Origin: Lachnospiraceae bacterium YSB2008
GTDB taxonomy: Bacteria; Bacillota; Clostridia; Lachnospirales; Lachnospiraceae
DNA length: 64,000 nt
NCBI GenBank assembly: GCA_000687655.1
Contig: JHWR01000004.1
Location: forward strand, 156,258 to 220,257
Direction: 5' to 3'
The notes below the pieces were generated by a model. The model was given only the letters and a program-made list of their open reading frames with translations. It ran no database searches and was not told where the DNA came from. Below are positions 1-64,000 of the stretch, piece after piece. The translations under genes were made by a program, and so were the position numbers. Position 1 is the stretch's first letter. Each line of letters starts with the position of its first letter.

Positions 1-456
1 CTAATGCTTACTATTACTGAGGAACTTACTATGGAAGAAATGCTGGCAGATATAAAAGAACAAATGAACAATTCCTTGAAATATAGTTCTTGTTCCTTTG
101 TAAGTTCAACCTACGTATCTCCTGTGGAGGATGATTGTATTTGTTTCATGCTTCAGGACGATGCTAGAACCCTATCGGAAAATTGGCATCACCCCTTTGA
201 AATGGTGGATATAGATATTGAGAACAGGGCTTCACAGACATCTCTTGATGTGGAGATTATGACAAATGGAGATGAGCCAAATCTTTATCTTGACTATGCT
301 GCAAGTTTATATAAGAGGGATACAATTAAACATTATGGTGCTCTGATAAAGAGCTTTGCAGATAAACTTATATATTACAGAGACTGTCCGGACATTCGTG
401 TTAGAGAGCTCATCAAAAAAAGAGAAAGTGAGGGACCTTCTAGAGTAAATGAATAA
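1..456 (+). CDS. NRPS-like condensation-domain protein, C-terminal fragment (5' end outside window)
   Basis: The reading frame is open from the first base, so the gene starts upstream of the window. The visible 150 or so residues resemble the end of a nonribosomal peptide synthetase condensation domain, with a stretch (LDVEIMTNGDEPNLYLDYAA) followed by a helix such as closes that fold. The catalytic HHxxxD motif would lie further upstream and is not seen. The last codons overlap the start of the MATE gene by 8 bases, so the two are probably co-transcribed and translationally coupled. This fits an exporter paired with a small nonribosomal or acyl-transfer pathway. The family call is by resemblance only. 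Confidence 0.5.
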   Translation, partial: LMLTITEELTMEEMLADIKEQMNNSLKYSSCSFVSSTYVSPVEDDCICFMLQDDARTLSENWHHPFEMVDIDIENRASQTSLDVEIMTNGDEPNLYLDYAASLYKRDTIKHYGALIKSFADKLIYYRDCPDIRVRELIKKRESEGPSRVNE

Positions 457-2176
457 AAGAACTTTTTGTAAAAATAAGTTTGGTTCAATGCTTATATCAG
501 GTACATTTACTATGGCTGTTTTGTATCTTATGATGCTTAGCGATAGTATTATAGCTGGTCACTTTATAGGGGAAAAAGGTATAGCTGCAATTAATTCAAT
601 TACCCCTGTAACAGGTGTGTCGACTTTCTTTGGATGCATGGTTTCTACTGGAGCTGGTATTGTATACAGTCAGGATATCGGTGCTATGAGAAAAAAACAT
701 GCTGATCAGATATATGGCCAGGGTTTAATTGTTACTTTTGTTATAGGTATTATCTCGGCCGTTATTCTATATTTTATACGTGATTTATATTTTAGCATGA
801 GTGGTGTTACAGGAGAAATATATGATAGAGCTTTAGAGTACTATAAACTTACACCTGTTAATATATTTTTGACGGTTCTTGTTTATTATCTTGAGGGCAT
901 GGTCTTCAGCGATGGCGATGAACTGATAAACAATCTGGGGTATATATTCCAGATTGGCGGAAATATCTTATGTTCCATAATTCTGGCAAAACAATATGGC
1001 ATGATTGGTATAATTATAGGATCTATAATTGGAAATGGGCTTGGCATTATAGTGTCCTGCATCCACTTTTTTAGAAAAAGTAATACTCTTCATTTTGTTT
1101 GGTACTTTAATATAAAAGAACTGATAAAGACGACGCGCTTCAGTATAGTAGATGCTGTGATATATCTATGCTGGTCGGTTATGGATTATGTTTTGATAAG
1201 CTATGTGTCGGTGCACTATGGAGATACCGGGCTGATTACACTTGCGGTGGTGGTAAGCCTTATAGAGTTTGGCGTTGTTTTGGATGGCGTTGGAATGGCT
1301 GTTCAGCCACTTCTGGGAACATATTCGGGCGAAAAAAATCATGTCCTTATAAAAAGGTTGATGCGTATGGCAGTACAAGCAGCTGTTCTAGAGGGGATAG
1401 TAGTAAATGTACTGGTTATAATTTTTGCCAAGCAGTTCTGCGCCCTTTTCGGAATAACAGCTGGGGCAGCACTGGCTCCATCCATAGCTGCGGTTAGAAT
1501 TGTTTCTTTTGGACTTGTATTTTGCAGTGCTGTTTCTCTTTTTACCTCTTATTATATGTTGATAGATCATATAGGTCTTTCAGTAGCTGTTACTGTTCTT
1601 AAAGATGGCATTTTATACTCATTTTTGCCGCTTCTTGGTTCGGTTATAGCGGGTGAAAAAGGAATGTGGATTGCATTTGTTGTTGCTCCGATAGTAACAC
1701 TTGTTATATCGCTGGCGTATGTTTATCTTCGATATGGGAAAGAATTATATCCTTATTTGTTAAAGGATATGGATTCGGAAATATTTGTTTTTGATGATGT
1801 TTTGACAAAGGAGTCGGCAACTGGTCTTTCAGAAAAGGTTGAAACCCTACTGGAAGAGCATAACTATCCTAAGGGTGTGGTGAATAAAGCTGCTTTATTT
1901 GTCGAGGAGATCGGACTTACAATTCTTGAACAGAATAAGAAAGAGAAGAATGGACTTTTGATAGAGCTTTCTGTGTTTTTTGAAGAAAACAGTGCTCTTA
2001 TCATAGAGCGTGATTCTGGAAAAATATTTGATATCACTGATCCTGATCAGAAGATAGAAGGACTTAGTGGATTTATACTTAGCGGTCTCATGGAAATGCA
2101 TAAGGAAAAGGCTTATCTTATAACTACAGGTTATAATCGCAATATGATGAGATTTAGCATTGCTGAAAAACATTGA
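449..2176 (+). CDS. MATE-family efflux transporter with C-terminal histidine-kinase-like ATPase domain
   Basis: The 575-residue protein has about twelve hydrophobic segments across residues 10-440, with a MATE/polysaccharide-flippase type N-terminus (DSIIAGHFIGEKGIAAIN). Such proteins export small molecules using cation gradients. Residues about 460-575 are soluble. They look like the GHKL ATPase fold found in anti-sigma kinases (a segment beginning EKVETLLEEHNYP, then KAALFVEEIGL), although the full set of ATP-binding boxes is not obvious. MATE proteins are usually about 450 residues, so the tail is a genuine addition. The start overlaps the condensation-domain gene, implying joint expression. 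The transporter call is firm; the role of the tail is unknown. Confidence 0.8.
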   Translation: MNKRTFCKNKFGSMLISGTFTMAVLYLMMLSDSIIAGHFIGEKGIAAINSITPVTGVSTFFGCMVSTGAGIVYSQDIGAMRKKHADQIYGQGLIVTFVIGIISAVILYFIRDLYFSMSGVTGEIYDRALEYYKLTPVNIFLTVLVYYLEGMVFSDGDELINNLGYIFQIGGNILCSIILAKQYGMIGIIIGSIIGNGLGIIVSCIHFFRKSNTLHFVWYFNIKELIKTTRFSIVDAVIYLCWSVMDYVLISYVSVHYGDTGLITLAVVVSLIEFGVVLDGVGMAVQPLLGTYSGEKNHVLIKRLMRMAVQAAVLEGIVVNVLVIIFAKQFCALFGITAGAALAPSIAAVRIVSFGLVFCSAVSLFTSYYMLIDHIGLSVAVTVLKDGILYSFLPLLGSVIAGEKGMWIAFVVAPIVTLVISLAYVYLRYGKELYPYLLKDMDSEIFVFDDVLTKESATGLSEKVETLLEEHNYPKGVVNKAALFVEEIGLTILEQNKKEKNGLLIELSVFFEENSALIIERDSGKIFDITDPDQKIEGLSGFILSGLMEMHKEKAYLITTGYNRNMMRFSIAEKH

Positions 2177-2232
2177 CATTGGTGGGGGATTACTATATTA
2201 TAAAATATGAGAAGAGTATCTACTTAATGGGT

Positions 2233-2261
2233 GTGACGTCTTGATTTGCGTACACTATAAT
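2233..2261 (+). promoter_or_regulatory. Possible promoter of the RiPP export operon
   Basis: GTGACG at 2233-2238 and a perfect TATAAT at 2256-2261 are separated by 17 bases. They lie between the MATE gene and the hairpin at 2302. The -35 box is weak, so this is tentative. Confidence 0.35.
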
Positions 2262-2301
2262 CAGACAGACAGCGTAACTACATTACATATCAGCAATCAT
2301 A

Positions 2302-2350
2302 AAGCATATCCACGTGGAGACTGATCCGGTGGATGCGCTTTTTTGTTTTT
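2302..2350 (+). terminator. Intrinsic terminator or attenuator ahead of the RiPP locus
   Basis: AAGCATATCCAC (2302-2313) pairs with GTGGATGCGCTT (2329-2340) with one mismatch and one G-U pair. It is followed by a T-rich run. It may end MATE transcription. If the promoter at 2233 is real, it would instead attenuate the downstream export genes. Confidence 0.65.
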
Positions 2351-2375
2351 CATCATACGAAAGGATCCTTAATAT

Positions 2376-2600
2376 ATGGCAGAAAAATCGATATTTCGTA
2401 AAAAAAGCCTTGAAAGAGTTACATCCCCCGAGCAGCTTGACGACTATATCAAAGTGACCACACCTTCTGTGTGGATGATACTGTTTGCAACGCTGGTTCT
2501 TATCGCTGGGACTTTTTTCTGGGCCGTGTTCGGAAAGATACAGGTCAATACTGAAAACGGAGTAAAGGAAGTGGCACCGATAAGTTATGTCATCAAATAA
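2376..2600 (+). CDS. Internally deleted NHLM-type HlyD secretion protein
   Basis: The 74-residue protein starts like the membrane-fusion (HlyD-type) subunit of NHLM bacteriocin exporters: a KSLERVTSPEQLDDYI segment, then one membrane helix at about residues 30-52. Family members are normally several hundred residues and carry long coiled-coil and barrel domains. Here the helix is followed by only about 20 residues (NGVKEVAPISYVIK), which I read as the family's C-terminal tail. That suggests an in-frame internal deletion rather than a simple truncation. Its last 14 bases overlap the start of the peptidase-ABC gene, so coupling is kept. Whether the remnant works as a membrane anchor or is decaying is unknown. 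Confidence 0.6.
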   Translation: MAEKSIFRKKSLERVTSPEQLDDYIKVTTPSVWMILFATLVLIAGTFFWAVFGKIQVNTENGVKEVAPISYVIK

Positions 2601-4785
2601 GAAGAACAGGATTAAACAGCCGGTGACAAATGGCGTAGCAAAGGTTCCCGTCGTTATGCAGATGGAGGCGCTTGAGTGCGGTGCGGCGAGCCTTACCATG
2701 GTCATGGCTTATTATGGAAAATGGGTCCCCCTTGAGCAGGTCCGGGAGGACTGTGGTGTTTCACGCGACGGATCCAAGGCCGGAAACATCGCAAGGGCTG
2801 CAAGGACATATGGTTTTAATGCCACAGGATATAGGTTCGAACCGGATCAGCTTAAAAAACAGGCCAAATTTCCGTGCATCATACACTGGGAATTCAATCA
2901 TTTTGTCGTTTTATGCGGCTTCAAAAAAGGGAAGGTGTACATCAACGACCCCGCAAGGGGTGATGTCATCATAACCGAGAAGGAGTTTGACGAAGCCTTT
3001 ACCGGTGTTACAGTAGTCATCACTCCGGGCGAAGGATATGAGCCCTCCGGAAAACCCAAGAGCATGATCGCATTTGCTAAAAAGCGCATGATCGGAGCCG
3101 GATCGGCAACTGCATTTGTTGCGATAACAACGTCAGTCACATCAATATGTGCCATTGCTTTGGCAGGTTTTTCCAGGTTCTTCATGGATGAACTGCTTCC
3201 CGGAAGAAATCCTTCACTTGTCGGCGGCTTTATGGCCGCGCTTATAATACTTACCATTGTACAGATCGTTGCGGCATGGATCACTGCGCTTTATTCATTC
3301 CGGATAAGCGGTAAGTTTGCTGCTGTCGGAAATGCTGCATATTTCTGGCATGTCCTGCAACTTCCCATGAGTTTTTTTTCACAACGTATGGTAGGTGATA
3401 TAGAACAAAGACGTCAGGCCAACGCAAACATAGCAAGTATTCTTGTCAATACATTTGCTCCCCTTGTTATAAATACAGCGATGTTGATCTTTTACCTCGG
3501 TGTGATGCTGTCGTATTCGGTTGCGATGACGGCGATAGGCATCGTTGCCATAGCGGTGAATGTTTTTGTGGCATATTTTGTCAGCGCAAAAAGGAACAAT
3601 ATCACCCGTGTCATGATGCGCGACGAAAGTAAGCTGTATTCACAGACGGTATCAGGCATAGAGATGATAGAGACTATCAAATCAAGCGGTGCCGAGAACG
3701 GATTCTTTACCAAATGGTCCGGATATGAGGCGAGCGTTAACAGCCAGCGCGTTAAGTTTGCCGGGATAGATGCAAGACTCGGAAATGTACCTGTGATCGT
3801 CATGGAACTTGTTAACGATATCGTGCTCCTTATGGGAGTTTACCTTATGATAAAGGGCGAGTTCACATCTGGTATGGTACTCGCATTTCAGGGATTTCTT
3901 GTGCAGTTCCTGCTGCCGGCGCAATCACTCATAGAAGCGGGTCAGGGTCTTCAGGAAATGCGTACGCAGATGGAACGTATCGATGATGTCATGGAATATC
4001 CGAAAGATGCGGTACTTGAGCATGCCGATTCTTCGGACGGTGAGGAAAAAACTTTTTCGAACAAATTGTCAGGTAAGCTCGAGCTTAAGAATGTGACATT
4101 CGGTTATTCGAAGCTTTCACCGCCGCTTATCGAGAACTTTAACCTTACACTCGAGATAGGAAAGAGTGTTGCTTTCGTAGGCGGGAGCGGATGCGGGAAG
4201 AGTACACTTTCGCGCCTTATATCAGGTCTGTACCGTCCGTGGGAGGGAGAGATCCTGTTTGACGGCAAACCGGTGGGCGAGATAGACAGGGACCTGTTTA
4301 CAAGCTCTGTGGCGGTTGTAAATCAGGACATCATACTGTTCGAGGATACTATAGCGAACAATATCAAAATGTGGGACAACTCCATCGAGGATTTCGCGAT
4401 GATACTTGCGGCAAGGGACGCACATGTTCATGAGGATATCATGAAGAGGGACGGAGGCTACTCGTATAAGATTCGTGATGGTGGACTTGATTTTTCGGGA
4501 GGACAACGTCAGAGGATCGAGATAGCACGTGTCCTTGCGCAGGATCCGACGATCATGATAATGGATGAGGCCACAAGCGCACTTGATGCTCAGACGGAGT
4601 ATGATGTCGTCTCATCAATAAAAGAAAGAGGTATCACAACGATAGTCGTGGCACACAGGCTCTCAACGATAAGAGACTGTGACGAGATAATAGTGCTTGA
4701 TAAAGGTAAGATCAGTGAGCGCGGGACACATGACGAACTCATAGCTATGGATGGCCTTTACGCGAAGCTTTTGACAAGCGAATAG
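2587..4785 (+). CDS. NHLM bacteriocin-type ABC transporter with C39 leader peptidase
   Basis: The 732-residue protein joins three modules. Residues 20-150 are a C39 peptidase with Cys31 (LECGAAS), His105 (NHFVVL) and Asp121 (NDPARG), which cuts precursors after a double-glycine. Residues about 165-450 form the membrane domain. The C-terminal nucleotide-binding domain has an intact Walker A (GGSGCGKS), signature (FSGGQRQR), Walker B (IMIMDEATSALD) and switch His (VAHRLST). The match is to the peptidase/ATP-binding subunit of NHLM systems, which remove Nif11 or NHLP leaders during export. The Nif11 precursors downstream carry the required GG. All key residues are present, so it should be active. 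Confidence 0.92.
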   Translation: MSSNKKNRIKQPVTNGVAKVPVVMQMEALECGAASLTMVMAYYGKWVPLEQVREDCGVSRDGSKAGNIARAARTYGFNATGYRFEPDQLKKQAKFPCIIHWEFNHFVVLCGFKKGKVYINDPARGDVIITEKEFDEAFTGVTVVITPGEGYEPSGKPKSMIAFAKKRMIGAGSATAFVAITTSVTSICAIALAGFSRFFMDELLPGRNPSLVGGFMAALIILTIVQIVAAWITALYSFRISGKFAAVGNAAYFWHVLQLPMSFFSQRMVGDIEQRRQANANIASILVNTFAPLVINTAMLIFYLGVMLSYSVAMTAIGIVAIAVNVFVAYFVSAKRNNITRVMMRDESKLYSQTVSGIEMIETIKSSGAENGFFTKWSGYEASVNSQRVKFAGIDARLGNVPVIVMELVNDIVLLMGVYLMIKGEFTSGMVLAFQGFLVQFLLPAQSLIEAGQGLQEMRTQMERIDDVMEYPKDAVLEHADSSDGEEKTFSNKLSGKLELKNVTFGYSKLSPPLIENFNLTLEIGKSVAFVGGSGCGKSTLSRLISGLYRPWEGEILFDGKPVGEIDRDLFTSSVAVVNQDIILFEDTIANNIKMWDNSIEDFAMILAARDAHVHEDIMKRDGGYSYKIRDGGLDFSGGQRQRIEIARVLAQDPTIMIMDEATSALDAQTEYDVVSSIKERGITTIVVAHRLSTIRDCDEIIVLDKGKISERGTHDELIAMDGLYAKLLTSE

Positions 4786-4803
4786 AGACATTTGGGAGAT
4801 AAG

Positions 4804-6999
4804 ATGGCAAGCTGGTTCGAGGAGCAGATAGAGCTTCGTAAACAAAACGATATAGAAGCATTTGAGGATTCGTGCCTTAAGATCGCGGGTTCAGTCATGG
4901 GGCTGAAATTGTCTGCCGCACTGCAGAATGAACGAGAACAGGCAACGGATGCAATAGGATCGATCCTTAAATACTATCACATAAAGGTCAGGGAAGTTCC
5001 CGAAAGACTGCAGTCGATCGAGGAAGTTCTTGAGTATCTTCTTCGTCCTTATGGCGTCATGACAAGGCAGGTAGTACTTCGCGAGGGTTGGAGAAAAGAC
5101 GCTTCGGGTGCTATGCTGACAACCTTTGCTGATGACGGCAAGCCTGTAGCACTTATCCCTGCAGGGGCAAACGGCTATAAATATGCTGATCCGGAAACGG
5201 GTATGATGACAAAGGTCACAGCAGCTTCGGAAAAGCTCTTCAGCGGCGAGGCATTTGCTTTTTATAAAGCATTCCCTACAAGAGCGATGACTATGAAGGA
5301 TCTGTACGGATACATCTTCTCTAACCTTGACAGGGGCGGTGTATGTGGCTACTTCGGTTTTGCGCTTATCGCGACCTGTGTCGGAATGCTGATCCCGTGG
5401 ATAAACAGGCTGCTGTTCACGGATATCGTGGCGATGAGGAGTGTATCCGCATTTATTGCGATAGCGGTATTTCTCATATGTGCATCGCTTTCAAGCCTTC
5501 TGTTCGGAACGATACAGGGCCTGTTCCTTCACAGGCTGACGCAGAAGTTAAACCTAAGCATCGAGTCAGCAACGATGATGAGAATCCTGACGCTTCCGAG
5601 TTCATTCTTTACGAAATACACTTCGGGTGATCTTGCACAACGCGTCAGCAACATGAGTATCCTCATATACGAGATACTTAACATGGTCATGACATGTTTT
5701 ACGACTGCGCTGTTCTCGTTCCTCTATATCTTCCAGATAAGATCGTTCGCACCTGCACTTGCGGTCCCTGCTTTTCTTGTGGCAACGCTTCAGATGATAA
5801 CGCTGGTCGCTGCCCTTGTCATAAGATCAAGGTTAAACATGACGCAGATGGAGCTTGGCGCAAAAGAGAGTGGGCTGTCCTATTCGCTTATCGCCGGTAT
5901 CGAGAAAATCAAGCTCTCCGGTGCTGAGCGTCGCGCATTTTCCAAGTGGGCTAATGCATATGCCACGCAGTCAAAGTATATGTATGATCCGCCGATGTTC
6001 GTGAAGGTATTCCCGGCGATCATAACGGCGATATCCCTTACAGGGACGATCATCATATATTATCAAGCGATAAAAACTCATGTGGATGTTGCCCAGTACT
6101 ATGCGTTCAACGCTGCTTTTGCAATCGTATGCGGGGCAATTAAGACGCTCGTTCCGATGATAGAGCCCGCGGCAAGGATAGTACCGACATTTGAACTGCT
6201 TCGACCGGTGATCGAGACGGCACCCGAGATAGCCGAGGACAAACCGGTGATAGAAAAGCTCTCCGGCGGTATTGAACTTAATAATGTTACATTCCGCTAC
6301 AGTGAGGACATGCCTCCGGTGCTCGATGATCTTAGCCTTAGGATAAAGCCGGGACAGTATGTGGCGATAACGGGTAAGAGCGGATGCGGCAAGAGTACGC
6401 TTATGCGCGTTATGCTCGGGTTTGAGAAGCCGCAGAAGGGTGCGGTCTATTATGACGGGCGGGACCTTAACAGGATCGATCTGAAGTCCTTAAGGTCCAA
6501 GATCGGAACCGTCATGCAGAACATGTCGCTTTTTATGGGAGATATATATTCGAACATTGTCATCTCCGCCCCGCAGCTGACACTTGATGATGCCTGGGAA
6601 GCGGCTGAAATGGCAGGTGTAGCCGAAGATATCAGGCAGATGCCGATGAATATGTTCACTATCATAGGAGAAGGCAGTGGCGGCATATCGGGTGGACAGA
6701 AACAGCGCCTTATGATAGCACGTGCCATCGCCCCGAAGCCGAAGATATTAATGTTTGATGAGGCAACAAGTGCACTTGACAATATAACGCAGAAGCAGGT
6801 ATCTGATTCACTTGATGGCCTCAAGTGTACAAGGATCGTGATAGCACACAGACTGTCCACAATAAAGAACTGTGACAGGATCATCGTTCTTGATAAAGGA
6901 AAGATCGTGGAAGACGGAACCTATGACGAGTTGATCGCAGAGAACGGTTTCTTTGCCGAACTCGTGTCGCGCCAGCAGGTTGAGCGTAAGAATGGATAA
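4804..6999 (+). CDS. NHLM bacteriocin-type ABC transporter, second ATP-binding subunit
   Basis: I place the start at ATG 4804, five bases after GGGAG; an upstream TTG at 4792 sits ahead of that site. The protein of about 731 residues has an unusual N-terminal region of some 160 residues in place of a C39 peptidase. It is followed by an ABC membrane domain and a complete nucleotide-binding domain (GKSGCGKST, ISGGQKQR, ILMFDEATSALD, IAHRLST). This is the partner subunit of NHLM exporters, expected to pair with the peptidase-bearing transporter encoded 18 bases upstream. The last codons overlap the sigma-factor fragment. Base composition matches the neighbouring island genes rather than the flanks. 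Confidence 0.9.
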   Translation: MASWFEEQIELRKQNDIEAFEDSCLKIAGSVMGLKLSAALQNEREQATDAIGSILKYYHIKVREVPERLQSIEEVLEYLLRPYGVMTRQVVLREGWRKDASGAMLTTFADDGKPVALIPAGANGYKYADPETGMMTKVTAASEKLFSGEAFAFYKAFPTRAMTMKDLYGYIFSNLDRGGVCGYFGFALIATCVGMLIPWINRLLFTDIVAMRSVSAFIAIAVFLICASLSSLLFGTIQGLFLHRLTQKLNLSIESATMMRILTLPSSFFTKYTSGDLAQRVSNMSILIYEILNMVMTCFTTALFSFLYIFQIRSFAPALAVPAFLVATLQMITLVAALVIRSRLNMTQMELGAKESGLSYSLIAGIEKIKLSGAERRAFSKWANAYATQSKYMYDPPMFVKVFPAIITAISLTGTIIIYYQAIKTHVDVAQYYAFNAAFAIVCGAIKTLVPMIEPAARIVPTFELLRPVIETAPEIAEDKPVIEKLSGGIELNNVTFRYSEDMPPVLDDLSLRIKPGQYVAITGKSGCGKSTLMRVMLGFEKPQKGAVYYDGRDLNRIDLKSLRSKIGTVMQNMSLFMGDIYSNIVISAPQLTLDDAWEAAEMAGVAEDIRQMPMNMFTIIGEGSGGISGGQKQRLMIARAIAPKPKILMFDEATSALDNITQKQVSDSLDGLKCTRIVIAHRLSTIKNCDRIIVLDKGKIVEDGTYDELIAENGFFAELVSRQQVERKNG

Positions 7000-7306
7000 G
7001 CCGGAGAAAAGACCATTTGAGGAAGTATATGACGAGTACTATGAGAAGGTGTTCAAGAGCGTATATGTGAGGCTCCTCCACATGGAGAATACCGAGGATA
7101 TAGTACAGGATACATTTGTTAAGGCTATGAAAGCATACGACCGGTATGATCCGAAGGAAAAAGACATCATGGAATCCCTATTATTCGTTTTCCGACTCCA
7201 AGTTTACGCTGCCTTTTTCATAAATCCCGTTGAATTTTCCGGATTGATGCGTATAATATTATGTAGGCATCAATTGCTTGAAACAAAAACTCTCAGCAGT
7301 TTGTAA
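6992..7306 (+). pseudogene. Truncated ECF-type sigma factor (region 2 only)
   Basis: ATG 6992 overlaps the stop of the ABC gene. The first 60 or so residues (FEEVYDEYYEKVFKSVYVRL, then ENTEDIVQDTFVKAMK) are a typical sigma-70 region 2, which binds core polymerase and the -10 element. After about position 7170 the frame continues with unrelated sequence up to 7306. That sequence includes the promoter of the precursor gene. Region 4, which reads the -35 box, is missing. It looks like the front half of a sigma factor that once controlled the peptide locus, cut by the rearrangement that produced the duplicated precursors. A functional product is unlikely. Confidence 0.7.
7230..7257 (+). promoter_or_regulatory. 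Promoter of the Nif11 precursor genes
   Basis: TTGAAT at 7230-7235 and TATAAT at 7252-7257 are spaced by 16 bases, about 70 bases before precursor 1. It lies upstream of the duplicated unit, so only copy 1 has its own promoter; copy 2 and the maturase would depend on read-through. Confidence 0.6.
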
Positions 7307-7719
7307 ATGGTAAAAAAGGAGGAAAACACATGAACGAGAATCTGAAGAAATTCCTTGAGGAAGCAAGCAAAAATGAGGAACTGAAAACAAAGCTTGAGGC
7401 CCTGACCGACAAAGATACTGCTACGGAGAAGGCAATTGAGATCGCAAAAGAGTATGGCTTTACCCTTACTACTGAGGATTTTAAGGAGACACATGGAGCG
7501 GTGTTATCTGATGATGAACTTGATCAGGTTGCAGGTGGAGCAGGATGTTTGTTTATAAATTCTGATACTCCTGGGAGATGTATTATCTCTGGAAGTTACT
7601 AGATGATCCTCCTCACTTCCCCTGCGGTCATGGTGGAATGGGTGATAAGTCCTTTTATAGACGGCTGCAATCTGTATTGTTAAAGGAAAAAATATGTACT
7701 ACCGATTAAAGGATGACTA
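7305..7719 (+). repeat. Tandem duplication, copy 1 (precursor plus maturase start)
   Basis: This 415-base unit matches 7837-8252 with three substitutions and one single-base indel. It holds the ribosome-binding site, the whole precursor gene, the intergenic region and the first eight codons of the radical SAM gene. The near identity indicates a very recent duplication. Confidence 0.95.
7330..7602 (+). CDS. Nif11-like leader RiPP precursor, Leu variant
   Basis: A 90-residue precursor preceded by AAAGGAGG. Residues 1-70 are a Nif11-type leader (KKFLEEASKNEELKTKLEAL, then DELDQVAGG) ending in the double-glycine where the C39 peptidase should cut. The predicted core is the last 20 residues, beginning AGCLFINSDTPGRC and ending IISGSY. 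It has two cysteines ten residues apart (positions 2 and 12 of CLFINSDTPGRC counted from the first), plus Ser, Asp and Pro-Gly. Such a core suits thioether or other radical SAM chemistry. The adjacent maturase and NHLM exporters complete the pathway. Precursor 2 differs only in one core residue (Leu here, Trp there). Product structure and activity are unknown. Confidence 0.88.
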   Translation: MNENLKKFLEEASKNEELKTKLEALTDKDTATEKAIEIAKEYGFTLTTEDFKETHGAVLSDDELDQVAGGAGCLFINSDTPGRCIISGSY

Positions 7720-7720
7720 G
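7694..7720 (+). pseudogene. Eight-codon stub of the radical SAM maturase gene
   Basis: The start of the maturase (MYYRLKDD) is repeated here with its ribosome-binding site and then runs straight into TAG. It marks the downstream end of duplication copy 1. It is a by-product of the rearrangement, although ribosomes may still initiate on it. Confidence 0.85.
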
Positions 7721-7726
7721 TATCAG

Positions 7727-7836
7727 GTGAACGGGAAACCCAAGTTCTTATACAGCTGGCGACTTGAACCGACCGATCCGCAGCCGAAAGGAAAGAAGCC
7801 CTGCCTGTCACTTCGGGAACTGGAGAAACTCCCATC
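7727..7836 (+). pseudogene. Fragment of a Tn916-type tyrosine integrase (N-terminal arm-binding domain)
   Basis: The 117 bases between the duplicated units encode NGKPKFLYSWRLEPTDPQPK and then a GKKPCLSLRELEKL segment. This resembles the N-terminal DNA-binding domain of Tn916-family integrases, which has a GEPQFVYSWKL-like strand and a later SLRE helix. No catalytic domain is present. The open frame runs on, in phase, into precursor 2, so an extended fusion is formally possible, but the strong ribosome-binding site before ATG 7862 argues against its use. It suggests that conjugative-element DNA was involved in assembling or duplicating the locus. Confidence 0.65.
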
Positions 7837-8252
7837 AAATGGTAAAAAAGGAGGAAAACACATGAACGAGAATCTGAAGAAATTCCTTGAGGAAGCAAGC
7901 AAAAATGAGGAACTGAAAACAAAGCTTGAGGCCCTGACCGACAAAGATACTGCCACGGAGAAGGCAATTGAGATCGCAAAAGAGTATGGCTTTACCCTTA
8001 CTACTGAGGATTTTAAGGAGACACATGGAGCGGTGTTATCTGATGATGAACTTGATCAGGTTGCAGGTGGAGCAGGATGTTGGTTTATAAATTCTGATAC
8101 TCCTGGGAGATGTATTATCTCTGGAAGTTACTAGATAGATCCTCCTCACTTCCCCTGCGGTCAGGGTGGAATGGGTGATAAGTCCTTTTATAGACGGCTG
8201 CAATCTGTATTGTTAAAGGAAAAAATATGTACTACCGATTAAAGGATGACTA
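7837..8252 (+). repeat. Tandem duplication, copy 2
   Basis: The second copy of the unit at 7305-7719. It is 416 bases long because of one extra A after the precursor stop region. This copy runs into the intact maturase gene. Confidence 0.95.
7862..8134 (+). CDS. Nif11-like leader RiPP precursor, Trp variant
   Basis: A 90-residue precursor with the same ribosome-binding site and leader as precursor 1. The leader is identical at protein level and ends in the same VAGG cleavage site. The core differs at one position: Trp replaces Leu directly after the first Cys (CWFINSDTPGRC), and the remainder is unchanged. The maturase start lies 92 bases downstream, so this copy is the one directly linked to the enzyme. 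A change to a bulky aromatic residue beside a putative cross-linked Cys could alter the product, or it may be drift. Processing is expected by the radical SAM enzyme, then by C39 cleavage and NHLM export. Confidence 0.88.
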   Translation: MNENLKKFLEEASKNEELKTKLEALTDKDTATEKAIEIAKEYGFTLTTEDFKETHGAVLSDDELDQVAGGAGCWFINSDTPGRCIISGSY

Positions 8253-9672
8253 CTGTCTGAGAGGCTGGGAGCTGCTGCCGTATGCGGTTGTTGACAGCAA
8301 GACGCATCGGGTTCACTGGCTTGATAAGACGAAGTTTGATGCGCTCACTCTCTGTGACGGCTCTGTGGATCTTGATCTTCCGCTGATCTCGCAAGAAGTG
8401 CATGACAGCATCAAAGACCTGGAAGAAAAGGGCTACATAGAGACCTGTACCGCAGGTAAGGGTCTGTCAGAACGCCAGCGCTATCATCGATACGAAAACC
8501 GTTTTATGGAGTCTGCCCATTGGTCTGTCACCGGCAGATGCAACTGTAAATGTAAGCATTGCTATCTGTCCGCCGCAGATGGCAGATATGGAGAATTAAG
8601 CCACGACGATGTGATGAAGATCACAGAAGAGCTTGGCAATGCGGGGGTGTTATCGTGTTCGATCACTGGCGGAGAGCCCTTGGTGCGTTCCGATTTCTGG
8701 GAAATCGTAGATGCTCTGAGCGAGCGGGGCGTATACATCAGCCAGATCTATTCCAATGGTTTGCTTGTGAACGAAGGTCTTCTGGAGAGATTCAAGCAGC
8801 GAGGTCTGTATCCCGAATTTAATATGAGTTTCGACGGCGTGGGCTATCACGACTGGCTCCGGGGTATTAACGGTGCTGAAAAGGCAGTACGCCATGCATT
8901 TGAGCTATGCAGAGACAATGGTTTCCCAACCGGTGCTGAGATGTGCTTATGGAAGGAGAATGCACATACTCTGCGTGACAGTATAAACTACCTGGCTTCT
9001 GTGGGCTGCCGCAGCCTTAAGACTAATCCGGTAAGTGATACGGGAGCCTGGCACGAAGGTGGTTATGCGGGGAAGCATGGTCTGAGTGATGACGAGACAT
9101 TTGAAATCTATTTAAACTATCTTGAGGATTATTACAACGATCTGCCGAATATGCATCTGATGCTGGGTGGCTTTTTTGCTGCGGATGGACGGGAACCGGA
9201 CGTATATAGTATCCCCGTCGTTCATGTATCGAAAAATCCTGAAAATATATGTATGTGTGCACACGCACGCACATCCATGTACATTTCCGCAGAAGGCAGG
9301 GCTCTGACCTGCATGCCGATTTCCAATGATGATGAGTTTCAGGCGGATTATCCGCAGATCCAGGAGCTGGGCCTTAAGAATTGCCTGACAGAATCAAAGT
9401 ACATGGAGCTTATCAATACCCGTTCCGGCACAGTACTTGAGCATAATGAGAAGTGTAGAAACTGTGAATATCGTAAGTTTTGTCTTGGCGGCTGCCGCGC
9501 AATTGGTCTTTTGTGTCATCCCGGTGACATTCTGGCGCCCGACGAATTTACCTGCAGGCTGTTTCGCAATGGCTGGCTGCAGAAGATAGAAGCGAAGATC
9601 GCAGAGCTTCGCCCTACCGCCGAATGTTGGGAGCTCAAACACTTGTCCGAGCTGCAACCATTAGAATCATAA
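8227..9672 (+). CDS. Radical SAM/SPASM RiPP maturase
   Basis: The 481-residue protein opens with about 75 residues (YRLKDDYCLRGWELLPYAVV) resembling a PqqD-like leader-recognition region. The radical SAM motif CxxxCxxC is Cys105, Cys109 and Cys112, with the GGEP motif after it (SITGGEPLVRSDFWE). A C-terminal SPASM region has Cys410, Cys413, Cys419 and Cys423 among others and would hold auxiliary Fe-S clusters. Such enzymes install thioether, C-C or other cross-links on RiPP cores. Adjacent two-Cys Nif11 precursors make a sactipeptide- or ranthipeptide-like thioether plausible, but the chemistry cannot be read from sequence. All cluster cysteines are present, so the enzyme looks functional. 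It would be transcribed with the precursors. Confidence 0.88.
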   Translation: MYYRLKDDYCLRGWELLPYAVVDSKTHRVHWLDKTKFDALTLCDGSVDLDLPLISQEVHDSIKDLEEKGYIETCTAGKGLSERQRYHRYENRFMESAHWSVTGRCNCKCKHCYLSAADGRYGELSHDDVMKITEELGNAGVLSCSITGGEPLVRSDFWEIVDALSERGVYISQIYSNGLLVNEGLLERFKQRGLYPEFNMSFDGVGYHDWLRGINGAEKAVRHAFELCRDNGFPTGAEMCLWKENAHTLRDSINYLASVGCRSLKTNPVSDTGAWHEGGYAGKHGLSDDETFEIYLNYLEDYYNDLPNMHLMLGGFFAADGREPDVYSIPVVHVSKNPENICMCAHARTSMYISAEGRALTCMPISNDDEFQADYPQIQELGLKNCLTESKYMELINTRSGTVLEHNEKCRNCEYRKFCLGGCRAIGLLCHPGDILAPDEFTCRLFRNGWLQKIEAKIAELRPTAECWELKHLSELQPLES

Positions 9673-9697
9673 ATCAGAGGAACGACAAGCAGTCTAG

Positions 9698-9844
9698 TGT
9701 GACGATAAGGTGGTCCCCATCAGATCGGACCTCAAAGGTGACGAACTCAAATACCTGTTCGACTATGGGGGAATCAAATCCTTCCAATACTCCAATGATG
9801 GGGAAGAAGATTATAATATACTTGTTATATATTTGAATAAGTAA
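9698..9844 (+). other. Orphan C-terminal coding remnant
   Basis: A frame without a convincing start encodes about 48 residues ending LFDYGGIKSFQYSNDGEED and then YNILVIYLNK before a stop. It looks like the end of a real protein (balanced composition, alternating hydrophobic strand), but I do not recognise the family. It sits at the downstream edge of the RiPP island and may be what is left of a deleted gene. A GTG at 9710 could start a peptide, but no ribosome-binding site precedes it. Confidence 0.3.
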
Positions 9845-9852
9845 TGGTGTTA

Positions 9853-9879
9853 TTAGCACTCGTCGCTGACGAGTGCTAA
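9853..9879 (+). promoter_or_regulatory. CIRCE operator (HrcA binding site) upstream of htpG
   Basis: TTAGCACTC, nine bases, GAGTGCTAA: an exact match to the CIRCE consensus. It lies just upstream of the putative htpG promoter and about 80 bases before the start codon. HrcA repression with release on heat shock is the established role of this element. Confidence 0.95.
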
Positions 9880-9886
9880 TTTTATC

Positions 9887-9914
9887 TTGACTTTTGATTA
9901 TAATGATATATTAT
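9887..9914 (+). promoter_or_regulatory. htpG promoter
   Basis: TTGACT at 9887-9892 and TATTAT at 9909-9914, 16 bases apart, directly after the CIRCE element. A second TATAAT at 9899 lacks a suitably spaced -35 box. Confidence 0.55.
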
Positions 9915-9957
9915 ATGTATTAGTTTAAAATCAGTACAAGAAAAGAGGTTGATCAAA

Positions 9958-11907
9958 GTGGCAACAACAAAGGGTAATCTTACAATCAACAGTGAAAACA
10001 TTTTCCCTATAATCAAAAAGTGGCTCTATTCAGACCATGATATCTTCATTAGAGAATTGATCTCAAATGGAGTAGATGCGATAACAAAGCTTAAAAGGCT
10101 TTCAAGTATGGGTGATGCAGAGATCCCATCTGGTGAAGAGTTTAAGGTGACAGTCATGGCGAGCCCACTCGAAAGGACTCTTACCTTTATAGATAACGGT
10201 ATCGGTATGACTATGGAAGAGGTTGATAAATACATCAACCAGATAGCTTTCTCAGGAGCTACAGACTTCCTTGAAAAATATAAGGATAAGGATGAGAATG
10301 ACCAGATCATAGGACATTTCGGACTTGGTTTTTACTCTGCATTCATGGTTTCTGACAAGGTTACCATAGAATCACTTTCATATCAGAAGGATGCAGAGCC
10401 TGTATATTGGGAATGCGACGGCGGAACAACCTTCGAGATGCGTGAAGGTAATATGCAGGAAAGAGGTACAAGGATAACTCTTTATCTCTCAGAGGATTCT
10501 CTTGAGTTTGCAAATGAATTCAGAGTAAAGGAAATCATCAACAAGTACTGCTCATTCATGCCGGTTGAGATTTATTTCATAAATGAAGATGAAGCGAAGA
10601 AGGCACAGAAGGAAGTAGTTCAGAAAAAGAAGAGTGACGAAGATGAACTCGTAGGAGATACTTCTGATAAGGCAGATGAAGTAATAGATGCTGAGGATGA
10701 CAAGGATGCTCCTAAGCCTCTTAATGATACTCATCCACTCTGGATGAAGACACCGGGCGAATGCAAGGATGAGGATTATATAGATTTCTATCAGAAGGTA
10801 TTCCTTGACTTCAAGGAGCCTCTGTTCTGGATTCATCTTAATATGGACTATCCATTTAACCTTAAGGGAATACTTTACTTCCCAAGGATCAATCCTAATA
10901 TGGAACAAGTCGAGGGCAAGGTTAAGCTCTATAACAACCAGGTGTTCGTAGCAGATAATATAAGAGAAGTAATTCCTGAATTCCTTCTTCTCCTTAAGGG
11001 TGTTATAGATTGTCCGGATCTTCCTTTAAATGTATCGCGTAGTGCGCTTCAGAATGACGGCTTCGTAAAGAAGATATCAGATCATATCACAAAGAAGGTT
11101 GCTGATAAGCTTTCGGGAATGTACAAGACAAAGAGAGAGGATTATGAGAAGTTCTGGGATGATATCTCTCCATTTATCAAGTACGGCTGCCTCAGAGACG
11201 ACAAGTTCAATGAGCGCATGAATGATTATATGATCTTCAAGAATCTTGAGGATAAGTATATAACACTTTCTGAATATCTCGAGGCTGCTAAAGAAAAGCA
11301 TGAGAATAAGGTATTCTATGTAACTGACGCAGAGCTTCAGGCACAGTATATTGATATGTTTAAGAAGGCAGAAACTGATGCGCTGATTCTTACGCACAAT
11401 ATCGATACTCCTTACATACAGAACCTTGAGATGAAGAATGAAGGCGTTAAGTTCCTCCGTATAGATTCTGATGTTATCTCAAGTCTTAAGGGCGAGGCTC
11501 TTTCCGAAGAGGATGAGAAGAAGCTTACTGAAGAACTGACAGAGACCTTCAAGAAGGCACTCGGCGTAGAGAAGATAAATGTAAAGGTTGAGAGTCTTTC
11601 AGATGAAAGCATATCTTCAATGCTCACGCAGAGTGAGGATAACAGACGTATGGCTGACATGATGAAGCTTTATGCTATGGGTGGTATGCCGGGTCTTGAT
11701 TATGGAAAGGATGCAGAAACTCTGGTTCTTAATTCCAATAATAAGCTTGTTAAGTTTGTTCTTGATAATCCTGACGGAGATAAGACAGGAACTGTATGCC
11801 AGCAGCTTTATGATCTGGCTGTACTTGCAAACCGTCCGCTTACAGCAGAAGAGCTTACAAAGTTTGTGGCAAGAAGCAACGAGATACTGGGAATATTCGT
11901 TGACTGA
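9958..11907 (+). CDS. htpG: Molecular chaperone HtpG (Hsp90)
   Basis: The GTG at 9958 is nine bases after AGAGG and gives MATTKGNLTINSENIFPIIK. A TTG at 9949 abuts the ribosome-binding site and is rejected. The product of about 649 residues has the Hsp90 ATP-binding motifs (RELISNGVDAITKL, IDNGIGM, IGHFGLGFYS), an acidic, charged linker near residues 215-250, the middle domain (PLNVSRSALQ) and the C-terminal dimer domain. It assists protein folding under stress in the cytosol. Regulation is shown by the CIRCE operator just upstream, placing it in the HrcA regulon. A terminator-like hairpin follows, so it appears monocistronic. Confidence 0.97.
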   Translation: MATTKGNLTINSENIFPIIKKWLYSDHDIFIRELISNGVDAITKLKRLSSMGDAEIPSGEEFKVTVMASPLERTLTFIDNGIGMTMEEVDKYINQIAFSGATDFLEKYKDKDENDQIIGHFGLGFYSAFMVSDKVTIESLSYQKDAEPVYWECDGGTTFEMREGNMQERGTRITLYLSEDSLEFANEFRVKEIINKYCSFMPVEIYFINEDEAKKAQKEVVQKKKSDEDELVGDTSDKADEVIDAEDDKDAPKPLNDTHPLWMKTPGECKDEDYIDFYQKVFLDFKEPLFWIHLNMDYPFNLKGILYFPRINPNMEQVEGKVKLYNNQVFVADNIREVIPEFLLLLKGVIDCPDLPLNVSRSALQNDGFVKKISDHITKKVADKLSGMYKTKREDYEKFWDDISPFIKYGCLRDDKFNERMNDYMIFKNLEDKYITLSEYLEAAKEKHENKVFYVTDAELQAQYIDMFKKAETDALILTHNIDTPYIQNLEMKNEGVKFLRIDSDVISSLKGEALSEEDEKKLTEELTETFKKALGVEKINVKVESLSDESISSMLTQSEDNRRMADMMKLYAMGGMPGLDYGKDAETLVLNSNNKLVKFVLDNPDGDKTGTVCQQLYDLAVLANRPLTAEELTKFVARSNEILGIFVD

Positions 11908-11977
11908 TTTTGTTCATAGTATCTCGCTCACTGTGGTGTATACCGCAATTGAAACACATTAATAGAAATTACGATGT

Positions 11978-12010
11978 AAAGGGAGGAGGCATATGTTTCC
12001 TCCCTGTTTT
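11978..12010 (+). terminator. htpG terminator
   Basis: AGGGAGGA (11980-11987) pairs with TCCTCCCT (11998-12005), followed by GTTTTG. The T-run is short but the stem is strong. Confidence 0.6.
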
Positions 12011-12038
12011 GTTAACCTACTGTGACACTTGGCTATAC

Positions 12039-12068
12039 TTGACGATAATCGGTCGATTGGGATATAAT
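12039..12068 (+). promoter_or_regulatory. Promoter of the 12107 gene
   Basis: TTGACG at 12039-12044 and TATAAT at 12063-12068, 18 bases apart, about 40 bases before the GTG start. Confidence 0.65.
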
Positions 12069-12106
12069 TGAGTCTGGTATGTAATCTCGGAAAGGAGGGT
12101 ACACTT

Positions 12107-12715
12107 GTGAAAGATTTGATAAAAACAAATATTGTTAATGTTGTGCTTCTCCTGCTGGTTGGGCTTATATATGTAGTGTTTAATAATGTCCTTGATTTCG
12201 GGCCGAGTGTATCCCTTGGGGTCACCGGCGTTGCAGGATTTATCTGGGTCATTTATACACTGTATTCCAATTATTCAGCCCTGAATACCAAGGATAATCC
12301 TATATACAACGTCAAGGTACTGAAGGAGTTTCAGAATGCGGGAAAGAGAAGCGCTTTCTCAATGGAAAGAAAGAGTATGGCTACTATGTATGAAAGCATA
12401 ATGGCCAGAGAGAAATATTTCATGGCCATGGGAAAGGACAGCAGGCTTACGGAAGCGTATCTCATGATAAGACTCCAGGCAGAACAGGATCTTATGAAAG
12501 CAAGGGACTTCATTAATTCCTATGACTATGTATATGGCGTTTATGGAAGAGATACCAAATACCTGGCAGCAACAAAAGCTGATATGGAAAGTCTTGTTTC
12601 CAAGCTGAACCAGCTCGTCGAGCTGTCATATTCTCTTGATGATAATCTTCAGGATGTAGACATGCGTCGAGTTGATGACCTGATAGAGTCTCTTGAAGAG
12701 ATGAGAGCAATGTAA
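12107..12715 (+). CDS. Two-helix membrane protein of unknown function
   Basis: GTG 12107 follows AAAGGAGGG; a start further upstream would precede that site. The product has about 202 residues. Two hydrophobic segments at about residues 8-25 and 32-54 are followed by a cytosolic, helical, charged tail (residues 60-202) with regularly spaced Met, Glu and Lys. I do not recognise the family. The next gene, 58 bases on and in the same direction, encodes a membrane-anchored solute-binding/vWA protein. The two may act together at the cell surface, perhaps as anchor and sensor, but this is only inferred from adjacency. Confidence 0.7.
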   Translation: MKDLIKTNIVNVVLLLLVGLIYVVFNNVLDFGPSVSLGVTGVAGFIWVIYTLYSNYSALNTKDNPIYNVKVLKEFQNAGKRSAFSMERKSMATMYESIMAREKYFMAMGKDSRLTEAYLMIRLQAEQDLMKARDFINSYDYVYGVYGRDTKYLAATKADMESLVSKLNQLVELSYSLDDNLQDVDMRRVDDLIESLEEMRAM

Positions 12716-12773
12716 ATAACCGAAGTTCGGAATATAAATCATAACCATTTTTATCCAAAGAAAGGCGGATATC

Positions 12774-14411
12774 ATGAAAACAAACAAGAATATCTTCATA
12801 GGTGTTATCATCGCGGTGGCATTTATCGTTATCATCGGTATTGCATTCATAGTAAAGAATCAGTCCGGTGGACGTACTGTTGACACCATGCTGAAGCATA
12901 TCAAGGTAAAGGAGAAGAGTCCTACTAAGGCTTCAATCTCACTTGATAATTCATCTCTTTATGATGAACTTCCGGAAATAAGCAAGTACCCGAATGCTGT
13001 AACAGGCTATGGTGATGTATCTATAGAGATCATGACATCTCCTGAGAAGGCCGGTAAGGATTATGAGGCCTGGCTTATAGATGTCGCAAACAAGTTCAAT
13101 AAAGCAGGTAAGACAACTTCCGGCGGAAGAACTATAGCAGTATCTGTAAGACCTGTTTCATCAGGACTTGCTGCTGACTATATCATTTCAGGAAAGCATA
13201 CACCTCAGCTATTTACACCTTCAAACTATCTCTGGGGTGAATACATCAATGCAAACGGCGGTGATGTTACACTTCTCAATGAGAGAATGGTTGGTAATAC
13301 AGCAGGACTTCTTATATCAAAGAACAGTGAATATAAGACATATGATGATATCATTGCTGCAGTTCAGGCAGGCAAGATCAACATAGGTTATACCAATCCA
13401 CAGTCAAGCTCAACAGGTATGAATCTTCTTATATCACTTCTTAAGGATGGTTCTGAAGATATCAATGCAGATGCAGCTATCGATAATTTCAAGAAGTTCC
13501 AGCAGAATATACCTTACGTTGCATATAATACAATGCAGATGCGTGATTCTGCATCCAAGGGTAACCTTGACGGTATGATACTTGAGTATCAGACATATAT
13601 AAATGAACCGAATGTGAATAAAATGTATGATTTCATTCCATTTGGTATCAGACATGACAATCCGCTCTATCTCGTTGGTGAAGCTAATCTTCCTGATGAA
13701 GAGGTTGAAGCATGTAAAATATTCAATGATTACTGTATGACAAATGACTGTCAGTCTATAGCTACCAAGTACGGTTTCAATGCCAAGGACGATTATAAGT
13801 CTGACAGAGAGATCACAGGTGCAGAGGTTAACAGAGCACTTGAGATATATAAGGCAAACAAGGATAACGGTCAGGATATCATAGCTGTATTCGTAGCTGA
13901 CTGCAGCGGAAGTATGTCAGGTGACCCTATCAATCAGCTGAAGCAGTCACTTACAAACGGTGCTCAGTATATAAATGAAAACAACATGGTAGGACTTGTA
14001 AGCTACAGCACAAATGTAGCGATAGAGGTTCCTATAGCTAAGTTCGACCTGAATCAGAGAGCATATTTCCAGGGCGGTATCAACAGTCTTACAGCAGGCG
14101 GAAGCACTGCAAGTTATGATGCCATAGTAGTTGCTATGGATATGATCAGGAAGGCAAAAGCAGAGAATCCTGATGCTAAGGCTATGATATTCCTTCTCAG
14201 TGACGGTTATCAGAATGAAGGCTACAGGCTCAATGATATTACACCTGCACTTAAGGAATCTGAGATTCCTGTATATACAATAAGCTATACAAGTGATGCT
14301 GATACAGACGCTATGAAGAAGCTTTCAGGTATCAACGAAGCTGCAACTATCAATGCGGACAGCGATGATATCGTATATAAGATTAAGAGTCTGTTCAATT
14401 CACAGATGTAA
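12774..14411 (+). CDS. Membrane-anchored substrate-binding and vWA-domain protein
   Basis: The 545-residue protein begins with a signal anchor (residues 7-27, KNIFIGVIIAVAFIVIIGIA). Residues about 75-350 resemble an extracellular solute-binding protein of the type II (SBP_bac_11-like) fold. Residues about 365-540 are a von Willebrand factor A domain with an intact metal-ion site starting at Asp376 (DCSGSMSG) and a later Asp in LSDGYQ. vWA domains bind protein ligands through a divalent metal. Fused to a binding protein, this could sense or capture a surface ligand. No permease gene is nearby, so import is not indicated. It follows the two-helix membrane protein and precedes cysS. Confidence 0.82.
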   Translation: MKTNKNIFIGVIIAVAFIVIIGIAFIVKNQSGGRTVDTMLKHIKVKEKSPTKASISLDNSSLYDELPEISKYPNAVTGYGDVSIEIMTSPEKAGKDYEAWLIDVANKFNKAGKTTSGGRTIAVSVRPVSSGLAADYIISGKHTPQLFTPSNYLWGEYINANGGDVTLLNERMVGNTAGLLISKNSEYKTYDDIIAAVQAGKINIGYTNPQSSSTGMNLLISLLKDGSEDINADAAIDNFKKFQQNIPYVAYNTMQMRDSASKGNLDGMILEYQTYINEPNVNKMYDFIPFGIRHDNPLYLVGEANLPDEEVEACKIFNDYCMTNDCQSIATKYGFNAKDDYKSDREITGAEVNRALEIYKANKDNGQDIIAVFVADCSGSMSGDPINQLKQSLTNGAQYINENNMVGLVSYSTNVAIEVPIAKFDLNQRAYFQGGINSLTAGGSTASYDAIVVAMDMIRKAKAENPDAKAMIFLLSDGYQNEGYRLNDITPALKESEIPVYTISYTSDADTDAMKKLSGINEAATINADSDDIVYKIKSLFNSQM

Positions 14412-14441
14412 ACTATAAACTATAAAAGGAACTACCCATAA

Positions 14442-15872
14442 ATGAAGATTTTTAACACACTTACCAGAAAGAAAGAAGAGTTCGTACCTATAACACCGGG
14501 AAAGGTCGGAATATATGTATGCGGACCTACAGTATATGATTTCATACATATAGGAAATGCCCGTCCTATGATAGTATTTGATACTCTCAGAAGGTATCTT
14601 GAATATAAGGGTTACGAAGTAAATTATGTATCGAACTTTACTGATGTTGATGACAAGATCATAGCAAGAGCTAATAAGGATAATGTAGCTGCGTCTTACA
14701 TTTCCGAAAAATATATAGAAGAGTGTAAGAAGGATATGGAGGCTCTTAATGTAAGACCTGCAACAACTCATCCGCAGGCTACAAAAGAGATTCCTGATAT
14801 GATCGATATGGTACAGACTCTTATAGATAAGGGACATGCCTATGAGAAAAACGGAACAGTTTATTTCCGTACCAGAAGCTTCGCGGATTACGGCAAGCTT
14901 TCTCATAAGAATATAGATGACCTCGAAGCAGGACACAGAGATGAGGCTCATCAGCTTAAGGTAAGCGGTGAGGATGAGAAAGAGGACGGACTTGATTTTG
15001 TTCTCTGGAAGCCAAAGAAAGAGGGCGAACCTTCATGGACTTCTCCTTGGAGTGATGGACGTCCGGGCTGGCATCTTGAGTGCTCAGTTATGTCCAAGAA
15101 GTATATAGGCGGAACCATAGATATACATGCGGGCGGTGAAGATCTGATCTTCCCTCATCATGAGAATGAGATAGCTCAGAGTGAGGCTGCAAATGGAACG
15201 GAGTTCGCACGTTACTGGATGCATAATGGTTTCCTTCGTATAGCTAATGATAATGATGAATTTGAAAAGATGAGCAAGTCTCTCGGAAACTTTAAGACAG
15301 TCAGAGAGATATGCAAAATGTATGATCCTGTTGTTGTCAGGTTCTTCATGCTTTCAGCTCAGTACAGAAGTCCGCTCAACTTCTCAGCTAAGCTTATCGA
15401 GGCTTCCAAGAACAGCCTTGACCGTATACTTACAGCAGCAGATAAGCTGAGAGATGTAATCGGAAAGAATAACGTTGCTGAAAATGTAGAGGATGATGCA
15501 GAGGCTCTTAAGGAACTCAATACATTTGTAGAACGCTTTGATGCAGCGATGGATGATGACCTTAATACAGCTGACGCCATTTCCGTAATATTTGAGATGG
15601 TAAAATATTCCAATACTGTATGTGATAAGGTTTCAGTTGATACAGCTGCAAAATACTATGATGTTCTCAGCGTACTCATGAATATTCTTGGTATAAGCAT
15701 TGAGAAGAAGGAAGAAACTCTTGATGCAGATATAGAAAAGCTCATAGAAGATAGACAGGAAGCCAGAAAGAATAAGGATTTTGCCAAGGCAGATGAGATA
15801 AGAGATAAGCTTCTTGCAATGGGCATTGAGCTGAAGGATACAAGGGAAGGAGTCAAATGGAAGAGACTCTAA
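14442..15872 (+). CDS. cysS: Cysteinyl-tRNA synthetase
   Basis: The 476-residue product has the class I HIGH-type signature (CGPTVYDFIHIGNARP), the KMSKS loop (KMSKSLGN) and zinc-ligand residues in LECSVM and HHENEIAQSE. It charges tRNA-Cys. Length is normal for the family. Its end overlaps the mini-RNase III gene by 16 bases, the usual Firmicutes arrangement cysS-mrnC-rlmB. No T-box leader is seen; only 30 bases separate it from the vWA gene, so it is probably read from an upstream promoter. Confidence 0.98.
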   Translation: MKIFNTLTRKKEEFVPITPGKVGIYVCGPTVYDFIHIGNARPMIVFDTLRRYLEYKGYEVNYVSNFTDVDDKIIARANKDNVAASYISEKYIEECKKDMEALNVRPATTHPQATKEIPDMIDMVQTLIDKGHAYEKNGTVYFRTRSFADYGKLSHKNIDDLEAGHRDEAHQLKVSGEDEKEDGLDFVLWKPKKEGEPSWTSPWSDGRPGWHLECSVMSKKYIGGTIDIHAGGEDLIFPHHENEIAQSEAANGTEFARYWMHNGFLRIANDNDEFEKMSKSLGNFKTVREICKMYDPVVVRFFMLSAQYRSPLNFSAKLIEASKNSLDRILTAADKLRDVIGKNNVAENVEDDAEALKELNTFVERFDAAMDDDLNTADAISVIFEMVKYSNTVCDKVSVDTAAKYYDVLSVLMNILGISIEKKEETLDADIEKLIEDRQEARKNKDFAKADEIRDKLLAMGIELKDTREGVKWKRL

Positions 15873-16246
15873 AGTATTATCAGTATTCGCCGCTTGCTCT
15901 GGCATATGTGGGCGACAGTATCATGGATCTCATGGTTAAAGCTCATGTTGTCAGTCAGGACAATATGCAGGTCGAGAAGTATCATAAGATAGTTTCAGGT
16001 GTTGTATGTGCAAAAAATCAGGCGGCATACGTTGATGCACATATCGATACATTTTCTGAAGAAGAGATAGATGTATATAAGAGAGGCAGGAATGCTTCGG
16101 TTCATACCAAGGCAAAGAATGCTTCAATGGCAGAGTACAAGAAGGCTACAGGATTCGAGGCTGTTCTCGGATTCCTCTATCTTACAGGAAACAGGGAACG
16201 ATTAGAGGAGATAATCAAAGGCGTTTTAGAAGAAGCCGGATTGTAA
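15857..16246 (+). CDS. mrnC: Mini-ribonuclease III (23S rRNA maturation)
   Basis: The 129-residue product consists of an RNase III catalytic domain alone, without a double-stranded RNA-binding domain. The characteristic start (PLALAYVGDSIMDLMVKAHV) carries the catalytic Asp, and YKRGRNASVHTKAKNASM is a further conserved block. Mini-III trims the ends of the 23S rRNA precursor. It overlaps cysS by 16 bases and precedes rlmB by 22, consistent with an RNA-processing operon. Length and motifs are typical, so function is likely intact. Confidence 0.95.
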   Translation: MEETLKYYQYSPLALAYVGDSIMDLMVKAHVVSQDNMQVEKYHKIVSGVVCAKNQAAYVDAHIDTFSEEEIDVYKRGRNASVHTKAKNASMAEYKKATGFEAVLGFLYLTGNRERLEEIIKGVLEEAGL

Positions 16247-16268
16247 CTAAGAAAGAGAGAATCTCAAG

Positions 16269-17060
16269 ATGACTGAGATAAGAGCAGATGAGAATAAAAA
16301 GAATATAAAGAGTGATGCTCCTTCGAATGAACAGAGTATGGTTGAAGGAAGAAATGCTGTTCTTGAAGCATTCCGTTCCGGTAAGACGATTGACAGGCTT
16401 TATGTCCAGGAGGGACTTAAGGACAGTACAATTTCTTCTATACTCAGATTTGCAAAGAAGAATGATGTAAATGTAAGGTTCATTACCAAGCAGAAGATGG
16501 ATCTTATGTCTGAGACAAAGAAGCATCAGGGAGTTATGGCTCAGTGTTCTGCATATAAATATGCTGACATCGAGGATATCTTTAATCTCGCCAAGGAAAA
16601 GGGAGAGGATCCTTTCGTGTTTGTTCTTGATGAGATAGTAGATCCTCATAACTTAGGTGCTATCATAAGGACGGCAAATGTCTGTGGAGCTCACGGTGTT
16701 ATAATTCCTAAGAACAGATCTGTCGGACTTACCAGTACCGCAGTCAAGACTTCTGCCGGAGCTGTTAATTATACTCCGGTTGTTAAAGTAACGAATATAT
16801 CACGTACCATTGAAGAGCTTAAGGGCAGAGGACTCTGGTTTGCCTGCGCTGACATGGACGGTGAGATAATGTACAATTGTAATCTTAAGGGTCCTATAGG
16901 ACTTGTTATAGGAAATGAAGGGAGCGGTGTTTCACGTCTCGTTAAGGAGAAATGTGATTACATAGTTGCAGTTCCTATGAAAGGAAATGTTGATTCTCTC
17001 AATGCATCTGTTGCTACAGGAATTCTTGCATATGAGATAGTCAGACAGAGGAGAGATTAG
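16269..17060 (+). CDS. rlmB: 23S rRNA (guanosine-2'-O-)-methyltransferase, RlmB/TrmH family
   Basis: The 263-residue product has an N-terminal substrate-binding domain opening with VEGRNAVLEAFRSGKTIDRL. A SpoU knot methyltransferase domain follows, with VLDEIVDPHNLGAIIRTANV, GNEGSGVSRLV and SLNASVATGI. These knot motifs bind S-adenosylmethionine. A charged N-terminal extension of about 25 residues precedes the domain. The gene lies in the cysS-mrnC-rlmB-sigma series; the yacP/rae1-type gene often found between rlmB and the sigma factor elsewhere in Firmicutes is absent here. Exact target position (G2251) is by family and context. Confidence 0.92.
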   Translation: MTEIRADENKKNIKSDAPSNEQSMVEGRNAVLEAFRSGKTIDRLYVQEGLKDSTISSILRFAKKNDVNVRFITKQKMDLMSETKKHQGVMAQCSAYKYADIEDIFNLAKEKGEDPFVFVLDEIVDPHNLGAIIRTANVCGAHGVIIPKNRSVGLTSTAVKTSAGAVNYTPVVKVTNISRTIEELKGRGLWFACADMDGEIMYNCNLKGPIGLVIGNEGSGVSRLVKEKCDYIVAVPMKGNVDSLNASVATGILAYEIVRQRRD

Positions 17061-17065
17061 GACTC

Positions 17066-17683
17066 GTGGGTAAGAATGAGCTGCTCGAAGAGCTTTCGGA
17101 TGATGAGCTTATAGAGCTTTCAAGAAATGGAAACAGTGACGCAGAGGAATGTCTGCTCAGCAGATATGCTCCTCTCGTAAAGAAAGAGATAAGGTATCTT
17201 TACATATCAGGGGCCGAGACGGAGGACCTCTCACAGGAAGCTATGATAGGTCTTGTGAAGGCTATAAGAGATTATGATATCTCGGGGAACGCTACATTTA
17301 TCACTTATGCAACAGTATGCGTAAGAAATCAGATAAGAAGCGCTATAACCAGTTCCAACCGTCTGAAACATCAGCCGCTGAATACCTATGTCTCTTTTTA
17401 TTCTGATGTTGGAAATGGAGTTGAAGGTGAGGAGAGCGATATAGAGCTCATAGATGTACTCACTGCAAAGGAGGAGTCTGATCCGGAATATCTTTTCCTT
17501 CTTGAGGAGAAAAGAAATGCCCTCCTTGACAGCATCGAGACACGCCTCAGCTCAATGGAGCGTAAGGTGGCAAGACTCTATCTTGAGGGCATGACCTATA
17601 TGGATATAGCCAAGACTCTCGGAAAGAATGAACAGTCGGTTACGAATGCTCTTTCAAGAGCGAGAGCTAAGCTTAGAGACTAG
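17066..17683 (+). CDS. sigH: SigH-like RNA polymerase sigma factor
   Basis: GTG 17066 begins five bases after the rlmB stop. The 205-residue product has sigma region 2 (YLYISGAETEDLSQEAMIGL, YDISGNATFITYATVCVRNQ) and region 4 (SSMERKVARLYLEGMTYMDI followed by an AKTLGKNEQSVTNALSRAR helix-turn-helix). This form, and its place after rlmB, match SigH of spore-forming Firmicutes. There it controls early stationary-phase and competence genes. Sporulation cannot be judged from this window. A Thr/Ser/Asn-rich linker with acidic residues lies between the two domains. The gene symbol rests on synteny and length. Confidence 0.85.
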   Translation: MGKNELLEELSDDELIELSRNGNSDAEECLLSRYAPLVKKEIRYLYISGAETEDLSQEAMIGLVKAIRDYDISGNATFITYATVCVRNQIRSAITSSNRLKHQPLNTYVSFYSDVGNGVEGEESDIELIDVLTAKEESDPEYLFLLEEKRNALLDSIETRLSSMERKVARLYLEGMTYMDIAKTLGKNEQSVTNALSRARAKLRD

Positions 17684-17708
17684 TGAAGCATTTTGTAGAT
17701 TTGCCGGA

Positions 17709-18197
17709 TCAGTTTACGCTTTTGATTGACTCAATGAATGAGGCAGGATCAGTCATATTACTGAGTGAAGCGTTTGTATACTGACCGTCGGATGTTACTT
17801 CACGTCCGAAGTATTCCGGAGGTGTGAAGCCTTCGGCAGTTTCAATATCGGGGAATTCAACCTCGGCATATATTAGACCATCATAGATTCCGTGGAAGAC
17901 ATCAAGTTCTACACGGAGTTTTTCTTTTTCCAGAGGAATGATATAGCGGGTCTTATCTATAAAGTTACCTTCGACCTTTGGTATGAGGGATGTATATTCT
18001 TCCTCGGAAAGATTGATCTCGTATTCCTCTCTTGCCAGAAGACCGCCTGATTTTACTGTCAGGATGTAACTGTCATCTGATTTCCGGATTCTGATGACAG
18101 GAGATACGGAGATGTATCCCTGTGACAATTCATGATGCTCGTAACTTCCCAGGGCAAATGGGATTTCGTCTATTAAAAACTTACGCTCGATTTCCAT
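17709..18197 (-). CDS. CYTH-domain (triphosphate tunnel) protein
   Basis: The 162-residue product starts with the signature MEIERKFLI (ExExK) of CYTH enzymes. Other acidic and basic tunnel residues follow (VIRIRKSDDSYILTVKSGG, EYEINL, LRVELDVFHG, YAEVEFPD). Such proteins bind triphosphate compounds with a divalent metal and hydrolyse tripolyphosphate or thiamine triphosphate, or cyclise ATP. Single-domain bacterial versions are most often triphosphatases. It is convergent with the sigma factor and divergent from the DJ-1-like gene, with a large palindrome in the shared upstream region. Confidence 0.88.
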   Translation of the reverse strand: MEIERKFLIDEIPFALGSYEHHELSQGYISVSPVIRIRKSDDSYILTVKSGGLLAREEYEINLSEEEYTSLIPKVEGNFIDKTRYIIPLEKEKLRVELDVFHGIYDGLIYAEVEFPDIETAEGFTPPEYFGREVTSDGQYTNASLSNMTDPASFIESIKSVN

Positions 18198-18226
18198 TTA
18201 TATATACTCCTTATTTGATTGAAGTT

Positions 18227-18461
18227 TAATACGTATATTAGATTCATATTAATGCTGCTACCTCATGAAAAACATTGGTTAATTTTCGTAATAATCACGT
18301 AGCGGCGAGCGCTTGGTTTTCTAAAAAGTGCCAATGTCTGAGCGAAGCGAGTTTTGGTGCTTTTTTGAAAACCACAGCGAGTACGCACGTAGATTATAGA
18401 AAATTGCTACCAGTTTTTCATGGGGTATGCAGCAGTGAAATATGAATAACTATACGTATTA
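18227..18461. repeat. 235-bp imperfect palindromic element
   Basis: The ends are perfect 11-base inverted repeats (TAATACGTATA at 18227-18237 and TATACGTATTA at 18451-18461). Inward the two arms keep matching in blocks: ATTCATATT, TGCTGC, CATGAAAAAC, AATTTTC, ACGT, TGGTTTTC and CCAA with their complements. The centre (about 18335-18355) is rich in GAGCG/GCGAG. It fills most of the 368-base gap between the divergent CYTH and DJ-1 genes, so it must contain or displace their promoters. A MITE-like element or a symmetrical regulatory hairpin are the main options. Confidence 0.85.
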
Positions 18462-18565
18462 TAGTGGGAATATTGAAAAATGGAAAGGAGTATTATATAC
18501 TATCGGAGTGATTGTTCGTGGTAAACCGACGAGAAAAATGTAGCAAATTAGAGGAGGGCTTTGAT

Positions 18566-19117
18566 ATGGTATACATACTGATGGCGGATGGTTTTGAAGA
18601 GATTGAAGGAATCATGGTTGTTGATCTGCTCAGAAGAGCAAGAATCGACATTAAGATGGTTTCAATACATGACAGGCTTGAAATCGTGAGCAGTCATAAT
18701 GTTCCGATAAAGACAGATATGCTTATAAGTGAAATGCCTGAGGAGGCTGAAATGATAGTACTTCCGGGTGGACTCAAGGGAACAAATAATCTTAAGGCCA
18801 GCGAGGAAGTTAAGAATGTTATTCTTAGACAGAATGAAAAGGGCGGATATCTGGCAGCTATTTGTGCTGCTCCGACTGTATATGGCATGCTCGGTCTTCT
18901 TAAGGGTAAGAAGGCTACATGTTATCCGGGACTTGAAGATGGTCTTATAGGCGCTGAGTGGACAGGTGACGACGTTACTGTTGCTGTAGACGGCAACTTC
19001 ATTACAAGCAGATCTCTTGCAACAAGTGTTGATTTTGCACTTACTATCATAGAGATACTTAAGGATAAAGAAACTGCAGACAAAGTTGCTGCAGGTGTAG
19101 TATATCGTGGATGGTAA
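18566..19117 (+). CDS. DJ-1/PfpI family protein
   Basis: ATG 18566 lies five bases after GAGGAGGG; an ATG-less frame continues upstream but has no such site. The product of about 183 residues has the DJ-1 nucleophile elbow with Cys in AAICAAPTVYG, the early acidic residue in ADGFEEIEG and the C-terminal SRSLATSVDFAL block. Bacterial members include chaperones, glyoxalases and oxidative stress proteins. The catalytic Cys and Glu are present. Which activity applies is not decidable here. It is divergent from the CYTH gene across the palindrome and lies 69 bases before murF. Confidence 0.9.
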   Translation: MVYILMADGFEEIEGIMVVDLLRRARIDIKMVSIHDRLEIVSSHNVPIKTDMLISEMPEEAEMIVLPGGLKGTNNLKASEEVKNVILRQNEKGGYLAAICAAPTVYGMLGLLKGKKATCYPGLEDGLIGAEWTGDDVTVAVDGNFITSRSLATSVDFALTIIEILKDKETADKVAAGVVYRGW

Positions 19118-19186
19118 AAACTGACCGGTATTATAGTCGATGTATGAATATAATGATAGTATTGATGATTTGAATTAGGAGACATC

Positions 19187-20581
19187 ATGAAAAGTATTAG
19201 TGTAGGTGAGTTAGTAAATATTGTCGGAGGCAAGCTTCTGACAGGAAATACAGGAATCAGTGTTACTGATGTGGCAATAGATTCCAGAGTTGTTGAAGAG
19301 GGCATGCTTTTTGTTCCTATCATAGGAGAGAAGGTAGATGCTCATAAGTTCATACCGGAAGTAGCTAAGAAAGCGGCAGCTGTATTTACAGACAGAGAAA
19401 GTGTACTTGATGAGGTTGATGATCAGTATAAAGAAAACTGTGCGATCATTAAGGTAGATGATACTTTGAGAGCTTTCCAGGTAATGGGGATATACTTCAG
19501 AAAGCATTATGACAAAAAGGTTGTCGGAGTTACCGGAAGCGTGGGAAAGACAACTACAAGAGAGATGATAACTTCGGCACTGGGCAGTTCATTTGCAGTT
19601 TATTCAACTAAGAAGAACTATAATTCTGAGATAGGTACGCCTATCACTCTTGCCGGAATGCTGGATGAGCCATCGGATGTGGCTGTTCTTGAACTTGGAA
19701 TAAGTGATTTTGGTGAGATGGATGTTCTTACTGAAATGACTATGCCGAATATTGGTGTTGTTACGAATATCGGTGTTTCGCACATCGAATACTTCAAAAC
19801 AAGAGATAACATCTGTATAGAGAAGCTTAAGATTGCAGGCCGTATGGATGATACAGGAGTTCTTTTCCTGAACGGTGAAGATAAATTCCTGCTTGCTATG
19901 AGAAATAATCTGTCTGTTAAGGCATTTTACTACGGACTGCATGAGAATCAGGATTATCATGCTGAGAATATCAGAATAGAGGATGGCAGAAGTTGCTTTA
20001 CTTACGTGCATGATGATACAAGAGTAGAGATGAGTCTCAATCTGCTCGGCAATCATATGATACTCAATGCCGTTGCAGCTATGGCAGTTTGTGAATATAT
20101 GGGGCTTGATCTTGATAAGGCTGCTGAAGCTCTATCACAGTTCAAGGGTCAGAGACAGAATGTATATAAGTCTGAGGATGGATTTACTATCATCGATGAT
20201 GCATACAACGCAAGCCCGGATTCAATGAGAGCAGAGCTTGCAGTGCTTGCAGAGACTCCTACAACCGGCAGAAGAATAGCAGTTCTGGGTGATATGTTGG
20301 AACTTGGACCGGATTCACCTAAATTCCATGCTGAAGTTGGAAGAGCAGTCCTCTCAAATGATGTTGATATATTGATTACTGTTGGAAATGAAATGAAGAA
20401 TGCGCATGAGCTGGTTAAGTCCTCAGATGCAGATGATATCGAGGCGGTTCATTTCGATGAGAATGCCGGAGTGGCAGATTATATAAAAAATATTGCCAAA
20501 GAAGGGGATACAATCCTATTTAAGGCATCAAATGGAATGAGATTTAAGGAAATTATCACAGAATTTAAACCGGCTATTTAG
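19187..20581 (+). CDS. murF: UDP-N-acetylmuramoyl-tripeptide--D-alanyl-D-alanine ligase
   Basis: The 464-residue product has the Mur ligase ATP-binding loop (GVTGSVGKTTTREMI), the central motif (LELGISDFGEMDVL), NHMILNAVAAMAV-type residues and the C-terminal DAYNASPDSMRAELAVL. It adds D-Ala-D-Ala to the UDP-MurNAc-tripeptide, the last cytoplasmic step of peptidoglycan precursor synthesis. Length is typical. It stands apart from the other mur genes here, next to the DJ-1-like gene. An AT-rich region of 265 bases follows before the histone-like gene. Confidence 0.96.
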   Translation: MKSISVGELVNIVGGKLLTGNTGISVTDVAIDSRVVEEGMLFVPIIGEKVDAHKFIPEVAKKAAAVFTDRESVLDEVDDQYKENCAIIKVDDTLRAFQVMGIYFRKHYDKKVVGVTGSVGKTTTREMITSALGSSFAVYSTKKNYNSEIGTPITLAGMLDEPSDVAVLELGISDFGEMDVLTEMTMPNIGVVTNIGVSHIEYFKTRDNICIEKLKIAGRMDDTGVLFLNGEDKFLLAMRNNLSVKAFYYGLHENQDYHAENIRIEDGRSCFTYVHDDTRVEMSLNLLGNHMILNAVAAMAVCEYMGLDLDKAAEALSQFKGQRQNVYKSEDGFTIIDDAYNASPDSMRAELAVLAETPTTGRRIAVLGDMLELGPDSPKFHAEVGRAVLSNDVDILITVGNEMKNAHELVKSSDADDIEAVHFDENAGVADYIKNIAKEGDTILFKASNGMRFKEIITEFKPAI

Positions 20582-20736
20582 GCAACTTTCACAAAAAACG
20601 TAAAAATGCCTAATTTTACGGTATACATGTTTGATAGTTTTGCGGTACAAAACAGTGCTCTGATTGTATAAAATGTTTTTACGATTGATTTAATTAAGAA
20701 AAAACCTAGTAAATACGTAGAAAATCATTAAATATA

Positions 20737-20765
20737 TTGCAAAAATGTTAAATAAGTTATATTAT
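20737..20765 (+). promoter_or_regulatory. Promoter of the histone-like gene
   Basis: TTGCAA at 20737-20742 and TATTAT at 20760-20765, 17 bases apart, in a very AT-rich stretch that would favour strong expression. Confidence 0.5.
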
Positions 20766-20846
20766 CTCACTCGTAAGCAAATTAAAAATTGTTACATCAC
20801 AGTAGTAGTAAGTAGTTATTAATTATTTATTTTGGAGGAATTCGAA

Positions 20847-21371
20847 ATGGCAGTAAAGAAGACAAGTGTTAAGGAACTTGCAGCAAAGGCAGCAGTTGCT
20901 AAGGCTGAGGCTAAGACTGAAGTTAAGGAAGAAGCTAAGAAGGCAGTTGCTAAGGTAGCTGAGAAGAAGGAAGCTCCTAAGGCTGAGGCTAAGAAGGCTC
21001 CTGCAAAGAAGGCACCAGCAAAGAAGGCAGAGGCTAAGAAGGCTGAGCCAGCTAAGAAGGCAGAAGTTAAGAAGGCTGAGCCAGCTAAGAAGGCAGCTCC
21101 AGCAAAGAAGGCACCTGCAAAGAAGGCAGAGGTTAAGAAGGCTGAGCCAGCTAAGAAGGCAGCTCCGGCAAAGAAGGCACCTGCTAAGAAGGCAGCAGCT
21201 AAGGTTGTTGTTGAGATCCAGTACGCTGGTAACAATATAACAACAGACGAGATCGTTGCTAAGATCCAGGAAGTTGCTAAGGCTAAGAAGGAACTCAATG
21301 TTTACTATCAGCCAGAAATCAACAAGGCATACTATACAGCTGATGGCGTTAACGGAGAGTACGATTTCTAA
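20847..21371 (+). CDS. Lys/Ala/Pro-repeat histone-like protein (DUF6465-like C-terminus)
   Basis: ATG 20847 follows GGAGG. The 174-residue product has about 115 N-terminal residues of low complexity, built from repeats such as AKKAEPAKKAE and APAKKAPAKKAE, like the tails of histone H1 and bacterial H1-like nucleoid proteins. The last 60 residues form a small globular domain (VVVEIQYAGNNITTDEIVAK and then LNVYYQPEINKAYYTADGV) resembling Lachnospiraceae DUF6465 proteins. The basic tail should bind DNA or RNA non-specifically. The role of the globular part is not known to me. The gene has its own promoter and a strong bidirectional terminator. Confidence 0.8.
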   Translation: MAVKKTSVKELAAKAAVAKAEAKTEVKEEAKKAVAKVAEKKEAPKAEAKKAPAKKAPAKKAEAKKAEPAKKAEVKKAEPAKKAAPAKKAPAKKAEVKKAEPAKKAAPAKKAPAKKAAAKVVVEIQYAGNNITTDEIVAKIQEVAKAKKELNVYYQPEINKAYYTADGVNGEYDF

Positions 21372-21390
21372 TTAGCTGATCAGATATAGT

Positions 21391-21436
21391 AAAAAAGACA
21401 GGCATGTCGCTCGCGACAATGCCTGTCTTTTTGTTT
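21391..21436. terminator. Bidirectional terminator
   Basis: AAAGACAGGC pairs with GCCTGTCTTT, with an inner TGTCG/CGACA stem, and is flanked by A-run and T-run. It serves both the histone-like gene and the convergent clpX paralogue. Confidence 0.92.
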
Positions 21437-21469
21437 TATCCGATGGGGTGCAACTGAGCAGTTACGCAA

Positions 21470-22846
21470 TTATACCCCACGCATCTCGATGATCGGAGCA
21501 CCTTTTCCTCTTACATAATCTCCGGTGATCGTTACTCGACCGATATTATCATCCTTAGGTATCTGATACATAATATCGAGCATGAATTCTTCTATTATAG
21601 ACCTGAGTGCTCTGGCGCCGGTCTTTCTTTCCATAGCCTTCTCAGCTATGGCCTCATATGCAGAATCATCGAACTGAAGATCCACTTCATCAAGAAGCAG
21701 GAGTTTCTTGTACTGCTTTAGTATGGCGTTTTTCGGTTCGCTCAGAATCTTTACGTACATATCCTTATCAAGTGAATCAAGAGCAAAGACTACAGGGAGT
21801 CTTCCGAGAAATTCAGGGATCATTCCGAATTCACGGAGATCCTCAATCATGACCTTGGACATAACATTTCCTGACTTTTCAATTTCTGTTCTGAGTTCTG
21901 CTCCGAAACCGATGGAAGACTGTTTTGTAAGTCTTGTAAGGATTATCTCTTCAAGATCAGGGAATGCACCGCCGCAGATGAAGAGTATGTTCTTCGTATT
22001 CATGACAGTGGTAGGAGTCATGGCATTCTTGCTTCCGGTTCCTATAGGAACTTCGACATCACTTCCTTCAAGAAGCTTGAGGAGCCCCTGCTGAACAGCT
22101 TCACCGCTGACATCTCTTGAACGGGTTTCCTGTTTCTTGGCAATCTTATCAATTTCATCGATGAAGACTATTCCACGTTCAGCCTTTTCAACATCATTAC
22201 CTGCAACAGAAAGGAGCTTGGAAAGCACACTTTCAACGTCGTCGCCAATATAACCGGCCTCAGTAAGACTGGTTGCATCGGTTATAGCAAGCGGAACGTC
22301 CAGTATCTGAGCTATAGTCTTAACTATGTAGGTTTTACCGGAACCCGTAGGCCCTATCATGAGCATGTTTGATTTTTCTATCTCAACACCGTCGTCAGTA
22401 TTTTCCGGAGAGAGGACTCTCTTATAATGATTATATACTGCGACTGACATGACCTTCTTGGCGTATTCCTGTCCGACAACATGTTCATCCAGCATGGCCT
22501 TTATCTTGTGAGGGGCAGGTATGTCCTTCAGTGTTAAGACCTTCTCTCCGGAAGCTTCATCGCCCTCAGGGTTCTCAGCCTTCTTTCTTTTCTTAACCTT
22601 CTGGCTCTCCGGAATATCCTCCGGAGGGGTGAAGATGTTGAAGTTGTTGAAGCCTTTCATGTTTGAGAAGCTTGCGAAAGGTGATCCGTCACTGTTTATT
22701 GTGTTGAATGTCTTCTGGATACAGTCAGGACATATATACATATTATTCATGAACTGTATAAGCTTGCCGGCAGTTGACTCCGGTCTGCGGCACATATAAC
22801 AGTACTTTTCATATTCGTCATTATTATTGTTATTATTCTCTGACAT
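21470..22846 (-). CDS. ClpX-like AAA+ ATPase, divergent second copy
   Basis: The 458-residue product has an N-terminal zinc finger (CYMCRRPESTAG, CPDC), Walker A (GPTGSGKT), Walker B (IVFIDEIDKI) and the IGF loop for docking ClpP (SSIGFGAEL). It therefore should unfold proteins for a ClpP barrel. It differs from the standard ClpX encoded at 56004 at substrate-contacting loops: GYVG is GYIG, and the RKH pore loop (GRKHPQQE in the other copy) is replaced by a SKNAMTPTT segment. An insert of about 30 charged residues follows the zinc domain. It is not linked to clpP. I infer a different substrate range, and have left the symbol empty to avoid confusion with the true clpX. Confidence 0.9.
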   Translation of the reverse strand: MSENNNNNNDEYEKYCYMCRRPESTAGKLIQFMNNMYICPDCIQKTFNTINSDGSPFASFSNMKGFNNFNIFTPPEDIPESQKVKKRKKAENPEGDEASGEKVLTLKDIPAPHKIKAMLDEHVVGQEYAKKVMSVAVYNHYKRVLSPENTDDGVEIEKSNMLMIGPTGSGKTYIVKTIAQILDVPLAITDATSLTEAGYIGDDVESVLSKLLSVAGNDVEKAERGIVFIDEIDKIAKKQETRSRDVSGEAVQQGLLKLLEGSDVEVPIGTGSKNAMTPTTVMNTKNILFICGGAFPDLEEIILTRLTKQSSIGFGAELRTEIEKSGNVMSKVMIEDLREFGMIPEFLGRLPVVFALDSLDKDMYVKILSEPKNAILKQYKKLLLLDEVDLQFDDSAYEAIAEKAMERKTGARALRSIIEEFMLDIMYQIPKDDNIGRVTITGDYVRGKGAPIIEMRGV

Positions 22847-23066
22847 TACATTTCTCCTATATTATAAGTGGGGGTTCCACACTGTTTATACGCAGCATTC
22901 CTGTTTCGTGTGCTGCAATCTGCTAAACATTATATCAAATACTGTATAAAATTCATATATCTATGTAATAAATGAACTGTTGATGTAGAAAAATGGATTA
23001 CATAATACAAAAACTTTGTATATTCTATGGATTGTGCATTTATTATCTTTGGAATACCATATAGGC

Positions 23067-23768
23067 ATGGTAAATATAATAGCACATAGAGGGGCATCGT
23101 ACCTTGCCCACCATGACAATTCTATAGAAGCCTTCGAGCTTGCCATAGAGCTTGGCGCAGATATGGTCGAATTCGATGTCAGAAAGACACGTGATGGTGA
23201 ACTCATAGTTTATCATGACAGGAATTTTGCGGATTCACCTATAGGCTGGCAGACCTTCGAGAATATTGAGAGAGAGGCATATGAGAAAGGAATTGATATA
23301 CCTACTCTGGATGAGGTCCTTAAGTTCTGTCACGGCAGGATCAAGATGGATATAGAAGTAAAAGAACCCGGTTTCGAGAAGGAGCTTGTCAAAAAGATCA
23401 ATGCTGTATGTGATTATGATGAGTATTCAGTCAAGTCTTTCCATGATAAGGTAATCTATAAGATCAAGAAACTGGATAAGAATATAAAGACAGGACTTCT
23501 CATAGGTAAGGAAAAGGTAACTCTTCGACAGAAGATATTTGAGTATTTTCCTGAAAGAAGGCTTGTTGCTGCAAAGGCGGACTTTGTATCTCCGAATTAT
23601 AAGCTTTGCACAAATGGATTCATTCTCCGAATGAAAAGAAAACACATCCCGGTTTATGCATGGACCATCAACAGCACTGCTGATATGAGGAAGTATATAA
23701 GAAGAGGTGTCGATGCGATAATCACCGACAAACCGGACGCCGGACTGTTCGTAAGAAATACAGTATAA
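23067..23768 (+). CDS. Glycerophosphodiester phosphodiesterase
   Basis: I place the start at ATG 23067, giving MVNIIAHRGAS; the upstream frame has no ribosome-binding site, and the site here is also weak. The product of about 234 residues has the GDPD active-site residues: HRG, then EFDVRKTRDGELIVYHD (metal-binding Glu and Asp, catalytic His) and a later Lys-containing DIEVKE strand. It releases glycerol-3-phosphate from glycerophosphodiesters, cytosolic here since no signal peptide is seen. The C-terminal VYAWTINSTADMRKYIRRGV and DAIITDKPD are typical. It is followed by a small membrane protein gene. Confidence 0.93.
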   Translation: MVNIIAHRGASYLAHHDNSIEAFELAIELGADMVEFDVRKTRDGELIVYHDRNFADSPIGWQTFENIEREAYEKGIDIPTLDEVLKFCHGRIKMDIEVKEPGFEKELVKKINAVCDYDEYSVKSFHDKVIYKIKKLDKNIKTGLLIGKEKVTLRQKIFEYFPERRLVAAKADFVSPNYKLCTNGFILRMKRKHIPVYAWTINSTADMRKYIRRGVDAIITDKPDAGLFVRNTV

Positions 23769-23797
23769 ACTATGACTCATTATGGGGGATACTTAAT

Positions 23798-24157
23798 ATG
23801 AAGAAACGTATCGTGAGTTATATAAAATATATAGATGATATGCTTGCAGAAAGTGAAGAGAGAGACTGGGAGAAGGAAGCAGAGCTTCATCTTACACAGA
23901 TAGCATTCTTTTCACATGAGAGACTTGTGCATCTCATAGTATTCGTGCTTGTGGCTTTATGCACTGTGATGACCATACTCGCATTCGTACTTTCCGGAGA
24001 GATAATGCTTCTTCCGCTTGCACTTTTACTCTTTATACTTCTGATACCATATTGCATGCATTATTACCTTCTGGAGAATTCAGTCCAGAAGATGTACGAC
24101 CAGTACGATGCAATGATGAACAAAATCCAGCCGGGACGTTTCTCGGTGAGTGAATAA
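23798..24157 (+). CDS. Small two-helix membrane protein of unknown function
   Basis: The 119-residue product has a charged N-terminal helix (residues 1-40) followed by two close membrane helices at about residues 45-65 and 70-90, then a short soluble tail. No catalytic motif is visible and I do not recognise the family. It sits 29 bases after the phosphodiesterase gene and may be co-expressed with it. A weak A/C-rich hairpin and an AT-rich promoter-like stretch follow before the deacetylase gene. Confidence 0.75.
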   Translation: MKKRIVSYIKYIDDMLAESEERDWEKEAELHLTQIAFFSHERLVHLIVFVLVALCTVMTILAFVLSGEIMLLPLALLLFILLIPYCMHYYLLENSVQKMYDQYDAMMNKIQPGRFSVSE

Positions 24158-24324
24158 TGGGACAGAGAACTTATCTCCGGGTGGCTTGACAAGGCCTTAA
24201 AAAAGTGTTTTAATAGTCGCTAAACCCCTGATTCTACGTGGTTTTTTTGGTATGTCCGATACTTTGTGCAACAAGTTTTTTGACATACTATATATAGAGA
24301 TTTAATAGAAAGACATCTAGGTAA

Positions 24325-25350
24325 ATGGCAGGATTTCACAAGAAAAGAAAACATAGTAGTAAAAGGAACCTCGCGTCACTCATATACATAGTATTTGGGC
24401 TTTCGCTTGTTCTTTCGATGGTCATAACAATTGTGGTTATGAATCATACATCAAAGGTTTCGAGCAGCTTCGATGACCTTGTAGGCACTGAAGCTATAGA
24501 TAACCGTGAAAACGATACTGAGAAGGCTGAGGTTCTGAACAATGAAAAGACCGGCGAAGACGGTAAGGTAGAGAAGAGCTCATCTGATAAGAAGATGCTC
24601 ACTTCCAATCAGGATTCTACTGAAACTGATGCTGATGCAGAAGAACCGACCTACAGCGAGCATATAGACGTGACACCGGGTGAGTACCATGCAGGCGGTA
24701 AGCTCGAGGGTACAAATGGAAAGACCGTATACATTACATTTGACGACGGTCCATCACCATATACAGATAAAATACTTGATATACTTGCTGAGAAGAATGT
24801 AAAGGCAACATTCTTTGTCGTAAACACAGGCGAGCAGTATTATGATTCAATGAAGAGGATAGTTGATGAGGGACATACGATTGCGATGCATTCGAATTCC
24901 CACATTTATAGCGAGATTTATTCGGATCTCCCTTCATTTAAAAATGACGTTACCAGTATTCATGATCTTATCTACAGTGTGACGGGCTTCAATACCAAGT
25001 ACTACAGATTCCCCGGTGGAAGCACGAATCAGGTTTCAAATGTTCCTATCAGGGACTGCATTGAATACCTGAATGAGAAGGGATATGTATATTTCGACTG
25101 GAATGCACTTAATGATGATACAGTTAATCTCAGTCTTTCGGCTGATGAGCTGAACAGCAGGGCTTTGGGATATGTCAGGAGAAACAGTGGTGATACGATA
25201 CTTCTTCTTCATGACCTTGAGCATCATGAGGGAACTGTTGAAGCTCTCCCTACACTAATAGATACACTTATAGAGGAAGGCTATTCGATAGCTGCCATAG
25301 ATGATGATACGCCTCTCATCAGGCATTTTTCAATCGATGAAGATGAGTAG
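24325..25350 (+). CDS. Polysaccharide deacetylase, membrane-anchored
   Basis: The 341-residue product has a basic N-terminus, a membrane helix at about residues 14-37, an acidic Ser/Glu/Asp-rich linker (residues 45-120) and a NodB homology domain. Motif 1 is TFDDGPSPYT with its two Asp, motif 2 is HSNSHIYSEI with the metal His, and RFPGGSTNQ and LLLHDLE supply further site residues. Such enzymes remove acetyl groups from peptidoglycan GlcNAc or other cell-surface glycans. A TTGACA at 24280 with an AT-rich -10 about 16-17 bases on suggests its own promoter. It precedes folC by 16 bases, although no functional link is evident. Confidence 0.92.
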   Translation: MAGFHKKRKHSSKRNLASLIYIVFGLSLVLSMVITIVVMNHTSKVSSSFDDLVGTEAIDNRENDTEKAEVLNNEKTGEDGKVEKSSSDKKMLTSNQDSTETDADAEEPTYSEHIDVTPGEYHAGGKLEGTNGKTVYITFDDGPSPYTDKILDILAEKNVKATFFVVNTGEQYYDSMKRIVDEGHTIAMHSNSHIYSEIYSDLPSFKNDVTSIHDLIYSVTGFNTKYYRFPGGSTNQVSNVPIRDCIEYLNEKGYVYFDWNALNDDTVNLSLSADELNSRALGYVRRNSGDTILLLHDLEHHEGTVEALPTLIDTLIEEGYSIAAIDDDTPLIRHFSIDEDE

Positions 25351-25366
25351 ATCTTAGGAGTCGTGG

Positions 25367-26728
25367 ATGAATTATAACGAAACTCTGCAGTATATACATG
25401 AAAAAGAAGACCGGGGCATAGTACCCGGTCTTGATAATATAGAAAGACTTCTCGGTAAGCTCGGCAATCCGGAACGTTCCATGCCAGCCATACATATAGC
25501 AGGTACAAATGGAAAGGGCAGTATAATGGCCTATGTCGAGACTATACTTCGGTTGTCAGGACTTAAGGTGGGCAGATATATATCTCCTGCCATTTTTGAT
25601 TATAAGGACAGATGGATCATAGACGGTCAGAATCCTTCCGAAGAATATGTTGCTGATATATTTACAAGGCTGGAGCCCTTCGTGTCCGAGACAGAAGAGG
25701 AACTTCCGCCGGGTCCTACGTCGTTTGAGATAGAGACAGCGGCTGCTTTCATGATGTATAAAGACAGCAGATGCGACGTGTCACTCGTTGAATGTGGTAT
25801 GGGCGGAAGGCTGGATGCTACAAATGTTTTCACGTCCACACCGATAGTCGTCCTTGCCAAGATAAGCTATGACCATATGCAGTTTCTTGGAGAAACTATA
25901 GAGGATATAGCAAGGGAAAAGCTCGGCATAGTCAAGGAGGGAGATATCCTCGTAACCTATCCTCAGGACACTCCGGTGATGGACTTCATCAGAAGCTATA
26001 TCAGAGATAATTTTGAAAATGTAACGCTCATTGAAGCGGATATAAATAAACTGAAGATAGAGGAAGAAACTCTCGAGGGCAGTACATTTTCATATAAAAA
26101 TGAAATGTACGGAATCAGTCTTCTGGGACGTCACCAGATATATAATGCTATAACTGCTATTGAGACTGTAAGAGCTTTCTATGGATGGATCATGGCAAGA
26201 GTGAAAGATGATGCTGCTTCGGATAAGTATGGCGACGCAGTATTCACGAAGTTTGATATGTGCAGTGATGGAATTGACAGATTTGTCATTATGGGGCTGA
26301 AGAAGACTGTCTGGCAGGGACGCCTTGAGAAGCTTAGGGATGACCCGCCGTTTTATATAGACGGTGCGCATAATGAGGATGCTTGGATAACGCTCTCCGG
26401 AAATCTTGAAAGGTATTTTACAGATAAGAAGAAAATCTTTATAATAGGAGTATTAAAGGATAAGGAGTATCCTAAGATGCTGGATATCCTTACACCTTAT
26501 ATGGACTGTGCGATCACAGTTACAACAGTGAACAATAAGAGGGCTCTTCCCGGGGAGACGCTCGCAGAACTGATAAAGGAAAAAGGGGTGACTGCAGAAG
26601 CGGCGCCTGACTATAAATATGCCGTTGAAAGAGCTGTCACACTTGCGGTTTCAACCGGCTCAGTAGTCATAGCCTGTGGTTCACTTTCTTTTGTGGGTGA
26701 TATGACAGGCATAGTACATGGCTTATAA
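25367..26728 (+). CDS. folC: Folylpolyglutamate synthase / dihydrofolate synthase
   Basis: The 453-residue product has the Mur-ligase-like ATP loop (HIAGTNGKGSIMAYVETIL), a second block (VECGMGGRLDATNVF) and the C-terminal YIDGAHNEDAW. It joins dihydropteroate to glutamate and lengthens folate polyglutamate tails. An insert of about 40 residues around the position of RVKDDAASDKYGD is longer than usual. It heads a folate cluster (folC, HD protein, folP, trmL, folB-folK). GTP cyclohydrolase (folE) is not in the window. Confidence 0.95.
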   Translation: MNYNETLQYIHEKEDRGIVPGLDNIERLLGKLGNPERSMPAIHIAGTNGKGSIMAYVETILRLSGLKVGRYISPAIFDYKDRWIIDGQNPSEEYVADIFTRLEPFVSETEEELPPGPTSFEIETAAAFMMYKDSRCDVSLVECGMGGRLDATNVFTSTPIVVLAKISYDHMQFLGETIEDIAREKLGIVKEGDILVTYPQDTPVMDFIRSYIRDNFENVTLIEADINKLKIEEETLEGSTFSYKNEMYGISLLGRHQIYNAITAIETVRAFYGWIMARVKDDAASDKYGDAVFTKFDMCSDGIDRFVIMGLKKTVWQGRLEKLRDDPPFYIDGAHNEDAWITLSGNLERYFTDKKKIFIIGVLKDKEYPKMLDILTPYMDCAITVTTVNNKRALPGETLAELIKEKGVTAEAAPDYKYAVERAVTLAVSTGSVVIACGSLSFVGDMTGIVHGL

Positions 26729-26757
26729 CAGACTGATATCAGAACAGAGGAATATAC

Positions 26758-27240
26758 ATGGACAGAATTGACAGAATACTTGCAGATGAAGAATTCAGAA
26801 GCATTTCTATAATGATAAAAGAGCATGAGTATGACAGAATATATTGCAGGCACAGCCTCGGCCATGCACTATCCGTTGCCAGGATAGCACATATCATTAA
26901 TCTCGAAGAGGGCCTGGGAATAGATAAGGAGCTTATATATGGCACGGCGCTTCTTCACGATATGGGTAGATATTCAAAGTATGAGGAAGAGGGAATGTCT
27001 CACCATGAGGCGGGTGCTCTGATAGCAAGAGAAATCCTTGGAAGAGCAGGCTTTGATGAAGATGAGATAAATGTAATGTGCGAGGCTATAGGAAAGCATA
27101 AGAATTATTCCGGAGAAGACAACAGTCTTGCGGCGCTTCTCTACAGAGCAGATAAGCTCTCACGTAACTGCTTCATATGTGAGGCAGAGCCGACCTGCTA
27201 CTGGCCTGAGAATATCAAGAATAAAACTGTTATCCATTAG
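26758..27240 (+). CDS. HD-domain phosphohydrolase
   Basis: The 160-residue product is a lone HD domain: His in CRHSLGHALSVAR, the His-Asp pair in ALLHDMGRYSKYEEE, further His in MSHHEAGALIA and a late Asp in RADKLSRNC. HD proteins hydrolyse phosphoester bonds of nucleotides with metal ions. Its fixed place between folC and folP suggests a phosphatase step in pterin synthesis, such as dephosphorylation of dihydroneopterin triphosphate, for which no Nudix gene is seen here. That is inference. Many Clostridia have a similar HD gene among folate genes. Confidence 0.85.
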   Translation: MDRIDRILADEEFRSISIMIKEHEYDRIYCRHSLGHALSVARIAHIINLEEGLGIDKELIYGTALLHDMGRYSKYEEEGMSHHEAGALIAREILGRAGFDEDEINVMCEAIGKHKNYSGEDNSLAALLYRADKLSRNCFICEAEPTCYWPENIKNKTVIH

Positions 27241-27287
27241 CGGATAATATATGACTATATGATATTGTTCAATGTAATAATCTTGTA

Positions 27288-28118
27288 ATGAATGAAGGGA
27301 TGGTAAATATGAACGGAAAAGTATCAAGACCATGTATTATGGGAATTCTGAATGTTACGCCGGATTCATTCTCGGATGGAGGGAAGTATTATGATCTGGA
27401 TACTTCCCTCCGTCACGTTGAGGAGATGATCAAGGACGGAGCAGATATTATAGATATAGGCGGCGAGTCGACTAGACCGGGCTACACTGAGATAACTGCA
27501 GAGGAAGAGATAGAAAGAGCCATGCCTGTTATAGATGCTGTGAAGAAGAACTTTGATATCAAGGTTTCTCTCGATACTTATAAACGTAAGGTTGCGGAAG
27601 TAGGCATCCGTACAGGCGTCGATATCATTAATGATATCTGGGGACTTCGATATGATTCACTTAAGTGCAAATCCGATATCAACTACATGGCTACGCTTAT
27701 CGCTGATGCAGATATCTCTGTCATACTGATGCATAACAGACCGAAACGTGATTACAAAAACTTTATGGAAGATGTGATATCTGATATCAAAGAATCTATA
27801 GATATCGCTCATTCGGCAGGAATTAAGGATGAACATATAATACTGGATCCCGGCGTCGGTTTTGCAAAGGATTATGAACAGAATATAGAAGTGACAAAGA
27901 ATATTGATGCTTTCGTAGAACTTGGTTATCCGGTTCTTTTCGGTATTTCAAGAAAAAGCGTTATAGGAGAAGCGCTGGAGCTTCCGTCAGATGACAGAGA
28001 AGAAGGTACAATGGCCATGAACTGCTATGGTTACATGCATGGCTGCAGTATCTTCAGGGTACATGATGTGAAGAAGAACCGCCGTGCGCTGGATATGCTT
28101 TATAACATCATGAAATGA
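27288..28118 (+). CDS. folP: Dihydropteroate synthase
   Basis: The 276-residue product has the two diagnostic blocks GILNVTPDSFSDGGKY and DIIDIGGESTRPGYTEI, plus ILDPGVGFAKDYEQN and GISRKSVIGE near the C-terminus. It condenses 6-hydroxymethyl-dihydropterin diphosphate with p-aminobenzoate and is the sulfonamide target. Start choice: ATG 27288 is preceded by only TTGTAATGA, while ATG 27300 or 27309 gives MVNMNGKV or MNGKVSRP with GAAGGGATGG upstream, so the true start may be 27309. Length is normal either way. Confidence 0.95.
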   Translation: MNEGMVNMNGKVSRPCIMGILNVTPDSFSDGGKYYDLDTSLRHVEEMIKDGADIIDIGGESTRPGYTEITAEEEIERAMPVIDAVKKNFDIKVSLDTYKRKVAEVGIRTGVDIINDIWGLRYDSLKCKSDINYMATLIADADISVILMHNRPKRDYKNFMEDVISDIKESIDIAHSAGIKDEHIILDPGVGFAKDYEQNIEVTKNIDAFVELGYPVLFGISRKSVIGEALELPSDDREEGTMAMNCYGYMHGCSIFRVHDVKKNRRALDMLYNIMK

Positions 28119-28160
28119 TAGTTATCGACATTGTTTTAATTTCATGGAAATATGTTTTAG

Positions 28161-28661
28161 ATGATTAATATAGTTTTACATGAGCCGGAGATGCCGGCAA
28201 ATACAGGGAATATAGGAAGAACCTGCGTTGCAACAGGAACAAGGCTTCACCTTATAAGACCATACGGATTTGTCCTCAGCGACAAGATGATCAAAAGATC
28301 GGGTATGGATTACTGGGATAAGCTTGACCTGTCGCAGTATCTTGATTATGATGATTTTGTGGCAAAGAATCCGGGTTCAAGGATATTCTATGCGACTACC
28401 AAGGGTAAGGTCAGATATACAGATGTTGAGTATAAAGATGGAGATTTCATCATGTTCGGTAAGGAGAGTGCAGGGATTCCGGAGGAGATTCTTTCCGAGC
28501 ACCCGGAAAGCTGTATCAGGATTCCTATGGGACGTGATATAAGATCTCTGAATCTGGCAAATTCTGTTGCCATAGTTTTATATGAAGCTCTTAGGCAGCT
28601 TGACTTTCCTGATCTGGAAAGTGAGGGTGAGCTGCACCGCCTGGAGTATAATTATAGCTGA
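28161..28661 (+). CDS. trmL: tRNA (cytidine/uridine-34-2'-O)-methyltransferase
   Basis: The 166-residue product is a compact SpoU/SPOUT methyltransferase with the YibK signature: MPANTGNIGRTCVATG, MFGKESAGIPEEIL and IRSLNLANSVAIVLYEAL, which form the knot that binds S-adenosylmethionine. TrmL methylates the wobble ribose of certain tRNA-Leu species. Its position inside a folate cluster is unusual and presumably a matter of shared transcription. It is notable that a tRNA-Leu gene lies 5 kb downstream. Ribosome-binding signal before ATG 28161 is weak. Confidence 0.93.
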   Translation: MINIVLHEPEMPANTGNIGRTCVATGTRLHLIRPYGFVLSDKMIKRSGMDYWDKLDLSQYLDYDDFVAKNPGSRIFYATTKGKVRYTDVEYKDGDFIMFGKESAGIPEEILSEHPESCIRIPMGRDIRSLNLANSVAIVLYEALRQLDFPDLESEGELHRLEYNYS

Positions 28662-28701
28662 TACAGGTTTGTTGTTTGATGAAAAATGTAAAGGGGATTA
28701 C

Positions 28702-29523
28702 ATGGATAAGATAATCATCAAAAATCTTAAAGTGTTTTCATATCATGGGGTTTTCGCTGAAGAGAAAAGAGAAGGCCAGTTCTTCTACGTTACAGCCGAG
28801 CTTTATTTTAATATGAGAAAGGCTGGACTCTCGGACAGTCTTGCAGATACTCTGAATTATGATGAGGCGGCTCATGTCATATATAATGTCATGACTGAAG
28901 AGAAGTATGATCTTATAGAGGCAGCGGCTGAAAATGTAGCGGCTTCGCTTCTTCTTAAGTTCGATATATTACATAAGGTGAAGATAAGAATAGACAAACC
29001 GGACGCTCCGGTTGACCTTACATTTGACAGTATGTCTGTGGAGATAGAGAGAAAGAAACATACAGCTTATCTTTCTATAGGTTCAAATATGGGCGACAGA
29101 GAAGGGTATCTGAACTTTGCTGTTGATCAGCTCGGGAAGGATGAATATATCCGCGTGACTGAAGTTTCTGATTTTATAGAAACTGAACCGTACGGTCCTG
29201 TTGAGCAGCCGAATTTCATGAACGCGGCTTTAAAGATTGAGACTCTTTATGAGCCCGATGAACTGCTTTCAGTAGTGAATGATATAGAGCATGAAGCAGG
29301 ACGTAAGCGTATAGTTCACTGGGGACCGAGAACTCTTGATATAGATATACTTCTTTATGATGATTGTGTAATAAACACAGAGAGGCTTACCATTCCTCAT
29401 AAAGAGATGGCGAAGAGAGAATTTGTTCTTAAGCCAATGTCGGAGATTGCACCATATGTAATCCATCCTGTGCTCGGGAAGGATATGCAGGAGCTTCTTT
29501 CGGAGCTAGATACAGAAGAGTAG
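28702..29523 (+). CDS. folBK: Bifunctional dihydroneopterin aldolase / HPPK
   Basis: ATG 28702 follows AAGGGGATTAC; the frame is open further upstream but without a start signal. The product of about 273 residues fuses FolB (residues 1-120: IIIKNLKVFSYHGVFAEEKR, with the catalytic Glu/Tyr region) to FolK (residues about 122-273: AYLSIGSNMGDREGYLNFAV, ETEPYGPVEQPNFMNAAL, RTLDIDILLYDD). The two perform consecutive steps in pterin synthesis, giving 6-hydroxymethyl-dihydropterin diphosphate for FolP. Such fusions are known in several Firmicutes. It is 40 bases after trmL and is followed closely by the hybrid kinase. Confidence 0.95.
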   Translation: MDKIIIKNLKVFSYHGVFAEEKREGQFFYVTAELYFNMRKAGLSDSLADTLNYDEAAHVIYNVMTEEKYDLIEAAAENVAASLLLKFDILHKVKIRIDKPDAPVDLTFDSMSVEIERKKHTAYLSIGSNMGDREGYLNFAVDQLGKDEYIRVTEVSDFIETEPYGPVEQPNFMNAALKIETLYEPDELLSVVNDIEHEAGRKRIVHWGPRTLDIDILLYDDCVINTERLTIPHKEMAKREFVLKPMSEIAPYVIHPVLGKDMQELLSELDTEE

Positions 29524-29540
29524 TATTGGAAAGGTTTTTA

Positions 29541-32282
29541 ATGAACGGTAATAAGAAACAAGATATATTAGGGATTACAACCAGGGCAGTAAAGGTACTG
29601 CTCGCTGTTTTGCTGCTGTTTTGTTCATTTGTGTTTATCTATTTTGGACTGATTAACAGGGGCAATGTGGTTGAGAAGGAGTCGGTTCGTTACATAGAGG
29701 ACTGGACTTTTATATCTGATGAGGGCAGTGAGCAGGTGCTGACTGCAACCCTTCCGGAGGACGTAAAGGACAATGAATACTTGTTCTTTGATACAAGGAA
29801 GAGTGTTTCGGTATATATAGATGGTGAATTCAGAAAAGACTTTGTTGAGGAAAGAGATGTAAATATACCGGCCGGTTCAACTCAAAGGTTCATATTTGCG
29901 GTTCCTCTTAAGGGAAGTGATTCCGGTAAGACAGTTACAGTAGAAAGACATTCTGTGCAGTTAGTTGACAGGGAAGCACCGGATTTCTTTATCGGTACCC
30001 GCTCCGGAGCTGTAAACAGTCTTCTCAGAGAGTCAGGAAATTCATTTTTTCTGTCCCTAATAGTAATGATCTTTTCATTTGTGGCATTTATTGTGAGTGT
30101 ATTTCTAAGGATATGGTACAGGCACAAAATAGACCTGATGTACGGAGCTCTGGCTATATTTACTATAGCGGCATGGCTTATCACAGAATCATTTTTGTTT
30201 CCATTTGTATTCGGTGTATATCATGTTAACGGACTCCTGAGTTTCATGCTGTGTACAATTATTCCCCTTCCTTTGGCGGTTTATCTTGTTTCCGTACAGA
30301 ACTACAGATACAAGATCACCATGACAGTTATGATGATAATAGCACTGTTGAATTCAGTAGGCTGGACGTTTCTTCACCTTACGGGAATACTCCTGATCTA
30401 TAACGCTATTGATGCTGCAAATACAGTGCTTGTCATTCTGGCTCTGTCGGGAATAGCTATTCTGCTGCTTGATGCGTTTAAGGGAAATACACATACATAC
30501 AGATATACCTTTATAGGATTTATGGGCTTTCTCGTAGGCTGTCTGATCGAGCTTACCAGTGTCTTCCTGGAGCTGACATTTATTAAGACGACAGTTCCTA
30601 TGGTTGTCGGACTGGGATTCTTCCTTGCTTTTATTGTAATTCAGCAGGTTCATGATCTTAGAACTATCAGCATCGAAAAACAGCATGCCATAGATATTTC
30701 AGAAGCAAAAACCAGATTCCTTGCAAGTATGTCACATGAGATAAGGACACCTATCAATTCCATACTGGGTATGAATGAGATGATACTCAGGGAAAATAAT
30801 GATAAGGAGATAGAGGAATACTCAAGAAATATCAAAACTTCCGGAAAGATGCTTCTCATGCTTGTAAACGATGTCCTTGATTTTACAAAGATAGAATCCG
30901 GGAAAATGGACATTAAAGAGGGTGGTTTCCTCATGGCTGATGTCCTGTACGATGTAATGTCGATGATAAAAGAAAGGTCGGAAGAAAAAGATCTGGAGCT
31001 TAAGACCGAGATAGAGGGCGAGGTTCCGAACGGACTTATCAGCGATGAATTCAGAATAAGGCAGATACTTGTCAATCTCCTGAATAACGCGGTCAAGTAT
31101 ACAGAGAAGGGTACAATCTGTCTTAAGGTTGGAGGAAGCTATACCGAAGAAGGGTATAATCTGAGCCTTTCAGTTAAGGATACAGGAAAAGGAATACGTA
31201 AGGAAGATCAGGAGCATCTCTTTGAAGCGTTCTCCAGAGCGGATCTCAAATCAAATGCCAATATTGAAGGCACGGGTCTTGGCCTTGCTATAGTGAAGAG
31301 CATAGTTGATTCCATGAATGGTGAGCTTGGAGTTCTGAGTGAGTTTGGTGTCGGTTCAGAGTTCTGGGTCAAGCTCCCTGTTAAGTATAACAGCAAAGAT
31401 CCGCTGAGAGATGGCTTCATGAATCGTAAAACTGAACCTGCAGCGGCATCTGAAGCTAGCAGCTTTACGGCGCCGAATGCGAGAATACTTGCTGTTGATG
31501 ACAATCAGTCCAATCTTAAGATAGTGAAACTTTTCCTGAAGAGAAATGGTGTAGTACCGGATCTCTGCACTTCAGGTACGGCTGCCATAGCAAAATGTAA
31601 AGAGAAAAAATATGATCTGATACTTCTTGATCATATGATGCCTGAACCTGATGGTATAGAGACGCTTCATGCTATAAGAGAAGATGAAGATTCTCTGAAT
31701 AAAGATACAAAAGCAGTTGTACTTACAGCGAATGCTGTAGCAGGAAGCCGTGAGATGTATATGCAGGAGGGGTTCGATGATTATCTTACCAAGCCTCTTG
31801 ATCCAAGGATACTCGAGATAACGGTAAGGAATATGCTTCCTCCTGAGTTGGTGTCGGTGGAAAATGACACGAAAACTGATCCGGAAACAGAAAAAACTGT
31901 CGTAGAAGCGGATAGTTCTGTACCGGAGAAGACCGGACTATCGTCCATGAAAGGCATGGATTATGAAACGGCACTTACATTCTGTGCAGGTGACGAGGAT
32001 CTTCTTCGTGAGATAGTAAGTGATATAGCAGATGAAGGACCTGTACGTGCAGACAGGATGAAAAAGAACCTTGAAGCAGAGGATATCAAGGCTTATGCTA
32101 TAGATGCGCATTCCATTAAGAGCTCGATGGCGACTATCGGCCTTAAGGATTTCAGTGAAAAAGCAAAGAAACATGAACTTGCTGCCAAGGCAAATGAAAC
32201 GGAATTTGTCTATGGCGATGTCGATACATTTTTGAATGAGTATCTTGAACTCTGTGAGGAACTTAAAAAACTCAGTCTGTAG
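29541..32282 (+). CDS. Hybrid sensor histidine kinase with receiver and Hpt domains
   Basis: ATG 29541 is six bases after GGAAAGG. The product of about 913 residues runs as follows: membrane helix (about 16-38), extracellular beta-rich region (about 45-165), roughly seven membrane helices (about 170-370, a 7TM-DISM-like layout), HisKA with phospho-acceptor His399 (SMSHEIRTPINS), an HATPase domain (LVNLLNNAVKYTEKG, GTGLGLAIV), a receiver with Asp697 (LILLDHMMPEPDG) and an Hpt domain with His857 (DAHSIKSSMATIG). All phospho-acceptors are present, so a four-step relay is possible. No DNA-binding output is adjacent. The receiver-Hpt protein at 36843 has the same C-terminal architecture without its acceptor residues. 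Confidence 0.93.
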   Translation: MNGNKKQDILGITTRAVKVLLAVLLLFCSFVFIYFGLINRGNVVEKESVRYIEDWTFISDEGSEQVLTATLPEDVKDNEYLFFDTRKSVSVYIDGEFRKDFVEERDVNIPAGSTQRFIFAVPLKGSDSGKTVTVERHSVQLVDREAPDFFIGTRSGAVNSLLRESGNSFFLSLIVMIFSFVAFIVSVFLRIWYRHKIDLMYGALAIFTIAAWLITESFLFPFVFGVYHVNGLLSFMLCTIIPLPLAVYLVSVQNYRYKITMTVMMIIALLNSVGWTFLHLTGILLIYNAIDAANTVLVILALSGIAILLLDAFKGNTHTYRYTFIGFMGFLVGCLIELTSVFLELTFIKTTVPMVVGLGFFLAFIVIQQVHDLRTISIEKQHAIDISEAKTRFLASMSHEIRTPINSILGMNEMILRENNDKEIEEYSRNIKTSGKMLLMLVNDVLDFTKIESGKMDIKEGGFLMADVLYDVMSMIKERSEEKDLELKTEIEGEVPNGLISDEFRIRQILVNLLNNAVKYTEKGTICLKVGGSYTEEGYNLSLSVKDTGKGIRKEDQEHLFEAFSRADLKSNANIEGTGLGLAIVKSIVDSMNGELGVLSEFGVGSEFWVKLPVKYNSKDPLRDGFMNRKTEPAAASEASSFTAPNARILAVDDNQSNLKIVKLFLKRNGVVPDLCTSGTAAIAKCKEKKYDLILLDHMMPEPDGIETLHAIREDEDSLNKDTKAVVLTANAVAGSREMYMQEGFDDYLTKPLDPRILEITVRNMLPPELVSVENDTKTDPETEKTVVEADSSVPEKTGLSSMKGMDYETALTFCAGDEDLLREIVSDIADEGPVRADRMKKNLEAEDIKAYAIDAHSIKSSMATIGLKDFSEKAKKHELAAKANETEFVYGDVDTFLNEYLELCEELKKLSL

Positions 32283-32294
32283 CATAAAAAGTGT

Positions 32295-32323
32295 TTGACA
32301 AGCATGTGTTAATGTGATATCGT
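32295..32323 (+). promoter_or_regulatory. Promoter of infC-rpmI-rplT
   Basis: A perfect TTGACA (32295-32300) and TATCGT (32318-32323), 17 bases apart. It is followed by a long untranslated leader. Confidence 0.7.
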
Positions 32324-32329
32324 ACACGA

Positions 32330-32568
32330 GTGTGTGAAAAGAAGAAGGGTTATCCGCCCTCACCTTGCTGCGGCAATAAGCCAGCGTTCAGGGTTATTAT
32401 ACATTTCTATATGCGTATGCAGATGCATATCATCTTATGGTGTGCAAAGCTGATGCGTGGTTTAAGTTTGTATTTTAGGCGGATGACGATTCATCCGCCT
32501 TTTCATTTTTGAAAAAGCATTCTCACAGAGAAGTGTATTTATGTAATGTCGTAAGGAGGTACAAAGTC
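32330..32568 (+). ncRNA. infC leader, putative L20-type ribosomal protein attenuator
   Basis: About 240 bases of structured leader precede infC. The terminator's 5' arm (GGCGGAT, 32478-32484) is also complementary to ATCCGCC at 32352-32358. The leader can therefore fold either as a terminator or as a long-range antiterminator. Position and layout match the L20 leader that lets ribosomal protein L20 repress infC-rpmI-rplT in other Firmicutes. I recognise it by context and alternate pairing, not by a covariance search. Confidence 0.7.
32477..32504 (+). terminator. Attenuator terminator before infC
   Basis: AGGCGGATG (32477-32485) pairs perfectly with CATCCGCCT (32492-32500), with a six-base loop and a TTT tail. 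It lies upstream of, not after, the coding sequence. Confidence 0.88.
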
Positions 32569-33072
32569 ATCGACTATTTAATCAATGAACAGATCAGAGA
32601 CAAAGAAGTCAGAGTTATCGGTGTAGAAGGTAACCAGCTCGGAGTTATGAGCATAGACGAGGCAAGAGGTATAGCTGATGAAGCAGGCCTTGATCTTGTT
32701 CGTGTTTCACCTAATGCTAAACCACCTGTATGCAGGATCACTGATTACGGAAAGTTCCGTTATGAGCAGATGCGTAAGGAAAAGGAAGCAAAGAAGAAGC
32801 AGAAGACTATCGATATCAAAGAGATTCGTCTTTCACCGAATATAGATGACAACGACCTTAATACTAAGATTAATATGGCAAGGAAGTTCCTTACAAAGGG
32901 CGACAGGGTAAAGGTTACTCTTCGTTTCAGAGGGCGTGAGCTTGCTTATGTTAATAAAAGGAAAGAAGTGCTGGATGATTTCGCAGAGAAGCTCAGCGAT
33001 ATTTCTGTGATCGATAAGCCGGCTAAGTTTGAAGGAAGAAGCATGATAATGTTTCTTGCTGCAAAGAAGTAG
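32569..33072 (+). CDS. infC: Translation initiation factor IF-3, apparent AUC start
   Basis: The product matches IF-3 throughout (DYLINEQIRDKEVRVIGVEG, RVSPNAKPPVCRITDYGKFR, then the C-terminal KVTLRFRGREL and RSMIMFLA). No ATG, GTG or TTG fits: a strong AGGAGG at 32554-32559 is followed nine bases later by ATC (32569) in the right frame. The in-frame ATG at 32509 lies far upstream of that site, next to the terminator. IF-3 genes are known for rare start codons (AUU in most bacteria), which IF-3 itself discriminates against, giving feedback control. Predicted length is 167 residues, normal for the family. Start assignment is inferred from the ribosome-binding site. Confidence 0.93.
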   Translation: MDYLINEQIRDKEVRVIGVEGNQLGVMSIDEARGIADEAGLDLVRVSPNAKPPVCRITDYGKFRYEQMRKEKEAKKKQKTIDIKEIRLSPNIDDNDLNTKINMARKFLTKGDRVKVTLRFRGRELAYVNKRKEVLDDFAEKLSDISVIDKPAKFEGRSMIMFLAAKK

Positions 33073-33101
33073 TAGATTAAATCTTTTAGGAGGATAAAGA
33101 G

Positions 33102-33299
33102 ATGCCAAAGTTAAAGACAAAGAGAGCAGCAGCAAAGCGTTTTAAGAGAACAGGAACAGGTTTACTTAAGAGGAATAAAGCATACAAGAGCCACATCCTT
33201 ACAAAGAAGACTGCTAAGAGAAAGAGAAATCTCAGAAAAGCTACTGTTACAGATAAGACAAACAGCAAGGTAATGAACAAGATTTTACCTTATATGTAA
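33102..33299 (+). CDS. rpmI: 50S ribosomal protein L35
   Basis: The 65-residue, very basic product has the family pattern [40 protein letters not shown] and a C-terminal MNKILPYM. L35 is a small late-assembly protein of the large subunit. It lies between infC and rplT with an AGGAGG site ahead of the start, the standard operon. Length is typical, and nothing unusual is seen. Confidence 0.98.
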
Positions 33300-33328
33300 G
33301 AGTGAGAGTTAGTTAGGAGGATATAAAG

Positions 33329-33685
33329 ATGGCAAGAATCAAAGGTGGCGCAAACGCTAAGAAGAAGCATAACAAGGTACTTAAGGCTGCAAAGGGATAC
33401 GTTGGAGCTAGAAGTAAAGAGTATAGAGTTGCTAAGCAGTCAGTTATGAGAGCTGATGCAAATGCATTCAGAGGAAGAAAAGAGAAGAAGAGAGATTTCC
33501 GTAAGCTCTGGATCGCTCGTATCAATGCTGCAGCAAGACAGAATGATATATCATACAGCAACCTTATGCATGGACTTAAGATGGCAAATGTAGACATCAA
33601 CAGAAAGATGCTTTCAGAGCTCGCTATAAGTGATCCTGAAGGATTTGCTAAGCTTGTAGAAGTTGCTAAGAAGGCAGTTGCATAA
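33329..33685 (+). CDS. rplT: 50S ribosomal protein L20
   Basis: The 118-residue product begins [20 protein letters not shown] with the basic extension that threads into 23S rRNA, then ALRIAR-like blocks ([40 protein letters not shown]). L20 is needed for early 50S assembly and in Firmicutes represses its own operon through the infC leader, consistent with the attenuator seen upstream of infC. It ends the operon; a tRNA gene with its own promoter follows. Confidence 0.98.
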
Positions 33686-33723
33686 GCGGTCAATGCAGAT
33701 TTTAAAAAAGTTAAAATTTGTTG

Positions 33724-33752
33724 TTGACAAAGATATTTCAAAATGATAATAT
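33724..33752 (+). promoter_or_regulatory. tRNA-Leu promoter
   Basis: TTGACA at 33724-33729 and TAATAT at 33747-33752 with a 17-base spacer, about 33 bases before the tRNA. A short GCGTC/GACGC hairpin lies between. Confidence 0.75.
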
Positions 33753-33784
33753 ATTCTTCGCGTCATGAGTGACGCGGTGAATAA

Positions 33785-33868
33785 GCGGGAGTGCTGGAAT
33801 TGGCAGACAGGCTAGACTAAGGATCTAGTGATGGCAACGTCGTGTGGGTTCAAGTCCCATCTCCCGCA
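33785..33868 (+). tRNA. tRNA-Leu (anticodon AAG)
   Basis: Acceptor arms GCGGGAG and CTCCCGC pair perfectly. The anticodon stem CTAGA/TCTAG encloses the loop CTAAGGA, putting AAG at 33819-33821. A long variable arm and the GGTTCAAGTCC T-arm are typical of tRNA-Leu. CCA is not encoded. Anticodon AAG reads CUU, a codon used very heavily in this window. GAG is the more usual bacterial solution, so this is a notable variant. Confidence 0.95.
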
Positions 33869-33869
33869 C

Positions 33870-33903
33870 AAAGAGCCTTCGAATTTATTCGAGGGCTCTT
33901 TTC
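33870..33903 (+). terminator. tRNA-Leu terminator
   Basis: AAGAGCC...TCGAA pairs with TTCGA...GGGCTCTT around a short loop, followed by TTTT. Confidence 0.88.
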
Positions 33904-33960
33904 GTTTAGTACAGGAATAAATCATAATAGATTTCAGATTTACAGTAGGAGATCAGATAA

Positions 33961-35544
33961 GTGTCAAAGAAGAAAGAAAATGCGTTCGACAGATACAGGC
34001 CTTGGAGACATATAGACATAGTTAAATATATATTTGTTTTATATATGTCTTCTTTTTATCTTATCTACATGAACAATAAGTACTTCAATATCACGGCGAC
34101 CAGAGCATATACCTTCGAGTATGGAGTTCTCGGACTTGTAGTCCTTGGAGTGCTTGCTTTGATGGTGGAATTCTCACTTCTTGATTATTATGGATGTGAG
34201 AAGTTCGAGAAGAGGGCTGAAAAGGTATATGAGATGCCTGAACTGTATGCAGGTCTCTTTCTGCTTGCCAATTTTATAGCATTTTTAATCGCTGATGATA
34301 AAGCTGCTGCATATTCAGGCAGTACGGGAAGAAGGATGGGACTTCTGATGATCCTCTGCCTGGTGGTTGCCTTTGTAGTACTTGCTCAGAAAACATATGT
34401 TAATAAGGCTAATATTTTCGTGCTTGCTGCAGTTACGGCTTTCAGTTACGTAATTTCTTATATGCAGCATTTCGGCGGCGATCCATTTGAACTTATCAAA
34501 GATATTACTGAAAAGCAGAAACAGCTTTTTACAGCTACATTCGGAAATATCAATACTTATGGTTCGTTTATATGTATAGTGTGTCCGATATTTGTGGCTA
34601 TCATGATATATGATGATGACATTGCAGATGATATCATTGCCGGTATTGTTATTGTCATGTCATCCATGTCAATGCTTGTAAGCCGAAGCGACAATGTTTA
34701 CCTCGGCCTCGGAATGAGCTTCCTGGTGCTTCTGTTCCTTTCAATAAAGGATAAAAGATTTGACAGGTTCGTGCTTTCTATAACGCTTCTTTCGCTTGGA
34801 CTTTTCGTCATGGCGTTCATTAAGAATGTCTATGGCGGAAACATGAAGCATATAAATGGTATTGCGGAGATTATGACAAATCGTAAGATTACGGGAGTGA
34901 TATTCTTCGGTATGGTGATCATTTATTCGATTGTTCTTTTCCTGAAGAGGGTGCTTAAGGAGAAACTTGAGACAGTAAACAGGGTTCCGGCTATGATAGC
35001 TCTCGCTGTGCTGATAGTGATTGCGGGAATCGTTGCATTTTCTATCGGAAAGAATTCCGGAAAGACAGACCTCTTTACATTTAATGATAAATGGGGAACC
35101 TACAGAGGTTATATATGGAGGAAGCTCTTTGAGATTCACCGTGGCAGCAGCTTCGTTCATAAGCTTTTCGGATACGGAAATGAAACGATAGCGAAAGTAA
35201 TGAAGCCATATTATGATGAGATGGTAGCTGTTACCGGTAAATCATATGATAATGCACATAATGAACTGCTCCAGTATCTCATAACTACTGGTCTTTTCGG
35301 AATGCTTTCATATATGGCACTCGGAATCAGTTCATTTATATATATCATCAGAAGATATAAGCAGGACATAGTTCCTGCAGCTATGCTTGCGTCAGGAATT
35401 GGTTATGCTGCTCAGGGACTTGTTAATCTTAACCAGCCTATAACGACTCCTCTTTACTTTGTAGTTCTTGGAGTTGGAATCGGATATATAAGATATCGCG
35501 ATCAGGGTTACGGAAAGTTCAAGAAGGTTGAAGAAAAAAAGTAA
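33961..35544 (+). CDS. O-antigen ligase/polymerase-like membrane protein
   Basis: GTG 33961 follows TAGGAGATCAGATAA. The 527-residue product has about twelve hydrophobic segments and one large loop near residues 365-430 containing RGYIWRKLFEIHRG and DNAHNELLQYLITTGLFGML. The second block matches the Wzy_C/O-antigen ligase signature (a loop with conserved His and Asn). Such proteins polymerise or ligate polyprenyl-linked surface glycans, or attach teichoic-acid-like chains. No glycan cluster surrounds it, so its substrate is unknown. It precedes tyrS by 81 bases. Confidence 0.82.
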   Translation: MSKKKENAFDRYRPWRHIDIVKYIFVLYMSSFYLIYMNNKYFNITATRAYTFEYGVLGLVVLGVLALMVEFSLLDYYGCEKFEKRAEKVYEMPELYAGLFLLANFIAFLIADDKAAAYSGSTGRRMGLLMILCLVVAFVVLAQKTYVNKANIFVLAAVTAFSYVISYMQHFGGDPFELIKDITEKQKQLFTATFGNINTYGSFICIVCPIFVAIMIYDDDIADDIIAGIVIVMSSMSMLVSRSDNVYLGLGMSFLVLLFLSIKDKRFDRFVLSITLLSLGLFVMAFIKNVYGGNMKHINGIAEIMTNRKITGVIFFGMVIIYSIVLFLKRVLKEKLETVNRVPAMIALAVLIVIAGIVAFSIGKNSGKTDLFTFNDKWGTYRGYIWRKLFEIHRGSSFVHKLFGYGNETIAKVMKPYYDEMVAVTGKSYDNAHNELLQYLITTGLFGMLSYMALGISSFIYIIRRYKQDIVPAAMLASGIGYAAQGLVNLNQPITTPLYFVVLGVGIGYIRYRDQGYGKFKKVEEKK

Positions 35545-35625
35545 AAACAGAGAAAAATATAGTACATGTTACAGCGTTTATATGATAAAATAATGTTTCA
35601 GGAATAAATATTGTGAGGTAGAAAA

Positions 35626-36846
35626 ATGCAGATTTACGAAGAACTTATAGAGAGAGGTCTTATAGCTCAGACAACAGATGAGGAAGAGATAAGAGAGCTT
35701 ATCAATAATGGAAAGGCTACCTTCTATATAGGTTTCGATCCTACGGCTGACAGCCTTCATGTCGGTCACTTCATGGCGCTCTGCCTTATGAAGAGACTTC
35801 AGATGGCAGGAAATAAGCCTATAGCTCTCGTTGGCGGCGGAACAGGATACATCGGCGATCCTACAGGTCGTACAGACATGAGACAGATGATGACAAAAGA
35901 AATCATCGAGCATAACTGTGAATGCTTCAAGCAGCAGATGAGCCGTTTCATAGAATTCGGTCCGGATAAAGCGCTTATGGTGAATAACGCAGACTGGCTT
36001 CTTGATCTTAACTATATAGAGTTCATCCGTGATATAGGTTCACAGTTCAGTGTTAATAAGATGCTTGCTGCTGAATGCTACAAGCAGAGACTTGAGAGAG
36101 GACTTAACTTCCTTGAGTTCAACTATATGCTCATGCAGAGCTATGATTTCTATATGTTATATCAGAAATACGGCTGCAACATGCAGTTCGGTGGAGATGA
36201 TCAGTGGTCAAACATGCTCGGCGGTACAGAGCTCATACGTAAGAAGCTCGGTAAGGATGCATATGCCATGACCATAACCCTTCTTCTTAACTCAGAAGGA
36301 AAGAAGATGGGTAAGACAGCGAAGGGTGCTGTATGGCTTGATGAGAACAAGACTACTCCATATGAGTTCTATCAGTACTGGAGAAATGTTGATGACGCTG
36401 ATGTTATCAAATGTATGAAGCTTCTTACTTTCATTCCTCTTGATGAGATCAAGGCTATGGAAGGCTGGAAGAATGAAGAACTTAACAAGGCTAAGGAAAT
36501 ACTCGCATTTGAGCTTACAAAGATGGTTCACGGTGAGGAAAAGGCTAAGGCTGCTGAGGCTGCTGCAAAGGGGGTATTTGGTGCAGGAAGCTCAGAGGGA
36601 ATGCCTGAGGCTGCTCTCACAGAGGATGACTTCATGAATGGTACGATCGATATCATCGGGGTTGTCCATAAGGCAGGACTTGCCGCTTCCAGAAGTGAAG
36701 CAAGACGCGCTGTAGAACAGGGCGGTGTGTCTGTAAATGGAGAGAAGGTTGCAGACATTAAGGTTACTTATACAAAAGATGACTTTACTGATGAATTTGT
36801 CATCAGAAAAGGCAAGAAGAATTTCAAGAAGGTAGTAGTAAAATGA
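35626..36846 (+). CDS. tyrS: Tyrosyl-tRNA synthetase
   Basis: The 406-residue product has the HIGH-like motif ([16 protein letters not shown]), the tyrosine-binding [20 protein letters not shown] block and a KMSKS loop in the form [10 protein letters not shown]-terminal S4 RNA-binding domain spans residues about 340-406. The N-terminal half resembles the TyrS type found in many Firmicutes. No T-box leader is visible in the short upstream gap. Its stop overlaps the start of the receiver-like gene (ATGA), so the two are translationally coupled, which is not a usual tyrS partner. Confidence 0.97.
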
Positions 36847-37796
36847 TCACTATAGACGACATTATCTATAAAATTCATGATGTGCCCGGTATATCAAGAC
36901 TTCCTTTCATGTCCCGTTTTATTCAGAATGAAGAGGGTGAGGAAGAAGAGAAGGAGGAGTTCAAGCTCCAGGGTAAGTTTTATGTTCTTCTGGTTGATGA
37001 CCAGAAGGAAGATCTTGAAGCAATGAAGAGCTATTTCGAAGAGGCAGGCGCAATAGTGTCAGTCGCTGAGAATGGTGTATCTGCGCTCTGGCTGGCAAGA
37101 AAGGATAAATTCAATATAATTCTTATTGCCAATACTATGAGACAGATGGACGGCCTTCAGGTATATAAGAATCTTACTAACAGCCCTGATAATAAGAACA
37201 GGGATACAGCTGTTTATCTGATGCTCAGAAGAAGGGATCCGAGAACTCCTGAGGACTTCAAGGAGTATGGCTTCCAGGAGGTTCTTACAAAGCCTATAGG
37301 AAGAAATACTATTCTGGATATCCTCATTAACAGAGCTACAAAGACTATGCTTCCGGACAATACAGATATGCTTGTCAGGATTAAGGATGACAGTGTCAAG
37401 GAGAGACTGCTTTCCGAAGCTGGTATAGATTTCAGCGAAGCTCTTGAGAACTGTAAGGGTGAGCTTCTTACATTCTATGCTCATGTTATAAAGTTCATAA
37501 AGCTTTCCGAAGAAATCAAAGACAGGATATATGATGAACTTCTTGATGGCGACGTCAATAAGTATATGGTTGATGCAAGAACAATGCGAGACCTCAGCCT
37601 CAGCATCGGAGCTGAAAGGCTGTATGACTTCTTTGATGATCATGTAAACATGGCGAGAGATGATGTTCTTGAAATCGCTGCTAAGAATTATCCTTCGCTT
37701 GAGAGGGAATGGGACTTTATATATGACTGTCTCATAAGATTTACAAATAAGATCGGAGTAGATACTTCCGTATTATATGCAAGTACGCAGCAATAA
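36843..37796 (+). CDS. Degenerate receiver-Hpt protein lacking both phospho-acceptors
   Basis: The 317-residue product has a receiver fold at residues about 45-165: an acidic pair (LLVDDQKED, Asp52-Asp53) and the conserved Lys in LTKPIG are kept. The phospho-acceptor position reads [12 protein letters not shown], with Ala99 where Asp belongs. The C-terminal half resembles an Hpt domain, aligning [13 protein letters not shown] (Arg246) with the DAHSIKSSMATIG of the hybrid kinase at 29541. The acceptor His is thus replaced too. It cannot relay phosphate in the normal way and may bind partner domains as a decoy or scaffold. It overlaps tyrS by four bases. The Hpt assignment is my alignment by eye. 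Confidence 0.8.
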
Positions 37797-37800
37797 TGAT

Positions 37801-37832
37801 AAAACCCGAAAGACGTAATTCTTTCGGGTTTT
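37801..37832. terminator. Bidirectional terminator
   Basis: AAAACCCGAAAGA pairs perfectly with TCTTTCGGGTTTT around CGTAAT. It separates the tyrS unit from the convergent XRE gene. Confidence 0.93.
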
Positions 37833-37833
37833 G

Positions 37834-38196
37834 TTATTCTTCATCCTCGAAGGGATACAAAAGTTCTCTGTCAAAGTATGTAACCTTTCGTTTCTTAACT
37901 CGACGTCTGCCGGGTTCATAATCATTCTTTTTTCTCTGACTGACTGCTTTTCTGTATTCGGCAGTCTCGGCGACCAGACTGTCAGGAAACATTGCAAATG
38001 CGTAGGAAGATATGTCTGTATTATAGATTTCTGACAGTATGGCTATGACTTCCGGAGTCGGGTGAATCTTTCCAGTTTCATACGCAGAATAAGTCTGTCT
38101 GGATACTCCGATCATGTATGCGACTTCTTTCTGGGACAGATCCCACTTTTTTCTTAATGCCCTGAGAATACCTCCCCAGAATATATTTGCTCCCAT
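37834..38196 (-). CDS. XRE-family helix-turn-helix regulator
   Basis: The 120-residue product has a Cro/C1-type helix-turn-helix at residues about 10-65 (LRALRKKWDLSQKEVAYMIG, VSRQTYSAYETGKIHPTPEV). A basic tail follows (RRRVKKRKVTYFDRELL) and ends in acidic residues. It probably binds DNA as a dimer. It is divergent from dihydrofolate reductase, with the two starts about 125 bases apart, so it may regulate that gene or itself. No operator repeat stands out. Confidence 0.88.
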   Translation of the reverse strand: MGANIFWGGILRALRKKWDLSQKEVAYMIGVSRQTYSAYETGKIHPTPEVIAILSEIYNTDISSYAFAMFPDSLVAETAEYRKAVSQRKKNDYEPGRRRVKKRKVTYFDRELLYPFEDEE

Positions 38197-38321
38197 ATTC
38201 TGCCTCCTTTACGATTTTGCTTTTTCAGAATGCAGATATATGGTATCATCATGTATGTTGTTTTAATCAAAAATGGACCGAGTCACGGTCATACAGGTAC
38301 CGAAATGAGGAGGAACACAGC

Positions 38322-38831
38322 ATGAATCTTATAGCGGCAGTGGACAGTAACTGGGGAATAGGGCTTCGCGGAAGTCTTCTTGTAAGGATTCCGGCAGATA
38401 TGAAGAATTTCAGAAACCGTACAATGGGGAATGTTATAGTTCTTGGAAGAAAGACTCTTGAAGGCTTTCCGAATGGACAGCCGCTTCAGGGAAGAACCAA
38501 TATCATTCTTTCACATAATCCGAATTTTGAAGTCAGAAACGGGATAGTAGTCCATTCCAAGGAGGAGCTTCTTAAGACACTCGCTGATTATGATGATGAC
38601 TCCATTTATATAGTAGGCGGTGGAAAGATTTATGAGATGATGTATCCATATTGTAAGAATGCATATCTTACCATGATTGATTACAGATATGAGGCTGATA
38701 CTTTCTTCCCGAATCTTGATAAACTTGATAACTGGAGTGTTACCGAAGAGTCCGATGAAGAGACATGTTTCAGTATAGAATACAGATACGTTACTTACAC
38801 AAATTCGGACCCGCTTAAGATTGATTTATAA
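38322..38831 (+). CDS. folA: Dihydrofolate reductase
   Basis: ATG 38322 follows GAGGAGG. The 169-residue product has the DHFR start (MNLIAAVDSNWGIGLRGSLL), the active-site acidic residue in IPADMKNFRNRT, GNVIVLGRKTLEGFP, YIVGGGKIYEMMYPYC and the C-terminal DTFFPNLD. It regenerates tetrahydrofolate and complements the folate genes at 25367-29523. The Trp/Leu positions usual in trimethoprim-sensitive enzymes vary (LRGSLLVRIPADM), but resistance cannot be inferred from this. It overlaps the promoter of the next gene. Confidence 0.95.
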   Translation: MNLIAAVDSNWGIGLRGSLLVRIPADMKNFRNRTMGNVIVLGRKTLEGFPNGQPLQGRTNIILSHNPNFEVRNGIVVHSKEELLKTLADYDDDSIYIVGGGKIYEMMYPYCKNAYLTMIDYRYEADTFFPNLDKLDNWSVTEESDEETCFSIEYRYVTYTNSDPLKIDL

Positions 38832-38848
38832 GAGAATTATGATATAAT
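38821..38848 (+). promoter_or_regulatory. Promoter of the YbjQ/zinc-ribbon gene
   Basis: TTGATT at 38821-38826 (inside the folA stop region) and TATAAT at 38843-38848, 16 bases apart. Confidence 0.55.
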
Positions 38849-38896
38849 AAGGCGTGGATTTATTTTGCTACAAATAAACGATGGGGGGAAACACAT

Positions 38897-39988
38897 ATGT
38901 CAGATCATATTATGATCACAACAGGGTCTTCATTCGAAGGCTATTCTATTGTTGAGTATTACGGTTTCATAGCAAGCCAGGATATTCTAGGAACGAATTT
39001 TATTAAAAATATCACTGCGTCGGTTGCCGATGTGTCTGAACAGGATAAGGCTAATCTTGATAAGTGTAAAGATGATGCCGAAAAGAATCTTATAAAACTC
39101 GCCAAAAAGAAAAAAGCAAATGCAATCATTGGTATGAAGATGGAATACGTACTTTTCTCATCTTCTTCTTTTGGTGTTATAGCAACAGGTACTGCAGTAA
39201 GGATTGAAAAGAAGGCGAGCGAGTCAGATATAGTCAAGAAAGAACTTGTAGTTAAGAATTATTATACAAGGCTTGTACCTAGACCTGTTAAGGTTGTGCT
39301 TGACGGAACTAAGAAGGATATAGATATCTCAGTCTGGTTCTATAATTACAATCTGGATGATATCCTTTCAGTCAGAGTAAATATTGAATTCAGAAATCTC
39401 TTTGAAGAGAAGCTTATAATAAAAGATATTGACGTTGCATTTGATAAAGGAAATGTATCGCTCATCAAATCAATTCCGCTCCATTGTGAGCTTACATATG
39501 CAGATATGCTCGTACTTAAGGATGCAAGAGTTATTGTGAACAAGTATGCAACACCTAGAGGAGTATTTGCATGTAATGATACACCGGTTGATATCCAGAT
39601 GAGTACTCACAGGCTTGAGAATCTCAAGAAGTCAAGAGGTATCGATGCTGTTGAGAAGTACAGAACAGATGGAATGATCTGGACATGTAACTGTGGACAT
39701 GTAAATGAAGCAGGATCAGAAGAGTGTATTATCTGCGGACGTAAGCAGGAAGAACTCAAGAGCTCATCTAACTTCAATTATGAAGAGATGATCGACAAGA
39801 TGAAAGAGAAGGAATATGTAAATGAGATCAAGGATGTTCTTATGGAGAATATCCAGCAGATTGACAGCAAATACAGAATGGAACTTCTCGAAATCATGGA
39901 ATCAGGCCTTCATTACGAGAAGACTCGTGGCAACATGAAGGATACAGTTATTGAGAAGGTTGAGAAGGTATTTGAGAATGCCAATTAA
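38897..39988 (+). CDS. YbjQ-like domain protein with C-terminal zinc ribbon
   Basis: The 363-residue product starts with a YbjQ/DUF74-like domain (residues 1-105: MITTGSSFEGYSIVEYYGFI, then KKKKANAIIGMKMEYVLFSS), a fold proposed to form pentamers. A central beta-rich region without clear relatives follows (about 110-245). Then comes a four-Cys zinc ribbon (WTCNCGHVNEAGSEECIICG, RanBP2/zinc-ribbon type) and a helical, charged tail. Function is unknown to me. It leads a run of same-strand genes of unusual make-up (acidic repeat protein, coiled-coil pseudo-AAA, MreB-like) and has its own promoter. Confidence 0.75.
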   Translation: MSDHIMITTGSSFEGYSIVEYYGFIASQDILGTNFIKNITASVADVSEQDKANLDKCKDDAEKNLIKLAKKKKANAIIGMKMEYVLFSSSSFGVIATGTAVRIEKKASESDIVKKELVVKNYYTRLVPRPVKVVLDGTKKDIDISVWFYNYNLDDILSVRVNIEFRNLFEEKLIIKDIDVAFDKGNVSLIKSIPLHCELTYADMLVLKDARVIVNKYATPRGVFACNDTPVDIQMSTHRLENLKKSRGIDAVEKYRTDGMIWTCNCGHVNEAGSEECIICGRKQEELKSSSNFNYEEMIDKMKEKEYVNEIKDVLMENIQQIDSKYRMELLEIMESGLHYEKTRGNMKDTVIEKVEKVFENAN

Positions 39989-40034
39989 CCTTGTAAAGGC
40001 TTACTTAATATGGTAAACTAATACTGTTACACAC

Positions 40035-40066
40035 AAACAATAGGGAACACGCTTTCCTATTGTTTG
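40035..40066 (+). terminator. Hairpin between the YbjQ-like and acidic-repeat genes
   Basis: AAACAATAGG (40035-40044) pairs perfectly with CCTATTGTTT (40056-40065). The following sequence (GGTGTCTTAATA) is not a clean T-run, so it may be a weak terminator or an mRNA-processing hairpin. Confidence 0.5.
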
Positions 40067-40103
40067 GTGTCTTAATAATAACGAACTTTGGGGGAATGAT
40101 AAT

Positions 40104-42362
40104 TTGGCTTCCGGACTTAGTATGGCAAGCGTAAATAAGATTAAAGAACTGGCTGCAGCAGAACAGTATGATATGGCTGCGCCAATTCTTGATACCCAGG
40201 AACTGGAGAAGTCTCTTAATCCCCAGTTTATTCGTGTGTGCGGCGAGGTATATGAAAACGTAGGTCGTATAGCGGATGCCAGAAAATTCTATGTAAGAGC
40301 CCATATCATGGCTCCCGAATCAAACAGAGTAATATTCTCTATCATTTCATTTTATCTTAAACTTGGATTCCGTACTCTTGCCAAGATGTATTATAAGGAA
40401 TATGTACATAACGATATAGGCAACGATAGGAATATCAAGAATATCGATTATATCCTTGCCAAAGCTGAAGGCGAAGAACTCGACAGCCTTTTTGAAAGGC
40501 TTAATCCTCATTATGCTGAAAATATTGATGAATACTGGAGCTATGAGCTTTATCTGCTTGCAAAGATCAGTGGTAAGACTGATATATCCAAGACTATTGC
40601 TGATGATTATGTTGCAACTTATAAGGAAACTCATAAGTCCACAGTTATCAGTGCTATAGAAAACGGTTCAGAAAAACCGGATGATTATTTCTATATCTAT
40701 GCAAAGGAAGAAGTTCCTGATAAGGATCCTGAATTCGAAGAGATAAGAGAAATGGAACGTAAGCAGCTTGATGCTGATTATAAGCGTATTGATCCGGATT
40801 CCGATGATGCTGCAGAACCTCAGTTCCTTACTATGGTTGAAGATGAATTTGATCTTCCTGAAGAAGAAACTTCAAAAGAGGCTAAGAAAGAGAAGAAGAG
40901 TCTTTTCAGCAGACTTCGTCGTATAAAGGGTGAGAAGGATCTTCTTGATGATGAGGAAGATGTTGTATCAGATTCAGATGAGGATGAAGTATCTGACAAT
41001 GAAAAGAAATCCGATGACGAGCTTCCAAAGAAGATAGTTGAAGAAGCTAAGAAGGATGATGATATTGAGTTATCTACTCCGGAAGAGAAGGAACCTGAGA
41101 TAGAGGAAGAACCGGAAGAAGTATATGAATCATTTGAGGATAAATTCGAGAAGAAGAGTATTGATGATGTAATCACTTATGATTATGATGATGGTTTTGC
41201 TCCTGAGTCAGATACTATAGAGGGACTTTCAGATATTGAAGAAGACTTCCGCAGCTTTGGATATGACGTCGATGAGCTGAAGGATAAATATCAGTCAATA
41301 GAGGAAGAGATCGACTTTGTTGATGACGAAGAAGAATTCGAACCAGAGGTTGAAGAATTTGCAGAACCAGAGGTTGAACCTGAGGTTGAAGAACCTGAGC
41401 CTGAAGTAGAGCCTGAGGTTGAAGAGGTGGTAGAGCCTGAACCAGAACCAGAGGTTGTGCCTGAAGTTGAACCTGAGGTAGAAGAGGTAGTAGAACCTGA
41501 AGTTGAAACTGAGGTTGAAGAGGTAGTAGAACCTGAACCTGAGGCAGAGCCTGAAGTTGAAACTGAGGTTGAAGAGATGGCAGAGCCTGAACCTGAGCCG
41601 GATGTTGTGCCGGAGGCAGAACCAGAGGTTGAGGAGGTTGCAGAACCAGAACCAAGACTGTCGTTCGAAGAACATGGTGTCAGCATAGAACCTGCTCCGA
41701 TTCCTGAACCAAATATGGATGATTATATAACCCCTGAACAGTCAGAATTCTCAAAGATGGATGTTAAGGATATAGCATTTATTAAGGATTCTGTCAGTGG
41801 TGTAGAAATAGAATCAGGTGTTTCAGTAGATACAGCAGTTGTTTCAAGTGAACCGGTTGTTGAACCTGAACCTATCGCAGAACCGGAAACTGTAGTAGAG
41901 CCGGAAGTTGAAGAGGTTGTAGAACCTGAAGTAGAGCCTGAGGTAGAAGAGGTTGCAGAAGCTGAACCGGTTGAGGAGACTATTGAAGCTGAGCCTGAGG
42001 TTGAAGAATTCGTAGAATCTGAAGTTGAACCAGAGGAAGAACCGGAAGTTGAAGAGGTCGTTGAACCAGAGGCAGAACCGGAAGTTGAAGAGGTCGTTGA
42101 ACCTGAGCCTGTACCGGAACCTGTCAACCTTGATCCTTATAAGGATCTTGATTACAAAGTTGAGTCTTCAACCGGACTTGATTTCCCTGAGTTTAAGAAT
42201 ACATTGTTCCCTGATCTGGATAAAGAGGAACATGTAATTGTAAATAAGTTCAATGATGTAGCAAAAGAACAGGAAGAAAAGCTTTCGCAGAGACTCCTTG
42301 AAGAAGAAAGGATGCAGAGGGAAGCTGAGGAACTTCTGAAGTCTTTGGGTATTGATATTTAA
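40104..42362 (+). CDS. TPR-like protein with long acidic Glu/Pro/Val repeat region
   Basis: TTG 40104 is eight bases after GGGGGA. The 752-residue product has an N-terminal helical repeat-like part (residues about 1-190: [40 protein letters not shown]) resembling tetratricopeptide repeats. A charged linker rich in Asp/Glu/Lys follows, then residues about 410-675 of [15 protein letters not shown] repeats. The end is a short helical tail ([20 protein letters not shown]). No signal peptide or membrane helix is seen, so it is probably cytosolic. A scaffold or spacer role is suggested. It is followed 51 bases later by the coiled-coil gene. Confidence 0.75.
41340..42115 (+). repeat. Coding repeats, Glu-Pro-Glu-Val-Glu type
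   Basis: Degenerate units encoding [11 protein letters not shown] and close variants recur throughout this stretch, with an interruption near 41660-41860. Copies vary at synonymous and Val/Pro/Ala positions. Repeat number may change by slippage or recombination. Confidence 0.9.
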
Positions 42363-42412
42363 TTCTGATATCATTTCATTTGTGATATATATGTATTAAG
42401 GAGGTAGTAACA

Positions 42413-45400
42413 TTGGCTGTCGATCAAAGAGAAGCGTTAATTGCAGCGGTCAGAGCTCAGGTTGAGAAGGAGAAGGCTGAGAAAGCTGCAAAGCTCAAGA
42501 AAGAACAGGAAGCAATGCAGCTTGCCGGTGGAGGCAAGACAACTGAAAGCAGTAGTGGTGATAAGCCAAAATTCAAGACTCTTTCAGAAGAGGATCTTAA
42601 GAGGATCGAGGAAAAGAAGCGTAGGAAACGTGCTCAGGAACTCGGTATACCTTATGAAGAGCCGGAAGAAGAAGCAAAGCAGGAAGAACCATCAAAAGAA
42701 GAACAGCTTAAGGAAGCTATTCAGGGTATCGGAAATGGTCTCGGTGGCGGACTTGGTTCTAAGGATAAGAAAGCAGAGGGCGGACTTGGTTCTCTTCCTA
42801 CAGGTGGTCTTGGAAGCACCATAGGTGGTGGACTTGGCGCCAGCCTTGAGCCTGAGAAGGCATCAGGCGACGAAAAGGTTAAAATCGTTGGAGAAATTAA
42901 GAAGGATAGTTCGAAGGTTAAGGTTGATGCCGATGGAAACAAGACTATCAAAGGCTCAGAGTCTAAGTGGGTTAGCACTGAAGAGAGTGCTAAGACTCCG
43001 GAGGAACTTGACAGTATACTTCCACAGAACAGATCCACTCCTACAAATGATGTTAATTCAATGTATGATATAGATGATGAGTTCTCTGCATTTGATTCTC
43101 AGGTTCAGGAGATAAAGGATAGTGCTCCTGTTGATGAACCTGCTCAGGATGAACCATCAGATGATCCTGAAACAGAAGTTCTTACAAGCGATACGACTTC
43201 TCACAGAAAGCATGAAGCTAAGGGAATGAACAGGGCTGATGAAGAGAGACGCCGTATAGAAGCAGCTAAGGCTAAAGCACGTGCAAAGGCTATGGAAGAG
43301 CGTGAGCGTGAGATGGCTGAAGAAAAAGCTGAAGAAGAAGCCAGAAAGAAGGCTGAAGAAGCAGCTAAGAAGAAGGCTGAAGAAGCAGCTAAGAAGGCTG
43401 AAGAGGAAGCTAAGCGTAAGGCTGAAGAAGCAGCTAAGAAGCAGGCTGAGGAAGAGGCTAGAAGAAAAGAGCTTCAGGAAAGAAAAGCTAAAGCAGCTAA
43501 AGAAGCAAGAAAGAAGGCCGCTGAGGCAGCTAAGAAGAAGGCTGTTGATAAGGCTAAGGCTGAACTGGATGATGCAAAGAAGGTTCTTGCTGATAAAGAA
43601 AAGGTATTTAATGACAGCAAGGTAAAGGCTGATGATGCTGCTAAGAAGGCAGATGATGTAAAGGCTGAAGCTGATAAGGCTAAGAAGAGCATAGATGAAT
43701 TCAAGGCATCACTTAGTGATAAGGAAGCTCTTGATAAGAAGGCTATAGAAGACGCTAAGGCAGAAGTTGTAAATGCCGCTAAGAAGAAAGAAGCAGATAT
43801 AGCTAAGATTAAGGAAGATATTCTTGCTGCTATAGCAAGTGCTCTTGAGGCAGATAAGAAGCTTGATGAAGAAGATAATGCTCGTGTATCTAAGCAGGTA
43901 GCTGAGATTGAGAAGGAAGAGCAGGAACTTCAGGCTAAAGAAAATGAAGCTATTAAAGCTGACGAAGACAGCATGGCTGCTATCGATGCAGTTGCTGCTG
44001 ATGACAAGAAGAAGATTCAGGCAACTATAGATGAAGCAAACGGAAGAGTTGAGTCTGCTACTTCAAGAGTTGAAAGTATTGAGACAGCTCTTAATGCAGC
44101 TAAGTCAAATAAGGCTTCGGCTGACGGCGATGCAGAAAAGGCTGCTTCAGCTATAGATGAAATTGATAAGAATCTTAACAGCCAGACTCTGACTCTTAAG
44201 AAGGAGCTTGAAACTCTTGCTCTTGAGGCAGATAAGGCCGAAGAAGATGCACAGGCTCATCTTGATGAAGTTATCGTTGAGAAAGAAGCTTCTATAGAAA
44301 AGGCTAAGAATGATATAGCTGATGCTGAGGCAAGAATTGAAAGTGCTAAGGCTGCTATAGCAGCTGCTGAGAAGGAAATAGCAGATGCTGAAGAACTTAT
44401 AACAGTAAGTAAAGATACTGCAGAAAAGACAGAGGCATCTATAGCTGTTGCAAAGAAGGATGCAGCAGAGCTTGCAGCAAAGAGAAATGCTGAATATGAG
44501 TCAAATAAAGCTGATCTTGAGAGCAGAATTAAGAGTGCTGCTGATGAAGCAGCTGCTTCTAAGGAATCTCTTGAAGCCGATCTTGAGAAGGCAAAGAATG
44601 AAGCTCTTGAACAGCAGGCTATAGTTGAAAAGAGCGAGAAGCTTATAGCAGATTCTAAGGCTGCTATAAATGAAGATAAGAAGATTATAGCAGATGCTGA
44701 AGGTAAGCTTGGTTCTATAGATGATGAGGCTGCCGGTAAGAAGGCAGAAATCGAAAAGATAAGCAGCGGCAGAAAGGCTGCATTTGCTGATACTCTTAAG
44801 GCTAAGAAGGAAGCAAAGGACAAACTCCTTGCTGAAGTTAAGTCACTTATAGCCGGAAGAGAGACCAAGAGACTTGCAAATGAGAATAAGCTCAAGGCTG
44901 AAGAAGTTTCAAAGATTAAAGCTCTTGATGCTGATACCAAGGATCCTGTAGCAGAAGCAGAGAAGGCTGCGGCAGAGAATGCTAAGGCAAGAGAGGCAGA
45001 ACTTGCAGCTCTTGAGAAAACAGCAAATGATGCTTCCAAGAATATCGAAAAACTTGCAAAGCAGGCTGAATTTGCCAAGGCAGAGAGCCTCATTGCAGAA
45101 AAGGCTGTATATGATGCTAAGCAGAGTATAGAGGAAGCTGAAAAGAAGGTTGCTGAAGCTGAGGCTATGGAGATTGATCTCTCCAATATCGATGAGGAAG
45201 GCGGACTTCCTGTTACAGCTTCATACCTCAAGAAGTATACACAGCTTTCAGTAAGCGAAGATGATCAGATCATCGATACTTATAATGATATTACAATTGA
45301 ACCTGAGAAGCCTAAGAATATCGTAGTTCTCGGTATGCATGGTTTCGGTTCTGTATGTATCGGTGAAGACTTTGCAAGAAGCTTCTATGATTCAGGAATT

Positions 45401-45907
45401 ATCAAGGCTAAGACTATAGCAAAGATCAGAGCTCAGGTTCTGAACAAGATGACAGATAAGTCAAAGCTTGAGGATAATATGAAGAAGCTTGAAGGAGGTA
45501 CTCTTGTTATAGAGAGCGCAGGACTTCTTACTCCTGATAAGCTCAGAGAACTCGTTGCTCTGGCTAAACCGGAGAAAAACGATTTCGTTATAGTTCTTAC
45601 AGGTGAGATTGATTCCTTAACAAGACTCTTTGAAAACTGCAAGGATCTTAATGATGACTTTATGCATCTCATTCAGATGGATAAGATCACAAATGAAGAT
45701 ATGGCAAGTATCGCTGTCGGTTATATGGATGAGAAGGGTTACAAGATGGCTGAAACAGTCCTTGGAAAGCTTAGTAATATCCTTATAGCTATGGAGCTTG
45801 GAAATATCGACAGACTTCTTAAGACTATTGACACTGCTATGGAGAAGTGCGATTCAAGAGAAGGTGCATCAGGCACAAAGCTGCTTCTTCCGGATGATTT
45901 TGACTAA
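42413..45907 (+). CDS. Giant coiled-coil protein with C-terminal degenerate SpoVK/CbbX-like AAA domain
   Basis: TTG 42413 is preceded by AAGGAGG. The 1164-residue product has a charged N-terminus with a Gly-rich patch (residues about 103-150: GNGLGGGLGSKDKKAEGGLG), then some 650 residues of Ala/Lys/Glu heptads (about 275-920), a long coiled coil. Residues about 965-1150 align with the SpoVK/CbbX AAA core. The P-loop, however, reads GMHGFGSV (974-981) without the Lys-Thr, and Walker B reads LVIESAG (1031-1037) without Asp-Glu. ATP hydrolysis is therefore unlikely. No membrane helix is seen. With its neighbours it may build an intracellular filament or scaffold. Function is unknown. Confidence 0.8.
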   Translation: MAVDQREALIAAVRAQVEKEKAEKAAKLKKEQEAMQLAGGGKTTESSSGDKPKFKTLSEEDLKRIEEKKRRKRAQELGIPYEEPEEEAKQEEPSKEEQLKEAIQGIGNGLGGGLGSKDKKAEGGLGSLPTGGLGSTIGGGLGASLEPEKASGDEKVKIVGEIKKDSSKVKVDADGNKTIKGSESKWVSTEESAKTPEELDSILPQNRSTPTNDVNSMYDIDDEFSAFDSQVQEIKDSAPVDEPAQDEPSDDPETEVLTSDTTSHRKHEAKGMNRADEERRRIEAAKAKARAKAMEEREREMAEEKAEEEARKKAEEAAKKKAEEAAKKAEEEAKRKAEEAAKKQAEEEARRKELQERKAKAAKEARKKAAEAAKKKAVDKAKAELDDAKKVLADKEKVFNDSKVKADDAAKKADDVKAEADKAKKSIDEFKASLSDKEALDKKAIEDAKAEVVNAAKKKEADIAKIKEDILAAIASALEADKKLDEEDNARVSKQVAEIEKEEQELQAKENEAIKADEDSMAAIDAVAADDKKKIQATIDEANGRVESATSRVESIETALNAAKSNKASADGDAEKAASAIDEIDKNLNSQTLTLKKELETLALEADKAEEDAQAHLDEVIVEKEASIEKAKNDIADAEARIESAKAAIAAAEKEIADAEELITVSKDTAEKTEASIAVAKKDAAELAAKRNAEYESNKADLESRIKSAADEAAASKESLEADLEKAKNEALEQQAIVEKSEKLIADSKAAINEDKKIIADAEGKLGSIDDEAAGKKAEIEKISSGRKAAFADTLKAKKEAKDKLLAEVKSLIAGRETKRLANENKLKAEEVSKIKALDADTKDPVAEAEKAAAENAKAREAELAALEKTANDASKNIEKLAKQAEFAKAESLIAEKAVYDAKQSIEEAEKKVAEAEAMEIDLSNIDEEGGLPVTASYLKKYTQLSVSEDDQIIDTYNDITIEPEKPKNIVVLGMHGFGSVCIGEDFARSFYDSGIIKAKTIAKIRAQVLNKMTDKSKLEDNMKKLEGGTLVIESAGLLTPDKLRELVALAKPEKNDFVIVLTGEIDSLTRLFENCKDLNDDFMHLIQMDKITNEDMASIAVGYMDEKGYKMAETVLGKLSNILIAMELGNIDRLLKTIDTAMEKCDSREGASGTKLLLPDDFD

Positions 45908-45950
45908 ACTGAATAATTCGGCAGAATAGTTACAATTTATTAATGAAATT

Positions 45951-45999
45951 AAGTGGTATCGGTGTTATAATCAACATGCTTCGCCGGTACCACTTTTTT
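45951..45999 (+). terminator. Terminator after the coiled-coil gene
   Basis: AAGTGGTATCGG pairs with CCGGTACCACTT (one G-U pair) and is followed by six Ts. The large loop contains a TATAAT that may belong to the mreB-like promoter. Confidence 0.8.
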
Positions 46000-46047
46000 G
46001 TGTTTTGTGTTTCCGGTCGGATTTAATGGTTTTATTCGGAGGAAAAA

Positions 46048-47049
46048 ATGTATCGTATTGATATAGGAATAGATCTTGGAACTTCAAATATAAGAGTCTT
46101 TATGCGCGACAAAGGTATAGTCATAAATCAGCCGTCTGTCATAGCTTATGATAAAAAAACAAGAAAGATTGAAGCTGTCGGGACTAAGGCCAAACGTATG
46201 ATAGGTAAGACTACTGAGAATACTATAGTAGAGAGACCTATACGTCACAGCGTAATATCCAACTATACACTTACAGAGAGAATGATCAAGGCCTTCATCA
46301 AGAATGCCCTCAGCAGAAGGCATATATGGGGAAGACCTAACATTTGCGTCACTATTCCGTGCGGTATTACAGAGGTAGAGAAGAAGGCTGTTATGGATGC
46401 CGTTCTCAGAACCGGAGCAAGAACAGTATATCTTCTTGAAAGACCGCTTGCCGGAGCTATAGGCGCAGGTGTTGATATATTTGAAACATCAGGTCATATG
46501 ATAGTTGATATAGGTGGAGGGACGACTGAAGTGTCTGTTATATCTTCAGGAGGAATATCTGAAGTAAGGACACTTAAGTTCGGTGGAGATGATTTCACAG
46601 CTGCACTTATAAGGTATGTAAGAAGAAAATATAATATTGAACTTGGTGAAGTTTCGGCAGAGGATTCCAAGATTGATGGTGGTTCGGTCGTTTATACAAA
46701 CGATGCCGATACATTTGAGATTAAGGGAAAGAATCTCCTTAATGGACTTCCGGTGAAACTTGAGATTACTACCAATGAAACAGTGCCTATTTATCTTGAA
46801 ACAGCTACGCTTATATGTGATGCAATTACGAGTGTACTGGATGTTACGGAACCGGAGCTTGTTTCTGACATAACTAAAGAAGGCATACTTCTTGCAGGAG
46901 GCGGAAGCATGATGCCCGGACTTGCAAGATTTGTTGGTGAGAAGACCGGTCTAAAGATCATAACCGGTGATAATCCGGGCGATTATGTTGCTCTCGGAGC
47001 AGGTTCTGCAGGAGAGTATATAACTATCGAAGACAGTATCAGAAAATGA
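46048..47049 (+). CDS. mreB: MreB-family actin-like cell-shape protein
   Basis: The 333-residue product has the actin-fold nucleotide motifs: phosphate 1 (DIGIDLGTSNIRVF), connect 1, phosphate 2 (HMIVDIGGGTTEVSVIS), the MreB-type ERPLAGAIGAG block and GILLAGGGSMMPGLARFV. MreB/Mbl proteins polymerise under the membrane and steer cell-wall synthesis. mreC and mreD do not follow, as they would in the main operon. It may therefore be an Mbl-type paralogue. It lies after the coiled-coil pseudo-AAA gene but beyond a terminator, so joint function is only suggested. Confidence 0.92.
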   Translation: MYRIDIGIDLGTSNIRVFMRDKGIVINQPSVIAYDKKTRKIEAVGTKAKRMIGKTTENTIVERPIRHSVISNYTLTERMIKAFIKNALSRRHIWGRPNICVTIPCGITEVEKKAVMDAVLRTGARTVYLLERPLAGAIGAGVDIFETSGHMIVDIGGGTTEVSVISSGGISEVRTLKFGGDDFTAALIRYVRRKYNIELGEVSAEDSKIDGGSVVYTNDADTFEIKGKNLLNGLPVKLEITTNETVPIYLETATLICDAITSVLDVTEPELVSDITKEGILLAGGGSMMPGLARFVGEKTGLKIITGDNPGDYVALGAGSAGEYITIEDSIRK

Positions 47050-47072
47050 CAATAAATTGATACTTTGTTTTG

Positions 47073-47101
47073 TTGTGTTTGTATTTCATTTGTGTTATGA
47101 T
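47073..47101 (+). promoter_or_regulatory. Promoter of the butyrate operon
   Basis: TTGTGT at 47073-47078 and TATGAT at 47096-47101, spaced 17 bases, 90 bases before thl. A CTGTTC/GAACAG hairpin lies in the leader at about 47117-47134. Confidence 0.55.
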
Positions 47102-47190
47102 ATTATCCGCCTAACACTGTTCGGTCATGAACAGTTGGTCTAAATAATTCCAAAAAACAATTTATAAATTAAAGAACGGAGGATTCTAAA

Positions 47191-48387
47191 ATGTCAAGAA
47201 ATGTAGTTATAGCAAGCGCTTGCCGTACTGCTATCGGTACTATGGGTGGAAGCCTTTCCACAACACCTGCTGCAAACCTTGGTGCAATCGTTATTAAGGA
47301 GGCACTCGAGCGTGCAGGAGTTGCTCCGGCTGCAGTAGATCAGGTTTATATGGGTTGCGTAATCCAGGCAGGACTCGGTCAGAACGTTGCAAGACAGGCA
47401 TCAATCAAGGCAGGTCTTCCTATAGAGGTTCCGGCAGTTACTATTAACGTTGTCTGCGGTTCAGGTCTTAACTGCGTTAATATGGCTGCACAGATGATTC
47501 AGGCAGGTGATGCTGACATCGTTGTTGCAGGTGGTATGGAGAACATGTCAATGGCTCCATTTGCTATCCCTAATGGACGTTATGGTTACAGAATGATGTG
47601 GCCAAGCCAGAGCCAGGGTGGTCTTATGGATACTATGGTTAATGATGCTCTCTGGGATGCTTTCAATGATTATCATATGATCAAGACAGCTGACAATATC
47701 GCAGAGCAGTGGGGACTTACAAGAGAAGAGCTTGATGAGTTCGCAGCTAACAGCCAGCAGAAGGCTTGCAAGGCTCGTGCAGAGGGCGCTTTCAAGAGAG
47801 AGATCGTTCCTGTAGAAGTTAAGAAGAAGAAGGAAACTATCGTATTTGATACAGATGAGGGACCACGTGAGGGAATCACAGCTGAAGGTCTTTCAAGAAT
47901 GAGAGCTATCAATCCTGATGGATATGTTACAGCAGGTAATGCTTCAGGTATCAATGATGGTGCAGCTGCTATCGTTCTTATGTCTGAAGAGAAGGCTAAG
48001 GAACTTGGAGTTAAGCCAATGGCTAAGTTCGTTGCAGGAGCACTTGCAGGTGTTGCACCTGAGATCATGGGTATCGGTCCTGTTGCAGCTACAAAGAAGG
48101 CTATGGCTAAGTGCGATTATAAGATCGAGGACTTCGATGTTATCGAGGCAAATGAAGCGTTCGCAGCTCAGTCTGTAGCAGTTGGTAAGGATCTTGGTAT
48201 TGATGTTGAGAAGCAGCTCAACCCACGTGGTGGTGCTATTGCACTTGGTCACCCGGTTGGAGCTTCAGGAGCTCGTATCCTTGTTACTCTTCTTCATGAG
48301 ATGGAAGATATGGACCTTAAGAAGGGTCTTGCTACACTTTGTATCGGTGGTGGTATGGGTTGTGCTACTATCGTTGAGAGAGACTAA
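47191..48387 (+). CDS. thl: Acetyl-CoA acetyltransferase (thiolase)
   Basis: The 398-residue product has the thiolase motifs: nucleophilic Cys in [27 protein letters not shown], the NEAFAAQ block, [17 protein letters not shown] and the second Cys in [14 protein letters not shown]. It condenses two acetyl-CoA to acetoacetyl-CoA, the entry step of butyrate synthesis. It is the first gene of the operon thl-crt-hbd-bcd-etfB-etfA, an order known from butyrate-forming Lachnospiraceae such as Butyrivibrio. A good AACGGAGG site precedes the ATG. Codon choice is strongly biased, as in highly expressed genes. Confidence 0.97.
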
Positions 48388-48411
48388 TCATAAGATAAGG
48401 GAGATTCACAA

Positions 48412-49209
48412 ATGGCAGAATTTGTAAGATATGAGCAGGAAGGCGCTGTAGGTATCATTACTATAGATCGTCCAAAGGCTCTTAATGCACTTAATAGCCA
48501 GGTTCTTGATGAACTGGAAGCTACGTTTGATGCTGTTGATCTTGATACTGTAAGAGCACTTATCCTTACAGGTGCAGGCGACAAGTCATTCGTTGCCGGA
48601 GCAGATATAGGAGAAATGTCAACACTCACTAAGGCTGAGGGCGAAGCTTTCGGCAAGAAGGGTAATGATGTGTTCAGAAAGATCGAAACATTTCCTATTC
48701 CTGTAATTGCAGCTGTTAACGGATTCGCTCTTGGCGGCGGATGCGAGATTTCTATGAGCTGTGATATCAGAATCTGTTCAGAGAATGCTCTGTTTGGACA
48801 GCCTGAAGTAGGCCTTGGTATAACACCTGGCTTCGGCGGTACACAGAGACTTGCTCGTACAGTTGGTGTAGGCATGGCTAAAGAACTTATATATTCAGCA
48901 AGAAATATCAAGGCTGAAGAAGCTAAGGCTATCGGACTTGTAAATGCTGTTTATCCACTCGAGGAGCTTATCCCTGCTGCAAAGAAACTTGCAGGAAAGA
49001 TCGCTATGCAGGCTCCTATAGCAGTACGTAATTGTAAGAAAGCTATCAATGACGGTCTCCAGGTTGATATGGATCAGGCTATCGTTATTGAAGAGAAGCT
49101 CTTTGGTGACTGCTTCGAGTCTTATGATCAGAAAGAAGGAATGGCTAATTTCCTTCGTAAGAAAGACGACCCGGCTAAGGTTAAGGTCGTAGATTTCCAG
49201 AACAAATAG
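48412..49209 (+). CDS. crt: 3-hydroxybutyryl-CoA dehydratase (crotonase)
   Basis: The 265-residue product has the crotonase oxyanion-hole and catalytic regions: [35 protein letters not shown] and the catalytic Glu in [20 protein letters not shown]. It removes water from 3-hydroxybutyryl-CoA to give crotonyl-CoA, the third step of the pathway. Length is normal. It begins 24 bases after thl. A stable hairpin follows before hbd. Confidence 0.96.
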
Positions 49210-49216
49210 TAAACAA

Positions 49217-49257
49217 AAGTAACTGTCCGTGGCAGTTAGCACGAACAGTTACTTTTA
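49217..49257 (+). other. Intergenic hairpin between crt and hbd
   Basis: AAGTAACTGT pairs with ACAGTTACTT around a loop of about 20 bases, ending in TTTAATG. With no long T-run it is more likely an mRNA-stability or processing element than a full terminator. Confidence 0.6.
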
Positions 49258-49283
49258 ATGTAAAAAAATGGAGGATAAAAAAC

Positions 49284-50126
49284 ATGGTAGTAGGTGTTGT
49301 TGGCGCCGGAACAATGGGCTCAGGTATAGCTCAGGCTTTCGCTATGACAGATGGTTATGAAGTACGTCTTTGCGACATCAAGCAGGAATTTGCTGATGGT
49401 GGAAAGGCTAAGATTGAGAAGAACATCAACTTCCTTATCGGCAAGGAGAAGATCACTGCTGAGAAAGGTGCTGAGATTCTTGGAAAGATTAAGACTGGTC
49501 TTAAAGATATCTGTACAGACTGTGATCTCGTTATAGAGGTTGCTCCAGAATCAATGGAGATCAAGAAGGCTACATTCAAGGAGCTTCAGGAGATAGTTCC
49601 TGCAGGCTGCAAGTTTGCTTCAAACACATCTTCTCTTTCAATTACTGAGATCGGTGCAGGACTTGACAGAGAAATAATCGGAATGCATTTCTTCAACCCG
49701 GCTGACAGAATGAAGCTTGTTGAAGTTATCGCTGGTGAGAATACATCAGATGAATTCGTAGAAGAGATTAAAAAGATTGCTACAGAGATAGGCAAGACTC
49801 CTGTTCAGGTTAAGGAAGCTCCTGGTTTCGTAGTAAACAGAATTCTTATTCCTATGATAAATGAAGCTGTTGGTATATATGCAGAGGGTATCGCTTCTGT
49901 TGAAGATATTGATACAGCTATGATGCTTGGTGCATCACATCCTATGGGACCTCTTGCACTTGGTGATCTTGTTGGTCTTGATATAGTTCTTGCAATTATG
50001 GAAGTACTTCAGGCAGAGACAGGTGACAGCAAGTATCGTCCACATCCACTTCTTCGTAAGATGGTTCGTGCTGGTAAGCTTGGACGTAAGACAGGTATCG
50101 GTTTCTACGATTATTCTAAGAAGTAA
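49284..50126 (+). CDS. hbd: 3-hydroxybutyryl-CoA dehydrogenase
   Basis: The 280-residue product starts with the NAD(P)-binding Rossmann loop ([20 protein letters not shown]). It has the catalytic His region ([17 protein letters not shown]), Ser/Asn in [11 protein letters not shown] and the C-terminal domain ([19 protein letters not shown]). It reduces acetoacetyl-CoA to 3-hydroxybutyryl-CoA. Length matches single-function clostridial enzymes. An imperfect CTGTCG/CGGCAG hairpin follows in the gap to bcd. Confidence 0.97.
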
Positions 50127-50191
50127 TTTACTGTCGGACAAAATCGGCAGTTGATGAATATTATATTTAACTTAAACGGAGGAATATATTC

Positions 50192-51358
50192 ATGGATTTT
50201 TCACTCAGCAAAAAGCATGAAATGGCGAGAAATCTTTTTAAGAGTTTCGCTGAAAATGAAGCAAAGCCTCTTGCACAGGAGATCGATGAGCAGCATAGAT
50301 TTCCGAGAGAGACAGTCGACAAGATGGCAAAGTATGGTTTCCTTGGCATTCCTGTACCGAAGGAATACGGCGGACAGGGTTGTGACATCCTTACATATGT
50401 TATGTGTGTAGAGGAACTTTCCAAGGTTTGCGGTACTACAGGCGTTATCGTATCTGCACATACATCACTCTGTGTAGATCCTATACTTACATTTGGTACA
50501 GAAGAGCAGAAGCAGAAGTATGTTCCGGATCTTGCATCAGGAAAGAAACTTGGTGCTTTCGGTCTTACTGAGCCGGGCGCAGGTACAGATGCACAGGGAC
50601 AGCAGACAAAGGCTGTTCTCGATGGAGACGAGTGGGTTCTTAACGGATCTAAGTGCTTCATTACAAATGGTAAAGAAGCTGATGTATATATTGTTATTGC
50701 AGTTACAGGTACTGTTGAGAAGCGCGGCAGAACAATGAAGGAAATCTCAGCTTTCATAGTTGAGAAGGGAACACCTGGTTTCACATTCGGTACAAAAGAG
50801 AATAAGATGGGTATCTGTGGTTCATCTACATATGAGCTTATCTTCTCAGATTGCCGTATACCTAAGGATAATCTCCTTGGTAAGCAGGGTAAGGGCTTCA
50901 ATATAGCTATGCATACACTTGATGGTGGTCGTATAGGTATAGCAGCTCAGGCACTTGGTCTTGCTGAGGGCGCACTTGAGAGAACAGTTGAGTATGTTAA
51001 GGAAAGAAAGCAGTTTGGTCGTTCAATAGCTCAGTTCCAGAATACTCAGTTCCAGCTTGCTGATATGGCAACAAAGGTTGAAGCAGCTAAGATGCTTGTA
51101 TACAAGGCTGCTCTTACAAAGGATCAGTATACAAAGGATCATACAACATCTTACAGCGTAGAGGCTGCTCAGGCTAAGCTTTATGCTGCAGAGGTTGCTA
51201 TGGAAGTTACTACTAAGGCCGTTCAGCTTCACGGTGGTTACGGATACATCAAGGAATATGATGTTGAGCGTATGATGCGTGATGCTAAGATTACTGAGAT
51301 CTACGAAGGAACAAGTGAAGTTCAGCGTATGGTCATCTCAGCTAATTTACTTAAGTAA
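50192..51358 (+). CDS. bcd: Butyryl-CoA dehydrogenase
   Basis: The 388-residue product is an acyl-CoA dehydrogenase: FGLTEPGAGTDAQGQQTKAV, CFITNGKEADVYIV, FGRSIAQFQNTQFQLADMA, and the catalytic Glu in YEGTSEVQRMVI near the C-terminus. It reduces crotonyl-CoA to butyryl-CoA. Together with the EtfAB genes that follow, this step can be coupled to ferredoxin reduction by electron bifurcation, which is established for clostridial Bcd-Etf complexes. Stop and etfB start are 14 bases apart with a GGAGGG site between. Confidence 0.97.
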   Translation: MDFSLSKKHEMARNLFKSFAENEAKPLAQEIDEQHRFPRETVDKMAKYGFLGIPVPKEYGGQGCDILTYVMCVEELSKVCGTTGVIVSAHTSLCVDPILTFGTEEQKQKYVPDLASGKKLGAFGLTEPGAGTDAQGQQTKAVLDGDEWVLNGSKCFITNGKEADVYIVIAVTGTVEKRGRTMKEISAFIVEKGTPGFTFGTKENKMGICGSSTYELIFSDCRIPKDNLLGKQGKGFNIAMHTLDGGRIGIAAQALGLAEGALERTVEYVKERKQFGRSIAQFQNTQFQLADMATKVEAAKMLVYKAALTKDQYTKDHTTSYSVEAAQAKLYAAEVAMEVTTKAVQLHGGYGYIKEYDVERMMRDAKITEIYEGTSEVQRMVISANLLK

Positions 51359-51371
51359 GGAGGGTACAAAC

Positions 51372-52157
51372 GTGAAGATTATAGTATGTATAAAGCAGGT
51401 ACCTGATACAAAGGGCGGCGTTAAATTTAAGGCAGATGGAACTCTTGATCGTGGAGCTATGCTTACAATCATGAATCCTGATGACAAGGCTGGTCTTGAG
51501 GCAGCTCTTCGTCTTAAGGATGAGTTCGGTGCAGAAGTTACAGTTGTTACAATGGGTCTTCCAAAGGCTGAAGAAGTTCTTCGTGAAGCAATCGCTATGG
51601 GCGCTGACAAGGGAATCCTTGTAACAGACCGTGTACTTGGTGGTGCTGACACATGGGCTACATCACAGACTATAGCAGGTGCTATACGTAACCTTGAGTA
51701 TGATCTTATCATTACAGGTCGTCAGGCTATAGATGGTGATACAGCACAGGTTGGACCTCAGATATCAGAGCATCTCAATATCCCTGTTATTTCTTATGCA
51801 GAGGATATCAAGATTGAAGGTGACTCAGTTATAGTTAAGCGTCAGTATGATGACAGATTCCATATGCTCAAAGCTAAGATGCCATGTCTTATCACAGCTC
51901 TTTCAGAATTAAATGAGCCACGTTATATGACACCTGGTGGAATATTCGATGCTTATGATGCTGAAATAACAGTTTGGGGCAGAGCAGACCTTAAGGATGT
52001 TGAGGACAGCAACCTTGGTCTTAAGGGCTCACCTACACAGATCGCTAAGGCTTCCGATAAGGTAAGAAAGGGAGCAGGCGAGAAGGTTGTTCTGGATACT
52101 CCTGATGAGTCAGCAGATTACATCGTTTCTAAATTACAGGAAAAGTTCGTAATATAA
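51372..52157 (+). CDS. etfB: Electron transfer flavoprotein, beta subunit
   Basis: GTG 51372 follows AAGGAGGGT directly after bcd; an overlapping upstream frame is ruled out by this site. The product of about 261 residues begins VKIIVCIKQVPDTKGGVKF. It has the domain III nucleotide-binding region (YDLIITGRQAIDGDTAQVGP). EtfB carries the bifurcating flavin and NADH site in Bcd-associated Etfs. With EtfA it passes electrons to Bcd and ferredoxin. Length is normal. Confidence 0.97.
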   Translation: MKIIVCIKQVPDTKGGVKFKADGTLDRGAMLTIMNPDDKAGLEAALRLKDEFGAEVTVVTMGLPKAEEVLREAIAMGADKGILVTDRVLGGADTWATSQTIAGAIRNLEYDLIITGRQAIDGDTAQVGPQISEHLNIPVISYAEDIKIEGDSVIVKRQYDDRFHMLKAKMPCLITALSELNEPRYMTPGGIFDAYDAEITVWGRADLKDVEDSNLGLKGSPTQIAKASDKVRKGAGEKVVLDTPDESADYIVSKLQEKFVI

Positions 52158-52177
52158 TTTGAAGGAGGATAACCGGA

Positions 52178-53230
52178 ATGGCATTAGAAGAATATAAGGG
52201 CGTATATGTCTTCGCCCAGCAGGTAGATAATAAGATTGATAATATAGCATATGAGCTTATCGGAAAAGGTAAGGATCTCGCTGCTGATCTCGGAACAGAG
52301 GTTACTGCTGTTCTTGTTGGTTCAGAAGTTAAGGATCTTGCAGATAAGCTTGCAGAGTATGGCGCTGATAAGGTTATCGTTGTTGATGATCCAGAGCTTA
52401 AGGAATACAGAACAGAGCCTTATACTCATGCACTTGCATCAGTTATTGAGAAGTATAAGCCGGATGTTTTCCTCATCGGTGCTACAGCAATCGGTCGTGA
52501 CCTTGGTCCTCGTGTATGTGCACGTATCCACACAGGTCTTACAGCTGACTGTACACAGCTTGATATAGGTGATTTCCCACTTGTTGCTATACCTGGAAGA
52601 GAGCAGAAGCACAATCAGCTTCTTATGACTCGTCCTGCTTTCGGTGGTAACACTATAGCAACTATAGCTTGTCCTGATTTCCGTCCACAGATGGCAACAG
52701 TTCGTCCGGGCGTTATGCAGAAGAAGGAAAAGGTTAAGGGAGCTAAGGCAGTAGTTGAGGAGTTCAATCCTGGATTTACACCTAACGCTAACTATGTTGA
52801 GATCCTTGATATCGTTAAGGCAGTTTCTGATACAGTTGATATTCAGAATGCTAAGATTCTTGTATCAGGTGGTCGTGGTGTTGGTTCTGCTGAGAACTTT
52901 GCAATTCTTGAGGAACTTGCAAAGGCTGTTGGCGGTGAAGTAAGCTGCTCACGTGCTGTTGTAGATTCAGGCTGGAAGCCAAAGGAGCTTCAGGTTGGTC
53001 AGACAGGAAAGACAGTTCGTCCACATGTTTATTTCGCTATCGGTATTTCAGGAGCTATACAGCATGTTGCTGGTATGGAAGAGTCTGATATCATCATAGC
53101 TATCAACAAGGATGAGACAGCACCAATATTTGATGTTGCAGATTATGGTGTAGTTGGTGACCTTAACAAGATAGTACCTGAGCTTACTAAGAAGATTCTT
53201 GAAGCAAAGGCAGCTAAGGACAATAACTAA
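52178..53230 (+). CDS. etfA: Electron transfer flavoprotein, alpha subunit
   Basis: The 350-residue product has the alpha-subunit N-terminal domain (YKGVYVFAQQVDNKIDNIAY) and the C-terminal FAD domain: LVSGGRGVGSAENFAILEEL, CSRAVVDSGWKPKELQVGQT, GKTVRPHVYFAIGISGAIQH and IIAINKDETAPIFDVADYGV. It forms the EtfAB dimer serving butyryl-CoA dehydrogenase. It is the last gene of the butyrate operon, followed by a strong terminator. Terminal butyrate-forming genes (CoA-transferase or kinase) are not in the window. Confidence 0.97.
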   Translation: MALEEYKGVYVFAQQVDNKIDNIAYELIGKGKDLAADLGTEVTAVLVGSEVKDLADKLAEYGADKVIVVDDPELKEYRTEPYTHALASVIEKYKPDVFLIGATAIGRDLGPRVCARIHTGLTADCTQLDIGDFPLVAIPGREQKHNQLLMTRPAFGGNTIATIACPDFRPQMATVRPGVMQKKEKVKGAKAVVEEFNPGFTPNANYVEILDIVKAVSDTVDIQNAKILVSGGRGVGSAENFAILEELAKAVGGEVSCSRAVVDSGWKPKELQVGQTGKTVRPHVYFAIGISGAIQHVAGMEESDIIIAINKDETAPIFDVADYGVVGDLNKIVPELTKKILEAKAAKDNN

Positions 53231-53242
53231 TCAATGATTATT

Positions 53243-53277
53243 AGGGGCGCTAATTAAGTTTTAGCGCCCCTTTTTTT
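53243..53277 (+). terminator. Terminator of the butyrate operon
   Basis: AGGGGCGCTAA and TTAGCGCCCCT form a perfect 11-bp stem with a 7-base loop, followed by a run of Ts. Confidence 0.97.
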
Positions 53278-53332
53278 GGTATAATATAAATCGGCTGACA
53301 GTTGATCATCGTATATTATTGGGAGGGATATT

Positions 53333-54025
53333 ATGCTTGGTATCATAGGAGCAATGGAGAAAGAAGTCTTTTTGCTGAGAGACATGCTGAAAGATGTTGA
53401 AATCATAACTGTTGCACATATGGATTTTTATTCCGGAAAATTCAAGGATAAGGATGTAGTTATTGTGAAATGCGGTGTTGGAAAAGTTAATGCTGCTATG
53501 TGCACTCAGGCACTTATAGATAAATTTAAGTGTTCAGCTATCATTAATACCGGAATCGCAGGAAGTCTTGATAACGATATTAATATTGGAGATATAGTTC
53601 TTTCTGTTGATGCTATGCAGCATGATATGGATGTGACTGCACTCGGATACGACAGAGGTATTATTCCGGATACGCCTTTATCATGTTTTGTGGCAGATGA
53701 AAAATTGAGAGCTCTGACAAAAGAAACAGCTGAAAAGAATCTGTCCCAAATAAATGTCTTTGAAGGAAGAATAGTAAGCGGTGATCAGTTTATAAGTGGA
53801 AAAGACATAAAGGATAGTATAGTAAAAGATTTTGGTGCTATTTGTACTGAAATGGAAGGAGCAGCCATAGCACAGGTTGCTGCTCTGAATAACGTTCCAT
53901 TTCTCATTATAAGAGCAATATCTGATAAGGCAGATGACTCCGCTCATATGGACTATCCTGAGTTTCAGAAGTTAGCTATTGCCAGAAGTGTTAAGCTGGT
54001 TGCAGGAGTTATAGATAGGTTCTGA
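53333..54025 (+). CDS. mtnN: 5'-methylthioadenosine/S-adenosylhomocysteine nucleosidase
   Basis: The 230-residue product has the nucleoside phosphorylase-like fold marks MLGIIGAMEKEVFLLRDMLK, NTGIAGSLDNDINIGDIVL, GDQFISG and the catalytic CTEMEGAAIAQVA with its Glu residues, plus a late Asp in RAISDKADDSAH. It cleaves MTA and SAH to adenine and thiosugars, recycling by-products of methylation and polyamine synthesis. GGGAGGG precedes the ATG. It stands alone between two promoters or terminators. Confidence 0.96.
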   Translation: MLGIIGAMEKEVFLLRDMLKDVEIITVAHMDFYSGKFKDKDVVIVKCGVGKVNAAMCTQALIDKFKCSAIINTGIAGSLDNDINIGDIVLSVDAMQHDMDVTALGYDRGIIPDTPLSCFVADEKLRALTKETAEKNLSQINVFEGRIVSGDQFISGKDIKDSIVKDFGAICTEMEGAAIAQVAALNNVPFLIIRAISDKADDSAHMDYPEFQKLAIARSVKLVAGVIDRF

Positions 54026-54045
54026 TAATAGGTTATAATAATGTC

Positions 54046-54074
54046 TAGACTTTATGCGGAGTGCATGCTATAAT
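54046..54074 (+). promoter_or_regulatory. Promoter of tig-clpP-clpX
   Basis: TAGACT at 54046-54051 and a perfect TATAAT at 54069-54074, 17 bases apart. No CIRCE or CtsR-type repeat is apparent around it. Confidence 0.6.
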
Positions 54075-54118
54075 CTGATGGTTAATGCGCTTAGATAAAT
54101 ATTAGGAGGAATAGAAAA

Positions 54119-55405
54119 TTGAGTATCACAAGTGAAAAATTAGAAGGAAATATGGCACTCCTTACAATTACTGTACCTGCTGAGGAGTTTGGAAAGGCTC
54201 TTACTGCAGCATATAATAAGGAAAAGAATAAGTTCCAGGTTCCTGGATTCCGTAAAGGCCATGTGCCAATGGCTATGATCGAGAAGATGTACGGACCTGC
54301 AGTATTCTATGAGGATGCTGCAAATGATCTTATCAACAAGCATTATCCGGAGGAGATAGCTGATATCGATCTTGATATTGCTTCAAGACCTGAGATTGAT
54401 ATTACTCAGATTGAGAAGGGTAAGGACTTCATATTTACTGCTAAGGTAGCTACAAAGCCACCGGTTAAGCTTGGTGAATATAAGGGTATTGAGATTGAGA
54501 AGATCGAAGCTGTTGTAACTGACGAGGATGTTGATGCTGAGATCGAGAAGGCTCGTAAGGATAACGCTCGTAAGGTTGATGTGACAGATCGTGCAGCTAA
54601 GGAAGGCGATGAAGCTCTCATCAATTACGAAGGATTTGTAGATGGTACACCATTTGAAGGTGGTAAGGGTGAGGAGTATAACCTTAAGCTTGGTTCACAT
54701 TCATTCATCGATACATTTGAAGATCAGATAGTTGGAAAGAACGTTGGCGACAAGTTTGACGTTGAGGTTACTTTCCCTGAAGAGTATCATTCAGCTGATC
54801 TTGCAGGTAAGCCTGCAACATTCAAGGTTGAACTCCTTGGAATAAAGGAAGAGATTCTTCCTGAACTTGATGATGAGTTTGCAAGTGAAGTATCTGAGTT
54901 TGATACACTTGCTGAGTATCGTGAAGATACAAAGAAGATTCTTCAGGTTAAGAAGGAAGAAGCAGCTAAGAAAGAGAAGGAAGCTAAGTGTCTTGAGAAG
55001 CTTATCGAGACATCAGAGATTGACTTGCCAGAACCAATGATCATGTATCAGCAGGAGAAGATGGTAGAAGACTTCGAGATGCAGCTTCGTTATCAGGGTC
55101 TCAGCATTGATCAGTACTTTGCTATAACAAAGCAGACAAGAGAAGATATGTTAGAGCAGGTTAAGCCTGAGGCAGTAAGAAGAATCAAGACCAGCCTTAT
55201 CGTAGAAGAGGTTGCTAAGGTTGAAGGTATTGAAGCTACAGATGAAGAGCTTGATGCAAGACTTACAGAGATGGCTGAGCAGTATCAGCTTGATGTTGAG
55301 AAGTTCAAGGAACTTGCAGGTGATCAGGAAACTGACGCTATCAAGATGGATATAGCTATGGAGAAGGCAATCAAGTTCATTGCTGAAAATGCAAAGGAGG
55401 CATAA
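54119..55405 (+). CDS. tig: Trigger factor (ribosome-associated chaperone, PPIase)
   Basis: TTG 54119 is nine bases after AGGAGG. The 428-residue product has the ribosome-binding tail ([16 protein letters not shown], equivalent of the GFRxGK signature), an FKBP-like isomerase domain (residues about 155-245: [20 protein letters not shown]) and a helical C-terminal chaperone domain. It meets nascent chains at the ribosome exit. It leads the usual tig-clpP-clpX series, with two bases between its stop and clpP. Confidence 0.97.
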
Positions 55406-55406
55406 T

Positions 55407-55991
55407 ATGGCATTGGTCCCTACCGTCATTGAGACGAGCAGCAGAGGTGAGAGAGCATACGACATATATTCAAGACTTCTTAAAGAGAGAATCATTTTTC
55501 TCGGTGATGAAGTAAATGATGTAACAGCAAGTCTGGTTATAGCACAGCTTCTGTTCCTTGAGTCAGAGGATTCTACCAAGGATATCTCATTCTATATAAA
55601 CAGTCCCGGTGGATCTGTTTCTGCAGGCTGGGGCATATATGATACCATGAATTATATTAAGTGCGATGTTTCCACTATATGTGTGGGAATGGCTGCAAGC
55701 ATGGGTGCATTTCTTCTTGCAGGTGGTACAAAGGGCAAGAGATTTGCTCTTCCTAATTCTGAGATCATGATACATCAGCCACTTGGTGGTGCTCAGGGTC
55801 AGGCTACAGATATTCAGATTACCGCTGAGCATATTCTCCGTACTAAGGAAAGACTTAATAAGTGCCTTGCATCGGCAACAGGTAAGTCTATCGAGGAGAT
55901 TGCAAGAGATACAGAGCGTGATAACTGGATGACTGCAGAAGAGGCTCTTGAATATGGTCTCATAGATCAGGTTATAACAAATCGTAATTAA
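55407..55991 (+). CDS. clpP: ATP-dependent Clp protease proteolytic subunit
   Basis: ATG 55407 follows AAAGGAGG. The 194-residue product has the catalytic Ser in [14 protein letters not shown], His in IMIHQPLGG and the late Asp in DTERDNWM. The N-terminus ([20 protein letters not shown]) is typical. It forms the barrel used by ClpX. Two ClpX-like ATPases in this window (56004 and 21470) carry ClpP-docking IGF loops. clpX follows by 12 bases. Confidence 0.98.
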
Positions 55992-56003
55992 TGGAGTAAA
56001 TAA

Positions 56004-57224
56004 ATGTCAAATAAACCCAAGTTGAAATGTTCATTCTGTGGGAAGAATCAGGATCAGGTCCATAAGCTTATAGCCGGACCTGATGTGTATATATGCAATA
56101 ATTGTGTTGAGCTCTGCCTCGATATGATTCAGGAAGAGGAAACTAAGGAAATTGCAGATGAAAGAGTTAATCTTCTTAAGCCGAAGGATATCAAGGCTTT
56201 CCTTGATACTTATGTAGTCGGACAGGAAGAAGCAAAGAGAACTCTTTCCGTAGCTGTTTATAATCATTATAAGCGAGTTCTTTCCGGTAAGACCTTTGAT
56301 GTTGAACTTCAGAAGAGTAATGTCATCATGGCCGGTCCTACAGGTTCAGGTAAGACATATCTTGCACAGACACTTGCAAGAATATTGAACGTTCCATTTG
56401 CTATTGCAGATGCTACTACACTTACAGAAGCCGGTTACGTCGGAGAGGATGTAGAAAATATACTTCTTAAGCTTATACAGGCAGCTGATTATGATGTCGA
56501 CAGAGCAGAGATAGGTATCGTTTATATCGATGAGATAGATAAGATAACCAAGAAATCTGAGAATGTTTCCATTACCAGAGATGTTTCCGGTGAAGGTGTT
56601 CAGCAGGCGCTGCTTAAAATCATAGAAGGAACCATAGCTTCTGTTCCGCCTCAGGGTGGACGTAAGCATCCTCAGCAGGAGTATATAAGGATAGATACAT
56701 CAAATATACTTTTCATCTGCGGTGGTGCATTTGATGGACTTGATAAGGTTATTGAGTCACGTATAGGTAAGAAGTCTATAGGTTTCAATGCAACAATAGA
56801 CAATAAGAATATTGAGAATGAGAATGAAGTTCTCCATCAGGTTGAACCTCATGATTTCATCAAGTATGGTATCATTCCTGAGCTTGTGGGCAGACTTCCT
56901 GTTATGATCACACTCGATCTTCTTGATGAAGATACTCTTGTAAGAATTCTTACAGAGCCAAAGTCTTCTATAGTAAAGCAGTATGAAAAGCTTTTTGAGC
57001 TTGATAATGTTGAACTTCATTTTAATGAAGATGCTCTCAGAGAGGTTGCAAGACTTGCTATGGAGAGAAAGACAGGAGCCAGAGGACTCAGAGCTATACT
57101 TGAGAAGGCTCTTATGGAGGAAATGTATGAGATTCCTTCAGAAGATAATATTAAGAGCTGCACTATAACAAAAGAAGTTATAGACAGAACCGGTAAGCCG
57201 GAATACGAATATATAGAAAAATAA
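56004..57224 (+). CDS. clpX: ATP-dependent Clp protease ATPase ClpX
   Basis: The 406-residue product has an N-terminal four-Cys zinc domain (CSFCGKNQ and CNNC), Walker A (GPTGSGKT), pore loop GYVG, Walker B ([10 protein letters not shown]), the RKH loop ([13 protein letters not shown]) and the ClpP-docking IGF ([10 protein letters not shown]). All standard features are present, so it is the housekeeping ClpX, in contrast to the divergent copy at 21470. The gene is followed directly by engB. Confidence 0.98.
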
Positions 57225-57226
57225 TT

Positions 57227-57829
57227 ATGAAGATTAAATTCGCTGAACTTGAAACTGTATGTGGTGTGACCAGTAAGCTGCCTGAGCACGAGGGTGTTGA
57301 GATAGCTTTCGCCGGCAAGTCTAATGTAGGTAAGTCTACACTCATAAATGGACTTATGCAGAGGAAGAACCTTGCCAGAACTTCATCACAGCCGGGCAAG
57401 ACTCAGACTATCAATTTCTATAAGATCAATGATGAATTCTACTTCGTGGATCTTCCTGGATATGGATATGCTAAGGTTTCTAAGGAAGAGAAGGCCAAGT
57501 GGGGCAAGATGATCGAGAGGTATCTCAGAAACAGCAGTAACCTCAAGATTATATTCCTTCTTATAGATATAAGACATGAGCCATCAGCTAATGATAAGAT
57601 GATGTATGACTGGATAATCAGTACGGGATTCCAACCTGTTATAATTGCCACAAAGCTCGACAAGATCAAGAGAAGCCAGAAAGACAAATGTCTTAAGATA
57701 ATAAGAGAAGCCCTTGGATGCGGCAAAGATACGAAGATCATACCGTATTCAGGGCTTACTAAAGATGGAAGAGATGATATTCTTAATGTTATTTCTTCTG
57801 TAGTAGAGAGTGAAGCTCCGGAGGTTTAA
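57227..57829 (+). CDS. engB: Ribosome biogenesis GTPase YsxC/EngB
   Basis: The 200-residue product has the EngB G-motifs: G1 (FAGKSNVGKSTLINGLM), G3 (FVDLPGYGYAKVS), G4 (ATKLDKIK) and SYSG-like G5 (IPYSGLTKDG). It helps 50S subunit assembly. It starts two bases after clpX, completing tig-clpP-clpX-engB; lon, often between clpX and engB, is absent. The last four bases overlap the convergent DUF4364 gene. Confidence 0.97.
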   Translation: MKIKFAELETVCGVTSKLPEHEGVEIAFAGKSNVGKSTLINGLMQRKNLARTSSQPGKTQTINFYKINDEFYFVDLPGYGYAKVSKEEKAKWGKMIERYLRNSSNLKIIFLLIDIRHEPSANDKMMYDWIISTGFQPVIIATKLDKIKRSQKDKCLKIIREALGCGKDTKIIPYSGLTKDGRDDILNVISSVVESEAPEV

Positions 57830-58347
57830 TCCGGGTTATCAAGCTGATTCATAATATATGAATAAACCTCAGCGCTTTTAGCTCTCCAGTTGTCACATAT
57901 ATTTAATGCCATACTCTTTGTCGGTACATCGAGTTTCAGATCAAAGAGTACATTCTTTCTTTCTTTAATAAAGCATTCTACCGTATATTCCTGATTTTCA
58001 TTATAATAATAATCAGCATATATCTGCGATTCATTTTTAAGCTTGATTTTTTCCTGCTTAAAGTATTCAAGAATATCTTTCTTGATCGCTATAGGGAGAC
58101 GGTTCTCAAAATAGAAGAGAGCTTCTTCACCCTGAGTGGTTATCTGGTAGTGTGCAGTATCCCTTATCATATTAACCGTAATGAATTCCTTATCGATAAG
58201 CTCGGAAAGGGACTCATGAATATTAAAAGCATTCGTATAACCTTTGCTCACGATAAAATCAAGTATCTGGGCATTTGTAAGGGTATATATATCTATTCTG
58301 TCAAGCATGTACAGAATTATTATCTTGTATAGGAAAAGATTATCCAT
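57826..58347 (-). CDS. DUF4364 family protein
   Basis: The 173-residue product starts MDNLFLYKIIILYMLDRIDI with a winged-helix-like N-terminal region (LTNAQILDFIVSKGYTNAFN, ESLSELIDKEFI, YQITTQGEEALFYF). An alpha/beta C-terminal half follows. This matches DUF4364 proteins of Clostridia, of unproven function but with a DNA-binding-like fold. It is convergent with engB, overlapping by four bases, and divergent from rho. On its strand AAAGGATATTT precedes the start. Confidence 0.85.
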   Translation of the reverse strand: MDNLFLYKIIILYMLDRIDIYTLTNAQILDFIVSKGYTNAFNIHESLSELIDKEFITVNMIRDTAHYQITTQGEEALFYFENRLPIAIKKDILEYFKQEKIKLKNESQIYADYYYNENQEYTVECFIKERKNVLFDLKLDVPTKSMALNICDNWRAKSAEVYSYIMNQLDNPD

Positions 58348-58475
58348 GTCATGTAAATATCCTTTCTTTCAGTAATGTATAGGATACTCGTTTTTGGGTA
58401 TATTTGCAAGTGTCAATGGAATGAAGATATACAGTTGTTGAGTTTAAAACATATAGTTGATTAAGGAGTTAGTTT

Positions 58476-60041
58476 ATGGACTACAACAAGATGGCAGTTG
58501 CCGAACTGAGAATCCTTGCAAAGGAAAAAGGTTTGGTTGATGTCGAAAAAATGAAAAAGAAAGATCTGGCAGAGCTTCTTACTGCTGTTGATATGAAGCT
58601 CAGTAAGCCTGCTGCTCCGAGAACGGCAGATCAGGCACAGAGGGTGTCAAAATCCGCACAGCCGACACCGGCACCGACTGAAGCAAAGAAGACTTCTGTA
58701 AGCAAGACATCACGGAAGACTACTTCTGTGGAGACAAAAAAAGATGTGCAGGAGACTGAGACAAAGCAGAGTACACAGTCGCAGCAGAATAATCAGCCAC
58801 AGCAGAATAATCAGCCACAGCAGAACAACCAGGCACAGCAGGCTGCACAGCCTCAGCAGGAGAATGGGAACCTTCAGTATGATGGTCAGGAGTATAATCC
58901 TGAGCTTGCAAGCGGAACATATGCATATGGTCTTCTTGAAGTAATGAATGACGGATATGGTTTCATAAGAAGTGATAACTATATGCCGGGAGATAAGGAT
59001 ATATACATATCACCGACTCAGATAAGAAGATTCCGTCTCAGAACCGGAGATATCATTAGAGGACCTATAAGAAAGAAACTTCAGCCTACAGAAAAGTTCA
59101 GCGGACTTCTTTATATAGAATCTGTAAATGGAATGTTTCCGTCCAAGCTTGCATCCCGCGTTGCATTTGAGGATATGACACCAATCTTCCCGGATGAAAG
59201 AATTCATCTTGATTATACCGGCGCGCCGAAATCTCTTCGTATAGTCGATCTGTTTTCTCCTATAGGTAAGGGACAGAGAGGAATGATCGTATCACCTCCT
59301 AAGGCAGGTAAGACCACTCTTCTTAAGCAGATAGCGAAGAGGATCAGCGTTGCTTATCCTGAAATGAATCTTATCATCCTTCTTATAGATGAAAGACCTG
59401 AAGAAGTAACCGATATAAAGGAAGCTATAGAAGGCCCAAATGCTGAAGTAATTTATTCAACATTTGATCAGACTCCTGAGCATCATAAGAGAGTCTCAGA
59501 AATGGTTATTGAAAGGGCAAAGCGACTTGTAGAGAGTCATAAGGATGTAGTGATTCTTATAGACAGTATCACAAGGCTTGCGAGAGCTTATAACCTGACA
59601 GTTACTGCCAGCGGAAGAACTCTTTCGGGCGGACTTGATCCGGCAGCCCTTCATATGCCGAAAAAGTTCTTTGGTGCTGCAAGAAATATGAGAGAGGGTG
59701 GAAGCCTTACAATACTCGCTACAGCTCTTATTGATACAGGAAGCCGTATGGATGATGTTGTTTTCGAGGAGTTCAAGGGAACCGGAAATATGGAACTTGT
59801 TCTCAGCAGGAATCTGTCTGAGAAGAGAGTGTTCCCTGCCATCGATATAGATAAATCCGGTACGAGAAGAGATGACCTTCTTCTTGATCCTGATGAGCGT
59901 ATGATACTTGACAGGATACACAGTGAACTCAGAGGGCTGAAATCTGAAGAAGTTACGGAAAGTATCATAAGACTTTTTGATAAGACCAGAAACAATAAAG
60001 AGTTTATTGCTATGGCTGAAAAGATTTTGAACAGAAATTAA
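58476..60041 (+). CDS. rho: Transcription termination factor Rho with Gln/Asn-rich insert
   Basis: The 521-residue product has the Rho N-terminal helix domain ([20 protein letters not shown]), the RNA-binding cold-shock-like domain ([20 protein letters not shown]) and the RecA-like motor: Walker A ([14 protein letters not shown]), Walker B ([15 protein letters not shown]) and the Q/R loops. Between the first two lies a low-complexity insert at about residues 45-145, Ala/Pro/Lys-rich and then Gln/Asn-rich ([10 protein letters not shown] repeats). Rho of E. coli is 419 residues. Such disordered inserts occur in some Firmicutes Rho proteins and may affect RNA binding or phase separation; the latter is inference. 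Confidence 0.96.
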
Positions 60042-60159
60042 AAATAACTCTTGAAATCATAAAACTTATATGATATTATGACTTCCGTTGCTGGTATAGG
60101 ATCGAGAAGCGAGTAAACGCTTTGTGTCTTATATACGTAAATATAAAGGAGTGAGAGAG

Positions 60160-60360
60160 ATGAGAGAAGGAATACATCCAGATTATTATCAGACTAAGGT
60201 TGTATGTAACTGTGGTAATGAGTTCGTTACAGGTTCAACAAAGAAAGAAATCCACGTTGAAATCTGTTCAAAGTGCCATTCATTCTACACCGGACAGCAG
60301 AAGGCTGTACAGGCTCGTGGACGTATCGATAAGTTCAACAAGAAATACGGCACAAAATAG
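60160..60360 (+). CDS. rpmE: 50S ribosomal protein L31
   Basis: ATG 60160 follows AAAGGAGTGAGAG; an upstream in-frame ATG at 60124 lacks a signal. The 66-residue product has [20 protein letters not shown], then [15 protein letters not shown]. The four cysteines (CNC and CSKC) make it the zinc-binding form of L31, which can store zinc and be swapped for a Cys-free paralogue under zinc limitation in some bacteria. It lies between rho and the DUF1385 gene and ends at a terminator. Confidence 0.97.
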
Positions 60361-60374
60361 TAAAGCTTTTACTG

Positions 60375-60406
60375 ACAGGTTGAGATTACGTCTCAACCTG
60401 TTTTTA
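60375..60406 (+). terminator. Terminator after rpmE
   Basis: ACAGGTTGAGA pairs perfectly with TCTCAACCTGT around TTACG and is followed by TTTTT. Confidence 0.93.
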
Positions 60407-60470
60407 TCGTATGGGAAATTACGTTTTATATCATAAAAGTTAGTTTCAACATTTGTTTTAGGAGAAAACT

Positions 60471-61445
60471 TTGAAGCAATGTAATATAGGTGGTCAGGCT
60501 ATACTTGAAGGCGTAATGATGAAAGGGCCTAAAAGCTATGCCATCGCAGTCAGAAAACCGAATAATGAAATACAGGTGGATGTGACGAATTATACATCCT
60601 TTGGAGATGCACATAAGACTTCAGGCATTCCTATAGTCAGAGGAGTTGTTAATTTTATAGAATCTCTATATATAGGTATGAAGACACTTATGGATTCGGC
60701 TGAATACTTCGAAGAAGATGATGAACCCGGAGAAAAGGATGCTGAATCCCAGGAAAAGGATTCTAAGGCTGATGCTTCCAAAAAGGAGAAGAAAGACAGC
60801 TCTGCTTCTGACAAAGTTTATCTTGTCGGAACGCTTATTATTTCCATAGCTCTTGCAGTGGGACTTTTTGTTCTTCTTCCTACACTTCTGTCAACACTTC
60901 TTTATAAAGTGACAGACAGCAATCTTCTTGTAAATCTTGCAGAAGGTGCGCTCAGACTTATAATATTCCTTACATATATATATGCAATTTCCGCTATGAA
61001 GGACATAAGAAGAACTTATATGTATCATGGTGCAGAGCATAAGACCATAAACTGTATGGAAGCAGGAGATGACCTTACTGTTGAAAATGTAAAGAAGCAT
61101 ACCAGATTTCACAGAAGATGCGGAACAAGCTTCCTATTCCTTGTTATTCTTATAAGTATAATTGTTTTCATGTTTGTGAATACAAATGTTTTGTGGCTCC
61201 GACTTCTTATTAGAATAGTTTTCATTCCTGTTATAGCAGGACTTTCATATGAAGTAATAAGGTATGCGGGTAAGCATGAAAATGTATTTGCCAGGATTCT
61301 CTCGGCTCCGGGACTTCTTCTCCAGAGGCTTACTACAAGAGAACCTGATGAAGATATGATAGAAGTAGCCATCAAGTCTGTAGAAGGCGTTATTGACTGG
61401 CGTGAGTACGTTACGTGCGTAAGGAACGATTCATTTGAACGATGA
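60471..61445 (+). CDS. DUF1385 membrane protein (YqhQ-like)
   Basis: TTG 60471 follows TAGGAG by six bases. The 324-residue product begins with IGGQAILEGVMMKGPKSYAI, the DUF1385 signature. It has an acidic/Lys linker (residues about 80-118) and at least four membrane helices. A conserved YHGAEHKTINCMEAG block with several His/Glu/Cys lies in the middle. Function is unknown in the family. Its place before prmC and prfA is conserved in many Firmicutes and it overlaps prmC by four bases. Confidence 0.9.
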   Translation: MKQCNIGGQAILEGVMMKGPKSYAIAVRKPNNEIQVDVTNYTSFGDAHKTSGIPIVRGVVNFIESLYIGMKTLMDSAEYFEEDDEPGEKDAESQEKDSKADASKKEKKDSSASDKVYLVGTLIISIALAVGLFVLLPTLLSTLLYKVTDSNLLVNLAEGALRLIIFLTYIYAISAMKDIRRTYMYHGAEHKTINCMEAGDDLTVENVKKHTRFHRRCGTSFLFLVILISIIVFMFVNTNVLWLRLLIRIVFIPVIAGLSYEVIRYAGKHENVFARILSAPGLLLQRLTTREPDEDMIEVAIKSVEGVIDWREYVTCVRNDSFER

Positions 61446-62338
61446 AATACTATGAACTTCTGAATTATGGAAAAGAGCTTCTGGAAAGAGGCGGCATCGA
61501 GACCGGTGAATATGACGCCAGGGAACTTCTGATATTCGCGTCGAAAAAACCGCTCGAAGAACTTCTTATGATATACAGGGAAGACGCTCCTGAAGAGATT
61601 GCTTCTTTATATAAGAAGTATCTGGATCAGAGAAGCAGGAGATATCCGCTTCAGTATATAATGGGTTATTCATATTTCTATGGATATAGATTCCTGGTAG
61701 ATGAAGCAGTGCTCGTCCCGAGACCTGAAACGGAAGAGGTTGTTCATGAAGCACTGAAAATGACTGAGAACGTGGAAAGTGTTAAAGCGTTGGATCTCTG
61801 CACAGGTTCCGGTTGTATGGGAATTACTTTCTATCTTGAAAGAAAGTCTGCCGGACTTAAGACTCATCTTACCCTGGCTGATATATCAAAAGACGCACTC
61901 GGTATAGCAGAGAATAATGCAATCAATCTGGCCTGTCCTGATATGAAAGACCCGGATAAGAAGATCGAAGATATACTGATAAAGGAATCCGATATATTCT
62001 CGAATATTGATGAAACATATGATATCATTATATCCAATCCGCCTTACATTAAGTCGGGTGATATCAATGGCCTTATGCCTGAGGTCAGGGAATATGAACC
62101 GAGACTTGCTCTCGATGGTACACCTGATAATTCGGATGGCCTTACATTTTACAGAAAGATAATTAATGAAGCAGGAAGGTTTTTAAATGAAAATGGAAAG
62201 ATCTGTTTTGAAATCGGACACGACGAGGGTGAAGCAGTTCGGAGGCTTCTTGTAGATAATTCATTTACAGATATTAAAGTAATGAAGGATATAAACGGGC
62301 GGGATCGTATCGTGACCGCTGTATTTAATGGAGAGTAG
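61442..62338 (+). CDS. prmC: Release-factor glutamine methyltransferase
   Basis: The 298-residue product has the methyltransferase motifs [17 protein letters not shown] (S-adenosylmethionine loop) and [13 protein letters not shown] (NPPY), plus the N-terminal [20 protein letters not shown] and the [12 protein letters not shown] strand. It methylates the Gln of the GGQ motif in release factors, and its substrate gene prfA follows two bases after its stop. Length is normal. An insert around residues 170-180 ([12 protein letters not shown]) is minor. Confidence 0.96.
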
Positions 62339-62340
62339 AT

Positions 62341-63417
62341 ATGTTTGATAAGTTAGATGATCTTGTTGCAAAGTTAAATGAGATTCTTAAGGAGCTTGAG
62401 TCGCCTGATGTTGTAAATGATCAGGAACGTTACAGAAAGCTCATGAAGGAGCAGAGTGATATAACTCCTGTTGTAGATAAGTATAATGAATATAAGCAGG
62501 CAAAGCAGGACGTTGCTGATTCTCTTGAAATCCTTGATGAGGAGACAGATGAAGAAATGAAGGAACTTGCAAAGGAAGAGCTTTCTGATGCAAAGAAGAG
62601 AATTGAGACCTGTGAGCAGGAGCTTAAGATTCTTCTTCTTCCTAAGGATCCTAATGATGATAAGAACGTTGTAGTCGAGATTCGTGCAGGTGTTGGTGGT
62701 GACGAGGCAGCCCTCTTTGCAGGTGAGCTTTATAGAATGTATCAGCATTATGCCGAGGCTAACCGTTGGAAGACAGAGGTTATTTCAAGCACAGAGACAG
62801 GTATCGGCGGTTTCAAGGAAATCGTATTTATGATAAGAGGAAATGGAGCGTACTCCAAGCTTAAGTATGAGAGTGGAGTTCACCGTGTTCAGAGAGTTCC
62901 TGAGACTGAGTCAGGCGGACGTATACATACATCATCTGCATCAGTTGCAATAATGCCTGAAGCTGAAGATGTAGAGATTAATATCGATGAAAAAGATATA
63001 CGTATAGATGTTATGCGTGCATCAGGAAATGGTGGTCAGTGTGTCAATACAACTGACTCTGCTGTAAGACTTACACATATGCCTACCGGTATAGTTATAT
63101 ACAGCCAAACAGAGAAGTCACAGATTCAGAATAAGGCTAAGGCATTTGCTCTTTTGAAGACCAAGCTCTATGACCTTGAGCAGCAGAAGGCTCATGATGC
63201 AGAAGCTGAGGCAAGAAGAAGTCAGATAGGTTCAGGAGACAGATCTGAGAAGATCAGAACATATAATTTCCCTCAGAGCCGTGTTACAGACCATCGTATC
63301 AAGCTTACTCTTTACAGACTTAATGAAATCATGAATGGAGACCTTCAGGAAATCATCGACAGCCTTACTGCAGCTGATCAGGCAGCCAAGCTTGCGAGCG
63401 TGGAAGAGAACGCTTAG
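62341..63417 (+). CDS. prfA: Peptide chain release factor 1
   Basis: The 358-residue product has the stop-codon recognition tripeptide in the form PET ([16 protein letters not shown]) and the GGQ catalytic motif ([20 protein letters not shown]). It releases peptides at UAA and UAG. PrmC, encoded just upstream, is expected to methylate the GGQ glutamine. It closes the rho-rpmE-DUF1385-prmC-prfA set. The non-coding rRNA leader begins after its stop. Confidence 0.97.
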
Positions 63418-63454
63418 GACATACTAAGTGGCCCTGAATGATTATTATAAAAAG

Positions 63455-63501
63455 TGTCAAAAACCTGATTATAAAATGGATTGATTTAGACATTTTTGAC
63501 A
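63455..63501 (+). repeat. Inverted repeat between prfA and the rRNA operon
   Basis: TGTCAAAAA (63455-63463) and TTTTTGACA (63493-63501) are exact inverted repeats 29 bases apart. The right copy also carries a TTGACA that could act as the -35 of a first rRNA promoter, although TATAAA at 63515 is only 13 bases further. Confidence 0.5.
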
Positions 63502-63527
63502 AAGTGAAAAAAGCTATAAATTAGGTG

Positions 63528-63556
63528 TTGACATCACCAAATCATAGTGGTAATAT
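63528..63556 (+). promoter_or_regulatory. rRNA operon promoter
   Basis: A perfect TTGACA (63528-63533) and TAATAT (63551-63556), 17 bases apart, about 290 bases before 16S. Confidence 0.8.
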
Positions 63557-63847
63557 AAACAAGCTGTCGCGGAAAACGGCAGCTTTTAAAAAGCTCTTTT
63601 ACAGAGTAATCAAGGACGCTCCGCACATTAAGAATCGCACTACGTGCGATGGTGCTACGCGGTTAGTCCATGATTTTCGCAGGGCGAAAATCCTGCAACT
63701 GCTTGAAAACTTAATAACATGACAACCCCGAAAATTCTTTTAAAATTATAAAAGTTTTTTCGGTTCAGAACGAAACCAAACAACAGTAGATTTGGTACTC
63801 GAATAAGCTAGACAGTTTAGATGAGTATTAAGGAATGAACCAACATT
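63557..63847 (+). ncRNA. rRNA leader with boxB/boxA-like elements and hairpins
   Basis: This gene-free stretch holds an AAGCTG...CAGCTT hairpin (63561-63585), followed by AGCTCTTTTACA (63592-63603), close to the boxA antitermination motif. It also has two perfect hairpins, ATCGCAC/GTGCGAT (63634-63650) and GATTTTCGC/GCGAAAATC (63672-63692). These are typical of rRNA leaders that bind Nus factors and guide 16S processing. The remainder is AT-rich with no coding signs. Confidence 0.6.
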
Positions 63848-64000
63848 TTTTTTGAGAGTTCGATCCTGGCTCAGGATAAACGCTGGCGGCGTGCTTAACA
63901 CATGCAAGTCGAACGGAGTATTCCTCCCGAGACTGACGAAAGCTTGCTTTCTGAAGAATCATTTGGAATACTTAGTGGCGGACGGGTGAGTAACGCGTGG
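63848..64000 (+). rRNA. rrs: 16S ribosomal RNA, 5' part (continues past window)
   Basis: The conserved start AGAGTTCGATCCTGGCTCAG leads into GGATAAACGCTGGCGGCGTG, ACACATGCAAGTCGAACGG and GTGGCGGACGGGTGAGTAAC, unmistakable 16S sequence. The 5' end is placed by analogy with E. coli and is accurate to a few bases. One base differs from the common AGAGTTTGATC (C for T). Confidence 0.95.

Follow-up and report, generated by a model that had tools for sequence, protein, structure and literature searches.

The window is the whole 64,000-nt stretch of DNA analysed here, taken from Lachnospiraceae bacterium YSB2008 (GCA_000687655.1, contig JHWR01000004.1, positions 156,258-220,257 of the forward strand). 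A horizontally shared block with exporter, precursor and maturase genes was delimited at 2161..9709 (no strand assigned) by blastn to two other strains (L004 and L005); all genes and features described below lie on its plus strand. The block begins with a short NHLM HlyD-like protein of 74 aa (2376..2600; TIGR03794, 33.7 bits vs a cut-off of 156.2). NHLM export ABC transporter 1 (ABC1, 2587..4785) scored 881 bits with TIGR03796, above the cut-off of 853.3, and carries a C39 peptidase domain (Peptidase_C39, 121 bits). NHLM export ABC transporter 2 (ABC2, 4792..6999) scored 705.3 bits with TIGR03797 (query 4801-6999), 4 bits short of the cut-off of 709.4; its listed start is TTG, and an ATG is present at 4804. 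The C39-bearing NHLM exporter named in a preliminary description of this DNA was thus found again, the pair lying upstream of the coordinates given there (7305..9672).

Downstream of ABC2, an ECF sigma factor remnant (6992..7157; partial match to Sigma70_r2) breaks off after about 55 residues. The full 182-aa frame is present in L004, whose match to the window stops at 7157, the end of the remnant. A sigma-70-like promoter (TTGAAT-N16-TATAAT, 7230..7257; 10/12 in a consensus scan) precedes precursor 1; the scan returned 10 sites on both strands, and shuffled sequences gave 5.0 (sd 2.5). The idea of an RNA element in the precursor-maturase gap was rejected, as 8129-8228 folded no better than shuffles (z -0.38); at Rfam gathering scores the window gave only one tRNA and the beginning of an SSU rRNA.

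Decay of the locus, with no product in this strain, is quite unlikely, although several of its parts are damaged. The sigma gene is truncated, the DUF7005 gene is missing, scraps of an integrase gene lie between the precursor copies and, judged by relatives, whose frames span 140-167 codons between stops, the middle of the HlyD-like protein appears to be lost. Both precursors and the maturase, however, are open and highly conserved, and the promoter-like site stands ahead of precursor 1. The short HlyD-like form is 98.6-100% identical across all three strains and the sigma gene is also cut in L005; because both defects recur in other strains, they do not single this copy out as a dying one. 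The short HlyD-like part and the broken or absent sigma and DUF7005 genes leave production in this strain uncertain.

Two 90-residue precursors with a Nif11 leader and VAGG directly before a 20-residue, two-Cys core had been proposed, and the present analysis bears this out. Precursor 1 (7330..7602) ends in the core AGCLFINSDTPGRCIISGSY (7540-7599); precursor 2 (7862..8134) has the same leader and the core AGCWFINSDTPGRCIISGSY (8072-8131). Both scored 51.6 bits with the NCBIfam Nif11 leader profile TIGR03798 (cut-off 32.3) and have its double-Gly cleavage site; Pfam Nif11 matched precursor 1 with 38.2 bits vs 23.8. A precursor query against the whole genome returned only the two window copies. 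These form a 416-nt tandem duplication (99.0% identity) that the preliminary description did not contain. The duplicated unit includes 26 nt of the maturase start, left behind as a remnant at 7694..7719. Between the copies sits a Tn916-type integrase gene fragment with an Integrase_DNA domain (7720..7837; PF02920, 47.4 bits, query 7727-7861), 119 nt of which occur at 99.2% identity in L005 (blastn). The first core Cys (Cys3-Leu/Trp-Phe-Ile-Asn7, CLFIN) has Asn at position +4, and the second (Cys14-Ile-Ile-Ser-Gly18, CIISG) has Gly. Computed masses of the unmodified cores are 2072.966 and 2145.961 Da. With two Cys and no SCIFF profile match, the precursors differ from SCIFF peptides, which are recognised by a profile of their own and by six Cys within 45 residues.

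The maturase (8227..9672, 481 aa) has an N-terminal region resembling a leader-binding RRE. It is intact, as had been described: an alignment of the window protein with 65 homologs (66 sequences) shows no exception at CX3CX2C or at seven further SPASM-region Cys. It is also alone in the genome, where only one match was full-length, the other two being weak and partial (29% and 31% identity). Pfam Radical_SAM matched with 77.3 bits (cut-off 29.5) and SPASM with 15.7 bits, below its cut-off of 21.5. None of the best 25 curated maturase profiles listed reached its cut-off. StsB, the best-scoring sactipeptide-maturase profile and presumably that of the GggB family, gave 80.1 bits, far below 625, and was outscored by generic radical SAM (NirJ, 97.8 bits) and ScmE (83.7) profiles. 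AlbA (65.5 bits, cut-off 850) and TIGR04103, nif11-class peptide radical SAM maturase 3 (59.8 bits, cut-off 725), also fell short. PapB was not among these 25 matches, and a relative (L071) scored 61.1 bits with it against 340. The best solved match of the predicted fold was SkfB, tied within 1 Z with anSMEcpe, a sulfatase-maturating enzyme. In the whole-chain model, alignment with SuiB started at residue 1 and with SkfB at residue 8; the N-terminal region alone had a pLDDT of 50. SkfB is 18% identical to the window maturase, and its system (sporulation killing factor) is not known to have a Nif11 leader or an NHLM exporter. A viperin match (PADLOC, 44.7 bits) was not taken as a defence assignment, as it is limited to residues 98-191, where the radical SAM domain begins.

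Residues following Cys were counted in relatives' cores, leaving out precursors with fewer than two Cys (25/153). In 44 dissimilar cores, Gly occupies +4 of 69/136 Cys vs 25 expected, related cores being non-independent samples in this and all following counts. Asp is absent from +4 (0 vs 8.4), and Glu (4 vs 4.2) and Asn (4 vs 7.3) are not enriched there. Position +3 holds Ser or Gly less often than expected (18 vs 33.0), with Ser alone at chance (9 vs 8.6). Gly at +6 is enriched too (51 vs 23.4, 43 cores), which we read as a reflection of the doubled form Cys-X-Cys-X3-Gly. C-X2-(not Cys)-G is missing from 13 of the 128 two-Cys cores. Beside maturases of at most 44% identity, the signature was found outside zinc-knuckle CxxCG in only 2/15 two-Cys precursors. 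Zinc-knuckle matches (two in L072, one each in L099 and L087) were not scored as support, L098 was excluded as a duplicate of L010, and the clade comparison left out precursors with fewer than two Cys, four beside close and two beside distant maturases. A strict tie of C-X3-G to the close maturase clade was discarded, as it is broken by L011 (42%) and L100 (34%), both carriers.

At the level of sequence, the Cys-X3-Gly signature points to in-line rings in which Cys would be joined to the residue at +4. The window's second Cys conforms and the first, with Asn at +4, is an exception. Together with the predicted enzyme fold, this signature supports thioether formation as the role of the maturase. 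Our main reading, to which we give a probability of roughly 0.4, is that the enzyme joins each core Cys to the alpha carbon at +4, closing one small in-line thioether ring or a pair of them. As Gly has no side-chain carbon, a link to it could only be made at the alpha carbon. Two known ring patterns come close: in streptosactin the thioether rings are small and un-nested, and one of them closes on the alpha carbon of Gly (PMC8172795), and freyrasin, made by PapB, has in-line Cys-X3-acceptor rings with Asp/Glu as acceptor (PMC9413430). The window system would resemble streptosactin in its predicted small un-nested rings and in StsB as best sactipeptide profile, but it has a Nif11 leader and an NHLM exporter, and the streptosactin spacing is Cys-X2-Ser/Gly, whereas the window's group as a whole favours +4 Gly. 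Freyrasin shares the Cys-X3-acceptor spacing with the relatives, yet no Asp was seen at +4 in the 44 cores and the window's cores hold no CX3D/E motif. As Asp/Glu is not enriched at +4 and Ser/Gly is depleted at +3, neither the streptosactin spacing nor the PapB motif is general in the group.

A thioether to another residue is unlikely. Acceptors of this kind would be the +3 Ser/Gly used in streptosactin, hydrophobic residues at +1 or +2, or side-chain carbons of the ranthipeptide type, and the conserved Gly could instead be a recognition or turn residue. The 19 closest cores lean this way: Ser at +3 is raised (11 vs 3.5, z 4.5), which makes Ser17 a candidate in the window core, and hydrophobic residues prevail at +1 (30/44 vs 12.2) and +2 (35/44 vs 11.4). 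In the same set Gly alone shows no enrichment at +3 (12 vs 12.1), and Gly/Ser combined is slightly raised (23 vs 15.5, z 2.5). Acceptance at the beta carbon of Asn has a precedent in NxxcA (PMC8326336). Against other acceptors stand the depletion at +3 and the lack of Asp/Glu enrichment at +4 in the 44 dissimilar cores, and the identity of the most constant position, a Gly, which offers no side-chain carbon.

A product without any thioether, with a C-C or C-O link, epimerisation or excision and the cysteines held as a disulfide, is improbable. The tyramine-excising PlpX is among the radical SAM enzymes clustered with NHLP/Nif11-type leaders (PMC11002830), but its Xaa-Tyr-Gly spliceotide motif is absent from the core, where the single Tyr is C-terminal with no Gly after it. 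The precursors' NCBIfam matches up to E 0.05 were Nif11 leader, XyeA and CTB only, and the similarity to XyeA triceptides is weak (18.7 and 20.3 bits, cut-off 33). The conserved signature is anchored on Cys, and some cores have odd Cys numbers (three in L068, five in L070), both of which argue against this reading.

For the alpha-thioether reading, the following course may be proposed. The leader would dock on the RRE-like N-terminal region of the maturase, as its modelled fold suggests. By analogy with characterised sactisynthases, the acceptor Gly18, and less surely Asn7 for the Cys3 ring, would lose a hydrogen to a 5'-deoxyadenosyl radical, the electron probably being taken up by the SPASM clusters. 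From family membership, the C39 domain of ABC1 would cleave after VAGG and the ABC pair would export the 20-residue peptide. A putative use of the peptide, and a likely one, is competition between rumen bacteria.

The main block segments are 95-99% identical between this rumen bacterium and two other rumen strains that are otherwise distant. In L004, blastn gave 98.6% over 2161-7157, 97.7% over 7839-9709 and 91.8% over 7242-7678; in L005, 99.1% over 2161-7030 and 94.9% over 8204-9723, and no blastn match to either lay outside these segments. The block is not collinear throughout, about 1.4 kb of L004 being absent near 7157-7242. The ClpX of these two strains is only 69% identical, so that the near-identical block indicates horizontal spread. 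Compared with the copy in Butyrivibrio MC2013, the maturase is 99.0% identical and the DNA of one leader identical at 210/210 positions, but the core at only 44/69.

NHLP/Nif11 clusters of anaerobes with an N-terminal-peptidase transporter and radical SAM proteins beside the precursors, as in the window, were noted before (PMC4289311); that account, in the part consulted, is without the core signature, the product or the present strains. NHLP-type leaders are described as preceding hypervariable cores (PMC2887384), and prochlorosins as arising from Nif11-family precursors through a single promiscuous enzyme (PMC10783134). Prochlorosins are lanthipeptides made by ProcM, whereas the window uses a radical SAM/SPASM enzyme. 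In open-licence PMC literature (titles and abstract openings), no paper was found on the present leader, on the maturase or on C-X3-G as a radical SAM motif, and the main text of a Hungate1000 bacteriocin survey does not mention Nif11, MC2013 or AB2028 (PMC13289728). The earlier statement that the core matches no recognised RiPP holds for curated libraries, but uncharacterised relatives are many (191 precursor and 2022 maturase matches).

A new sactipeptide-like class, in which a substrate-tolerant, Nif11-dependent enzyme makes Cys-X3-Gly alpha-thioether rings and a 7.5-kb block moves between genera with only the cores swapped, is possible but doubtful. If true, it would be a horizontally moving combinatorial peptide system in rumen bacteria. 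If the Cys-X3-Gly rings are real, the in-line thioether patterns Cys-X3-Asp and Cys-X2-Gly would be joined by another, and its enzyme, which in relatives adjoins many unlike cores behind one leader, would then be useful for peptide engineering. Unlike cores behind an unchanged leader in a block of distant strains make the origin of new RiPP cores testable. A diversity-generating retroelement (DGR) was set aside as the source of core variation, as there are only two precursor copies and the differences are not confined to A: aligning the core of window copy 2 with that of MC2013 copy b shows gaps, and substitutions at G and T in addition to A. Five reverse-transcriptase matches, unsorted as to type (group II intron, retron or DGR), occur in the genome, none on the window's contig. 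Integrase scraps occur within the shared block.

For the pairing proposed in the preliminary description, Nif11-leader precursors beside an intact radical SAM/SPASM maturase, both partners are present and real: two 90-residue precursors (7330-7602 and 7862-8134) are followed by the 481-residue maturase (8227-9672), all on the plus strand. The pair belongs to an uncharacterised Nif11/radical SAM group and is predicted, most likely, to make in-line Cys-X3-Gly(Asn) thioether rings. Its informative points are the Cys-X3-Gly signature, differing cores under one leader, and horizontal spread. The locus lies on contig 4 of a 2.69 Mb genome (G000), and its closest named relatives are those of Butyrivibrio sp. 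MC2013 (L004) and Lachnospiraceae bacterium AB2028 (L005). Upstream on the plus strand are a 74-residue HlyD-like protein (2376-2600), NHLM ABC transporter 1 with its C39 domain (2587-4785), NHLM ABC transporter 2 (4792-6999) and a truncated gene for an ECF sigma factor (6992 to about 7157).

For core analysis, the best 120 of 191 precursor matches were combined with 24 new ones from the best 120 of 1110 alignment-search matches and with copies read from loci. Expected counts of Gly at +4 from Cys were obtained by shuffling non-Cys residues. In the 19 cores with close leaders, Gly stood at +4 for 35 of 44 Cys against 12.1 by shuffling (sd 2.7, maximum 22, 2000 shuffles), and in a broader set, the 126 of 151 cores that had two or more Cys, for 204 of 428 against 83.0. 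The excess persisted in 14 mutually dissimilar cores (22 of 40 against 7.0, equalled in 0 of 1000 shuffles) and in 44 dissimilar cores (69 of 136 against 25.2) drawn, once loci L011 and L100 had been added, from the 128 of 153 cores that had two Cys. In these 44 cores, Asp at +4 was absent (8.4 expected), Glu was found 4 times (4.2 expected) and Asn 4 times (7.3 expected), i.e. without enrichment. A second Gly peak at +6 is read by us as the doubled Cys-X-Cys-X3-Gly form found in many relatives. At +1 and +2 the closest cores mainly had V, I, L, F or M, residues for which the wider set was enriched at these positions too. In the window core, the second Cys (CIISG) agrees with the signature, with Ser at +3, and the first (CLFIN) has Asn at +4; L100 shows the same at its first Cys (CLISN). 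Precursors of LC2019 (L006, 5774-6133, 9007-9381 and 9460-9852) carry the same kind of leader and a C-X3-G head, followed by a zinc-ribbon-like CxxC...CxxCGT tail.

The conserved +4 Gly may serve as an alpha-thioether acceptor, and if so, its alpha carbon is the sole possible link site. Streptosactin is described with a Cys-Gly alpha-thioether at the shorter Cys-X2 spacing (PMC8172795), and freyrasin with Cys-X3 spacing and Asp or Glu linked through a side-chain carbon (PMC9413430); the signature here shares its spacing with freyrasin and its putative acceptor with streptosactin. In the closest cores, the acceptor could instead be Ser at +3, whose enrichment there (11 against 3.5 expected) counts against a simple +4 reading; among them Gly at +3 was at chance level, and Ser or Gly at +3 was depleted in the 44 dissimilar cores (18 against 33.0). 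The conserved Gly could also be a turn or recognition residue.

For the +4 Gly signature among relatives, precursors were counted when on the same strand within 5 kb of a maturase and matching the leader pattern. Among precursors bearing two Cys or more, C-X3-G occurred in 15 of the 16 that adjoined maturases of at least 48% identity, 4 of these 16 being near-identical Pseudobutyrivibrio copies, and in 2 of the 15 (L011 and L100) that adjoined maturases of at most 44% identity, zinc-knuckle CxxCG not being counted. In the two batches of maturase loci read for this count, the leader pattern found no precursor at 5 of 23 and at 4 of 9. Maturase queries matched 51 of 61 genomes in the genus at E 0.001, largely through weak radical SAM matches, 13 of 397 in the family (E 1e-50) and 12 of 392 in the order (E 1e-60). 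With the precursor as query, 3 of the 61 genus genomes gave a match (E 1e-8).

Precursor units 7305-7719 and 7837-8252 are a tandem duplication (99.0% identity over 416 columns), with a single base change, Leu to Trp, in the core DNA. Between the two precursor genes lie a 26-nt maturase-start remnant (7694-7719, plus) and a Tn916-type integrase fragment (7720-7837, plus). The latter stays open into precursor 2 in the same frame, and the fused frame of 135 residues (7727-8134) is probably a chance product of rearrangement. Remnants also separate the copies in AB2028 (63 codons) and L006 (about 25 codons), and five database precursors (P0167, P0200, P0201, P0210 and P0226) are fused downstream of one; none was found between the MC2013 copies. 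From these remnants and fusions, arrays in several strains seem to expand through duplications whose breakpoint falls within the start of the maturase.

Leader DNA of copy 2 in the window and copy b in MC2013 was identical at 210 of 210 positions, whereas agreement fell to 44 of 69 columns in the core and 79 of 89 in the 3' stretch; further leader pairs that were compared agreed at 203-209 of 210, and the maturase genes of window and MC2013 at 1432 of 1446 (99.0%). Because silent leader sites are unchanged beside so different a core, constraint on the leader protein alone is insufficient, and either the core was probably recently replaced or the leader recently homogenised. The second AB2028 copy likewise keeps the leader with a different core and 3' stretch; its maturase start is divergent (74% over the first 90 nt, then 89-100% except for one 90-nt stretch at 78%).

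By blastn, the window matched MC2013 at 2161-7157 (98.6%) and 7839-9709 (97.7%), and AB2028 at 2161-7030 (99.1%) and 8204-9723 (94.9%), with 91.7-98.7% in intervening precursor stretches. No match was found beyond the block edges, the right side of MC2013 being compared over about 245 bases only. Genome G709, which we infer to be MC2013 from a 99% identical maturase equally far from a contig end and from blastn matches equal to those of L004, is of a different genus from the window; its HtpG shares 63% identity with the window's at residues 5-452 and 42% elsewhere, and the best ClpX matches were 69% in both G709 and AB2028. With a near-identical block and such distant ClpX and HtpG, the block has, on sequence comparison, thus moved between lineages. 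Tn916-type integrase scraps lie inside the block in the window and AB2028, with no copy of the fragment in the MC2013 block. AB2028 also has a C-terminal integrase piece downstream of the maturase, and a 58-nt direct repeat (97% identical, L005 9389-9446 and 11504-11561) flanks its second precursor-maturase unit and adjoins integrase pieces. The final codons of a 575-residue MATE-family transporter (449-2176) fall inside the left edge of the block.

The stretch between exporter and precursors in MC2013 encodes a complete ECF sigma factor, a DUF7005 protein and a 62-residue peptide. The DUF7005 protein (L004 8124-8990), similarly placed in relatives, has an HExxH-like stretch (HECTH) and is possibly a peptidase or immunity protein. 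It had no match in the window, nor had the 62-residue peptide a DNA counterpart there; AB2028 keeps the DUF7005 gene, but its sigma factor is cut back to the N-terminal 26 residues. At 74 residues, the HlyD-like protein has the same length in all three strains (98.6-100% identical), against frames of 140-167 codons elsewhere; its N-terminal membrane part is kept, the middle appears to be missing, and the C-terminal end resembles some relatives' by eye. With these parts absent or shortened, peptide production in the window strain is uncertain, despite a promoter-like site upstream of precursor 1.

An htpG-like gene, assigned by eye, follows the maturase at 9949-11907 and is preceded by a 13-pair inverted repeat (9852-9880, ATTAGCACTC-N9-GAGTGCTAAT) of the CIRCE operator pattern. 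Two ClpX-like genes, also named by eye, are present in the 64-kb window (21470-22846, minus; 56004-57224, plus).
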